Positions 1 to 34,843 of a stretch of 34,843 nucleotides of DNA are shown here, in pieces. This stretch comes from Nesterenkonia sp. F (GTDB lineage: Bacteria; Actinomycetota; Actinomycetes; Actinomycetales; Micrococcaceae): assembly GCF_000220985.1 (NCBI RefSeq), contig NZ_AFRW01000078.1, forward strand, positions 1 through 34,843. The letters run 5' to 3'. A model generated the notes under the pieces. The model saw only the letters and a program-made list of their open reading frames with translations. It was not told where the DNA came from and did not search any database. The first letter of the stretch is position 1; every line of letters starts with the position of its first letter. Made by a program: the position numbers and the translations under genes.

Positions 1-47
1 ACGAGATGCCGCCGGGAGCCGCCACTCGATGGGTGGTGGGTGCTCTC

Positions 48-644
48 CTACAGGTGCACGCCCTCGCGGGCCAGCAGCGCGCGCTTGATCCCCACTCCGC
101 CGAAGCCATAGCCGCCGATCGATCCGTCGGCGAGGATCACCCGGTGGCAGGGGACCGCGAAGCCGATCTGGTTGTGCGCGCAGGCGCTCGCCGCCGCGCG
201 GTGAGCCTGCGGGCGCCCGGCCATCCCGGCCAGCTCCCCGTAGGACACCGTCTCGCCGGCCGGGACCTCGCGCAGCGCCGCCCAGACTCGCTGGCGGAAC
301 TCGGGCCCCGGCTGGACGACGGCGAGCCGGTCGAAGGCTGTGAGGTCGCCGGCGGCGTAGGCGGTCACCGCCTCCGCGACGGCGCCGCGGTCGGTGGGCA
401 GCGGATTCATCTCCCGCTCCGCGGTGGACGGATCCAGCCGCTCGAGCATGTCCATCTGCTGCTCGAGCAGCCGGCCGATGGCCGCGACGTCGGGCTCGGT
501 GCCCTGCGGACGGGCCAGGCCGGCGGCGCGGATCGTGTCGTCGTCGGGGGAGTGGACCGCCACGAGCGTCCCCAGATCCTCCAGCGAGGCGGAGGACCAG
601 CGCAGCTCGGGCAGTTCGGGTGCGGCGTCGACGGATGTGCTCAT
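48..644 (-). CDS. ogt: Methylated-DNA--[protein]-cysteine S-methyltransferase
   Basis: Suicidal repair enzyme that moves the alkyl group from O6-alkylguanine (and O4-alkylthymine) in DNA to its own cysteine. The 198-residue protein carries the active-site motif PCHRV (residues about 163-167), followed by the family's GGYGFGG and KRALLAREG. The N-terminal half matches the poorly conserved RNase H-like domain of Ogt/AdaB proteins. Length is slightly above the usual 160-190 residues, with an Asp/Glu-rich N-terminal part. ATG at 644 is preceded by GGAGG six bases upstream, which fixes the start. It follows the TetR gene on the same strand by 64 bases, so the two are probably cotranscribed, although the regulator's clear operators belong to the divergent dehydrogenase. 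Family assignment is secure. Confidence 0.93.
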   Translation of the reverse strand: MSTSVDAAPELPELRWSSASLEDLGTLVAVHSPDDDTIRAAGLARPQGTEPDVAAIGRLLEQQMDMLERLDPSTAEREMNPLPTDRGAVAEAVTAYAAGDLTAFDRLAVVQPGPEFRQRVWAALREVPAGETVSYGELAGMAGRPQAHRAAASACAHNQIGFAVPCHRVILADGSIGGYGFGGVGIKRALLAREGVHL

Positions 645-708
645 CGGGTCCTCCAGGTCGGGATGCGCGGATCGCGGGTGCGCGGTTCGAGGGGCGGGGA
701 ACGGCGGA

Positions 709-1470
709 TCAGGAGATCAGCCGGCGTACGTGGGCGGCCATCAGTTCATGCTCGACCTCGTCGTATCCGGGGCCCAGCAGTCCGGAGCGCAGTGTGTGGA
801 CCATGCCGAGCAGGCCGGTCCAGACGGTGACCGCCCGCAGGGCCGACGACGGTGACACGGCGACTCCCAGCTCCTGGAGTCCTTCGACGAGCCGCGGCGC
901 CGCCGGGTGGTCGGCCGCCTCCTCGACGGTGAACGGCGCGTCGTCGTCGGGCAGCGCGTCGACCAGTCGCACGACGTGGACGGCGACGCGCGTGCCGGGC
1001 AGCAGTGTGTGCTCGCGCGGCGCCCGATAGTCGGTCAGCGGCGTGCCGTGGATGAGCTCCCAGCGTCGCGGTGTGCGGCGCGACCAGTCCAGCATCGCCG
1101 CGGCGAGGACGTCGAGACGATCGCCCTCGCGGACCAGGGCGTCCTCCACGGCGTCGGCGAGGGCGTCGTAGGCGTCGGCGATCAGCAGGGTGAGCAGCTC
1201 GTCCCGGCTGCGGACATAGCGGTACACCGCGCTGGAGACCAGCCCCAGCTCCCTGGCGACGGCGCGCAGCGAGAGGCCCGGCACGCCCTCGGAGTCGAGC
1301 TGACGGTTGGCGATCTCCAGCACGGCGGCCTCGGTGTCCCGCCGGCTCTTCTGGCGCGGTGTCAGACGGGGTTCCTCGGCCTGCTCGGGGGTCGGCGTCG
1401 TGGGGGTCGACGAGTCGGCCGAGCCCGAGGGTGCCGAGGCGGTGCCGGTCGGGCCGCGGGCGGTGCTCAT
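709..1470 (-). CDS. TetR-family transcriptional regulator (C-terminal TetR_C type)
   Basis: One-component repressor, 253 residues from ATG 1470. After a Pro/Ser/Thr-rich tail of about 35 residues comes a TetR helix-turn-helix (LSLRAVARELGLVSSAVYRYVRSRDELL), then a helical ligand domain beginning LIADAYDALADAVEDAL. The frame is open upstream to 1545, but 1470 is preferred because TAGGAT (1483-1478) lies exactly seven bases before that ATG, the leaderless arrangement seen repeatedly in this window. It is divergent from the dehydrogenase at 1643. The space between holds two copies of a near-perfect dyad, the kind of site TetR dimers bind, so it likely represses the dehydrogenase and perhaps itself. 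The ligand cannot be told from sequence. Confidence 0.88.
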   Translation of the reverse strand: MSTARGPTGTASAPSGSADSSTPTTPTPEQAEEPRLTPRQKSRRDTEAAVLEIANRQLDSEGVPGLSLRAVARELGLVSSAVYRYVRSRDELLTLLIADAYDALADAVEDALVREGDRLDVLAAAMLDWSRRTPRRWELIHGTPLTDYRAPREHTLLPGTRVAVHVVRLVDALPDDDAPFTVEEAADHPAAPRLVEGLQELGVAVSPSSALRAVTVWTGLLGMVHTLRSGLLGPGYDEVEHELMAAHVRRLIS

Positions 1471-1477
1471 GGCCGCG

Positions 1478-1483
1478 ATCCTA
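1478..1483 (-). promoter_or_regulatory. -10 box of the TetR gene, leaderless
   Basis: TAGGAT on the minus strand, separated from ATG 1470 by seven bases. This spacing puts the transcription start at or next to the A of ATG. No Shine-Dalgarno sequence is present. Confidence 0.6.
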
Positions 1484-1549
1484 GCAGTCTGCGGAAGCGG
1501 TGCTCGCTGATGCATCGACCAGCTGCCGAAGAGAGCGCCGTTCATGTGC

Positions 1550-1564
1550 GAGAGCAGTGCTCTT
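1550..1564. promoter_or_regulatory. Operator copy 1 for TetR (AGAGCA-N-TGCTCT)
   Basis: The 13-bp dyad AGAGCAGTGCTCT (1551-1563) has six-base arms around one central base. It overlaps the -35 hexamer of the dehydrogenase promoter (TTGCTG, 1563-1568). The centre is 56 bp from that of copy 2. Two such sites between a tetR gene and a divergent target are the usual TetR operator arrangement. Confidence 0.75.
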
Positions 1565-1591
1565 GCTGCGCGGAGGACGACGCCGTAGTAT
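1563..1591 (+). promoter_or_regulatory. Promoter of the SDR-like gene at 1643
   Basis: TTGCTG (1563-1568), a 17-bp spacer and TAGTAT (1586-1591) form a good sigma-70-type promoter. Transcription would start near 1598. The promoter is bracketed by the two operator copies, so bound repressor would block it. Confidence 0.65.
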
Positions 1592-1605
1592 CTCGTCCAT
1601 CAAGA

Positions 1606-1620
1606 GAGAGCACTGCTCTC
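1606..1620. promoter_or_regulatory. Operator copy 2 for TetR (GAGAGCA-N-TGCTCTC)
   Basis: GAGAGCACTGCTCTC is a perfect dyad with seven-base arms around one base. It lies just downstream of the predicted transcription start of the dehydrogenase gene and shares AGAGCA-N-TGCTCT with the copy at 1550. Confidence 0.78.
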
Positions 1621-1642
1621 GGACTTCACGGAAGGAGCGCAG

Positions 1643-2653
1643 ATGCGTGCAGCATCGGTGATCGGCCATGGACAGATCGGCGCGCGACTCGTGCGGGATC
1701 TGCTCGCCGCGGGCGTGCAGACGACGGTGATGACGCGGTCCCCGGCAGATGTGCCGGACGCGGCCCGTCACGTGATCGGCGACGCCGGCCGTCACGAGGA
1801 CGTCGCCGCGGCCGCGGCGGGTGCGGAGGTCATCTTCGCCTGCTTCCACGCGCCGTACGACGCCCGCCGCTGGGCCGCGCAGCTCCCCGGGCTGGAGCGC
1901 ACAGTCCTCGACGTCGCCGCCGAGCGCGGGGCGACCGTGGTCCTCCCGGAATCGACCTACGGCTTCGCCGGCGTCCTCGCCGTCGAGGGCGTGCTGCGCG
2001 ACGACGCCGCACCGGCGCCGGTCGAGGCCAAGGGGCGCGTGCGGCAGGAGCTGCTCGCCGCGCGGGAGGCCCATCCCGCCCGGGCGGTCAGCGTGCTCGC
2101 CGGCGATCTCATCGGCGTCGACGCCGTCGCGGCCACCAGCGTGGTGCGGATGATGATCACCGATCCCGTCGCCGCCGGGCGCCGTGCGATGGTCCCGGCC
2201 GATCCGGACGTCGCCCACGCGCTCACCGACATCGGAGACCTCGCCGCGGCGATGCGCCGAGCCGGCGAGCGGCCCGACGACGTCCTCGGCGGAGGCTCGC
2301 ACCGACTGCTCATCGCGCCGTCGCAGGCCCCGACGCTGCGCGAGGTGCTCGTCCGGGCCGAGTGGGTCGCCGGCGGGCGTCGGCGGCGGCCGCTGATGCT
2401 GCCGCATGCGGCGCTGGCCGCCGCAGGTCTGTTCAGCCGCACGATCCTGGAGGTGGCGCGGCTGAAGCCGCTCTGGCGCCGACCGGGCGCACTGATGACC
2501 AGCACCGAGCTCCTCGACGCCGTGCCGACGACGTCCTGGACGGACAGCGTGGCAGCGATGGTCCGTGACGGACGTCCCGCGGCCGGGAGCCCTGCGGCAG
2601 GAGCGTCCGACGGAGCCGGCGAGGGGCCGGCTCAGGCGTCGCGCGCGTCCTGA
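1643..2653 (+). CDS. NAD(P)-binding Rossmann-fold protein, extended SDR/epimerase-like
   Basis: 336-residue cytosolic protein with an N-terminal nucleotide-binding motif of the GxGxxG kind (GHGQIG, residues 8-13) following a hydrophobic beta strand. It resembles NAD-dependent epimerase/dehydratase or NmrA-like proteins that sense or reduce small molecules. No classical YxxxK pair is clear (PESTYGFAG at about 100-107 is followed by a distant K130), so the reaction is not assignable. The last 25 residues are low-complexity Ala/Gly/Ser. The start at 1643 has GGAAGGAG nine bases upstream. The gene is divergent from the TetR regulator and flanked by its operators, suggesting inducible expression. 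The 3' end overlaps the convergent septum-like gene by 22 bp. Confidence 0.78.
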   Translation: MRAASVIGHGQIGARLVRDLLAAGVQTTVMTRSPADVPDAARHVIGDAGRHEDVAAAAAGAEVIFACFHAPYDARRWAAQLPGLERTVLDVAAERGATVVLPESTYGFAGVLAVEGVLRDDAAPAPVEAKGRVRQELLAAREAHPARAVSVLAGDLIGVDAVAATSVVRMMITDPVAAGRRAMVPADPDVAHALTDIGDLAAAMRRAGERPDDVLGGGSHRLLIAPSQAPTLREVLVRAEWVAGGRRRRPLMLPHAALAAAGLFSRTILEVARLKPLWRRPGALMTSTELLDAVPTTSWTDSVAAMVRDGRPAAGSPAAGASDGAGEGPAQASRAS

Positions 2654-3276
2654 CCGTCGGTCAGCGCCGCCGAGGAGGACTCCTCCGGGTCGGCGACGTA
2701 GCCGCCGATCAGCGGCCCGCCGTCCGCGCGCTGCAGCAGGCAGTTCACCCGCCGATCCTGCTCGCGGCGCCACGTGGTGTCGGTCGGGTGCGAGACGCGC
2801 AGCTGCAGCTCAGCCTCGGACTGGTCGACAGCGGTCTGGTCGAGCAGCCCCTCGCGGCCGCAGATCTCCCGGGCGCGCGAGGCGACGGTCTCGTCTCCGG
2901 GCCAGGCGCTGTCGTCCATCTCCTCCCAGTGGACCACCTGCACATCATGCTCATGGTCGCAGGTGATCACTGTGGCCGGCCCATGTTCGTCCGACGGGTC
3001 GAAGTCGGTCAGGCAGTCGCCGGCCAGCCAGCGATCCGGAGCGGCGTCGCGCAGCACGATGCCGTCGATCCCAGGCTGCTGGACGCGCTCGCCCGAGGCG
3101 GCGGGCTCGGGCTCCGGCTCGCGGCCCAGGAGCCACCACAGCAACGCGGCGACGGCGATCACGACCGCCGTCGCCGCGGCGAGGAAGGGCAGCGCCGGCG
3201 GGCGGCGCGGCGCATTCCCGGTCGGTTCGGGCTCGGTCGGTTCGGGCTCGGAGGGGCGGCTGTTCGTCTCGCTCAC
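2632..3276 (-). CDS. Membrane-anchored septum-formation-domain-like protein
   Basis: 214 residues from GTG 3276, chosen over the longer open frame (to 3495) because AGGAG precedes it and the residues upstream are Arg/Pro-rich noise. Order: acidic Pro/Glu tail repeated as EPEPTEPEPT (residues 9-18), one transmembrane helix (about 29-50), an acidic EPEPEP linker, then an extracellular domain with WLAGDCL, a second Cys (TCDHEHDVQVV), a third (REICGREG) and a fourth (VNCLL). GDC plus Cys-x-His-x-H-x-VV resembles the Septum_form (PF13845) type domain found in actinobacterial membrane proteins. Cysteines probably pair outside the cell. True function is unknown. The name reflects the domain family only. 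Confidence 0.65.
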   Translation of the reverse strand: MSETNSRPSEPEPTEPEPTGNAPRRPPALPFLAAATAVVIAVAALLWWLLGREPEPEPAASGERVQQPGIDGIVLRDAAPDRWLAGDCLTDFDPSDEHGPATVITCDHEHDVQVVHWEEMDDSAWPGDETVASRAREICGREGLLDQTAVDQSEAELQLRVSHPTDTTWRREQDRRVNCLLQRADGGPLIGGYVADPEESSSAALTDGQDARDA

Positions 3277-3651
3277 CGGAGGCTCCTGGCTGTCGGCTGG
3301 GCGTGGAGCGCCCCGCGGGCCGGGGCGCCGTCCGGGCGCTCGACCCGGCCGCGTCGGCACGCCCGCCGGCCGCGCTTCGGCCGGGGCGTGACTTCCCTCG
3401 CACCCGTCGGTGTCGGGGCGGCCTCGGACGGGCGGTCCGCGAGGGGTCCGCGACCGTGACGGCGGGGGTCGGCGCCGTGTCGTCCCGCGTGCCACGGGCG
3501 CGCGCGGCGGCGCCGTCGCGTCTCGCTCGGCGACGGACGTTCCGCAGACATGTTAACCTGGGAAGCACGAATCAGGAGATCGTAGAGTTACTCCCGCGGT
3601 GATTCCTGCCCGACATCGCGAGGACCAGAGACGACAGAGGGGGTCTCGCTC
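3277..3651. other. Intergenic region between septum-like gene and DUF3073
   Basis: 375 bases without a credible gene. The open frames here are Arg/Pro/Ala-rich and lack ribosome sites. Contents seen: a GC hairpin with arms 3308-3315 and 3321-3328 in the leader of the septum-like gene, and TAACCT (3554-3559) as a possible -10 box for DUF3073, implying an RNA leader of roughly 85 bases. No -35 consensus was found. Confidence 0.5.
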
Positions 3652-3846
3652 ATGGGGCGCGGCCGTCAGAAGGCGAAAGCAACCAAGCAGGCGCGGGAGA
3701 TCAAGTACTACACCCCGAACACTGATCTGTCCGCTCTCGAGAGGGAGCTGGCGCAGAAGCGGGGCGATCTGCCTGCCGAGGACACCACCTCCTCCGAGGA
3801 CGATCCGTACGACGTCGACGAGCTCTCCGAGCGCTACGGCCGCTGA
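3652..3846 (+). CDS. DUF3073 family small protein
   Basis: 64 residues beginning MGRGRQKAKATKQAREIKYY, the signature of DUF3073, a short protein conserved across Actinobacteria with no known function. The first third is strongly basic (nucleic-acid-binding-like) and the remainder is acidic (SSEDDPYDVDELSERYGR). The start has AGAGGGGG upstream. In relatives DUF3073 is usually next to purM/purF. Here it is about 8 kb away from them, with the intervening genes apparently inserted. A strong intrinsic terminator follows at 3898. Confidence 0.92.
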   Translation: MGRGRQKAKATKQAREIKYYTPNTDLSALERELAQKRGDLPAEDTTSSEDDPYDVDELSERYGR

Positions 3847-3897
3847 CCGGAGCGCTCGCGCCGAGCCGCCGAGGGCGCGGCGCGCACCCTGTCCGTT

Positions 3898-3928
3898 CGA
3901 CCCGACGATGACCGTCGGGTCGTTCTCT
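3898..3928 (+). terminator. Intrinsic terminator after DUF3073
   Basis: Perfect 10-bp stem CGACCCGACG / CGTCGGGTCG (3898-3907 and 3913-3922) with a 5-base loop, followed by TTCTCT. It separates DUF3073 from the sirtuin gene. Confidence 0.82.
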
Positions 3929-3951
3929 GCTGTGCCGGGAGGTCATGCCGC

Positions 3952-4896
3952 GTGGAGGAGCTGACGTCGGAGCCGTTCTCGGCCCCCGTGGCCGATGCGC
4001 ACCGGGCCGCGCTGCGCTCCATCGCCCGCGTCGTCGACGAGACCGCCGAGCCGCAGGAGCCGGACGTCGCCCGGGACGGGATCCTCGAGCTGCTGCGCGG
4101 CGGGGAGGTGCTGTGCGTGACCGGCGCCGGAGTCTCCACCGACTCCGGCATCCCGGACTATCGCGGCCCGAACGGCTCGCTGCGCCGGCACCGGCCGATG
4201 ACCTACCAGGAGTTCCGGCACGACGACGCCGCCCGGCGGCGCTATTGGGCCCGCAGCTTCGTCGGCTGGCGGCATATGAGCGCAGCGGCCCCGAACGCCG
4301 CGCACCATCTGCTGGCCGACTGGCAGCGACGCGGGCATCTGGGCGGGCTGGTCACGCAGAACGTCGACGGGCTGCATGTCGCCGCCGGCGCGGATCCGGT
4401 CATCCCGCTGCACGGCGATCTGGACACTGTGCTCTGCCTGCGCTGCGACAACCGCGAGCACCGTGCGAGCCTGGACCGCCGGCTGGAGGAGGCCAACCCC
4501 GGCTTCGCCGAGGCGGCCGCCGTCGCCGCGGAGAACGTGAACCCTGACGGTGACGTCGAGCTGGACGAGTCCTGGGTCGCCCGCTTCCACATGGTCGGCT
4601 GCCTGGTCTGCGGCTCGACGCACCTGAAGCCCGATGTCGTCTACTTCGGCGAGAGCGTGCCCGCCGAGCGGAAGGCCGCCGTCGACGCGATGGTCGCCGA
4701 CGCCCGCGCGCTGCTGGTGGTGGGCTCCTCGATGGCGGTGATGAGCGGCTTCCGCATCGCGCTGCAGATGCATCGGGCCGGCCGGCCGATCGGCATCATC
4801 AACGGCGGGCCCTCGCGCGCCGACGCCAAGGCGCAGCTCCGCTGGCGCACGCGCATCACTCCGGCGCTGCAGGAGCTCGACGCCGCGCTGCGCTGA
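3952..4896 (+). CDS. NAD-dependent protein deacylase, Sir2 family
   Basis: Sirtuin that removes acyl groups from protein lysines using NAD+, giving nicotinamide and O-acyl-ADP-ribose. 314 residues. NAD motif GAGVSTDSGIPDYRG at 58-72; TQNVDGLH at 135-142; catalytic His154 in LHGD; zinc cysteines C162, C165, C217 and C220; LKPDVVYFGE and VVGSSM later. All key residues are present. An extra 45 N-terminal residues precede the core, and the insert between the zinc pairs is long, as in the class II-like actinobacterial sirtuins. GTG at 3952 with GGGAGG nine bases upstream is the start. The ATG at 3945 is in another frame. It is free-standing on the plus strand after a terminator. Confidence 0.93.
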   Translation: MEELTSEPFSAPVADAHRAALRSIARVVDETAEPQEPDVARDGILELLRGGEVLCVTGAGVSTDSGIPDYRGPNGSLRRHRPMTYQEFRHDDAARRRYWARSFVGWRHMSAAAPNAAHHLLADWQRRGHLGGLVTQNVDGLHVAAGADPVIPLHGDLDTVLCLRCDNREHRASLDRRLEEANPGFAEAAAVAAENVNPDGDVELDESWVARFHMVGCLVCGSTHLKPDVVYFGESVPAERKAAVDAMVADARALLVVGSSMAVMSGFRIALQMHRAGRPIGIINGGPSRADAKAQLRWRTRITPALQELDAALR

Positions 4897-4905
4897 GCGG
4901 ACGGC

Positions 4906-5559
4906 TCAGGATCCGCCGGTCGACCCCGTGTCCTGCGCCGGGTCCGAACCGGCGGAGGCGGTGCCCAGCTGCACGATGGCCTCCACGAGCCGGGAGCGCT
5001 GCCCCTCGCTGAACGTCCCCGGCGTCAGCGCCTCGTAGAACCACAGGCCGTCGGCCGCCAGCCGCGCCAGGAAGGGCAGCAGCTCCGGGTCGACGCCCAT
5101 GCCGCTACGCGTCGCGCCGGCGTCGCCTCCCGCGCCGTCGGAGCCGCCGGCCCTCTCCGTCTCGTGGTCCTCGTCCCCGGGCGCCGGGGGCGCCCAGAGC
5201 TCGGGGACCCGATCCCAGGCGGCCTGGGCCTCGGGGTCCTGGGCGGACTCCAGCATGAGCAGCAGTTCGGCGCGGTCCGGGTTCTGCGAGGCACGGATAT
5301 AGGCCTCCAGCCGCTGCGCGTCGGTCAGCTCGGCCAGCGGGGCGCCGGCCTCGCGCTCCATGCAGGCCTCCCACTGCCCGGCCACATGCTCGTGCAGCGC
5401 CAGCAGCAGGTCCTCGCGGGTGGGGAAGTGGTAGAGCAGCCCGCCCTTGGTCAGCCCGGACTCGGTGGCCGCCGACTCGAAGGTCAGCGCGGTCACGCCG
5501 TCGCGCTGGACGATGCGCGTGGCCGCCTCCAGGATCTCGGTGCGCTTGGACTGTCGGAT
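4906..5559 (-). CDS. TetR-family regulator lacking a normal start codon (ATC start or frameshift)
   Basis: Second TetR repressor, about 217 residues. The helix-turn-helix is intact (ALTFESAATESGLTKGGLLYHFPTREDLLLALHEH), and a proper first helix, RQSKRTEILEAATRIVQRDG, precedes it in frame. The first ordinary start in this frame is GTG 5496, which would delete that helix. An in-frame TGA lies at 5568-5566. Between them ATC at 5559 follows a perfect GAGGTGA by six bases, so ATC initiation is possible. Alternatively one extra C in GACC means GTG 5569 is the true start (VTDIRQSK...). It lies downstream of the exporter on the same strand with a 112-base gap, and probably represses it through the dyad at 7210. 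Confidence 0.72.
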   Translation of the reverse strand: MRQSKRTEILEAATRIVQRDGVTALTFESAATESGLTKGGLLYHFPTREDLLLALHEHVAGQWEACMEREAGAPLAELTDAQRLEAYIRASQNPDRAELLLMLESAQDPEAQAAWDRVPELWAPPAPGDEDHETERAGGSDGAGGDAGATRSGMGVDPELLPFLARLAADGLWFYEALTPGTFSEGQRSRLVEAIVQLGTASAGSDPAQDTGSTGGS

Positions 5560-5671
5560 GGTCGGTCACCTCGGGGTTCTCGGGCAGGAACGGGGCCCGC
5601 GGGCGGGGCGGGCTGCGTTCCAGGGTATGCCGAGGGACGCTCGGCCGCCGAACACGACCGCCGCCTCAGCT

Positions 5672-7204
5672 TCAGTGGTCGCCGGGATGCGCCTGCGAGG
5701 CGGTGCCCGGCCGGTAGCGGCGGAGCAGCCAGCAGGTCGTCGTCGCCCCGACGACCATGGCGACGGCGACGGCGACCACCACGGCGAGGAAGGCGGCGTC
5801 CATGGCCGCGGCCGCGGCGTCGACGACCTCCGGCACGGGGGAGCTCAGCGCCTCGGTCGGGCTCATCGTCGTCAGGCCGGACGCTCCGTCGGGGACCTCC
5901 AGGGCGCGCAGATACGTGAAGTTCAGCACACTGCCCAGCACGGCGACGGCGACGAGCCCGCCGAACTCGTAGGAGACCTCCTCGATGGAGGCCGCCATCC
6001 CGGCCCGATGCCGCGGCACGTTGCCGACGATCGCCGTCGAGGCCACCGAGATCGCCGCGCCGAGGCCCAGCCCCAGGATCAGCAGTCCGGCGAGCAGCAG
6101 GGTCAGCTGGTCGGCCACGGCGGCGGCGACGACGATCCCGGCACCGAGCGCGGCCACCGTCAGGCCGCCGCCGATGAGCACCAGGAGGCCGAGTCGGTGC
6201 AGCACCGCTCCGCCGGCGAGCGCGACGGGCAGCGCCCCCAGCGAGAGCACCGCGACCACGAGCCCGGCCTGCAGCGGGGTGAAGCCCTCGACCAGCTGGT
6301 AGCGCTGGGTGATCGCGAACTGCAGCCCCATGATCGCGAAGATGCTCGCCCCCGCGGAGACCACCCCGGCGCTGAAGGCCCGATTGGTGAAGATGGTGAA
6401 GTCGATCAGCGGGTCGAGGAGCCGCCGCTGGCGCCGGACGAAGGCGCTGAGCGCGACGACGGCGACGACGGCCGCCGCCCCGGCGGTGGTCCAGTGCGGC
6501 GGGGCCGACGCCAGCGACTTGATGGCCAGCACCGCACCGCCCAGGCCCAGCAGCGCCTGGGCCGAGGAGATGCCGTCCCAGCGGCGGGAGGGGTCGGTGA
6601 TGTTGGGCGGGCCGAGGGCGATGATCGCCGCGGAGGCGGCGACGGCGACGGGCACGTTGACCAGGAAGACCGAGCCCCACCAGAAGTGCTCGAGGAGCAG
6701 GCCGCCGACCACGGGACCGGCGGCCAGGCCGGCGACGGAGATCCCGGCCCAGATGGAGATGGCCAGCGTGCGCTCGCGCTCGTCGGAGAAGGTCACCCGG
6801 ATCAGCGCCAGGGTGGCCGGCAGCATCGCCGCCGCACCGACGGCGAGCAGGCCCCGGGCGCCGATGAGGATCTCCGGGGACGGGGAGAACGCGGCGGTGA
6901 GCGAGGCCAGCGCGAAGAGCCCCAGGCCGTGCTGGAAGAGCCGCTTGTAGCCGATCCGGTCGCCCAGGCCGCCGGCTCCCGGCAGCAGGCCGGCGATCAC
7001 CAGCGGGTAGGCGTTGATGATCCACAGCGACTGGGCCGACGTCGCGCCGAGCCGCTCGGTGAGCACCGGCAGGGCGGTGTAGAGGATCGAGTTGTCCAGC
7101 GTGATGAGCGCCAGCGCCGCGGAGACGATCACCAGCACGCTCCATCGGCGCCACCGCGGCATGGCGGTCCGAGGCACCAGGGGGAGAGGAGAGGTCATCG
7201 TCAT
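5672..7204 (-). CDS. MFS multidrug exporter, DHA2 family (QacA/SmvA type)
   Basis: Proton-coupled drug/H+ antiporter, 510 residues, predicted 14 transmembrane helices. Visible family motifs: LDNSILYTALPVL in helix 1 (motif D1), GGLGDRIGYKRLF after helix 2 (motif A), ARGLLAVGAAAMLPATLALIR in helix 4 and GPVVGGLLLEHFWWGSVFLVNVP in helix 5-6 (motif C region). The stretch AAMLPATLALIRVTF / LLLEHFWWGSVFLVN is very like SmvA, which exports quaternary ammonium compounds and methyl viologen. ATG 7204 has no Shine-Dalgarno site. TACAGT lies seven bases before it, so the mRNA is probably leaderless. A 28-bp dyad covers this promoter. The TetR gene follows and likely controls it. Confidence 0.9.
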   Translation of the reverse strand: MTMTSPLPLVPRTAMPRWRRWSVLVIVSAALALITLDNSILYTALPVLTERLGATSAQSLWIINAYPLVIAGLLPGAGGLGDRIGYKRLFQHGLGLFALASLTAAFSPSPEILIGARGLLAVGAAAMLPATLALIRVTFSDERERTLAISIWAGISVAGLAAGPVVGGLLLEHFWWGSVFLVNVPVAVAASAAIIALGPPNITDPSRRWDGISSAQALLGLGGAVLAIKSLASAPPHWTTAGAAAVVAVVALSAFVRRQRRLLDPLIDFTIFTNRAFSAGVVSAGASIFAIMGLQFAITQRYQLVEGFTPLQAGLVVAVLSLGALPVALAGGAVLHRLGLLVLIGGGLTVAALGAGIVVAAAVADQLTLLLAGLLILGLGLGAAISVASTAIVGNVPRHRAGMAASIEEVSYEFGGLVAVAVLGSVLNFTYLRALEVPDGASGLTTMSPTEALSSPVPEVVDAAAAAMDAAFLAVVVAVAVAMVVGATTTCWLLRRYRPGTASQAHPGDH

Positions 7205-7209
7205 GGCCC

Positions 7210-7237
7210 AAACTGTACCGTACGTATGGTCAAGTTT
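7210..7237. promoter_or_regulatory. 28-bp TetR-type operator over the exporter promoter
   Basis: Imperfect inverted repeat, 22 of 28 positions symmetric: AAACT-N2-ACC-N-TACGTA-N-GGT-N2-AGTTT. It contains the exporter's -10 box TACAGT (minus strand 7217-7212), seven bases before ATG 7204. A repressor bound here would occlude RNA polymerase directly. The likely binder is the TetR protein encoded downstream of the exporter. Confidence 0.75.
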
Positions 7238-7311
7238 GCCAGAGTGGGGAGAGGAGGATCACAGCCTCGGCGGCACCGGTGCCGACGCCGGGCGCCGGGG
7301 TGCGGTGTTGA

Positions 7312-7317
7312 TAGTCT
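7312..7317 (+). promoter_or_regulatory. -10 box of the ATP-grasp gene, leaderless
   Basis: TAGTCT seven bases before ATG 7325, without a Shine-Dalgarno sequence. It fixes the start codon and indicates a leaderless transcript. No -35 consensus is visible. Confidence 0.58.
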
Positions 7318-7324
7318 TCCTGCC

Positions 7325-8629
7325 ATGCAGATCCCCGCCGAGCAGCCCTTCGTCCCCGTGATCACCGGCGGAGACGTGGGGGCCTATTCCTGGGCCCGCG
7401 AGTTCCACGAGGCCTTCGGCGTCGTCTCGGCGGTGGTGCCGACCGGGCTGAACCGGAACCTGAAGCACTCGCGCATCCTGGACTCCTTCCCGGCCGGAGT
7501 GATGACCGACGAGCAGACCACGATCCGCGCGCTGGTCGACGTCGCCGAGCGGCTGACCGACTCCGGGGCTAACCCCCGGCCGCTGGTGCTGCTGGCCTCC
7601 TACGACCATGTCGTCCAGGCGGTGCTGCGCCATCGCGAGGAGCTCGAGCGCTGGTACGTCATCCCCTTCCCGGACCGCGCGACGGTCGACGCGGTCGCCG
7701 ACAAGGAGTCCTTCGCCGCGATCTGCCGCCGGCTGGGCATTCCGCACCCGCGCGAGACACGGCTGTCGATGGCCGAGCACGACCCCGCACGGACCGAGCA
7801 GATCGTCGCCGAGGCCCTCGAGGAGCTGGGCGCGGACTTCCCGCTGATCCTCAAGGCCGCCGACAGCTGGGTCTGGGCGCAGACCACCTTCTCCGGGCGG
7901 CGGAAGGTCCACCGCGTCGACGACGCCGCCCAGCTCGGCGGGCTGCTCGACGCCGCGGCCGGCGCCGGCTTCGACGACGTCTTCCTGCTCCAGGAGCTCA
8001 TCCCCGGTCCCGACTCGCAGATGCGCGTGGGCTCCTACTTCCGCGACGCGGAGGGGCGGACCCGGCTGCGCGCCGTCGGCGAGGTGATCCTGGAGGACCA
8101 CGCGCCGGGGCTGGAGGGCAACTCCCTGGCGATCCTCACCTCGCAGGACCCGCGCATCGACGAGCATGCCGAGGCCTTCCTCGAGGAGGTCGACTGGCAC
8201 GGCTTCGCGATGTTCGACGTGAAGATCGACCCCCGCGACGGCACCCCGCAGTTCTTCGAGATGAATCCGCGGCTGGGCCGCAACCACTCCTATCTGACCG
8301 CCGGCGGAGTGAATCCGGCCGAGCTGATCGTCCAGCAGTACCTGGCCGGAATCCTCGACGCCGCAGCCCTGGCGGGCACGGGGGTCGAGCTGCCGGGCGA
8401 GCTGCCGGAGACCACGCGGCCGGACGCGCTGCACACCACGGTGCCGCTGTCGCTGGTGCGTCGCTTCGCCGACGCCGACCAGCGGGCGCGGGTGGACGCC
8501 GCGGCCCGTGCCGGGGCGGTGCGCTTCCCGTTCCGCTACCGGTCGGACTCCGATCCGCGGAAGCGGGCCTATCACGCCGCCGTGCTGCTGAAGAGCCTCC
8601 GCGACGCCCGTCAGCACCCTCCGGAGTGA
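7325..8629 (+). CDS. ATP-grasp carboxylate-amine ligase, D-aspartate ligase-like (COG3919 type)
   Basis: 434-residue ATP-grasp enzyme that would activate a carboxylate as acyl phosphate and join it to an amine. The opening FVPVITGGDVGAYSWAREFHEAFGV resembles the pre-ATP-grasp domain of Enterococcus D-aspartate ligase (Asl), whose length is also about 440. ATP-binding strand FPLILKAADS, hinge FLLQELIPGPDSQMRVGSY and metal ligands in PQFFEMNPRLGRNHSYL (Glu and Asn) are present. Asl adds D-Asp to lysine of the peptidoglycan precursor. The substrate here is unproven. The start at 7325 is supported by TAGTCT seven bases upstream. Longer upstream reading is an antisense shadow of the exporter. A FemX-like enzyme lies 900 bases further on, supporting a wall-bridge role. 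Confidence 0.8.
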   Translation: MQIPAEQPFVPVITGGDVGAYSWAREFHEAFGVVSAVVPTGLNRNLKHSRILDSFPAGVMTDEQTTIRALVDVAERLTDSGANPRPLVLLASYDHVVQAVLRHREELERWYVIPFPDRATVDAVADKESFAAICRRLGIPHPRETRLSMAEHDPARTEQIVAEALEELGADFPLILKAADSWVWAQTTFSGRRKVHRVDDAAQLGGLLDAAAGAGFDDVFLLQELIPGPDSQMRVGSYFRDAEGRTRLRAVGEVILEDHAPGLEGNSLAILTSQDPRIDEHAEAFLEEVDWHGFAMFDVKIDPRDGTPQFFEMNPRLGRNHSYLTAGGVNPAELIVQQYLAGILDAAALAGTGVELPGELPETTRPDALHTTVPLSLVRRFADADQRARVDAAARAGAVRFPFRYRSDSDPRKRAYHAAVLLKSLRDARQHPPE

Positions 8630-8638
8630 GTGAGCTGG

Positions 8639-8687
8639 TCGCGTCGTGTCGTCTCGGCCATTAGTCTGGGTCCATCGAGGACTGACG
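8639..8687 (+). promoter_or_regulatory. Promoter region of small membrane gene 1 (duplicated at 9106)
   Basis: A 49-base segment from TCGCG through TAGTCT (8662-8667) to CTGACG. It aligns without gaps to 9106-9154, sharing TCGCG, TAGTCTGGGTC, TCGAG and CTGACG at the same spacing. TAGTCT is the probable -10 box. It lies 44 bases before ATG 8712, so this gene has a leader. Confidence 0.6.
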
Positions 8688-8711
8688 GCGCCGAGACGAG
8701 GAGGGGCGGCG

Positions 8712-9131
8712 ATGGCTACGGCGACGAGCGGGAGCACCGAGGAGTCGGCGATCCCGCGGCGACGTCAGCAGCTGCGGCTCGACGTCGACCGGGCGGACGG
8801 GCTGGTCCGTCGCCTCCGCAATGAGCTGCGGACCCCAGGTTCCGCCCGCTTCCACTCCGTCGTGTCGGTGATGATGGGGCTGAACTTCTGCGCCATAGTC
8901 CTCGTGTCCGAACCGGACCTCTCGGGCGAACTCACCGTCTCGAGCGCGCTCTTCGCCCTGCAGCTGGTCGCCGCGCCCGGTTTCATGCTCTACGGCCTGG
9001 CGATCGATGCCGCGCGCGACCGGGCCGTCCGCGAGGGGCTCTACGTCGACGCCGGACCCGGTCCGCATCTCTCCGGCTCCCAGCGTCAGCGGGCCCGGTC
9101 GGATCTCGCGCCGTCCCGCGCTGGGAACTAG
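8712..9131 (+). CDS. Small two-helix membrane protein 1, paralogue of the next gene
   Basis: 139 residues, no family recognised. Arg-rich N-terminal cytoplasmic segment (IPRRRQQLRLDVDRADGLVRRLRNEL), two transmembrane helices (VVSVMMGLNFCAIVLV and SSALFALQLVAAPGFMLYGLAI), then a basic/acidic tail ending LSGSQRQRARSDLAPSR. The segment from about residue 30 aligns with the next protein, including SxxRxxxVVS, Asn in helix 1, PD in the loop, and the nearly identical tail SGSQRQRARS. ATG 8712 is chosen for its GGAGGGG upstream and because the duplicated promoter lies just before it. The stop codon TAG is part of the next gene's -10 box. Confidence 0.72.
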   Translation: MATATSGSTEESAIPRRRQQLRLDVDRADGLVRRLRNELRTPGSARFHSVVSVMMGLNFCAIVLVSEPDLSGELTVSSALFALQLVAAPGFMLYGLAIDAARDRAVREGLYVDAGPGPHLSGSQRQRARSDLAPSRAGN

Positions 9132-9154
9132 TCTGGGTCTGTCGAGACCTGACG
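9106..9154 (+). promoter_or_regulatory. Promoter region of small membrane gene 2 (duplicate of 8639)
   Basis: Gap-free copy of 8639-8687 with TAGTCT at 9129-9134. The TAG of this -10 box is the stop codon of the preceding gene, so duplication included the promoter. ATG 9175 is 40 bases downstream. Confidence 0.6.
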
Positions 9155-9174
9155 ATGCGCGGAAGAGGGCGACG

Positions 9175-9516
9175 ATGAACGACCAGAAGCCGAGGGGCCT
9201 GAGGCGGCTCCTCGCCAGCGACCTGTCGAGCCCGCGGCGCGTGCGCGAGGTCGTCTCGCTCCTGTGCCTGCTGGGTCTGGTCAACGCGTCGAGCGCGAGC
9301 ATCGCCCCGGATGTGGAGAACACGTTCGACGCCGTGGCTATGAGCCTGTGGCTGGTCGGCGCCTGCGGATTGGTCTCCGCCGCCATGGTGATCTACGCGC
9401 TGTACCGTGAGGACGTCGAGGCCGGCCGCTGGGATGCCGAGGACCTGGAGGAGAGGCCGCAGCTCTCCGGATCGCAGCGTCAGCGCGCCCGGTCGGCGTC
9501 GAGAGCAGAGCGCTGA
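9175..9516 (+). CDS. Small two-helix membrane protein 2, paralogue of the previous gene
   Basis: 113 residues, no family recognised. Basic N-terminus (QKPRGLRRLLASDLSSPRRV), helix 1 (VVSLLCLLGLVNASSASI), helix 2 (AMSLWLVGACGLVSAAMVIYAL), acidic stretch (EDVEAGRWDAEDLEERP) and the tail LSGSQRQRARSASRAER. The SGSQRQRARS tail is identical to that of the preceding protein and better conserved than the helices, so it is probably functional. The start has AAGAGGG upstream. It is convergent with the FemX-like gene, 22 bases between ends. Confidence 0.72.
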   Translation: MNDQKPRGLRRLLASDLSSPRRVREVVSLLCLLGLVNASSASIAPDVENTFDAVAMSLWLVGACGLVSAAMVIYALYREDVEAGRWDAEDLEERPQLSGSQRQRARSASRAER

Positions 9517-9538
9517 GCTCCGCCTCCGTCCGGGCCGC

Positions 9539-10717
9539 TCAGCGGCGGGCTATGTAGAGCCGGAAGGCCCTGGCCAGCAGTGGGCTGATCTCGAAGTCCC
9601 ACTCGCCCTGAGTCTGCACGACGTCGGCGCCCATGGTCGTCTTGAAGCGGGTGAGCCCGGCCAGCTCGTGCTGCGGGTCCAGCGACGGGCTCAGCCCGCC
9701 CAGGTCGTACCAGCGGCATCCGGCGGCCAGCGCGTCCTCGATCTGGCGCAGCTGCAGCGCCCGCGGGGCGTAGCGCTTGCGCTCCTGCGCCGCCGAGGCG
9801 CCGTAGACGTACCAGGCGAAGCGGCGCTGGCGGACGAAGATCGCCGCGGCCAGCGGCGTCTCGCCCAGGTGGGCGAAGTACAGCGTGCACTCGGTGTCGT
9901 CTGCGGCGTTGAGCTCGCGATGCATCCGCTGGAAGTAGCTCAGCGGCCGGCCGGTGAAGCCGTCTCGCTCGGCGGTCTCCTCGTAGAGCTCCTGCCAGAC
10001 GGGCAGATCCTCCTCGCCGCCGACGCTGATGGTCAGCTCCGAGCGGGTCGACTTGCGGGTCTGGCGCCGCGAGGTCTGGTCCATCCGCGCCAGCACCGCG
10101 TCGACGTCGACGGCGGCGCCGTCGTCGTCGACCAGCGGGATGCGGGCCTGGAACTGCGGCTGGCCGGCCTCGAACTCCTCCGACTCGCCGGGGGCGCGCC
10201 AGCCCAGCGCGGTCAGCTCCTCGCGCGCGGCCTCGGCCTCGTCGTCGACGGCGATCGGCTCCAGCTCGGTGAGCATCCGGTGCTCGCCGGCGGCCAGGGC
10301 CTTGCGGACGTCGCCGGCGGCCCAGCGGCGGCGCACGCCGGGCAGGCCCATGCGGACCAGGAAGGCGCCGTCGCGGCGCAGCCGCTCGGTGAGCGCGGTA
10401 AGCACGGAGGCCAGGTCGACGTCGGCGGGGTCGAAGACCGGGCCCTCCGCCAGGTAGGCCAGGGTCCGACCGCCGACCACCGGCACCGCCGAGGGCACCG
10501 GCAGCGGCCGGTGCAGCACCAGCGTGGCGGCGACGAGGCGGTCGTCGGCGTAGACGCCGAGAGACTCGCCGCGCCAGCCGCTCTTCACCTCCGGCCAGCG
10601 GGGATTCTGCAGGAACGAGGAGGTCGGGTGGGCGGCGAGGAACTCGGCATGGGCGTCGGCGGAGAGCGGGGCGACCGTCATCGTCGGCGCGTCCGGGCGC
10701 GGCGTCGTGCTGTTCAC
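9539..10717 (-). CDS. FemA/FemX-like peptidoglycan bridge aminoacyltransferase
   Basis: Aminoacyl-tRNA:lipid II transferase-like protein, 392 residues, with two GNAT-like folds. Seen: N-terminal SSFLQNPRWPEVKSGW, central RMDQTSRRQTRKSTR (the RxxxRR basic patch of FemABX), LYEETAERDGFTGRPLSYFQRMH (helical arm), FVRQRRFAWYVYGASAAQERKRYAPRALQ and C-terminal WYDLGGLSPSLDP...LTRFKTTMGADVVQTQGEWDFEI, all characteristic of Fem proteins. Such enzymes add Gly, Ala or Ser to the stem-peptide lysine. GTG 10717 is preferred because TAGGCT lies seven bases upstream (10730-10725). ATG 10681 is the alternative. Together with the ATP-grasp ligase it may build a two-residue bridge. Confidence 0.87.
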   Translation of the reverse strand: MNSTTPRPDAPTMTVAPLSADAHAEFLAAHPTSSFLQNPRWPEVKSGWRGESLGVYADDRLVAATLVLHRPLPVPSAVPVVGGRTLAYLAEGPVFDPADVDLASVLTALTERLRRDGAFLVRMGLPGVRRRWAAGDVRKALAAGEHRMLTELEPIAVDDEAEAAREELTALGWRAPGESEEFEAGQPQFQARIPLVDDDGAAVDVDAVLARMDQTSRRQTRKSTRSELTISVGGEEDLPVWQELYEETAERDGFTGRPLSYFQRMHRELNAADDTECTLYFAHLGETPLAAAIFVRQRRFAWYVYGASAAQERKRYAPRALQLRQIEDALAAGCRWYDLGGLSPSLDPQHELAGLTRFKTTMGADVVQTQGEWDFEISPLLARAFRLYIARR

Positions 10718-10724
10718 AGCAGAG

Positions 10725-10730
10725 AGCCTA
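10725..10730 (-). promoter_or_regulatory. -10 box of the FemX-like gene, leaderless
   Basis: TAGGCT on the minus strand, seven bases before GTG 10717. It supports the GTG start and a leaderless transcript. Confidence 0.57.
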
Positions 10731-10781
10731 CCGGCCGCGGCCGGGCAGAGCCTGGACGTCGTCCGGACGCGGCCCGGCTGA

Positions 10782-11396
10782 TCAGGTCCGACGCGCGCGG
10801 CGGAGGATGAGGCCGCCCGTCACGAGCAGCGCCACGGCGACCAGCCCCAGCACCATCAGACCGGCTGCGCCGGTGTCGGCGAGCTCCTCGTCCTCGGAGC
10901 TGTCCTCCGCGCTGCCCTCCGAGCTCTCGGCCCAGGTGAACCGGTCCTCGTCGCTGCTCGTCGGCACGATCTCGACGCCGTCCTCGGCCTCCTCCACGGT
11001 GAAGCTCAGCGAATGAGGCTGGCCGTCCGGGCCCTCCGGGTCCACGTTCTGCGCGGCGACCATCAGCGTGTGCACGCCGCCTCCGGGCTCGAGGTCGTCC
11101 AGCGTGACCTCGGTGGTCTCGGCGTCGACCGTCTCGGACTCCCGGTCCTCCTGGTCCACGGAGTGCCACCAGGTGTAGGTGCCGGCGTCCTCCACCGGCT
11201 CCCAGGAGAACGTGACGGAGTCGCCGTCCACGACGGCCTGCAGCGACGGCGCGTCCAGGGGCATCTCGTCCTCGGAGAGGTCGAGCACCGGGGCCGCGGT
11301 CTCGGCCGGCTGCAGCGGGACGGCGGCCGCCGGCGAAGCGGCGCCGGCGACCAGCGCCGAGGCGGCCAGGCCGGCGAGCATCGTGCGGGGGCGCAT
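10782..11396 (-). CDS. LAXTG cell-wall-anchored protein with FN3-like domain
   Basis: 204-residue secreted protein destined for sortase attachment. Signal peptide 1-25 (MRPRTMLAGLAASALVAGAA, AAA cut region), one fibronectin type III-like beta-sandwich at about 48-136 (SVTFSWEPVEDAGTYTWW ... VHTLMVAAQNVDPEG ... SLSFTVEE), an acidic Ser/Glu stalk (155-171), the sorting motif LADTG at 172-176, a hydrophobic helix and the tail RRARRT. LAXTG is the recognition form of class E sortases of high-GC actinobacteria; no sortase gene is present in the window. GGAGGAGA precedes ATG 11396 with good spacing. Its partner or ligand is unknown. Proteins of this size often act as minor wall adhesins. Confidence 0.83.
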   Translation of the reverse strand: MRPRTMLAGLAASALVAGAASPAAAVPLQPAETAAPVLDLSEDEMPLDAPSLQAVVDGDSVTFSWEPVEDAGTYTWWHSVDQEDRESETVDAETTEVTLDDLEPGGGVHTLMVAAQNVDPEGPDGQPHSLSFTVEEAEDGVEIVPTSSDEDRFTWAESSEGSAEDSSEDEELADTGAAGLMVLGLVAVALLVTGGLILRRARRT

Positions 11397-11493
11397 GCGG
11401 ATCTCCTCCGTCGAGTGAAAGGATCGTCCGCGGTGCGGGCGATGTGTTCGCCCTCACGCTAGTGGTCGGGGCCCGGCTGGGCAACACCCCTGA

Positions 11494-11513
11494 CGCCGGG
11501 AGGCCTCCCGGCG
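11494..11513. terminator. Palindrome downstream of purM, possible terminator
   Basis: Perfect 20-bp palindrome CGCCGGGAGGCCTCCCGGCG, 18 bases beyond the purM stop. No T-run follows on either strand, so termination is plausible but weakly supported. Confidence 0.45.
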
Positions 11514-11530
11514 CGCCCCGCCGATCCCGT

Positions 11531-12712
11531 TCAGCCGGTGTAGGAGCCGGTGAGCAGCACACCGCCGCCGTCGACGCCCTTCGCGCCCTGGACGAAGTCC
11601 TCGGCGGCCGCGGCCACCCGCGCGTCCTGCGGGTCGTGCTCGGAGACCTCGCCCATCACCCAGGCGGCCTCGCCGGCGGCGGAGAGCGTGTCCAGCGCGG
11701 ACTCGGCATGCTCGGCGTCGACGACGGCGACCATCCCGACGCCGAGGTTCAGCGTGCGCTCCAGATCCGCCTGCGGGACCGCGCCCAGCTCGGCGATCAC
11801 CCGGAAGATCGCCGGCCAGGACCAGGTGGAGCGGTCGACGGTGGCCATCAGGCCCTCGGGCAGCACACGGGCCAGGTTGGCGGCGAGTCCGCCGCCGGTG
11901 ACGTGGCTGAAGCCGCGCACCGGGGCGTCGTCGGCGGTCGGGGCCTCGGCCGGGTCGCCGTTGAGCGCGCGCACCAGGTCCAGGCAGGAGCGGGTGTAGA
12001 GGCGGGTGGGTTCGAGCAGCTCCTCGCCGACGCTGCGGCCGAACTCCTCGACGTGGCGCTCGTAGCCCCAGCCGGCCGACTCCAGCACGCGGCGCACCAG
12101 CGAGTAGCCGTTGGAGTGCACCCCGGAGGAGGCCATGCCGATGACGACGTCGCCGGCGCGGACCCGCTGCGGGCCCAGCACCGCCGAGGCGTCGACGACG
12201 CCGGTGGCCGCCCCGGCGACGTCGTACTCGTCGGCGGCCAGCAGGCCCGGGTGCTCGGCGGTCTCGCCGCCGATCAGCGAGGTGCCGGTCAGCGAGCAGG
12301 CCTCGGCGATGCCGCGCACGATCGCCGCGATCCGGTCGGGGTCGACCGAGCCGCAGGCGATGTAGTCGGTCATGAACAGCGGCTCGGCGCCCATCACCAC
12401 GATGTCGTCGACGACCATGCCGACCAGGTCGTGGCCGATGGTGTCGTGGCGGTCCATCGCCTGGGCGATCGCGACCTTGGTGCCCACGCCGTCGGTGGAG
12501 GTGGCCATCAGCGGCTTGGGCAGCCGGGTCAGCGCCGAGGCGTCATAGAGGCCGGCGAAGCCGCCGACTCCGCCCATCACGGCCGAGGAGTGGGTGGCCT
12601 GCACCGCCGACTTCATCAGCTCGACGGCGCGGTCGCCGGCCTCGACGTCGACGCCGGCGGAGGCGTAGGTGATCGGCTCGGGGCGTCCGGCCTGCTCGGG
12701 CTGTCCGGTCAT
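11531..12712 (-). CDS. purM: Phosphoribosylformylglycinamidine cyclo-ligase (AIR synthetase)
   Basis: Fifth step of purine synthesis: FGAM + ATP to AIR. 393 residues. AIRS core motifs: ITYASAGVDVEAGDRAVE at the N-terminus, GGFAGLYD, STDGVGTKVAIAQ, HDLVGMVVDDIVVMGAEPLFMTDYIA, LIGGETAEHPG, IGMASSGVHSNGYSLVRR, and FSHVTGGGLAANLARVLPEG. The C-terminus is complete (NLGVGMVAVV ... VMGEV). The gene is somewhat longer than the usual 345-355 residues because of acidic extensions. ATG 12712 overlaps the purF stop as ATGA, with GGAGG eight bases upstream inside purF, showing translational coupling. It is the last gene of the operon. Confidence 0.96.
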   Translation of the reverse strand: MTGQPEQAGRPEPITYASAGVDVEAGDRAVELMKSAVQATHSSAVMGGVGGFAGLYDASALTRLPKPLMATSTDGVGTKVAIAQAMDRHDTIGHDLVGMVVDDIVVMGAEPLFMTDYIACGSVDPDRIAAIVRGIAEACSLTGTSLIGGETAEHPGLLAADEYDVAGAATGVVDASAVLGPQRVRAGDVVIGMASSGVHSNGYSLVRRVLESAGWGYERHVEEFGRSVGEELLEPTRLYTRSCLDLVRALNGDPAEAPTADDAPVRGFSHVTGGGLAANLARVLPEGLMATVDRSTWSWPAIFRVIAELGAVPQADLERTLNLGVGMVAVVDAEHAESALDTLSAAGEAAWVMGEVSEHDPQDARVAAAAEDFVQGAKGVDGGGVLLTGSYTG

Positions 12713-14292
12713 CGGGTGGCCTCCGTGGGGGTCTCGTCGGCGACGTCGAACTCGGCGTCCGGGCCGGGCTCGCAGCCCGAGCCGGCGGATCCGGGGGTCT
12801 CGGACGCTCCGGAGGTGCCGGAGGCCGGCTCCTCCAGCAGCAGCTTGCCGCGGCGGGACTCCGGCGGCAGCGGGATGGGGTACTCGCCGGAGAAGCAGGC
12901 GGTGCACAGCGTCGAGCGCGGCTGCTCGGTCGCGGCGATCATCCCCTCCTCGGAGATGTAGGCCAGCGAGTCCGCGCCGACGGCCTGGCGGATCTCGTCC
13001 ATCGTCGCGCCGGTGGCGATCAGCTCCGCGCGGGTGGCGAAGTCGATGCCGTAGAAGCAGGGCCACTTGATCGGCGGCGAGGAGATCTTCACGTGCACCT
13101 CCGCCGCGCCGGCCTCCTTGAGCATCCGCACGATGGCGCGCTGGGTGTTGCCGCGGACGATGGAGTCGTCGACGACGACCACCCGCTTGTCGCGGACCAC
13201 GTGTTCCTGGACGTTGAGCTTCAGCCGGATCCCCAGCTGGCGCAGCGTCTGCGAGGGCTGGATGAAGGTCCGGCCGACGTAGGAGTTCTTGATGAAGCCC
13301 TGGGCGAAGGGCAGCCCGGACTCCTCGGAGTAGCCGACCGCCGCCGGGGTGCCGGACTCGGGCACCGGGATGACGATGTCGGCGTCGTGGCTGTCCTCGC
13401 GGGCCAGCTGGCGGCCCATCTCCACGCGCGACTCGTAGACCGAGCGGCCGTTGATCAGCGCGTCGGGGCGGGCCAGGTAGACGTACTCGAAGACGCAGCG
13501 GGCCGGGTCCGAGGCGGCGAAGTGCTGGCTGCGCACGCCGTCGGCGTCGATGGCGATGAACTCGCCGGGCTCGATCTCGCGGATCACCGAGGCGCCGACC
13601 GTCGCCAGCGCCGACTGCTCGGAGGCGACCACCCAGCCGCGGTCCAGCCGGCCGAGCACCAGCGGGCGCACGCCCTGGGCGTCGCGGGCGGCGTAGAGGG
13701 TGTTCTCGGTCATGAACACGAAGCAGAAGGCGCCCTGCAGCGTCGGCAGCAGCTGCATCGCCTGGGCCTCGAGGTCCTCGCCGGGCTGGTCCTTCAGCAG
13801 CGCGGTGACCAGTGCGGTGTCGGTGGTGTTGCCCTGGGCCAGCTCGCCGAAGGCCGGGGCCTCGCCGCCGTTGCGCTCGACCAGCCGATCGTAGAGGTCT
13901 CCGGAGTTGGTCAGGTTGCCGTTGTGGCCCAGCGCCACGGTGCCGTGCGGGGTGTCGCCGAGGGTCGGCTGCGCATTGGACCACTGGTTGGAGCCGGTGG
14001 TGGAGTAGCGGCAGTGCCCGACGGCGATGTGTCCGCGCAGCGCGGTCAGCGTCGACTCGTCGAAGACCTGCGAGACCAGCCCGATGTCCTTGTAGACCCG
14101 GATCGACTCGCCGTCGGAGGCGGCGATGCCGGCCGACTCCTGGCCGCGGTGCTGGAGGGCGTAGAGCCCGTAGTAGGCGAGCTTGGCGACCTCCTCGCCG
14201 GGGGCCCAGACGCCGAAGACGCCGCATTCGTCCTGCGGTGCGGCGTCCTCGTCCAGCAGATTGAAGTTCAGGCGGCCGTCAGCGCTGGCCAT
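12709..14292 (-). CDS. purF: Amidophosphoribosyltransferase
   Basis: First committed step of purine synthesis: PRPP + glutamine to phosphoribosylamine. 527 residues. The Ntn-hydrolase cysteine is Cys23 (PQDECGVFGV), exposed after removal of a 22-residue propeptide. Glutamine-site motifs YYGLYALQHRGQESAGI and GHCRYSTTGSNQWSNAQP, then the phosphoribosyltransferase PRPP loop VVVVDDSIVRGNT at 371-383. Cys residues in the C-terminal region (WPCFYGIDF, STLCTACFSGEYP) match the Fe-S-type (B. subtilis-like) enzyme. An extra acidic C-terminal tail of about 50 residues follows. The start overlaps the upstream membrane gene by 14 bases. GAGAGGA lies about 10 bases before ATG. Confidence 0.97.
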   Translation of the reverse strand: MASADGRLNFNLLDEDAAPQDECGVFGVWAPGEEVAKLAYYGLYALQHRGQESAGIAASDGESIRVYKDIGLVSQVFDESTLTALRGHIAVGHCRYSTTGSNQWSNAQPTLGDTPHGTVALGHNGNLTNSGDLYDRLVERNGGEAPAFGELAQGNTTDTALVTALLKDQPGEDLEAQAMQLLPTLQGAFCFVFMTENTLYAARDAQGVRPLVLGRLDRGWVVASEQSALATVGASVIREIEPGEFIAIDADGVRSQHFAASDPARCVFEYVYLARPDALINGRSVYESRVEMGRQLAREDSHDADIVIPVPESGTPAAVGYSEESGLPFAQGFIKNSYVGRTFIQPSQTLRQLGIRLKLNVQEHVVRDKRVVVVDDSIVRGNTQRAIVRMLKEAGAAEVHVKISSPPIKWPCFYGIDFATRAELIATGATMDEIRQAVGADSLAYISEEGMIAATEQPRSTLCTACFSGEYPIPLPPESRRGKLLLEEPASGTSGASETPGSAGSGCEPGPDAEFDVADETPTEATR

Positions 14293-14605
14293 GGGCGGAG
14301 TTCCTCTCAGTGGGGGCGGCGCCGGATCCGGGCTCCCGCGGCACCGCGTCGTAGGTGCGGCCGTGCCCGCGGGTGCGGCGTTCGGCGATCAGCCAGGCGA
14401 GGGCCCCGAGGGCCAGGCCGGGCAGGGCGAGGACGACGGCGAGGAAGCCGGCCGAGCTCAGCATGGAGTACCCCTCGGTCGGGCCGGTGACGATCGCCAG
14501 CACGACGGCGGCGACCACGCCGACGGCGGCGCCGACGATCAGGAAGGGGATCAGGCGCGGGGCATGGCGCACCGTCACCTGCCGATGCTGCTCGCGGGAG
14601 GACAT
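14279..14605 (-). CDS. Small two-helix membrane protein, first gene of the purF-purM operon
   Basis: 108 residues with two hydrophobic helices (IPFLIVGAAVGVVAAVVLAIV and AGFLAVVLALPGLALGALAWLIA) joined by TGPTEGYSML, followed by a basic/Pro-rich cytoplasmic tail. Similar uncharacterised proteins sit before purF in related actinobacteria. The function is unknown. TAGACT lies six bases before ATG 14605, so the operon transcript is probably leaderless. It overlaps purF by 14 bases, indicating coupled expression. Confidence 0.78.
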   Translation of the reverse strand: MSSREQHRQVTVRHAPRLIPFLIVGAAVGVVAAVVLAIVTGPTEGYSMLSSAGFLAVVLALPGLALGALAWLIAERRTRGHGRTYDAVPREPGSGAAPTERNSAHGQR

Positions 14606-14611
14606 GGCTCC

Positions 14612-14617
14612 AGTCTA
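14612..14617 (-). promoter_or_regulatory. -10 box of the purF operon, leaderless
   Basis: TAGACT, six bases before ATG 14605 on the minus strand. Confidence 0.55.
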
Positions 14618-14727
14618 CTGGGCGCGGGGAAGGCGCGATGAATCGGGAAGGGGTCCGTCCGTCAGGCGGACTCTGCGGAGGAGTCTCGTCGTGGCGCGGC
14701 GGATCCCGGCGACGTCGTGACGACCTG

Positions 14728-14785
14728 TCGCAGGGCTGTGAGATGTCGTCGGGCGATAGCGCTGTGACATCTCACAGCCCTGCGA
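14728..14785. repeat. Inverted repeat, perfect 20-bp arms
   Basis: Left arm TCGCAGGGCTGTGAGATGTC (14728-14747) and its exact complement (14766-14785), separated by 18 bases. The loop begins GTCG, as does that of the larger hairpin at 28340; both have ATGTCG at the left-arm/loop junction. No T-tract follows, so it is not a standard terminator. Confidence 0.85.
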
Positions 14786-14831
14786 TATCAGCAAGGGGAC
14801 GAGCGGCGCGCACTATGACGTGTGCAGGAAG

Positions 14832-14900
14832 TGCAGTATGAATCATGCTGAAGGTGCAGTATGAGGCATGTTCAAGGTTCAGTATGAAGTCTGCTGAAGG
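14832..14900 (+). repeat. Three tandem 23-bp iterons before the ATPase gene
   Basis: Units 14832-14854, 14855-14877 and 14878-14900 share (T/C)AGTATGA in the first half and end in (G/C)AAGG. Unit 1 also contains the dyad CAGTATGA-N-TCATGCTG. The last unit ends 12 bases before ATG 14913 and so covers the translation start region and probable promoter. Confidence 0.8.
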
Positions 14901-14912
14901 TATCGTGGAGCT

Positions 14913-16163
14913 ATGGTCTACCTCGAGCGCACGCTGGACCAGCAGCTCGACACCTTCCTCGCGGTCGCCCCGGCCATCGCCGTGGAGGGCCCGAAGGGCG
15001 TGGGGAAGACCGACACCGCGGCGCGACGCGCCGATGCCTCATGGATGCTCGACGATCCGGACCAGCGCGGGCTGCTCGCGGCCGACCCCTCGAGACTGCG
15101 GCATCGGTCCGGGACGACTCTGGTCGACGAGTGGCAGCGATTGCCCGAGACATGGGACGTGGTGCGTCGGACGGTCGACGACGGCGCCGAGGCCGGATCG
15201 TTCGTGCTCACCGGCAGTGCGACGCCGATGGACGGACAGGGCACTCACAGTGGGGCCGGACGGATCCTGTCGCTGCGGATGCGGCCGATGGCTCTGCACG
15301 AGCGGGGGACGTCGACTCCGACGGTGAGCCTCCGACGACTGCTCGACGGAGAGGGCGAGTCGATCGAGGGCGAGACCGACTGGTCGGCGGCGGACTATCT
15401 CGCAGCCGTCGTCGAGAGCGGCTTCCCGGGCATCCGCGATCGGCCTGCTCTGCTGCGCGAAGAGCTGCTCGATTCGTATCTCGACCGCATCATCGACCGC
15501 GATCTGCCGGACTTCGGGTTCACCGTGCGCCGGCCGGAGACGCTCCGCCGCTGGCTCGCAGCCTATGCCGCCGCCTCGTCCACGACGACGAAGTACTCCG
15601 AGCTGCTCGACGCCACGACGGCCGGCGATGGGAGTCAGCCCAGCAAGTCCACGACGATCGCCTACCGCGACCACCTGACCCAGCTCTGGCTCCTCGATCC
15701 GGTTCCCGGATGGTCTCCGACGACCAACCCCTTCGGTCGGCTCCAGCAGGCCCCGAAGCATCAGCTCGCCGATCCGGCTCTCGCCGCACGCCTGCTGAAC
15801 CACGACGTCGGCAGCCTCATGTCACCCCATGGCGCGGCGACGGCGGGTCGGCTCTTCGAATCGCTGGCCACGCTGGGCGTCCGCGTCGCGGCCGGTGCGG
15901 CACGTGCTCGTGTCGGGCACCTGCGGAGCGGCAACGGCGACCGCGAGGTCGATCTCATCGTGGAAGGACGCGGAGGACGCGTCCTGGGCCTCGAGGTGAA
16001 GCTCGCCGCCTCGGTCACGGATCGCGACCTCCGGCACCTGCACTGGCTGCGCGACCGGATGGGGGACCGGGTCGCCGACCTCGTCGTGCTGACCACCGGA
16101 CGGCACGCGTACCGGCGCCGGGACGGCGTCGCCGTCGTGCCGCTGGCGCTGCTCGGAGCCTGA
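14913..16163 (+). CDS. ATP-binding protein, AAA_14 plus DUF4143
   Basis: 416 residues. N-terminal P-loop domain: Walker A GPKGVGKT (26-33), Walker B-like LVDEWQ (70-75), and FVLTGSA (97-103) typical of AAA_14. The C-terminal DUF4143 half ends in EVDLIVEGRGGRVLGLEVKLA, which has the E/D...E-x-K layout of PD-(D/E)xK nuclease folds. Such proteins are common in accessory DNA of bacteria and archaea. Roles in DNA processing or toxin-antitoxin-like functions have been suggested but not established. The promoter region consists of three iterons, so autoregulation is likely. It lies between the purF operon and purDC, ending 17 bases from the purDC stop, which suggests insertion into the purine block. 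The function is unproven. Confidence 0.86.
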   Translation: MVYLERTLDQQLDTFLAVAPAIAVEGPKGVGKTDTAARRADASWMLDDPDQRGLLAADPSRLRHRSGTTLVDEWQRLPETWDVVRRTVDDGAEAGSFVLTGSATPMDGQGTHSGAGRILSLRMRPMALHERGTSTPTVSLRRLLDGEGESIEGETDWSAADYLAAVVESGFPGIRDRPALLREELLDSYLDRIIDRDLPDFGFTVRRPETLRRWLAAYAAASSTTTKYSELLDATTAGDGSQPSKSTTIAYRDHLTQLWLLDPVPGWSPTTNPFGRLQQAPKHQLADPALAARLLNHDVGSLMSPHGAATAGRLFESLATLGVRVAAGAARARVGHLRSGNGDREVDLIVEGRGGRVLGLEVKLAASVTDRDLRHLHWLRDRMGDRVADLVVLTTGRHAYRRRDGVAVVPLALLGA

Positions 16164-16180
16164 GCCAGTCCGGCGCGGCC

Positions 16181-18448
16181 TCAGCCGTCCAGCTCGCCGC
16201 CGGTCAGCCGGCGGTAGGCGTCGAGGTAGCGCTCGCGGGTCGCGGCGACGACGTCGGCCGGCAGCGGCGGCGGGGCGACGTCGGAGCCGCGCTCCCAGCC
16301 CGAGGCCGGCGAGGTCAGCCAGTCGCGGACGTACTGCTTGTCGAAGGAGGGCTGGGCGCGGCCCGGCTCCCACTCCTCGGCCGGCCAGAACCGCGAGGAG
16401 TCCGGGGTGAGCACCTCGTCGCCGAGGACGAGCTCGCCGGTGCGCGGGTCATGGCCGAACTCCAGCTTGGTGTCGGCCAGGATGATGCCCGACTCCCGGC
16501 AGGTCTCGGCGGCCAGCGTGTAGACCCGCAGCGTGGCCTCGCGCAGCCGCTCGGCCTGCTCGGCGCCGACCTGCTCGACCAGCGTGGCGAAGCTGATGTT
16601 CTCGTCGTGGCCGCCCTGCTCGGCCTTCGACGAGGGGGTGAAGATCGGCTCGGGCAACCGCGAGCCGTCGACCAGCCCGTCGGGCAGCGCGATGGACGTG
16701 ACCGTGCCGGACTGCCGGTACTCGGCCAGCCCGGAGCCGGTCAGGTGCCCGCGGACGATGCATTCGGCCTCGACCATGTCCAGCGCCCGGCAGATCATCG
16801 CCCGTCCGGCGACCTCGTCGGGGACGTCGGTGGAGACCACGTGCGAGGGGATCCCGGCGGCCTCGAGCTGGTCGAACCACCACAGGCTCAGCTGGGTGAG
16901 CACCCGGCCCTTGTCCGGGATCGGGGTGGAGAGCACGTGGTCGTAGGCGCTGATCCGGTCGGAGGCGACCACCAGCAGCACATCCTCGCCGTCCCAGGCC
17001 GAGCCCGCCGCCGGTCGGTGCAGCTCGCGGACCTTGCCGGAGGAGACGTGGACCCAGCCGGGGATCGACGACGGCGCGCCGTCGTCGGCGATGCTGAAGG
17101 ATCCGGCGTCCGCGGCGTCAGCGGCGACGTCCCCGGCGGCGCCGGGCACCTGCACCCGGCCGGCCAGTGCTTCGGCGGCGATGTCGCCGCGATGCTGCTC
17201 GCCGGTCCAGGAGATCTCGCCGACGCCGGCGTAGGCGCGGTCGACCGCCTGCTGCAGCGTCTCGCCGGTGCCGACCACGGCCAGCACCCGGCCGCCGGCG
17301 GTGACGACCGCGCCGTCGTCGTCGGTCGCGGTGCCGGCATGCAGCACGGCGGTGCCCTCGCGGGCGGCCGCGGCGTCGAGTCCGGTGATGACGTCGCCCG
17401 TCCGCGGGCTGTCGGGGTAGTTCTGCGCGGCCATGACCACGTCGGCCGCATAGCCGTCCCGCCAGCTGAGCTGGCGGTCGGCGCCCAGCGATCCGGTGGC
17501 GCAGTCCAGCAGCAGCTGACCCAGCGGGGTCTGCAGCCGCTCGAGCACCGCCTGGGTCTCCGGGTCTCCGAAGCGGGCGTTGTACTCCACCACGCGCACT
17601 CCGCGGGAGGTGACCGCCAGCCCGCAGTAGAGCACGCCGACGAAGGGCGTGCCGCGGGCGGTCATCTCATCCAGCGTCGGCTTCGCGACGCGCTCGACCA
17701 CGGTCTCGGTGAAGCCGCGGGAGACGCCGTCCGGCCCCTTCTCGGTGTGGTCCGCCAGCCAGTCCAGCGGGGTGTAGGCGCCCATGCCCCCGGTGTTCGG
17801 GCCCTCGCCGCCGTCGCGGATGCGCTTGAAGTCCTGCGCCGGGGAGAGCGGCACCAGGTCCTCGCCGTCGCAGAGCACGAAGAGCGAGACCTCCGGGCCG
17901 TCGAGGAACTCCTCGATGACCACGCTGCCGCCGGCGGCGACGCAGGTCTCGGCATGGGCCAGCGCCTCGGCGCGGTCCTGGGTGACCACCACACCCTTGC
18001 CGGAGGCCAGCCCGTCGTCCTTGACCACATGCGGCGCGCCGAACCGGTCCAGCGCCGCCGCGGCGGTCTCGACGTCGGCGGCGTGGACCGAGCCGGCGGT
18101 CGGCACTCCGGCGGCGTGCATGACGTCCTTGGCGAAGGCCTTCGAGGCCTCCAGCTGCGCGGCCGCGCCGGAGGGGCCGAAGACCGGCACTCCGGCGGCG
18201 CGGACGACGTCGGCCACACCGGCGGCCAGCGGGGCCTCCGGACCGACGACGACCAGGTCGAAGCCGCCGTCGACCGCCAGGCGGGCCACGGCGTCGCCGT
18301 CGGAGGCGTCGAGGCCATGGCAGGCGACCTCGGCCGCGATCCCGGCGTTGCCGGGCGCGGCTTCGACGGCGGTGACGGACTCATCGCGCAGCAGCGCGCG
18401 GACGATGGCGTGTTCACGGCCCCCGGGGCCGACGACGAGGATCTTCAC
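16181..18448 (-). CDS. purDC: PurD-PurC fusion: GAR synthetase / SAICAR synthase
   Basis: Bifunctional purine enzyme of 755 residues in one uninterrupted frame. Residues 1 to about 428 are PurD (phosphoribosylamine + glycine + ATP to GAR): KILVVGPGGREHAI, GPSGAAAQLEASKAFAK, KDDGLASGKGVVV, EEFLDGPEVSLFVL, NTGGMGAYTPLDW, VEYNARFGDPETQAVL and VGEISWTGEQHRGDIA. A linker (about 429-459) rich in Ala/Asp follows. Residues 460-755 are complete PurC (CAIR + Asp to SAICAR): SSGKVREL, VVASDRISAYDHVLSTPIPDKG, VRGHLTGSGLAEY, DTKLEFGHD, LTPDSSRFWP and PSFDKQYVRDWL. Both parts look catalytically intact. GTG 18448 is the start (VKILVVG). TAGGCT is eight bases upstream, and the frame beyond is noise. Confidence 0.95.
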   Translation of the reverse strand: MKILVVGPGGREHAIVRALLRDESVTAVEAAPGNAGIAAEVACHGLDASDGDAVARLAVDGGFDLVVVGPEAPLAAGVADVVRAAGVPVFGPSGAAAQLEASKAFAKDVMHAAGVPTAGSVHAADVETAAAALDRFGAPHVVKDDGLASGKGVVVTQDRAEALAHAETCVAAGGSVVIEEFLDGPEVSLFVLCDGEDLVPLSPAQDFKRIRDGGEGPNTGGMGAYTPLDWLADHTEKGPDGVSRGFTETVVERVAKPTLDEMTARGTPFVGVLYCGLAVTSRGVRVVEYNARFGDPETQAVLERLQTPLGQLLLDCATGSLGADRQLSWRDGYAADVVMAAQNYPDSPRTGDVITGLDAAAAREGTAVLHAGTATDDDGAVVTAGGRVLAVVGTGETLQQAVDRAYAGVGEISWTGEQHRGDIAAEALAGRVQVPGAAGDVAADAADAGSFSIADDGAPSSIPGWVHVSSGKVRELHRPAAGSAWDGEDVLLVVASDRISAYDHVLSTPIPDKGRVLTQLSLWWFDQLEAAGIPSHVVSTDVPDEVAGRAMICRALDMVEAECIVRGHLTGSGLAEYRQSGTVTSIALPDGLVDGSRLPEPIFTPSSKAEQGGHDENISFATLVEQVGAEQAERLREATLRVYTLAAETCRESGIILADTKLEFGHDPRTGELVLGDEVLTPDSSRFWPAEEWEPGRAQPSFDKQYVRDWLTSPASGWERGSDVAPPPLPADVVAATRERYLDAYRRLTGGELDG

Positions 18449-18456
18449 AGTGATCC

Positions 18457-18462
18457 AGCCTA
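18457..18462 (-). promoter_or_regulatory. -10 box of purDC
   Basis: TAGGCT on the minus strand, eight bases before GTG 18448, consistent with a very short or absent leader. It is back to back with the asparaginase promoter. Confidence 0.5.
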
Positions 18463-18522
18463 CGCGAATCGCCCGGTGCGCGGCCCGCCCATGAACCCCC
18501 GGACGGCGGAGGCGCAGGTGCA

Positions 18523-18528
18523 TAGACT
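18523..18528 (+). promoter_or_regulatory. -10 box of the asparaginase gene, leaderless
   Basis: TAGACT followed by GGAGGC and ATG 18535. The GGAGG is too close to the ATG to be a ribosome site, so a leaderless start is the better reading. Confidence 0.55.
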
Positions 18529-18534
18529 GGAGGC

Positions 18535-19584
18535 ATGAGCGCGACGAACTCCGCGAAGCAGTCCTCGTCCCCGGCCGCGGCGCACACCGCCGCCGTCGAG
18601 GAGTCCGCCGAGCTGGCCTGGGTGACCCGCGCCGGCACGGTGGAGTCCCGCCACATCGGCTCGGCGGTGATGGTCGATCCCGACGGCTCGGTCGTCGAAT
18701 CCCTCGGCGCGCCGTCGCGGCCGATCTTCCCGCGCTCGACGCTGAAGCCCTTCCAGACGATCGCCGCGCTGCGCAGCGGAGCGCTGATCTCCGGCGAAGC
18801 CGTCGCCGTCGCCTGCGGCTCCCATCACGGTTCGAAGCGGCACCAGGAGCTGGTGGCCTCGATGCTGCGCGCCGAGTCGCTGGACGAGTCGGACATGAAG
18901 TGCCCGACCGCCTGGCCCGCCCGCGAGCAGGACTTCATCGACCACGTCACCGCCGGCCGGCCGAAGACCCGACTGGCGTTCAACTGCTCGGGCAAGCATG
19001 CCGCCTTCCTGGCCGCCGCCCGCACCCAGGGGTGGCGGCTGGCGACCTACACCCGCCCCGAGCACCCGATGCAGCAGGCGGTCATGGAGGTCATCGCCGA
19101 GTACTGCGAGGAGACCCCCGAGGTGGTCGGCACCGACGGCTGCGGCGCCCCGGCGCCGACGGTGTCGCTGACCGGCCTGGCGCGCGGCTTCTCGAAGGTC
19201 GCCTCGGCCACCTCCCGCCGCGACGCCGAGGTCCACGCCTTCACCGTGAACCAGGCGATGCTCGACTTCCCCTGGGCGGTGCACGGCCGCGGCGAGGCGA
19301 ACACCGTGGTCATGGAGGAGCTGGGCCTGCTGGCCAAGCTGGGCGCGGAGGGCGTGCTGATCGTCGGCGCCCCGGACGGCACCGCCGTGGCCGTCAAGAC
19401 TCTCGACGGCAGCCAGCGGGCCGACAGCCTCGTGGCGCTCAGCCTGCTGGCCGCCCGCGGGGTGATCGACCTCGACGACCTGGCCCGGGTGCTGAAGAAG
19501 ATCATCAAGCCCATCGTCGGCGGCGTCGACGACGAGCAGGTCGGCAGCATCCGGCTGGCGGACCCGGTGCTGGAGCGGCTGTGA
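18535..19584 (+). CDS. Asparaginase II family protein (class 3, Rhizobium ReAV-like)
   Basis: L-asparagine to L-aspartate + ammonia, 349 residues. It belongs to PF06089, distinct from the bacterial type I/II enzymes. The catalytic serine/lysine and zinc-linked residues of Rhizobium ReAV are all recognisable: S68-x-x-K71 in RSTLKPFQ, S96 in CGSHHGSKRH, C151 and K154 in NCSGKHAA, and C203 in DGCGAP. The first 25 residues are a low-complexity extension. The start is supported by TAGACT six bases upstream. It is divergent from purDC and 31 bases ahead of the sterol-carrier gene, a neighbourhood conserved in Micrococcaceae. Aspartate made here could feed the PurC step, but that link is only an inference. 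Confidence 0.9.
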   Translation: MSATNSAKQSSSPAAAHTAAVEESAELAWVTRAGTVESRHIGSAVMVDPDGSVVESLGAPSRPIFPRSTLKPFQTIAALRSGALISGEAVAVACGSHHGSKRHQELVASMLRAESLDESDMKCPTAWPAREQDFIDHVTAGRPKTRLAFNCSGKHAAFLAAARTQGWRLATYTRPEHPMQQAVMEVIAEYCEETPEVVGTDGCGAPAPTVSLTGLARGFSKVASATSRRDAEVHAFTVNQAMLDFPWAVHGRGEANTVVMEELGLLAKLGAEGVLIVGAPDGTAVAVKTLDGSQRADSLVALSLLAARGVIDLDDLARVLKKIIKPIVGGVDDEQVGSIRLADPVLERL

Positions 19585-19615
19585 CGGCCGCGGTCGAGAC
19601 GGGGAGGCGCTGATC

Positions 19616-19984
19616 ATGGCCCGACGACGCATCACCGCCGCCCGCGGCCGCGAGGCCGTGCGCGCCTGGCGCGAGGCCGAGGGCCCGGCCGTGCTGGACC
19701 GCCGCACGCTGGCCACCGCGGTGCGCTATCTGCTCGAGGAGCTCGCCGAGGTCGCCCCGGGCAACTCCGTGGAGGTCCGTGTGCCGCCGCTGGGCGTGAC
19801 CCAGTGCGTGGAGGGGCCCACGCACACCCGGGGGACTCCGCCGAACGTGGTCGAGCTCAGTCCGCAGGTCTGGCTGCAGCTGGCCGCCGGCGGGCGCGCC
19901 TGGGACGAGGCGGTCGAGGCCGGCGACGTCGCCGCCTCCGGAGTGCGCGCCGACCTGTCGGCGGTGCTGCCGCTGATGCGCTGA
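19616..19984 (+). CDS. Sterol carrier (SCP2-like) family protein
   Basis: 122 residues matching the bacterial SCP family typically annotated next to purine genes in Micrococcaceae: RTLATAVRYLLEELAEVAPGNSVEVRVPPLGVTQCVEGPTHTRGTPPNVVE followed by WLQLAAGGRAWDEAVEAGDVAASGVRADLSAVLPL. The WxxLAxGxxxWxxAxxxGxxxASGxRADLS pattern is the hydrophobic-ligand-binding SCP2 region. ATG 19616 follows GGGGAGG with about seven bases. It is probably cotranscribed with asparaginase. The physiological ligand is unknown. Confidence 0.85.
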   Translation: MARRRITAARGREAVRAWREAEGPAVLDRRTLATAVRYLLEELAEVAPGNSVEVRVPPLGVTQCVEGPTHTRGTPPNVVELSPQVWLQLAAGGRAWDEAVEAGDVAASGVRADLSAVLPLMR

Positions 19985-20018
19985 GCAGGGCCGGACCGCC
20001 GTCGTCGGGCGGGCGGGC

Positions 20019-22022
20019 TCAGGAGCTCATCGAGGTCTCCCAGGCGGCGTGCAGCCGGGAGAAGTAGCCGCCGGCGGCGATGAGCTCGTCCGGGGAGCCG
20101 TCCTCGACGACCTGCCCATGGTCGACGACGAGCACCCGGTCGGCGATCGTCACCGTCGACAGTCGGTGGGCGATGATCAGCGCGGTCCGGTGCCCGAGGA
20201 GCTTCTGCAGCCCCTGCTGGACCAGCTGCTCGCTGGGCAGGTCCAGCGAGGAGGTCGCCTCGTCGAGGATCAGCACCGCCGGATCGGCCAGGAAGGCCCG
20301 GGCAAAGGAGATCAGCTGCCGCTGGCCGGCCGACAGCCGGCCGCCCCGGCTGGAGACGTCGGTGTCATAGCCCTCGGGCAGCGAGGCGATGAACTCATGG
20401 GCGCCCACCGCCCAGGCGGCGTCGACGATCTCCTCCTCGGCGGCGTCGGGCCGGCCCAGGGCGATGTTGTCCCGGATGCTGCCCGAGAACAGGAAGGCCT
20501 CCTGGGTCACCATCGCCACATGCCGGTGGTGGTCGTCCAGCGCCAGCTCGCGCAGGTCGACGCCGTCGAGCGTCAGCGAACCGGAGGAGACGTCGTAGAA
20601 GCGTGCCAGCAGCTTCACCAGCGTCGACTTGCCCGCGCCGGTGGTGCCGACGACGGCGACGGTCTGGCCGGCCGGGATGTGCAGGTCCAGCGGGCCGAGC
20701 ACCGTGGGGCCGTCGTCGGTGTAGCGGAAGGCGGCGTCGGCGAAGCGCACCTCGCCGGCGCAGGAGTCCAGATGCTCCGGCTCCTCGGCCTCCTCGATCG
20801 TCGGCCGTTCCTCGAGCAGTCCGGAGACCTTCTCCAGCGCCGCCGTCGCCGACTGCAGCGAGTTGTAGAACATCGCGATCATGTCGAGCGGCTGGAAGAC
20901 GCGCTTGGTGGCCAGCAGCAGCGCGACCAGGATGCCGACCTCCAGGTCCCCGGAGAGCACGCGGAATCCGCCCCAGACCAGCACCGCGGTCACCGTGAGG
21001 TTGCCCAGCGCCATCAGCGTGGGCTGCAGGATGCCGAAGAGCCCCAGCGAGCGGACCATGTCGTCGCGGTAGGCCCCGGCGAGCCGGCGGTACTGCCGGG
21101 ATCGCGCCGTCTCGCGGCGGAAGGCCTGCACCGCACGGATGCCGGTCATCGTCTCGACGAAATGCACGATCATCCGCGCCGAGGAGATGCGGGTCTGCCG
21201 GTAGGCAACCTCCGAGCGCAGCTGGTACCAGCGGCCGAGGACGGCGATCGGCACTGCGACGGCGAGCAGCAGCAGGCCCGAGCGCCAGTCCATGATCCAG
21301 ATGGAGATCGCGGTGAAGGTCATGAACATGACGCCCTGCACCAGCGAGTTGATGCCGCCGTCGAGCAGCTCGCGCAGCGACTCCAGATCCGAGGTCTGCC
21401 GGGAGATCACCTTGCCGGAGGTGTACTCCTCATGGAAGTCCAGGCTCAGCTGCTGGGTCTGACGGAAGACTTCGCCGCGCAGGGTGAAGAGCATCTGTTG
21501 GGAGACCGAGGCCGTCATCCGGGTGTAGGCCATGATCAGCAGCCCGGCGGTGAGCGCGGCGGCGACGTAGGCCGAGCCGGGCAGCCACATGCCGATCATC
21601 TCGCCCTCGGTCATCCGCGGCAGGCCCCAGTCGATGGCCCAGGCGATGATCATCGGCGTCGCGGCCTGGGCGGCCTGGGCGATGAGCACGCAGAGCACGG
21701 TCAGCAGCAGCTTCGCCCGCACGCCCTTCGACAGGTGCGCCAGCAGCTTCAGCGAGCGGCGGCGGATGAATCGCCGCTCCTCGGCGTCCATCTGGACCTG
21801 CTCCTCGCCGGCGGTCCCGCGCAGGTGGTCGTAGTCGGGATCCGACGGGGAGAACCGGCCGGCGCGCAGCTCCGGGGAGATCGGCGTGGCGATGGTCGCG
21901 GCGATCGGGTCCGCGTCGAAGTCCGGGACCTCGACGGCACGGCCGTCCCGCCGGACCTCGTGCCGGGCGTCATGGGGCGTGCCGCTCCGGTCGGCGGTCC
22001 GGTCGGCGGTCTGCTCAGCCAT
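20019..22022 (-). CDS. ABC exporter half-transporter (TMD-NBD), catalytically complete half
   Basis: 667 residues from ATG 22022. An N-terminal polar region of about 90 residues is followed by a six-helix type I exporter domain ([27 protein letters not shown] onward) and an ABC domain: Walker [11 protein letters not shown]-loop [11 protein letters not shown], signature LSAGQRQL (Gly to Ala at the third position), Walker [13 protein letters not shown] with the catalytic Glu, and H-loop IIAHRLST. The start overlaps the end of the frameshifted partner by eight bases. In the heterodimer its Walker A and Glu would form the working site with the partner's LSGGQ. Its own altered signature faces the partner's degenerate Walker A. 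Substrate unknown: lipid or drug. Confidence 0.93.
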
Positions 22023-24016
22023 GCTGGGGCACCTCCTGCCGTGCTCCGGGCTCCGGGCAGCCGCAGGGGTCGTCGACGGCGGCGGTCTCCCGGGCCGAGT
22101 GGTCCGCCGGCGTCTCCCCGGCGGCGTCGGCACCGCAGGTGGGGTCGCCGTCGCGCACCAGCTCGTCCGGCTCCGGCGCCGTGCTCATCACCCGACGGTA
22201 GCCGGGGCTGGAGGCCAGCAGCTCGGCGTGCGTGCCGACCTCCTCGATGCGGCCGGCGCGCAGCAGCGCGACGCGGTCGGCCAGCGCGACGGTGGAGGGA
22301 CGGTGGGCGACGATCAGCGTGGTGGTGCCGTCGAGCACCTCGCGCAGACGTTCGGTCACCCGCTCCTCGGTGCGCACGTCCAGGGCGGAGAGCGGGTCGT
22401 CGAGCAGCAGGATCGACGGGGAGGCCGCGATCGCCCGGGCCAGCGCCAGCCGCTGCCGCTGACCGCCGGAGAGGCTGAGCCCCTCTCGCCGATGGGCTGT
22501 CGACTCCGTGCGGCAGGTCGTCGACGAATTCGGCGTCGGCGGTGGTCAGCGCCTGCCGCATGAGCTCCTCCAGCTCGTCCGCGGTCGGCTTCTCGGCCCG
22601 CGCGGGGTGCTGGGGGTCGTCGGCGTCGCGCTCGTGCGCAGTGCCCAGCAGCACGTTGGCGCGCACCGTGGCCGAGAACAGCGTGGGGTCCTCGAAGGCG
22701 ACGGCGAGCCGGGAGCGCAGGTCCGCCAGGTCGTAGTCGCGGACGTCGACGCCGTCGACGCGCACCGAGCCGGACGTGACGTCGTGCAGCCGCGGGACCA
22801 GGCTCATCAGCGTCGAGGTTCCGCCGCCGGTCTGCGAGACCAGGGCCATGGTCTCGCCGGGCTCCAGCCGCAGCGAGACCCCGTCGAGCAGATCGCGCTC
22901 GGCCGGATCGGCGTCCGGGTGGCGGAAGTGCACGGCGTCGAACTCGAGCAGCCCCTGCTCCTCCGCGGTGGCCGGCGAGTCCGGCGAGGCGATGGCGTTC
23001 TCCGTGTCCATCACGTCGGCGTGCCGGTCGATGGCGGTCTTGGCGGTGAAGGTCATGCCCAGCAGCATGCCGACGCCCTCCACCGGGCCCTTGAGCACAG
23101 CGGCGGTGGCGAAGAAGGCCGCCAGCGCGCCGACGCTGACGCCGGTGGTGTCCTCGTTGGCGACCTGCCAGAGGCCGATGAACAGGCAGAGTCCCAGCAC
23201 CGTCTCCGGCAGGATGACCATGACCATGTTGAACTCGGCCTGGGTGCGGGCCTTGCGGACTTCGGTGCCGCGCAGCTTCTCCGCCTCGGTCGCGAAGCTC
23301 TTCAGCGCGTGGTGCCCGCGGCCGAAGGCCTTGAGCACGCGGATGCCGTGGACCGACTCCTCGACCTGCGTGGCGACGTCGCCGGCCTGGTCCTGGGCAC
23401 GCCGGGAGTAGGCGACGAAGCGTCGGCGGAAGTGCGGGCCGTAGATGGTGATGGGGATGGCGGCGACCAGGAAGATCACCGCGAGCAGCGGCGAGAGCGA
23501 CATCATCAGGATCAGTCCGATCACCATGCTGACCAGCGAGGAGATGAACATGATCGAGCCGAAGGCGAACCAGCGGCGCAGCAGGTTCAGGTCGGCGATG
23601 GCCCGGGACTGCAGCTGGCCGGCGCCCCAGGCCGTGTGGAAGCTGGCCGGCAGGTGCTGCAGCTTGTCGAAGAGCGTGGTGCGCATCGACGTCTCGGCGT
23701 CGGAGGCCGGCGGGATGACGAAGATGCGGCGCAGGAAGAACAGGGCGGCCTCCAGCAGGCCGAGCCCCAGGATCAGCCCCGCCGCGCCCCAGACGGCGCC
23801 GGAGTCGGCGCCCTCGGCGAGCACCGAGTTGACCAGCTCCTGGATCACCTGGGGGATGATCAGCGCCACGATGCCGGCTCCCACGGCCGAGAGGAGGCCC
23901 AGAGTCCAGCGGAGGCGGATGCCGTGGAGATACGGATCGAGCCGCCGCAGGGCCTGGACGAGGGTGCGGCGGCGGGTGGAGGACTCGGCGTCCGAGAGCT
24001 GCGAATCTCGTGGCAT
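22015..24016 (-). pseudogene. ABC exporter half-transporter, double frameshift, degenerate NBD
   Basis: Partner of the preceding half-transporter, 667 residues if two bases are restored. The TMD is intact from LVQALRRLDPYLHGIRLRW. The frame breaks after PHGVDS: one C is missing from the CCC run (minus strand 22496-22494) and one G from the GGGG run (22483-22480). Restoring both gives [16 protein letters not shown], the expected sequence. Independently, the Walker A reads SQTGGGTST where GxxGxGKS/T is normal, so the invariant lysine is Thr (22820-22818), and Walker B ends LLLDDP with Asp for the catalytic Glu. H-loop IVAHRPST is present. This fits the degenerate half of a heterodimer. The frameshifts look like homopolymer sequencing errors. 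TACACT (24032-24027) is a possible -10 box. Confidence 0.85.
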
Positions 24017-24156
24017 GAGAGCACACAGTGTAGTTGACCGATCACTCCGGGGGAAGAGGCGAGCTCATGTCCGAGGGGCGACTCAGAGATGTCTCAGCGG
24101 CATCGTGCGGCGCAGCGGCGGGATGGTGAGCATGCGGAACGATGTCCGCGGAGACG

Positions 24157-25101
24157 TCAGCCGCGCGGCACCAGGTCCAGGACCGTGGCCTCCGGCGGAC
24201 AGTTGAACCGCAGCGGCGCGGTCCGTGAGGTGCCGACGCCGGCCGAGACGTGCAGCGGGACCTCGCGGCCGGTCGAGGAGCGTGTGGTGGACAGTCCGCT
24301 GGCCTGCGACCGGGGGAGGTCGCAGTTGGTCACCAGAGCACGGCGGCCGGGCAGGCAGACCTGTCCGCCGTGGGTGTGGCCGGCCAGGATCAGGTCCGCG
24401 CCGGTGTCGGCGAAGGTGGTCAGCGTCGAGCCCATCGGCGCGTGGGCGATGCCCAGTCGCAGCGCGTCGTGCTGCGCATCGTGCAGCGCGGCGTCCTGGG
24501 GCCAGCCGGCGAAGCGATCCAGGTCGATGTGCGGGTCGTCGACGCCGGAGAGGTGCACGGACCGGCCGGCGACGACGGTCTCCCGGGCTCGATTGCGCAG
24601 ATCGATCCAGCCGGAGCCGGTGAAGCCGGCGACCAGCTGGTCGGTGGGCAGATGCTCCGGCTCGGCGGGCGGCGCCGAGGGGCCGAACAGATAGCCCAAC
24701 GGGTTCTTCAGCCGGGGCCCGTGGTAGTCGTTGGAGCCGGTGACGAAGACGCCCGGGAAGCGGCGCAGCGGCCCCAGCGCCTCCAGCAGCTCGGGCACGG
24801 CCTCGCGGTGCGAGAGATTGTCCCCGGTGTTGACCACCAGATCCGGCTGCAGCTCCGCCAGGGACTGCAGCCAGGCGAACTTCCTTCGCTGGCCGGGGAC
24901 GTAGTGGATGTCCGAGATGTGCAGGATCCGCAGCGGCCGCGCCCGAGGCGGCAGCACCGCGGGTTGCTCGTGCCGGATCGTGAAGCGGGTCAGGCCGATC
25001 GTGCCGGCGTAGGCCAGCGTCCCCAGCCCGACGGCGGCCGTTCCCGCGGCGGCCAGGGCCAGGGGGCGGGGGATCCGCGAGAGAGTGCTGCAGTCGGGCA
25101 C
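24157..25101 (-). CDS. Membrane-anchored metallophosphoesterase (YaeI-like)
   Basis: 314-residue calcineurin-like phosphoesterase, probably outward-facing. N-terminal hydrophobic helix (LALAAAGTAAVGLGTLAYAGTIGL, about 14-37), then the metal motifs: HISDIHYVPG (D-x-H), NTGDNL (G-D), FVTGSNDYH (G-N-D) and LAGHTHGGQ (GHTHGG). Spacing matches the YaeI/YkuE group, which cleaves phosphoesters including UDP-diacylglucosamine-type or nucleotide substrates. The exact one is unknown. GTG 25101 has CGGAG nine bases upstream. It lies downstream of the PBP gene by 82 bases on the same strand, as its Mycobacterium counterpart Rv3683 does beside ponA2. Confidence 0.9.
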   Translation of the reverse strand: MPDCSTLSRIPRPLALAAAGTAAVGLGTLAYAGTIGLTRFTIRHEQPAVLPPRARPLRILHISDIHYVPGQRRKFAWLQSLAELQPDLVVNTGDNLSHREAVPELLEALGPLRRFPGVFVTGSNDYHGPRLKNPLGYLFGPSAPPAEPEHLPTDQLVAGFTGSGWIDLRNRARETVVAGRSVHLSGVDDPHIDLDRFAGWPQDAALHDAQHDALRLGIAHAPMGSTLTTFADTGADLILAGHTHGGQVCLPGRRALVTNCDLPRSQASGLSTTRSSTGREVPLHVSAGVGTSRTAPLRFNCPPEATVLDLVPRG

Positions 25102-25183
25102 GGCGATGCTCCGTGATCTCGATCGGGCGCGTCGGCCGCCGATGGGGGCCGACGCGCGAGGGGCCGGTCGGGGCCGACGGGGA

Positions 25184-27490
25184 TCAGTCGTCCGAGTCGT
25201 CCGAGTCGTCCGAGTCGTCCGAGTCGTCCGAGCTGTCGGAGCTATCGTCGGAGCTGTCGTCGGAGCTGTCGTCGGAATCGTCGTCCGACGCCCCCTCGGG
25301 CTCGGTGCCGTCCCCGTCGGCCGTCACGCCCTGATACCGCACCGTCGACCCGGGATCCTCCCACGGCGAGTCGTCCGGTTCGGGGAACTCGTCGGTCTCG
25401 TACGACGGGGCGACCTCGGACATGAACGACTCCCACTGGGGGTAGGCGATGGTGGAGCCGTAGACGTGCTCGTGGGTCGTGCCGTTGATCTCGATGCCCT
25501 CGCGACCGTCCGCGGCGAGCTCGCTGCCCATCGAGTACTGGCCCTCGGTGGTGCCGACCCAGCTCGCCGTCGTCAGCCCCGACGTGGACCCGATGAACCA
25601 TGTGGAGGACTCGTTGTTGTTCGTCCCCGTCTTGCCGATGGCGGGGAAGTCGAGGTCATCGTCGCCCTCCTTGTGTCCGGCGATGTGGCCCAGGGTCACG
25701 TTGACCTCATTGATGACCTCTTCGTCGATCACCTGCTCGCAGTTCTTCTCCGGCACCTCATACTCGTTGCCCTCGGTGTCGGTGACCTCGGTGATCGCCC
25801 GCGGTCGGCAGTACTCCCCGCCGTTGGCGAAGGCGGCGTAGGCCGCCGCCTGGGTCAGCGGAGCGATCTCCGCACCGCCGAGGATGAAGGCAGGCTCCTT
25901 CGGGTTCATCTGCTCGCTGCCTCGCGCGGTGTGGATGTTCAGGCGATTCGTCACATCCGTGATGGCGCACATGTCCATCTCCTTGGCCACGGCCACGGTG
26001 GCGGTGTTCAACGACCAGTACAGCCCGTAGTCGAAGGTCATCTCGCGGTAGGCGTCGATGGCGTTGGCGATGGACCAGCCGTTCGTGTCGTCGAGCTGGA
26101 ACGAGCCTCCGGGCAGGCAGCTGGCCTCCCAGGTGCTGCCGCGCTCGTAGTGGTCCTTGCTCGCATCGACCATGTCCATCATCGAGTTGCCCTGCTCGAC
26201 CCAGGCCGCGGCCACATAGGGCTTCAGCGAGGAGCCGCCCTGGAAGCCGCCGCTTCCGCCGTAGGAGAAGTCGGTGTTCCAGTTGATCACGTTGCTCGCG
26301 GGGTCATCCTCGGCGCTGTACTCCGAGTTCTGGGCCATGGCCTTGATGTTGCCGCTGCCCGGCTCCACCGTCACCAGGCTCGCACCGACCTGCTGGGTGG
26401 TGTCGTCCTGCGCGTAGTCCTCGGTCGGGACGCTGTCGTCGAAGGTCGCGTCCGCCTCCTCCTGCAGATCCGGGTCCAGCGTGGTGGTGATGCGCAGCCC
26501 GCCCCGGTTCAGCAGCCGTTCCCGCGCATCGCGGTCCGGGCCGAAGGTATCGTCGGCCAGGACGACGCGCCGGACGTAGTCGCAGAAGTAGGCCGCTCCG
26601 TCGGCCGCGATGCAGCCGTCGGGACGGGTGTTGTGCTCGGCTCCGAGGTCCTGCCGGACCGCCTGACGGTAGAGCTTGTCGCTGATCACGCCGTCGTCGT
26701 GCATCACGCTCAGCACGACGTCGCGCCGCTCCCGGGCGGCCTCGGCGTTGTCCACCGGGTCGTAGCCGTTGGGGGACTGGACCATGCCGGCCAGCGTGGC
26801 CGACTGGGACAGCGAGAGCTCGCTGGCCGAGACTCCCCAGTAGTGCTGGGCGGCGGCCTCGACCCCGTAGACGCGTCCGCCGAAGGGCACGATGTTCAGA
26901 TAGCCCTGGAGGATCTCGTCCTTGGTCATCTCCTCCTCGGCGGCGACGGCCAGCTTCATCTCGCGGAGCTTGTCCGCGTAGGTCTTGGTGCCCGAGATCG
27001 TGGTGCGCTCGCCCCGCAGATTCTGGGCATTGATGAGCACGTTGTTCACGTACTGCTGGGTCAGCGTCGAGGCGCCCTGCTGAGTGTCGGTGGTCAGGTT
27101 GTTGACCACGGCGCGGGCCAGGCCGCGGGCGTCCACCCCGTCATGCTCGTAGAACCGCTCGTCCTCGATGGCGACGATGGCGTCCTTCATGTGCTGCGAG
27201 ATCTCGTCGAACTCCACCGGCTCGCGATCCTCCGCGTAGAAGGTCGCCAGCTCCGTCTCGCCGTCGGCGGCGTAGACGTGGGAGGGCACGGAGAGCGGCT
27301 CCTCGTCCATCTGCGCCGGCAGCGTGTCCAGGAGGTCCTTGCCCGCCGCGGCGGCCGCGCCGCCGGTGGCGGCGAGGGGGAAGATGAGCCCGGCGGCCAG
27401 CACGCCGCACAGTCCGCTCACACCCAGGAAGGACATGATCTTGCCGAGCGTGGTGGCCGTGTCGAACAGCGGGGACTTGGAGGAAGCCAT
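25184..27490 (-). CDS. Class A penicillin-binding protein (GT51 + transpeptidase), PonA2-like
   Basis: Bifunctional wall synthase of 768 residues. One N-terminal helix (about 18-40), glycosyltransferase GT51 motifs EDERFYEHDGVD (catalytic Glu), GASTLTQQYVNN, EILQGYLNIVPFGG and YWG, then the transpeptidase: GGSSLKPY (SxxK nucleophile), YWSLNTATVA (SxN) and GKTGTNN (KTG). The C-terminus ends in a low-complexity Asp/Ser tract of about 35 residues encoded by 9-bp repeats. The start is ATG 27490 because TACCAT precedes it by seven bases; the frame to 27526 is noise. Divergent from DUF4177. Synteny with metallophosphoesterase, DUF4177, RidA, Crp and MarP identifies it as the PonA2 counterpart. Confidence 0.95.
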   Translation of the reverse strand: MASSKSPLFDTATTLGKIMSFLGVSGLCGVLAAGLIFPLAATGGAAAAAGKDLLDTLPAQMDEEPLSVPSHVYAADGETELATFYAEDREPVEFDEISQHMKDAIVAIEDERFYEHDGVDARGLARAVVNNLTTDTQQGASTLTQQYVNNVLINAQNLRGERTTISGTKTYADKLREMKLAVAAEEEMTKDEILQGYLNIVPFGGRVYGVEAAAQHYWGVSASELSLSQSATLAGMVQSPNGYDPVDNAEAARERRDVVLSVMHDDGVISDKLYRQAVRQDLGAEHNTRPDGCIAADGAAYFCDYVRRVVLADDTFGPDRDARERLLNRGGLRITTTLDPDLQEEADATFDDSVPTEDYAQDDTTQQVGASLVTVEPGSGNIKAMAQNSEYSAEDDPASNVINWNTDFSYGGSGGFQGGSSLKPYVAAAWVEQGNSMMDMVDASKDHYERGSTWEASCLPGGSFQLDDTNGWSIANAIDAYREMTFDYGLYWSLNTATVAVAKEMDMCAITDVTNRLNIHTARGSEQMNPKEPAFILGGAEIAPLTQAAAYAAFANGGEYCRPRAITEVTDTEGNEYEVPEKNCEQVIDEEVINEVNVTLGHIAGHKEGDDDLDFPAIGKTGTNNNESSTWFIGSTSGLTTASWVGTTEGQYSMGSELAADGREGIEINGTTHEHVYGSTIAYPQWESFMSEVAPSYETDEFPEPDDSPWEDPGSTVRYQGVTADGDGTEPEGASDDDSDDSSDDSSDDSSDSSDDSDDSDDSDDSDD
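25187..25290. repeat. 9-bp tandem repeat coding the Ser-Asp tail of the PBP
   Basis: Five exact copies of GTCGTCCGA (25187-25231) adjacent to the stop codon, then degenerate copies to about 25290. They read as Asp-Asp-Ser units on the minus strand. Copy changes would alter length in frame. Confidence 0.85.
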
Positions 27491-27497
27491 GTCGACC

Positions 27498-27503
27498 ATG
27501 GTA
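27498..27503 (-). promoter_or_regulatory. -10 box of the PBP gene, leaderless
   Basis: TACCAT on the minus strand, seven bases before ATG 27490. Confidence 0.55.
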
Positions 27504-27551
27504 ACGGTCGCGGGCGCGCGCTTCACTGGACGTCTGCTGGGTGTGCGCGGC

Positions 27552-27557
27552 TAGGCT
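27552..27557 (+). promoter_or_regulatory. -10 box of the DUF4177 gene, leaderless
   Basis: TAGGCT followed by GAGGGC and ATG 27564. It is back to back with the PBP promoter. Confidence 0.55.
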
Positions 27558-27563
27558 GAGGGC

Positions 27564-27734
27564 ATGACTGCATCTCAGACGCGGTGGGAGTACGCCACCA
27601 TTCCGCTCATCATCCACAACACCAAGGGCATCCTCGACCAGTGGGGCGACGAGGGCTGGGAGCTCGTGACCGTGCTGCCCGGGCCCGAGGGCAACGCCCC
27701 CGTCGCCTACCTGAAGCGTCCGAAGGCCGACTGA
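27564..27734 (+). CDS. DUF4177-like small protein
   Basis: A 56-residue gene, easily missed by length cut-offs. The protein begins MTASQTRWEYATIPLI, continues HNTKGILDQWGDEGWELVTV, and ends APVAYLKRPKAD. WEY at the start and a central LxxxGxxGWELV are the DUF4177 pattern. TAGGCT lies six bases before ATG 27564 and the stop is at 27732. Mycobacterium has an equivalent short gene (Rv3678A) between ponA2 and the RidA gene, so order supports the call. It is probably cotranscribed with RidA, 83 bases downstream. No function is known. Confidence 0.88.
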   Translation: MTASQTRWEYATIPLIIHNTKGILDQWGDEGWELVTVLPGPEGNAPVAYLKRPKAD

Positions 27735-27817
27735 GCACGTCGGACCTGCGCAGGATCCGTCCGGGATCTGCGGAGAACCCGCTGGGCCTGCTGGACCAGC
27801 CGAGCATGAGGAGTGCG

Positions 27818-28306
27818 ATGAGCGAGGAGACCACGACCGGCGGCACCTCCCGGGTGGAGGCGCGGCTCGCCGAGATCGGCCTGACCGTCCCCGAGGTCGT
27901 GCCGCCGGTGGCGGCCTATCAGCCGGCGGTCGTCGCCGACGGCGTCGTCTACACCGCCGGGCAGCTGCCGCTGGTCGACGGCGAGCTGCCGCACCGCGGC
28001 AAGGTCGGCGCCGAGGTGACCGCCGAGCAGGCGACCGAGCTGGCACGGCAGTGCGCGTTGAACTGTCTGGCGGCTCTGAAGCACGCGGTCGGCGATCTGG
28101 ACCGGATCACGCGGATCGCGAAGGTCGGAGGCTTCGTCGCCTCCGCCCCGAGCTTCACGGGCCAGCCCGCGGTGCTCAACGGGGCCTCCGAGCTCTTCGG
28201 GCAGGCCTTCGGCGACGCCGGCCGGCACGCTCGGAGCGCAGTCGGCGTGGCCGTGCTGCCCATGGACACGCCCGTCGAGGTCGACGTCATCGCGCACATC
28301 GCCTGA
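27818..28306 (+). CDS. RidA family protein (YjgF/YER057c/UK114)
   Basis: 162 residues. RidA proteins hydrolyse reactive enamine/imine intermediates formed by PLP enzymes such as threonine dehydratase. Seen: YQPAVVADGVVYTAGQLPLVDGEL, KVGAEVTAEQATELARQCALNCLAALK, and the C-terminal HARSAVGVAVLPMDTPVEVDVIA, with the Arg corresponding to the substrate-carboxylate Arg105 of E. coli RidA (PARSCVEVARLP). About 20 residues are added at the N-terminus relative to E. coli. ATG 27818 is chosen because GAGGAG (27808-27813) is its ribosome site; the ATG at 27806 lacks one. It converges on the Crp gene across two hairpins. Confidence 0.92.
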   Translation: MSEETTTGGTSRVEARLAEIGLTVPEVVPPVAAYQPAVVADGVVYTAGQLPLVDGELPHRGKVGAEVTAEQATELARQCALNCLAALKHAVGDLDRITRIAKVGGFVASAPSFTGQPAVLNGASELFGQAFGDAGRHARSAVGVAVLPMDTPVEVDVIAHIA

Positions 28307-28313
28307 CTGCCGA

Positions 28314-28346
28314 CTCCCCGGGCGCTCCCCGGGCGCTCCCCGGGCG
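28314..28346. repeat. Three perfect 11-bp tandem repeats after RidA
   Basis: CTCCCCGGGCG repeated at 28314, 28325 and 28336. The third copy runs into the left arm of the 32-bp-arm hairpin. Confidence 0.85.
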
Positions 28347-28411
28347 ATGACTCCGTGGAAGGTGTGGGAATGTCGCCGTATTCCCACACCTTCCACGGAG
28401 TCATCGCCCGG
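28340..28411. repeat. Perfect inverted repeat with 32-bp arms
   Basis: Left arm 28340-28371 and right arm 28380-28411 are exact complements, with an 8-base loop GTCGCCGT. The core of the arm reads GACTCCGTGGAAGGTGTGG. No T-run is adjacent. The ATGTCG at the loop is shared with the inverted repeat at 14728, which suggests one family. Confidence 0.92.
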
Positions 28412-28451
28412 AGGCCGGAGGGGCGCCGCTCGACGAGCGGACACGACGAAA

Positions 28452-28478
28452 GCCCCGCCGGTGCGGCGGGGCCTTCGT
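28452..28478. terminator. Bidirectional intrinsic terminator between RidA and Crp genes
   Basis: Stem GCCCCGCCG / CGGCGGGGC (28452-28460 and 28464-28472) with a 3-base loop, preceded by CGAAA and followed by CTTCGTCT. On the minus strand it lies just after the Crp stop with a TTTCGTC tail. Confidence 0.8.
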
Positions 28479-28503
28479 CTAGGCCGAGGCGTCGGCGGGA
28501 CGC

Positions 28504-29181
28504 TCAGCGGGAGCGCTGGCGGATGCGCTGGATGTCGAGGATCACGACGGCGCGGGCCTCGAGGCGCAGCCAGCCGCGCTGGACGAACTCGGCCAGCGCC
28601 TTGTTGACGGTCTCGCGGGAGGCGCCGACCAGCTGGGCCAGCTCCTCCTGGGTGAGCTCGTGGGCCACCAGCACGCCGTCCGGCGCCGGACGGCCGAAGC
28701 GGTCGGCCAGGTCCAGCAGGGCCTTCGCCACTCGGCCGGGGACGTCGGAGAAGACCAGGTCCGCCAGCGACTCGTTGGTCCGGGTCAGGCGCTTCGCCAG
28801 CGCCTGCAGCAGCTGCACCGAGACCTCCGGCGTGGAGGTGATGACCTCGCGCAGGCTCTCATGCCTCAGGCCGGCCAGCCGCGTCTCGGACACCGCCGTG
28901 GCGGTGGCGGTGCGCGGCGCCGGGTTGAACAGCGCCATCTCGCCGAAGACCTCGCCCGGGCCGAGCACGGCGAGCAGGTTCTCCCGCCCGTCCGGCGTGG
29001 TGCGGCCGAGCTTGATCTTGCCGGAGACGATGAAATAGAGCTGGTCGCCCTGGTCGCCCTCGTGGAAGACGGAGCTGCCGCGGGAGAGATCGACCTCGGA
29101 GAGCTCGGCGGTCAGAGCGGCGAAGACGTCGTCGTCGACGGTCGCGAAGAGTGGTGCGCGACGCAGTACTTCAAGATCCAT
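28504..29181 (-). CDS. crp: Crp/Fnr-family cAMP-responsive regulator, Crp/GlxR type
   Basis: 225-residue global regulator. Cyclic-nucleotide domain with FGEMALFNPAPRTATATAV, very close to FGELSIFDPGPRTSSAT of GlxR and Mycobacterium Crp, including the Arg-Thr pair that holds the cAMP phosphate. A dimerisation helix (LLQALAKRLTRTNESLADLVF) follows, then the winged HTH LTQEELAQLVGASRETVNKALAEFVQRGWL. ATG 29181 (MDLEVLRRAPLF) is the family start. It is preceded by GAGAGGAAG and GGAAG. The 7-bp-arm dyad at 29221 lies in its promoter and could be an autoregulatory site. Position between RidA and the MarP-like protease is the same as in Mycobacterium. Confidence 0.93.
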   Translation of the reverse strand: MDLEVLRRAPLFATVDDDVFAALTAELSEVDLSRGSSVFHEGDQGDQLYFIVSGKIKLGRTTPDGRENLLAVLGPGEVFGEMALFNPAPRTATATAVSETRLAGLRHESLREVITSTPEVSVQLLQALAKRLTRTNESLADLVFSDVPGRVAKALLDLADRFGRPAPDGVLVAHELTQEELAQLVGASRETVNKALAEFVQRGWLRLEARAVVILDIQRIRQRSR

Positions 29182-29220
29182 GGGCTTCCGTTCTTCCTCT
29201 CCGAGATGCATGCGGTCTCG

Positions 29221-29239
29221 CTGGTAATGAAGTTACCAG
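29221..29239. promoter_or_regulatory. Dyad CTGGTAA-N5-TTACCAG in the crp promoter
   Basis: Perfect 7-bp arms around five bases, 40 bases upstream of ATG 29181. On the minus strand it contains TAACTT, a possible -10 box. The arms differ from the usual Crp half-site TGTGA, so the binding protein is uncertain. Confidence 0.55.
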
Positions 29240-29466
29240 GTCAGGCCACCCCCGGGAAACGGCCCGCGCGGGGCAGACGGGTGTGAGAACCTGGACTTCG
29301 ATCATCCGACCGGCCGAACACCTTCGCATGTCGCCGCCCTCCGCGTCGAATCGTCTCGGATCTCGGGGCCTCGACCTGGGATCATGCGCTCGCGCGACGC
29401 GGAGGCCGTCGTCCGCCCCGCCGTCGTCCGCCCGCCGCACCGCGGGCCGAGGAGAGCTTCGACCCC

Positions 29467-30645
29467 ATGGGACCCCTGCTGCTCGATCTGATCCTGGCCC
29501 TCGTTCTGCTGTCGGTGTTCGTCTCCGGGCTGCGCAAGGGGATCTGGATCACCGTCGGGGGCGTGGCCGGCTTCCTGGTGGGCGCCGCGGCGGCCTTCTT
29601 CGCCATCCCGATCGTCTCCGGCTGGGTCTCGGACCCCATCTGGCGGGTGATCGCGGTGCTCGGCGCCGCCCTGGTGCTCGTCGTCGCCGGCCACGCCCTG
29701 GGCACAACCGCCGGGGCCGAGCTGCAGCGGCTGACCCGCTCGCCGACGGTGCGCACCCTCGGTGCCCTCATCGGCGGGGTGCTGAACCTCGCGGTGGCCG
29801 GACTGGTGATCGCCGCGCTGTCCTTCTCCGTCGGGGCGATGGGCTTCCCCCAGGTCAACCAGCACATGCGGCAGTCGCACGTGCTGCAGGCGATCGACGT
29901 CGCGGTGCCGGACGCCGCGGAGATGTGGTTCGCCCAGGTGCGCACGCTGGTGCTCGAATCCGAGATCCCGCAGATCGCCCAGCCGCTGGTGCCGCAGCGC
30001 GAAGAGGCCCCCGACGACGTCGAGCTCAGCGACGGCGCCGAGGAGGCCGCCGGCTCGGTGGCGCGGATCGTCGGCGTCGCCGAGCAGTGCGGGCAGAGCC
30101 AGAGCGGGTCCGGCTTCGTCGTCTCTCCGACGCGGGTGGTCACCAACGCCCACGTGGTCGCCGGGGTCGGCTCGCCGAGCGTCGAGCTGCCCGACGGGCA
30201 GGTGGTCACCGGCCAGGTGGTGCACTTCGACCCGCGGCAGGACCTGGCGGTGCTGGCCGTCGACGAGCTGCAGGCCGAACCGCTGGAGTTCGACGACCCG
30301 ATGGAGGTCGGCGAATCCGGCTACATCATGGGGTACCCCGCCGGAGGCCCGTTCCAGGCCGGCGCGGCGGTCGTGCAGGCCCGGGACATCTCGACCATCG
30401 AGGGGATCTACGGCGGACCGTCGAGCTCGCTGGAGGTCTACCAGCTCAACGCCGAGGTCCGGCAGGGCAACTCCGGCGGGCCGCTGCTGGACGAGGACGG
30501 CGACGTCGTCGGCGTGGTCTTCGCCCGCGCGCTGGAGGGCGACGCCGTCGGCTTCGCGCTGACCGCCGAGCAGGCCGGCGACGTGCTCACCGAACCCGGC
30601 CAGTACACCGAGACGGTCTCCACCGGGCAGTGCGTGGAGGGCTGA
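29467..30645 (+). CDS. MarP-like membrane serine protease (CvpA domain + trypsin-like)
   Basis: 392-residue periplasmic protease, counterpart of Mycobacterium MarP (Rv3671c), needed for acid resistance in that species. Four transmembrane helices of CvpA/colicin V type in residues 1-125, a linker, then a chymotrypsin-fold protease with SGSGFVVSPTRVVTNAHVV (His229), DPRQDLAVL (Asp259) and VRQGNSGGPLL (Ser336). Cys208 (AEQCGQS) and Cys389 (TGQCVEG) match the redox disulfide of MarP. Its usual neighbours nth and the NUDIX gene are absent between it and crp. ATG 29467 has AGGAGAG about 11 bases upstream. Divergent from crp. Confidence 0.93.
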   Translation: MGPLLLDLILALVLLSVFVSGLRKGIWITVGGVAGFLVGAAAAFFAIPIVSGWVSDPIWRVIAVLGAALVLVVAGHALGTTAGAELQRLTRSPTVRTLGALIGGVLNLAVAGLVIAALSFSVGAMGFPQVNQHMRQSHVLQAIDVAVPDAAEMWFAQVRTLVLESEIPQIAQPLVPQREEAPDDVELSDGAEEAAGSVARIVGVAEQCGQSQSGSGFVVSPTRVVTNAHVVAGVGSPSVELPDGQVVTGQVVHFDPRQDLAVLAVDELQAEPLEFDDPMEVGESGYIMGYPAGGPFQAGAAVVQARDISTIEGIYGGPSSSLEVYQLNAEVRQGNSGGPLLDEDGDVVGVVFARALEGDAVGFALTAEQAGDVLTEPGQYTETVSTGQCVEG

Positions 30646-30678
30646 GCAGGGTCGTCCGTGCGGGGACGCGGCGGACGT

Positions 30679-31143
30679 TCAGCCGCCCAGCCGCTCGGCG
30701 AGCAGCTCGATCGCCAGCCGGTAGCCGGTGATGCCCGCACCGGCGATCACCGCGTCCGCCGCCGGGGAGATGTAGGAGTGCCGGCGGAACTCCTCGCGGG
30801 CGTGGACGTTGGACAGGTGCACCTCCACCGTCGGCCGCGCGACGGCGGTGAGCGCGTCGTGCAGCGCCACTGAGGTGTGCGTGTAGGCGGCCGGGTTGAT
30901 CACGATCCCGTCGGCGCCGGGGGCCTCGGCCGAGCCGACGGCGCCCTGGACCGCATCGACCAGCTCGCCCTCGTGGTTCGACTGGATCAGCTCGACGGCG
31001 AAGCCGTGCGCGGACGCGGCAGTGCGGCAGGTCTCCTCGACGTCGGCCAGCGTCGCAGTGCCGTAGACCCCCGGCTCCCGGGTGCCCAGCAGGTTCAGGT
31101 TCGGGCCGTTGATGATCAGCAGGCGGCCGGTCTCGGCGGGCAT
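30679..31143 (-). CDS. aroQ: 3-dehydroquinate dehydratase, type II
   Basis: Third shikimate step, dehydroquinate to dehydroshikimate, 154 residues, soluble dodecamer in relatives. [17 protein letters not shown] with catalytic Tyr27, [23 protein letters not shown] and [22 protein letters not shown] (active-site His and Arg) identify the type II enzyme. ATG 31143 is chosen because GAGGAG is present upstream; the frame continues to 31203 without support. TAGAGT (31207-31202) is a likely -10 box and gives a leader of about 50 bases. It is convergent with the MarP-like gene and divergent from the pectin operon. Confidence 0.95.
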
Positions 31144-31201
31144 CGGGGCTCCTCGCGGGGTCGGGCGGCGTCCTCGGCCGGTCGCGCGCCGGCCGCCTCC
31201 C

Positions 31202-31207
31202 ACTCTA
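31202..31207 (-). promoter_or_regulatory. -10 box of aroQ
   Basis: TAGAGT on the minus strand, about 58 bases before ATG 31143, leaving room for a leader with ribosome site GAGGAG. The two CCGATCGG palindromes overlap its -35 region. Confidence 0.45.
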
Positions 31208-31217
31208 GCCGCCGGCC

Positions 31218-31241
31218 GGAAGCCGATCGGAAGCCGATCGG
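31218..31241. repeat. Paired CCGATCGG palindromes, candidate operator
   Basis: Two copies of GGAAGCCGATC (31218-31228, 31229-31239) place CCGATCGG at 31223-31230 and 31234-31241. The 11-bp phase means both lie on the same face of DNA between divergent aroQ and the pectin genes. Confidence 0.5.
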
Positions 31242-31421
31242 AGAGGAAGTCCCCGACGCTCTCACGCTGTGCCGATGCGGCATCACCCTTGTCCCGGGGC
31301 CCTGACCTGCGATGAGCTTCCTCCAGCGGCCCGATGTGAGCTGGAGCACAAGTCCGGCCTCCGGGGGGTGACGGAGCCCGTCGGAGCTCGGGCCGTGGGC
31401 ATCGAGGCAGGAAGGACGATC

Positions 31422-32834
31422 ATGAATCGCAGCATCCTCACCACGTCGGCGGCCACCGCGGCCGCTGCCGCACTTCTGGTCAGCGGAGGGTCGGCCGCCG
31501 TCGCCGCCCCGCCGTCGCACGCCGGGCCCGGCGCCGACCGCCCGGCCGGACCGGCGGCGCCGCAGGCCCAGACGGCCCGGACGCCGCTGGAACGTCAGGT
31601 CCTCGCCGAGGGTGATGGCTGGGCTTCGGCGGGCGACGGGACGACCGGCGGCTCCGCGGCGAGCCAGGAGCAGGTCCACGACGTCTCCTCCCGCGCCGAG
31701 CTGGTGGACGCCCTGGAGACCTCCGGCGACGAGCCCACGATCATCCGCGTCCACGGCGTCGTCGACGCGGCCACCGACGACGACGGCGGTCAGCTCACCT
31801 GCTCCGACTACGCCGTCGGCACCGGGTACTCGCTCGAAGAGTACCTGGCGGCCTACGATCCGGAGACCTGGGGCTGGGAGGAAGAGCCCTCCGGCGCGCT
31901 GGAGGAGGCCCGCGAGGCCGCCGAGCAGAACCAGAAGGAGCACATCCGCTGGGACATCCCGTCGAACACGACGATCGTCGGCGCGACGCCGGAGGCCGAG
32001 ATCACCGGGGCGGCGCTGCGCATCGACGGCGAGGAGAACGTGATCCTGCGGAACCTCACCATCAGCGACTCGAAGGACTGCTTCCCCTCCTGGGATCCGA
32101 CCGACGGCGATGCGGGGAACTGGAACAGCGAGTACGACATGCTGCAGATCATCAACGGCGCCGAGCACGTCTGGCTGGACCACAACACCTTCACCGACGC
32201 GCCGACCTTCGACGACGAGCTGCCCGCATACTTCGGCCGCACCTATCAGATGCACGACGGCGCGGTGGACGTCACCAACGGCTCCAACCTGGTGACGATG
32301 TCCTACAACAGCTTCGAGGACCACGACAAGCTGATGCTCATCGGCTCCACCGACTCGGCCGACCGCGGCGACCCGGGCAAGCTGAAGGTGACCATCCATC
32401 ACAACCGCTTCACCGACGTCGGCCAGCGCGCTCCGCGGGTGCGCTGGGGCCAGGTGGACGTCTACAACAACCACTTCGTCACCACCGACGACAGCCCGGT
32501 GGACTACAGTTACCTCTTCGGCGTCGGCAACGAGTCGCATCTGCACGCCGAGGCCAACGCCATCGAGTTCCGCGGCGACGACGGCGGCGCGGACGAGGTG
32601 ATCAAGAACTGGCGCGGCGAGGTCTACTCCGGCGAGGACAACCTGGTCGACGGTCAGCCCGTCGACCTGCTGGACGCCCACAACGCCGCCGTCGCGGAGG
32701 ACCAGCAGCTGGACGAGGACACCTCCTGGACTCCGCAGCTGCGCGGCCGCGTCGACGCGCCGCAGGCTGTGCCGGCTCTGCTGTCCGGCAACGTGGGGCC
32801 GATCTACACCGTCGACGGCGCTGAGGAGGACTGA
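31422..32834 (+). CDS. Pectate lyase, polysaccharide lyase family 1, secreted
   Basis: Cuts polygalacturonate by beta-elimination with Ca2+. 470 residues with a Sec signal peptide (1-28, MNRSILTTSAATAAAAALL...AVAAPP), then a parallel beta-helix. PL1 signatures: NTTIVGATPEAEI, ILRNLTISDSKD, HVWLDHNTFTDAPTF, DGAVDVTNGSNLVTMSYNSFEDHDKLMLIG, and VTIHHNRFTDVGQRAPRVRWGQVDVYNNHF, the last carrying the catalytic Arg (RxPRxR). Asp residues of the Ca2+ site are in LDHN and GAVDV. ATG 31422 has GGAAGGA seven bases upstream. The stop overlaps the next start (TGATG), so the two genes are coupled. The long N-terminal leader seen upstream in the same frame is not signal-like. Confidence 0.94.
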   Translation: MNRSILTTSAATAAAAALLVSGGSAAVAAPPSHAGPGADRPAGPAAPQAQTARTPLERQVLAEGDGWASAGDGTTGGSAASQEQVHDVSSRAELVDALETSGDEPTIIRVHGVVDAATDDDGGQLTCSDYAVGTGYSLEEYLAAYDPETWGWEEEPSGALEEAREAAEQNQKEHIRWDIPSNTTIVGATPEAEITGAALRIDGEENVILRNLTISDSKDCFPSWDPTDGDAGNWNSEYDMLQIINGAEHVWLDHNTFTDAPTFDDELPAYFGRTYQMHDGAVDVTNGSNLVTMSYNSFEDHDKLMLIGSTDSADRGDPGKLKVTIHHNRFTDVGQRAPRVRWGQVDVYNNHFVTTDDSPVDYSYLFGVGNESHLHAEANAIEFRGDDGGADEVIKNWRGEVYSGEDNLVDGQPVDLLDAHNAAVAEDQQLDEDTSWTPQLRGRVDAPQAVPALLSGNVGPIYTVDGAEED

Positions 32835-34729
32835 TGGCCGCGGACCTGCTCAGCCGCCGCACGCTGCTGCGCACCGCGTCGCTGGCGGCGGGATCGGCCG
32901 CCGTCGTCGCCGCCGGAGCCGTGCCGGTCGCCGGAGCCGTCGCCGCGACGGGCTCCGGCGGGCGGCGCTCTCCGGTGATCTTCGTCGTCGGCGACTCCAC
33001 CGCCTCGGTCTACGAGCACGAGCTGCGTCCGCGCACCGGCTGGGGGCAGGCGCTGCCGCTGTTGACCGGATCCGGTGCGAGCGTCTTCGACTACGCCTGG
33101 TCGGGTGCCTCGTCGAAGAGCTTCCACGACGCCGGCAAGCTCGACACCGTCCTGGAGCTCATGGGCGAGGGGGACATGCTGCTCATCTCCTTCGGGCACA
33201 ACGACGAGAAGACCGACGACCCGGACCGCGGCACCGATCCCGACACCACCTTCAAGGAGTACCTGAGCCGGTACATCGACGGGGCGCGGTCCGTCGGGGC
33301 GGCGCCGGTGCTGGTCACCCCCGTCGAGCGGCGCCGCTTCGACGCCTCCGGGCAGGCGGGCGACTCGCACGGGGAATATCCGCGGGCGATGCGCGAGCTC
33401 GCCGAGGCCGCCGGCGTCGACCTGGTCGACCTCACCGCCTCCTCGCGGGCGCTGTGGCAGCAGGAAGGTCCGGAGGGTACGCGGGATCTCTTCCTGCATG
33501 TGGCGCCGGGCGTGCATCCGCAGTATCCCGACGGTCGGGAGGACGACACGCACTTCCAGGCCGCCGGGGCGCTCGCCGTCGCGCGGCTGGTCGCCGACGA
33601 GCTCGTCGAGCAGGGCATCGCGTCCGGCGGGCAGCTCGCCGCGCGGAACCGGCGGGTCGATCCGCTGGCCGCGATCAGCTGGCCGGCCGAGCGGCCGGTC
33701 GGGGAGGTCCGCATCCTCACCGTCGGCTCCGACGGCGACCACCCGACGGTGCAGGATGCGGTCGATGCCGTGCCGGCCGGCGAGCTGATGCGCACGCTGA
33801 TCGGCATCCGGCCCGGCGAGCATCGACAGGTGGTGCGCGTGCCGGCGGAGAAGGCACGGATCAGCTTCATCGGGCTCGGGGAGCGTCCCGAGGACACCGT
33901 GCTGGTCTATGACAACGCCAACGGCACGCCGCTGCCCGACGGTGAAGGCACATACGGGACCACCGGCAGCACCTCGATCCGTGTGGACGCGCCGTGGTTC
34001 GAGGCGGAGAACCTCACCTTCGCCAACGACTTCGACGAGGAGGCCCACCCGGAGATCTCCGGGCGCCAGGCGGTCGCACTGCGGCTGGCCGGAGACTTCG
34101 CGGTGCTGCGGAACGTGCGCTGCCTGGGCGACCAGGACACGCTGTACGTGAACTCCCCGGAGACCGGCGTGGTCGCCCGGCAGTACTTCGTCGAGGCCCG
34201 GGTGGAGGGCGACGTCGACTTCATCTTCGGGCGCGGGACTGCGGTCTTCGACGGCTGCGAGATCGTCTCGCGGGACCGCGGCGCGGCGAACAACGGGTTT
34301 GTGACCGCCAGCAGCGTGGATCGGTCCATCGCCCACGGGCTGCTCTTCGACGGGTGCCGGTTCACCTCCGAGGCCGCACGGCGCACGGTGCACCTGGGGC
34401 GGCCGTGGCACCCCGGCGGGGATCCGGACGCGATCGCCCAGGTGCTGGTCCGCGACTCCCGGCTCGGCGCGCACATCAAGGCGTCGCCGTGGACGGACAT
34501 GAGCGGCTTCCCGTGGCAACAGGCGCGCTTCGCCGAGCATCACAACCGCGGTCCCGGCGGCTTCGTCTCCGCGGACCGGCCGCAGCTGAGCCCGGAGGCG
34601 GCCGCGGAGCACACCGTCGCCGCGCATCTGCACGGCGGCGACGGATGGGCCCCGCAGCTGCTCGGCACCGCCGTCGACGCGACGGCGCTGCTGAGCCCGC
34701 GCCGTCGGCTGGAGCTGGCCGGCGTGTGA
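32834..34729 (+). CDS. Fusion of rhamnogalacturonan acetylesterase (CE12) and pectinesterase (CE8)
   Basis: 631-residue Tat-exported bifunctional esterase. Signal with twin arginine SRRTLLRTASLAA (7-19). Residues about 47-265 are an SGNH hydrolase of RGAE type: GDST with nucleophile Ser55, GHND at 121-124, and DDTH at 237-240 (catalytic Asp and His). Residues about 290-600 are a pectin methylesterase: QDTLYV (Q434, acid Asp435), VDFIFG (nucleophile Asp462) and GRPWHP (Arg523). Both sites are complete. The protein would remove acetyl and methyl groups, making pectin accessible to the preceding lyase. ATG 32834 overlaps the lyase stop as TGATG. A strong terminator follows, so this is a two-gene operon. 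Confidence 0.93.
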   Translation: MAADLLSRRTLLRTASLAAGSAAVVAAGAVPVAGAVAATGSGGRRSPVIFVVGDSTASVYEHELRPRTGWGQALPLLTGSGASVFDYAWSGASSKSFHDAGKLDTVLELMGEGDMLLISFGHNDEKTDDPDRGTDPDTTFKEYLSRYIDGARSVGAAPVLVTPVERRRFDASGQAGDSHGEYPRAMRELAEAAGVDLVDLTASSRALWQQEGPEGTRDLFLHVAPGVHPQYPDGREDDTHFQAAGALAVARLVADELVEQGIASGGQLAARNRRVDPLAAISWPAERPVGEVRILTVGSDGDHPTVQDAVDAVPAGELMRTLIGIRPGEHRQVVRVPAEKARISFIGLGERPEDTVLVYDNANGTPLPDGEGTYGTTGSTSIRVDAPWFEAENLTFANDFDEEAHPEISGRQAVALRLAGDFAVLRNVRCLGDQDTLYVNSPETGVVARQYFVEARVEGDVDFIFGRGTAVFDGCEIVSRDRGAANNGFVTASSVDRSIAHGLLFDGCRFTSEAARRTVHLGRPWHPGGDPDAIAQVLVRDSRLGAHIKASPWTDMSGFPWQQARFAEHHNRGPGGFVSADRPQLSPEAAAEHTVAAHLHGGDGWAPQLLGTAVDATALLSPRRRLELAGV

Positions 34730-34763
34730 GGCCGGCCGGCGCGTCGGCAGGCTCCGCACGATG

Positions 34764-34805
34764 ACGGGCCCCGGGTCCTCCCGTCGGGGAGGGCCCGGGG
34801 CCCGT
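34764..34805 (+). terminator. Strong hairpin terminator of the pectin operon
   Basis: 19-bp stem (34764-34782 with 34787-34805, one G-U wobble) around the loop GTCG. It begins ACGGGCCCCGGGTCC. No clear T-run follows, as is common in high-GC actinobacteria. Confidence 0.8.
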
Positions 34806-34843
34806 CCGGTGCGCGCCGCGCGTGCGGCGGATCAGCCGGGAAG

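Follow-up and report, generated by a model that had tools for sequence, protein, structure and literature searches.

An ATP-grasp ligase and a FemX-like transferase in Nesterenkonia sp. F as a candidate gene pair for a two-residue interpeptide bridge

The ligase and transferase genes

The window analysed here, i.e. the whole 34,843-nt stretch of contig NZ_AFRW01000078.1 from the salt-loving Nesterenkonia sp. F, contains a 434-codon ORF on the plus strand (7325..8629), in agreement with the 434-residue ATP-grasp protein reported in the earlier note. ORF analysis, tblastn, profile searches, AlphaFold and Foldseek characterise its product as an Asl-like ATP-grasp ligase, predicted to add a dicarboxylic residue. 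The second gene (9539..10717) encodes a FemABX aminoacyl transferase, predicted to add the first residue (Gly) to Lys. It is indeed present at about the 900 bases noted previously (909 bp), but on the minus strand; the two genes are convergent, which rules out an operon. The 909-bp spacer (8630..9538) holds two small plus-strand ORFs (ending at 9131 and 9516), for which profile searches returned no family match; these lie outside the conserved pair, and the gap of about 120 bp between the ligase and FemX genes of N. halophila leaves no space for them. An MFS transporter gene (5672..7204, minus strand) flanks the pair.

A Pfam search with the ligase sequence alone gave no family under 0.01, and family-model searches found no curated model that names this ligase. 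The profile of the ligase family, compared with the PDB, identified ATP-grasp enzymes, and Foldseek searches with the AlphaFold model (pLDDT 94.1) matched ATP-grasp folds, namely biotin carboxylases and an L-amino-acid ligase (TM about 0.5). Since these matches reach only the level of the ATP-grasp superfamily, the structure prediction proposed earlier delivered the fold, while the Foldseek comparison is uninformative on the substrates. The tblastn searches revealed lactobacillar ligases with 28–32% identity (E-values down to 4e-43) and homology over about 76% of the window ligase. Among them is a Latilactobacillus curvatus ligase (E-value 1e-38), whose gene neighbours that of an amino-acid racemase (TIGR00035, 238.7 bits); another homologous lactobacillar ligase gene adjoins an asparagine synthase gene. 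These loci resemble the setting of AslA, RacD and AsnH, as described in PMC4155827, and by that description the L. curvatus ligase appears to be AslA itself. This homology to ligases encoded in Asl-like surroundings upholds the proposed resemblance to D-aspartate ligase.

The catalytic set of the window ligase is complete (K127, K177, D298, E312, N314, R316, R319), and the KKDENRR set is found in 101 of the 104 ligases aligned, the window ligase among them. Thus, the protein shares with the Asl/AslA D-aspartate ligases of Enterococcus faecium, Lactococcus lactis and lactobacilli the ATP-grasp type, a length of about 430 aa, the catalytic set and the predicted role in the bridge, the lactobacillar ligases (rather than the E. 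faecium or L. lactis proteins) having served for the comparison. It differs from Asl in the modest sequence identity given above, in having FemX rather than a racemase as its partner, and in its predicted substrates: the acceptor would be a Fem-added residue and the donor L-Glu. Against the lactobacillar ligases, the window protein has His321 in place of Ser (three sequences) and Glu224 in place of Asp (two of the three).

The FemABX ORF scores 146.2 bits with the Pfam FemAB model (PF02388, cut-off 24), and matches solved FemX chains (E-value about 1e-17) and glycyl transferase structures; with the NCBIfam equivalog for FemX alanyl transferases (NF047883) it reaches 79.6 bits, below the cut-off of 500. 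Homology begins near residue 12 and an ATG is present at codon 13, while the GTG start gives 392 codons. The protein belongs to the same FemABX family as FemX of Weissella viridescens and FmhB/FemAB of Staphylococcus aureus. The known FemX/FemAB systems elongate the bridge with further Fem enzymes; unlike these, the single FemX of the window would leave the next step to an ATP-grasp ligase. A search of the genome found a single FemAB gene and a single gene of the ligase family, and with this gene content a bridge made by FemX only (A3alpha) is unlikely. Most sampled genomes of ligase-free genera yield several FemAB matches (counted as pieces, not as genes), the exceptions being genus g14 and most of genus g8, which lack the ligase and yield few FemAB matches. 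As multiple matches are typical of ligase-free genera and the window genome has a single FemAB gene, a multi-Fem bridge is unlikely here.

Distribution, coupling and ligase subtypes in Micrococcaceae

In a survey of 295 Micrococcaceae genomes from 32 genera (threshold E 1e-10), the ligase was found in 94 genomes: all 94 sampled from 13 genera, including Nesterenkonia, Citricoccus, Auritidibacter and Glutamicibacter, and none of the 201 from the other 19, with Arthrobacter dokdonellae, Psychromicrobium and Kocuria on the ligase-free side. In 46 of the 72 genomes that carry both, the ligase gene adjoins FemAB, in four different gene orders and with gaps of 19–909 bp (median 67.5), so it is very unlikely that their placement side by side arose by chance. 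They were not found as neighbours in the remaining 26, among which genome G016 could count either way, as its ligase is located at the end of a contig and its FemAB opens a different one. In genome G003 both genes group with those of genera g12/g11, unlike those of the other 7 genomes of genus g4, and the two were apparently acquired together. Family f11 has two ligase copies in each of its 23 matched genomes, 20 of which lack FemAB; two copies might conceivably correspond to two acidic residues.

Within genera g22 and g11 the ligase subtype tracks the presence of FemX, and a single ligase clade was rejected for both (P-values 0.0006 and 5e-54, respectively). The ligases that occur without FemX (12 genomes of g22 and 2 of g11, three of them with a weak FemAB match only) form a separate clade with its own residues, exemplified by Asp224, which is present in 14/14 of these sequences and in 1/54 FemX-positive ligases of other genera. 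The window ligase exhibits Glu224, the FemX-type residue. Asp224 was also considered as a strict indicator that Lys is the acceptor and fails as such in Nesterenkonia, where it occurs in 5/22 FemX-positive and 6/9 FemX-free rows of the alignment; the ligase of genome G017 is of the FemX clade and has Glu224 despite the lack of any FemAB match. His occupies position 321 of the window ligase and of each of the 70 ligases from other Micrococcaceae genera; Ser or Asn takes its place in the three lactobacillar ligases and in clade A/B of Nesterenkonia. The window ligase falls into one group with the ligases of Citricoccus, Auritidibacter, g21 and g2.

A vacant ligase site and the racemases of Nesterenkonia

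About 20 kb from the ligase-FemX pair, the window includes a further locus that is absent from the earlier note. A class A penicillin-binding protein gene (25184..27526, minus strand), which in other Nesterenkonia lies at the edge of the resident ligase locus, is present along with a RidA-like gene (27833..28306, plus strand, start approximate) and a gene for a Crp-family regulator (28504..29211, minus strand; 95.6% identical to that of genome G107), while a colicin V/trypsin-like protein (29467..30645, plus strand) is the outer marker of the same locus. The interval between RidA and Crp (28307..28503; 207 bp by tblastn ends) contains a terminator-like palindrome and no ligase; 19 of the 21 other Nesterenkonia genomes have a ligase of a different subtype between these two genes. 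The window species, N. halophila and genome G153 possess only the Citricoccus-like type, while genome G138 has kept the resident ligase alongside a Citricoccus-like copy that is catalytically dead; all four members of this putative swap clade thus have intact copies of one subtype only. In G153 and G138 the MFS transporter gene adjoins FemX with no ligase in between, which marks the insertion point. We infer that the resident ligase was lost from the 28307–28503 site in the window species. The proposed exchange probably changed the acidic residue of the bridge; whether it was from D-Asp to L-Glu is uncertain.

A two-cysteine aspartate racemase is present in 11 of 23 Nesterenkonia genomes, including all 9 of clade A, and a canonical one was not found in the window genome (93% complete). 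The racemase-type genes of the latter comprise MurI, a third, weak PF01177 match and an atypical Thr/Cys TIGR00035 member, which is over the cut-off, has GTN replacing the CN motif and is 25–28% identical to the two-Cys racemase of the clade-A genomes. No TIGR00035 racemase over cut-off was found in the sampled genomes of Citricoccus, Auritidibacter, g21 and g2. TIGR00035 racemases over cut-off also turned up in 18 genomes from genera without the ligase, so that such a racemase does not by itself point to a wall ligase. As a test of the donor, the aspartate racemase is informative within Nesterenkonia; for the window, where the racemase is atypical, it points neither way.

Predicted pathway and alternatives

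Bridges of the A4alpha type in the Schleifer-Kandler scheme, which combine Gly or Ala with a dicarboxylic residue, are an old textbook chemotype. Searches of the open-access literature found no genes assigned to a two-residue A4alpha bridge in Micrococcaceae and no named genes for the second bridge step, which agrees, within that literature, with the earlier note's statement that the two-enzyme route is undescribed for this group. We propose, with a probability of roughly 0.78 based on comparative sequence analysis, that the pair builds such a bridge in two steps. By analogy with its family, FemX would take one small amino acid (probably Gly here) from its aminoacyl-tRNA and attach it to the stem Lys at the epsilon-amino group. 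The ligase, by analogy with Asl, would convert a carboxyl group of a free dicarboxylic amino acid into an acyl phosphate, and would then join the acidic residue to the new amino terminus left by FemX. In bridges of this kind D-Ala is cross-linked to the amino group of the acidic residue, and the D-Ala of the neighbouring stem would later be attached in this way. The most likely donor is L-Glu, which would give L-Lys-Gly-L-Glu; the carriers of the window-type ligase presumably have L-Glu walls. The division of labour suggested in the earlier note, with FemX for the first residue and the ligase for the dicarboxylic one, receives comparative support from the adjacency in four gene orders, the presence in whole genera, the homology to a lactobacillar ligase encoded beside a racemase, the coupling of subtype to FemX in two genera and the apparent joint gain in G003. 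Counting against it are the convergent layout with its 909-bp spacer, the 26 genomes in which the two genes were not seen side by side, and G017, whose ligase is of the FemX clade although no FemAB match was obtained there.

The same pathway might use D-Asp (or D-Glu) as the donor, as in Asl, leading to L-Lys-Gly-D-Asp, an alternative with appreciable odds, although clearly below even. According to PMC5288335, strain CD08_7, identified as N. jeotgali and thus a different species from the window host, has an L-Lys-Gly-D-Asp wall, termed characteristic of the genus, which speaks for D-Asp; our open-access search found no wall type for N. halophila, N. halobia or the host of the window. The TIGR00035 racemase of the window genome could also supply a D-residue, and MurI makes D-Glu. 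However, that racemase has the altered motif and low identity described above, the ligase relatives in Citricoccus, Auritidibacter, g21 and g2 come without a TIGR00035 member over cut-off, and the window ligase exhibits His321 where the lactobacillar and clade A/B ligases have Ser or Asn. D-Asp thus seems the less likely donor for this subtype.

The predicted acceptor is contested by the fact that the known Asl enzymes act on Lys directly (PMC4155827) and that the 14 FemX-free genomes of g22 and g11 still have a ligase. Perhaps the window ligase, too, puts the acidic residue straight on Lys, with FemX acting elsewhere (at a separate position, or in a minor or unrelated transfer)? We regard this as improbable: the FemX-free ligases constitute the separate Asp224 clade, while the window protein has Glu224, and both the adjacency and the apparent joint acquisition bind FemX to the ligase. 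Nor does a role outside the wall appear plausible, in which the ligase would be a COG3919-like enzyme that serves a different pathway (ligation of natural products, protein tails or polyamines) and is close to FemX only by chance. COG3919-like enzymes are diverse, the window ligase presumably falls under this label, and the lack of a curated model naming it would agree with such a role. This is the least credible of the alternatives, since the pairing with FemX is kept through four gene orders, the ligase is present by whole genera and adjoins the class A penicillin-binding protein in other Nesterenkonia, and each of the four swap-clade genomes retains one intact subtype.

Returning to the two-step bridge, a broader version of it may be put forward tentatively, with chances close to balanced: that the A4 bridge of Micrococcaceae follows a modular gene code, the presence or absence of FemX setting the first residue and the ligase subtype (with or without the two-Cys aspartate racemase) the acidic one. 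The window would then catch a swap, in which a Citricoccus-type (L-Glu) ligase came in and the PBP-linked resident was lost, the sister genome presenting the opposite outcome with a dead newcomer.

The classification of actinobacteria has long drawn on wall bridges that combine a small with an acidic residue. If the proposed pathway is correct, the bridge type would become readable from Micrococcaceae genomes, and unassigned ATP-grasp genes of 13 genera would gain a function. Nesterenkonia would represent a natural experiment on the exchange of a single ligase gene and, under the modular reading, the wall chemotype, for all its long use as a taxonomic marker, would shift by a single-gene replacement. 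The enzyme pairs described here may serve for studying how Asl-type ligases choose their donor (D-Asp or L-Glu) and their acceptor (Lys or a Fem-added residue).

The ligase and FemX genes, and the relation of the ligase to Asl

The ATP-grasp ligase gene of the window (7325–8629, plus strand) is an ORF of 434 residues, and the FemX gene (9539–10717, minus strand) is an ORF of 392 residues from a GTG start; the two are convergent and separated by 909 bp, which contain two small plus-strand ORFs. The 392-residue protein matches PF02388 (FemAB) with 146.2 bits and solved FemX chains with E about 1e-17, which confirms the FemABX protein that the earlier note had placed some 900 bases from the ligase. 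The ligase alone matches no Pfam family at 0.01, and in NCBIfam it finds only weak carbamoyl-phosphate-synthase-like models, far under their cut-offs. A profile of 57 ligase relatives recovered ATP-grasp enzymes in the PDB; Ras chains returned by the same search (E 0.0009–0.009) were taken as spurious. The AlphaFold model (54 sequences; pLDDT 94.1, pTM 0.92) was placed by Foldseek among ATP-grasp enzymes, e.g. biotin carboxylases and an L-amino-acid ligase. The ORF is thus present as proposed, and its ATP-grasp fold is backed by both family profile and model.

The two small ORFs of the spacer (8630–9538) match no known family. Both are preceded by the motif tagtctgggtc and have a LSGSQRQRARS stretch at the C-terminus, which would fit a tandem duplication that gave rise to one from the other. 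In N. halophila the gap between ligase and FemX is too short to accommodate them.

Tblastn searches of named plasmids revealed homologs of the ligase in three lactobacilli, Limosilactobacillus fermentum, Lactobacillus crispatus and Latilactobacillus curvatus, with 28–32% identity over 76–77% of its length and E values from 1e-38 to 4e-43. A Subdoligranulum record matches as well (8e-40), and 15 further records match more weakly. In L. curvatus the gene is preceded by one for an amino-acid racemase (TIGR00035, 238.7 bits), and in L. crispatus by asnB. This setting resembles that of AslA of lactic acid bacteria, described in PMC4155827 as an ATP-grasp enzyme that attaches D-Asp to Lys and whose operon in L. 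lactis also includes racD. The suggested resemblance of the ligase to D-aspartate ligase is supported by this homology. Residues K127, K177, D298, E312, N314, R316 and R319 are common to 101 of 104 ligases; in two lactobacillar rows Asp takes the place of E312, and most of the catalytic set is gone from L107, a ligase row of the Nesterenkonia genome G138. FemABX transferases, Asl ligases and A4alpha walls are each already known; judged by titles and abstracts, a search of the open-access literature yielded no paper that links a wall of this type to a paired FemX and ATP-grasp ligase, many wall-chemistry papers being in subscription journals outside that search.

Distribution of the ligase and its coupling with FemX

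Among 295 Micrococcaceae genomes of 32 genera, the ligase was detected (E 1e-10) in 94 genomes of 13 genera, and FemAB in 274. The ligase is present in 94/94 genomes of these 13 genera and in 0/201 of the other 19. Ligase-bearing genera include Nesterenkonia, Citricoccus (g4), Auritidibacter (g16) and Glutamicibacter (g23, G220); at the same threshold the ligase is absent from Arthrobacter dokdonellae (g24), Kocuria (g3), genus g14 and Psychromicrobium (g26), a label made less sure by a vector-like small replicon. The plasmid of g14 shares 87% identity with one from Micrococcus (query coverage 88%). In the Psychromicrobium genome, the second replicon (G026 C2, L146; 3716 bases) has an exact, full-length counterpart in a named record. 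Coverage of 80% or more is reached by five records, and partial matches number at least 5,000; the best matches fall on TEM and tet(C) genes. This replicon may be a laboratory vector that entered the assembly.

An order-wide search at E 1e-40, in which no more than 6 candidates were scored for each genome, gave matches in 152 of 297 genomes, representing 52 of 92 genera; the ligase family is therefore widespread, with or without FemX. Of the 147 ligase-matched genomes outside Micrococcaceae 60 were checked, and 16 possess FemAB, which in G431 and G405 (family f16) lies no more than about 100 bp from the ligase and within about 0.4–0.7 kb in G348, G320, G361, G341 and G432. Family f11 (G305 to G562) has two ligase-family genes in all 23 listed genomes, with FemAB missing in 20 of them; the bridges of this family may contain two acidic residues.

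Within Micrococcaceae, FemAB is present in 72 of the 94 ligase genomes, weak only (E about 5e-4) in 3 and not detected in 19. The ligase adjoins FemAB in 46 of the 72 (gaps between matches 19–909 bp, median 67.5 bp): 28 in tandem with FemX first, 16 divergent, one with the ligase first (G228) and one, the window, convergent, an order found also in N. halophila. In g21 and most of g4 the divergent form sits next to rpoC and the rpsL-rpsG-fusA genes, and much of the tandem form adjoins CsoR and a metal ATPase gene. The two genes were not found as neighbors in 26 of the 72, including G016, where the ligase lies at a contig edge and the two may still adjoin.

In a quick IQ-TREE analysis of 104 ligase rows, 12 genomes of g22 without a good FemAB match cluster with 2 FemX-free g11 genomes, while 3 FemX-bearing g22 genomes cluster with Glutamicibacter and 2 FemX-bearing g11 genomes with g12. 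As a guess, g22 may correspond to Paeniglutamicibacter, some of which have been described with L-Lys-L-Glu. A single-clade constraint was rejected for g22 (AU p 0.0006) and g11 (AU p 5e-54), the groups having been picked with the tree already in view. Over 100 tree rows, FemX was gained or lost at least 7 times, a count made without a shuffled control, with G168, G180 and G190 (weak FemAB hits) scored as lacking FemX and G140 and three lactobacillar rows omitted. Asp224 occurs in 14/14 FemX-free g22 and g11 ligases versus 1/54 FemX-positive ligases of other genera, a pattern that may reflect one or two events; an exception is G017, which has no FemAB, yet Glu224. Both FemX and the ligase of G003 (labelled g4) group with g12/g11, on long branches, as if acquired together.

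Proposed exchange of the ligase in Nesterenkonia

The genome of the window (G000, contig C61; 2.81 Mb, 93% complete) has its closest named ligase relative in N. halophila DSM 16378 (89% identity), with the same FemX (91%) beside it, about 120 bp apart, which places the host in Nesterenkonia. Among the 21 other Nesterenkonia genomes, 19 carry a ligase of a different subtype in the interval from RidA to Crp, close to a class A PBP; in G218 and G012 the ligase is close by, outside that interval. The window contains this locus without the ligase (24157–30645), and its RidA–Crp interval is 207 bp (N. halophila 98 bp, G153 118 bp) versus 1,252–2,527 bp in the 19 ligase-bearing genomes. A long palindrome at this vacant site (28345–28406) is perhaps a two-way terminator. 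The five-gene tree of the locus unites the window, N. halophila, G153 and G138 (100/100) beside the nine genomes of clade A (84/82), from which we infer that the resident ligase was lost.

By profile search, G000, N. halophila and G153 have a single ligase apiece, the latter two with additional partial matches (E 2e-4 or weaker). All three ligases are of the Citricoccus-like subtype. The gene adjoins FemX in G000 and N. halophila and lies at another place in G153, where the region is collinear with the window except that MFS directly adjoins FemX. Since MFS and FemX are direct neighbors also in G138, the simplest reading is that the ligase was inserted beside FemX in the lineage of the window. 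G138 has an intact PBP-linked ligase and a Citricoccus-like copy without K127, K177, D298, E312 and N314. This copy (L107, C35:76531–77763) retains an open frame, has lost the catalytic Lys, Asp, Glu and Asn, and lies on a long branch; it may be decayed or re-purposed. Each of the four genomes thus has an intact enzyme of one type only, as expected if both types fill the same role.

Six Nesterenkonia genomes (G245, G290, G178, G199, G253 and G228; L124, L125, L126, L128, L130 and L131) possess two ligase paralogs at the PBP locus, with a RidA gene between them in five; FemAB is missing in G245, G290 and G199. Such paralogs may attach two successive acidic residues.

Wall chemistry and the acidic donor

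The wall of Citricoccus is described as L-Lys-Gly-L-Glu, as in some Nesterenkonia species other than N. jeotgali, and that of Kocuria as A3alpha Lys-Ala3-4; beyond the papers cited below, the match between ligase distribution and published wall types is drawn from general background. The open-access literature yielded no wall type for the window species. A strain identified as N. jeotgali is reported to have an L-Lys-Gly-D-Asp wall, stated in PMC5288335 to be characteristic of Nesterenkonia. According to PMC4786123, walls of Arthrobacter in the old sense are of type A3alpha or A4alpha, and the strains in its table are A3alpha, Lys-Ala2-3 or Lys-Ser-Thr-Ala; glutamic acid in the bridge of Glutamicibacter is mentioned in passing in PMC10300444.

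An orthologous two-cysteine aspartate racemase is present in all nine clade-A genomes and in G178 and G253, both with two ligases. A different TIGR00035-family racemase, with a Thr/Cys site, is encoded in G000 (C22, L152:1435–2223) and G153 (74% identical to each other). No match to this racemase family was obtained in the other ten sampled Nesterenkonia; 3 genomes of the other 12 ligase genera (G246, G190, G094) and 18 of ligase-free genera score above the racemase cut-off. At position 321, His is invariant among the 70 ligases from other Micrococcaceae genera and is shared by the four Citricoccus-like Nesterenkonia ligases; the remaining Nesterenkonia ligases and the three lactobacillar enzymes have Ser or Asn. 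From the racemase distribution and the pattern at residue 321 we infer D-Asp as the likelier donor for the clade-A ligase and L-Glu (probability about 55%) for the window type, for which a D-residue is the less probable, though still appreciable, alternative.
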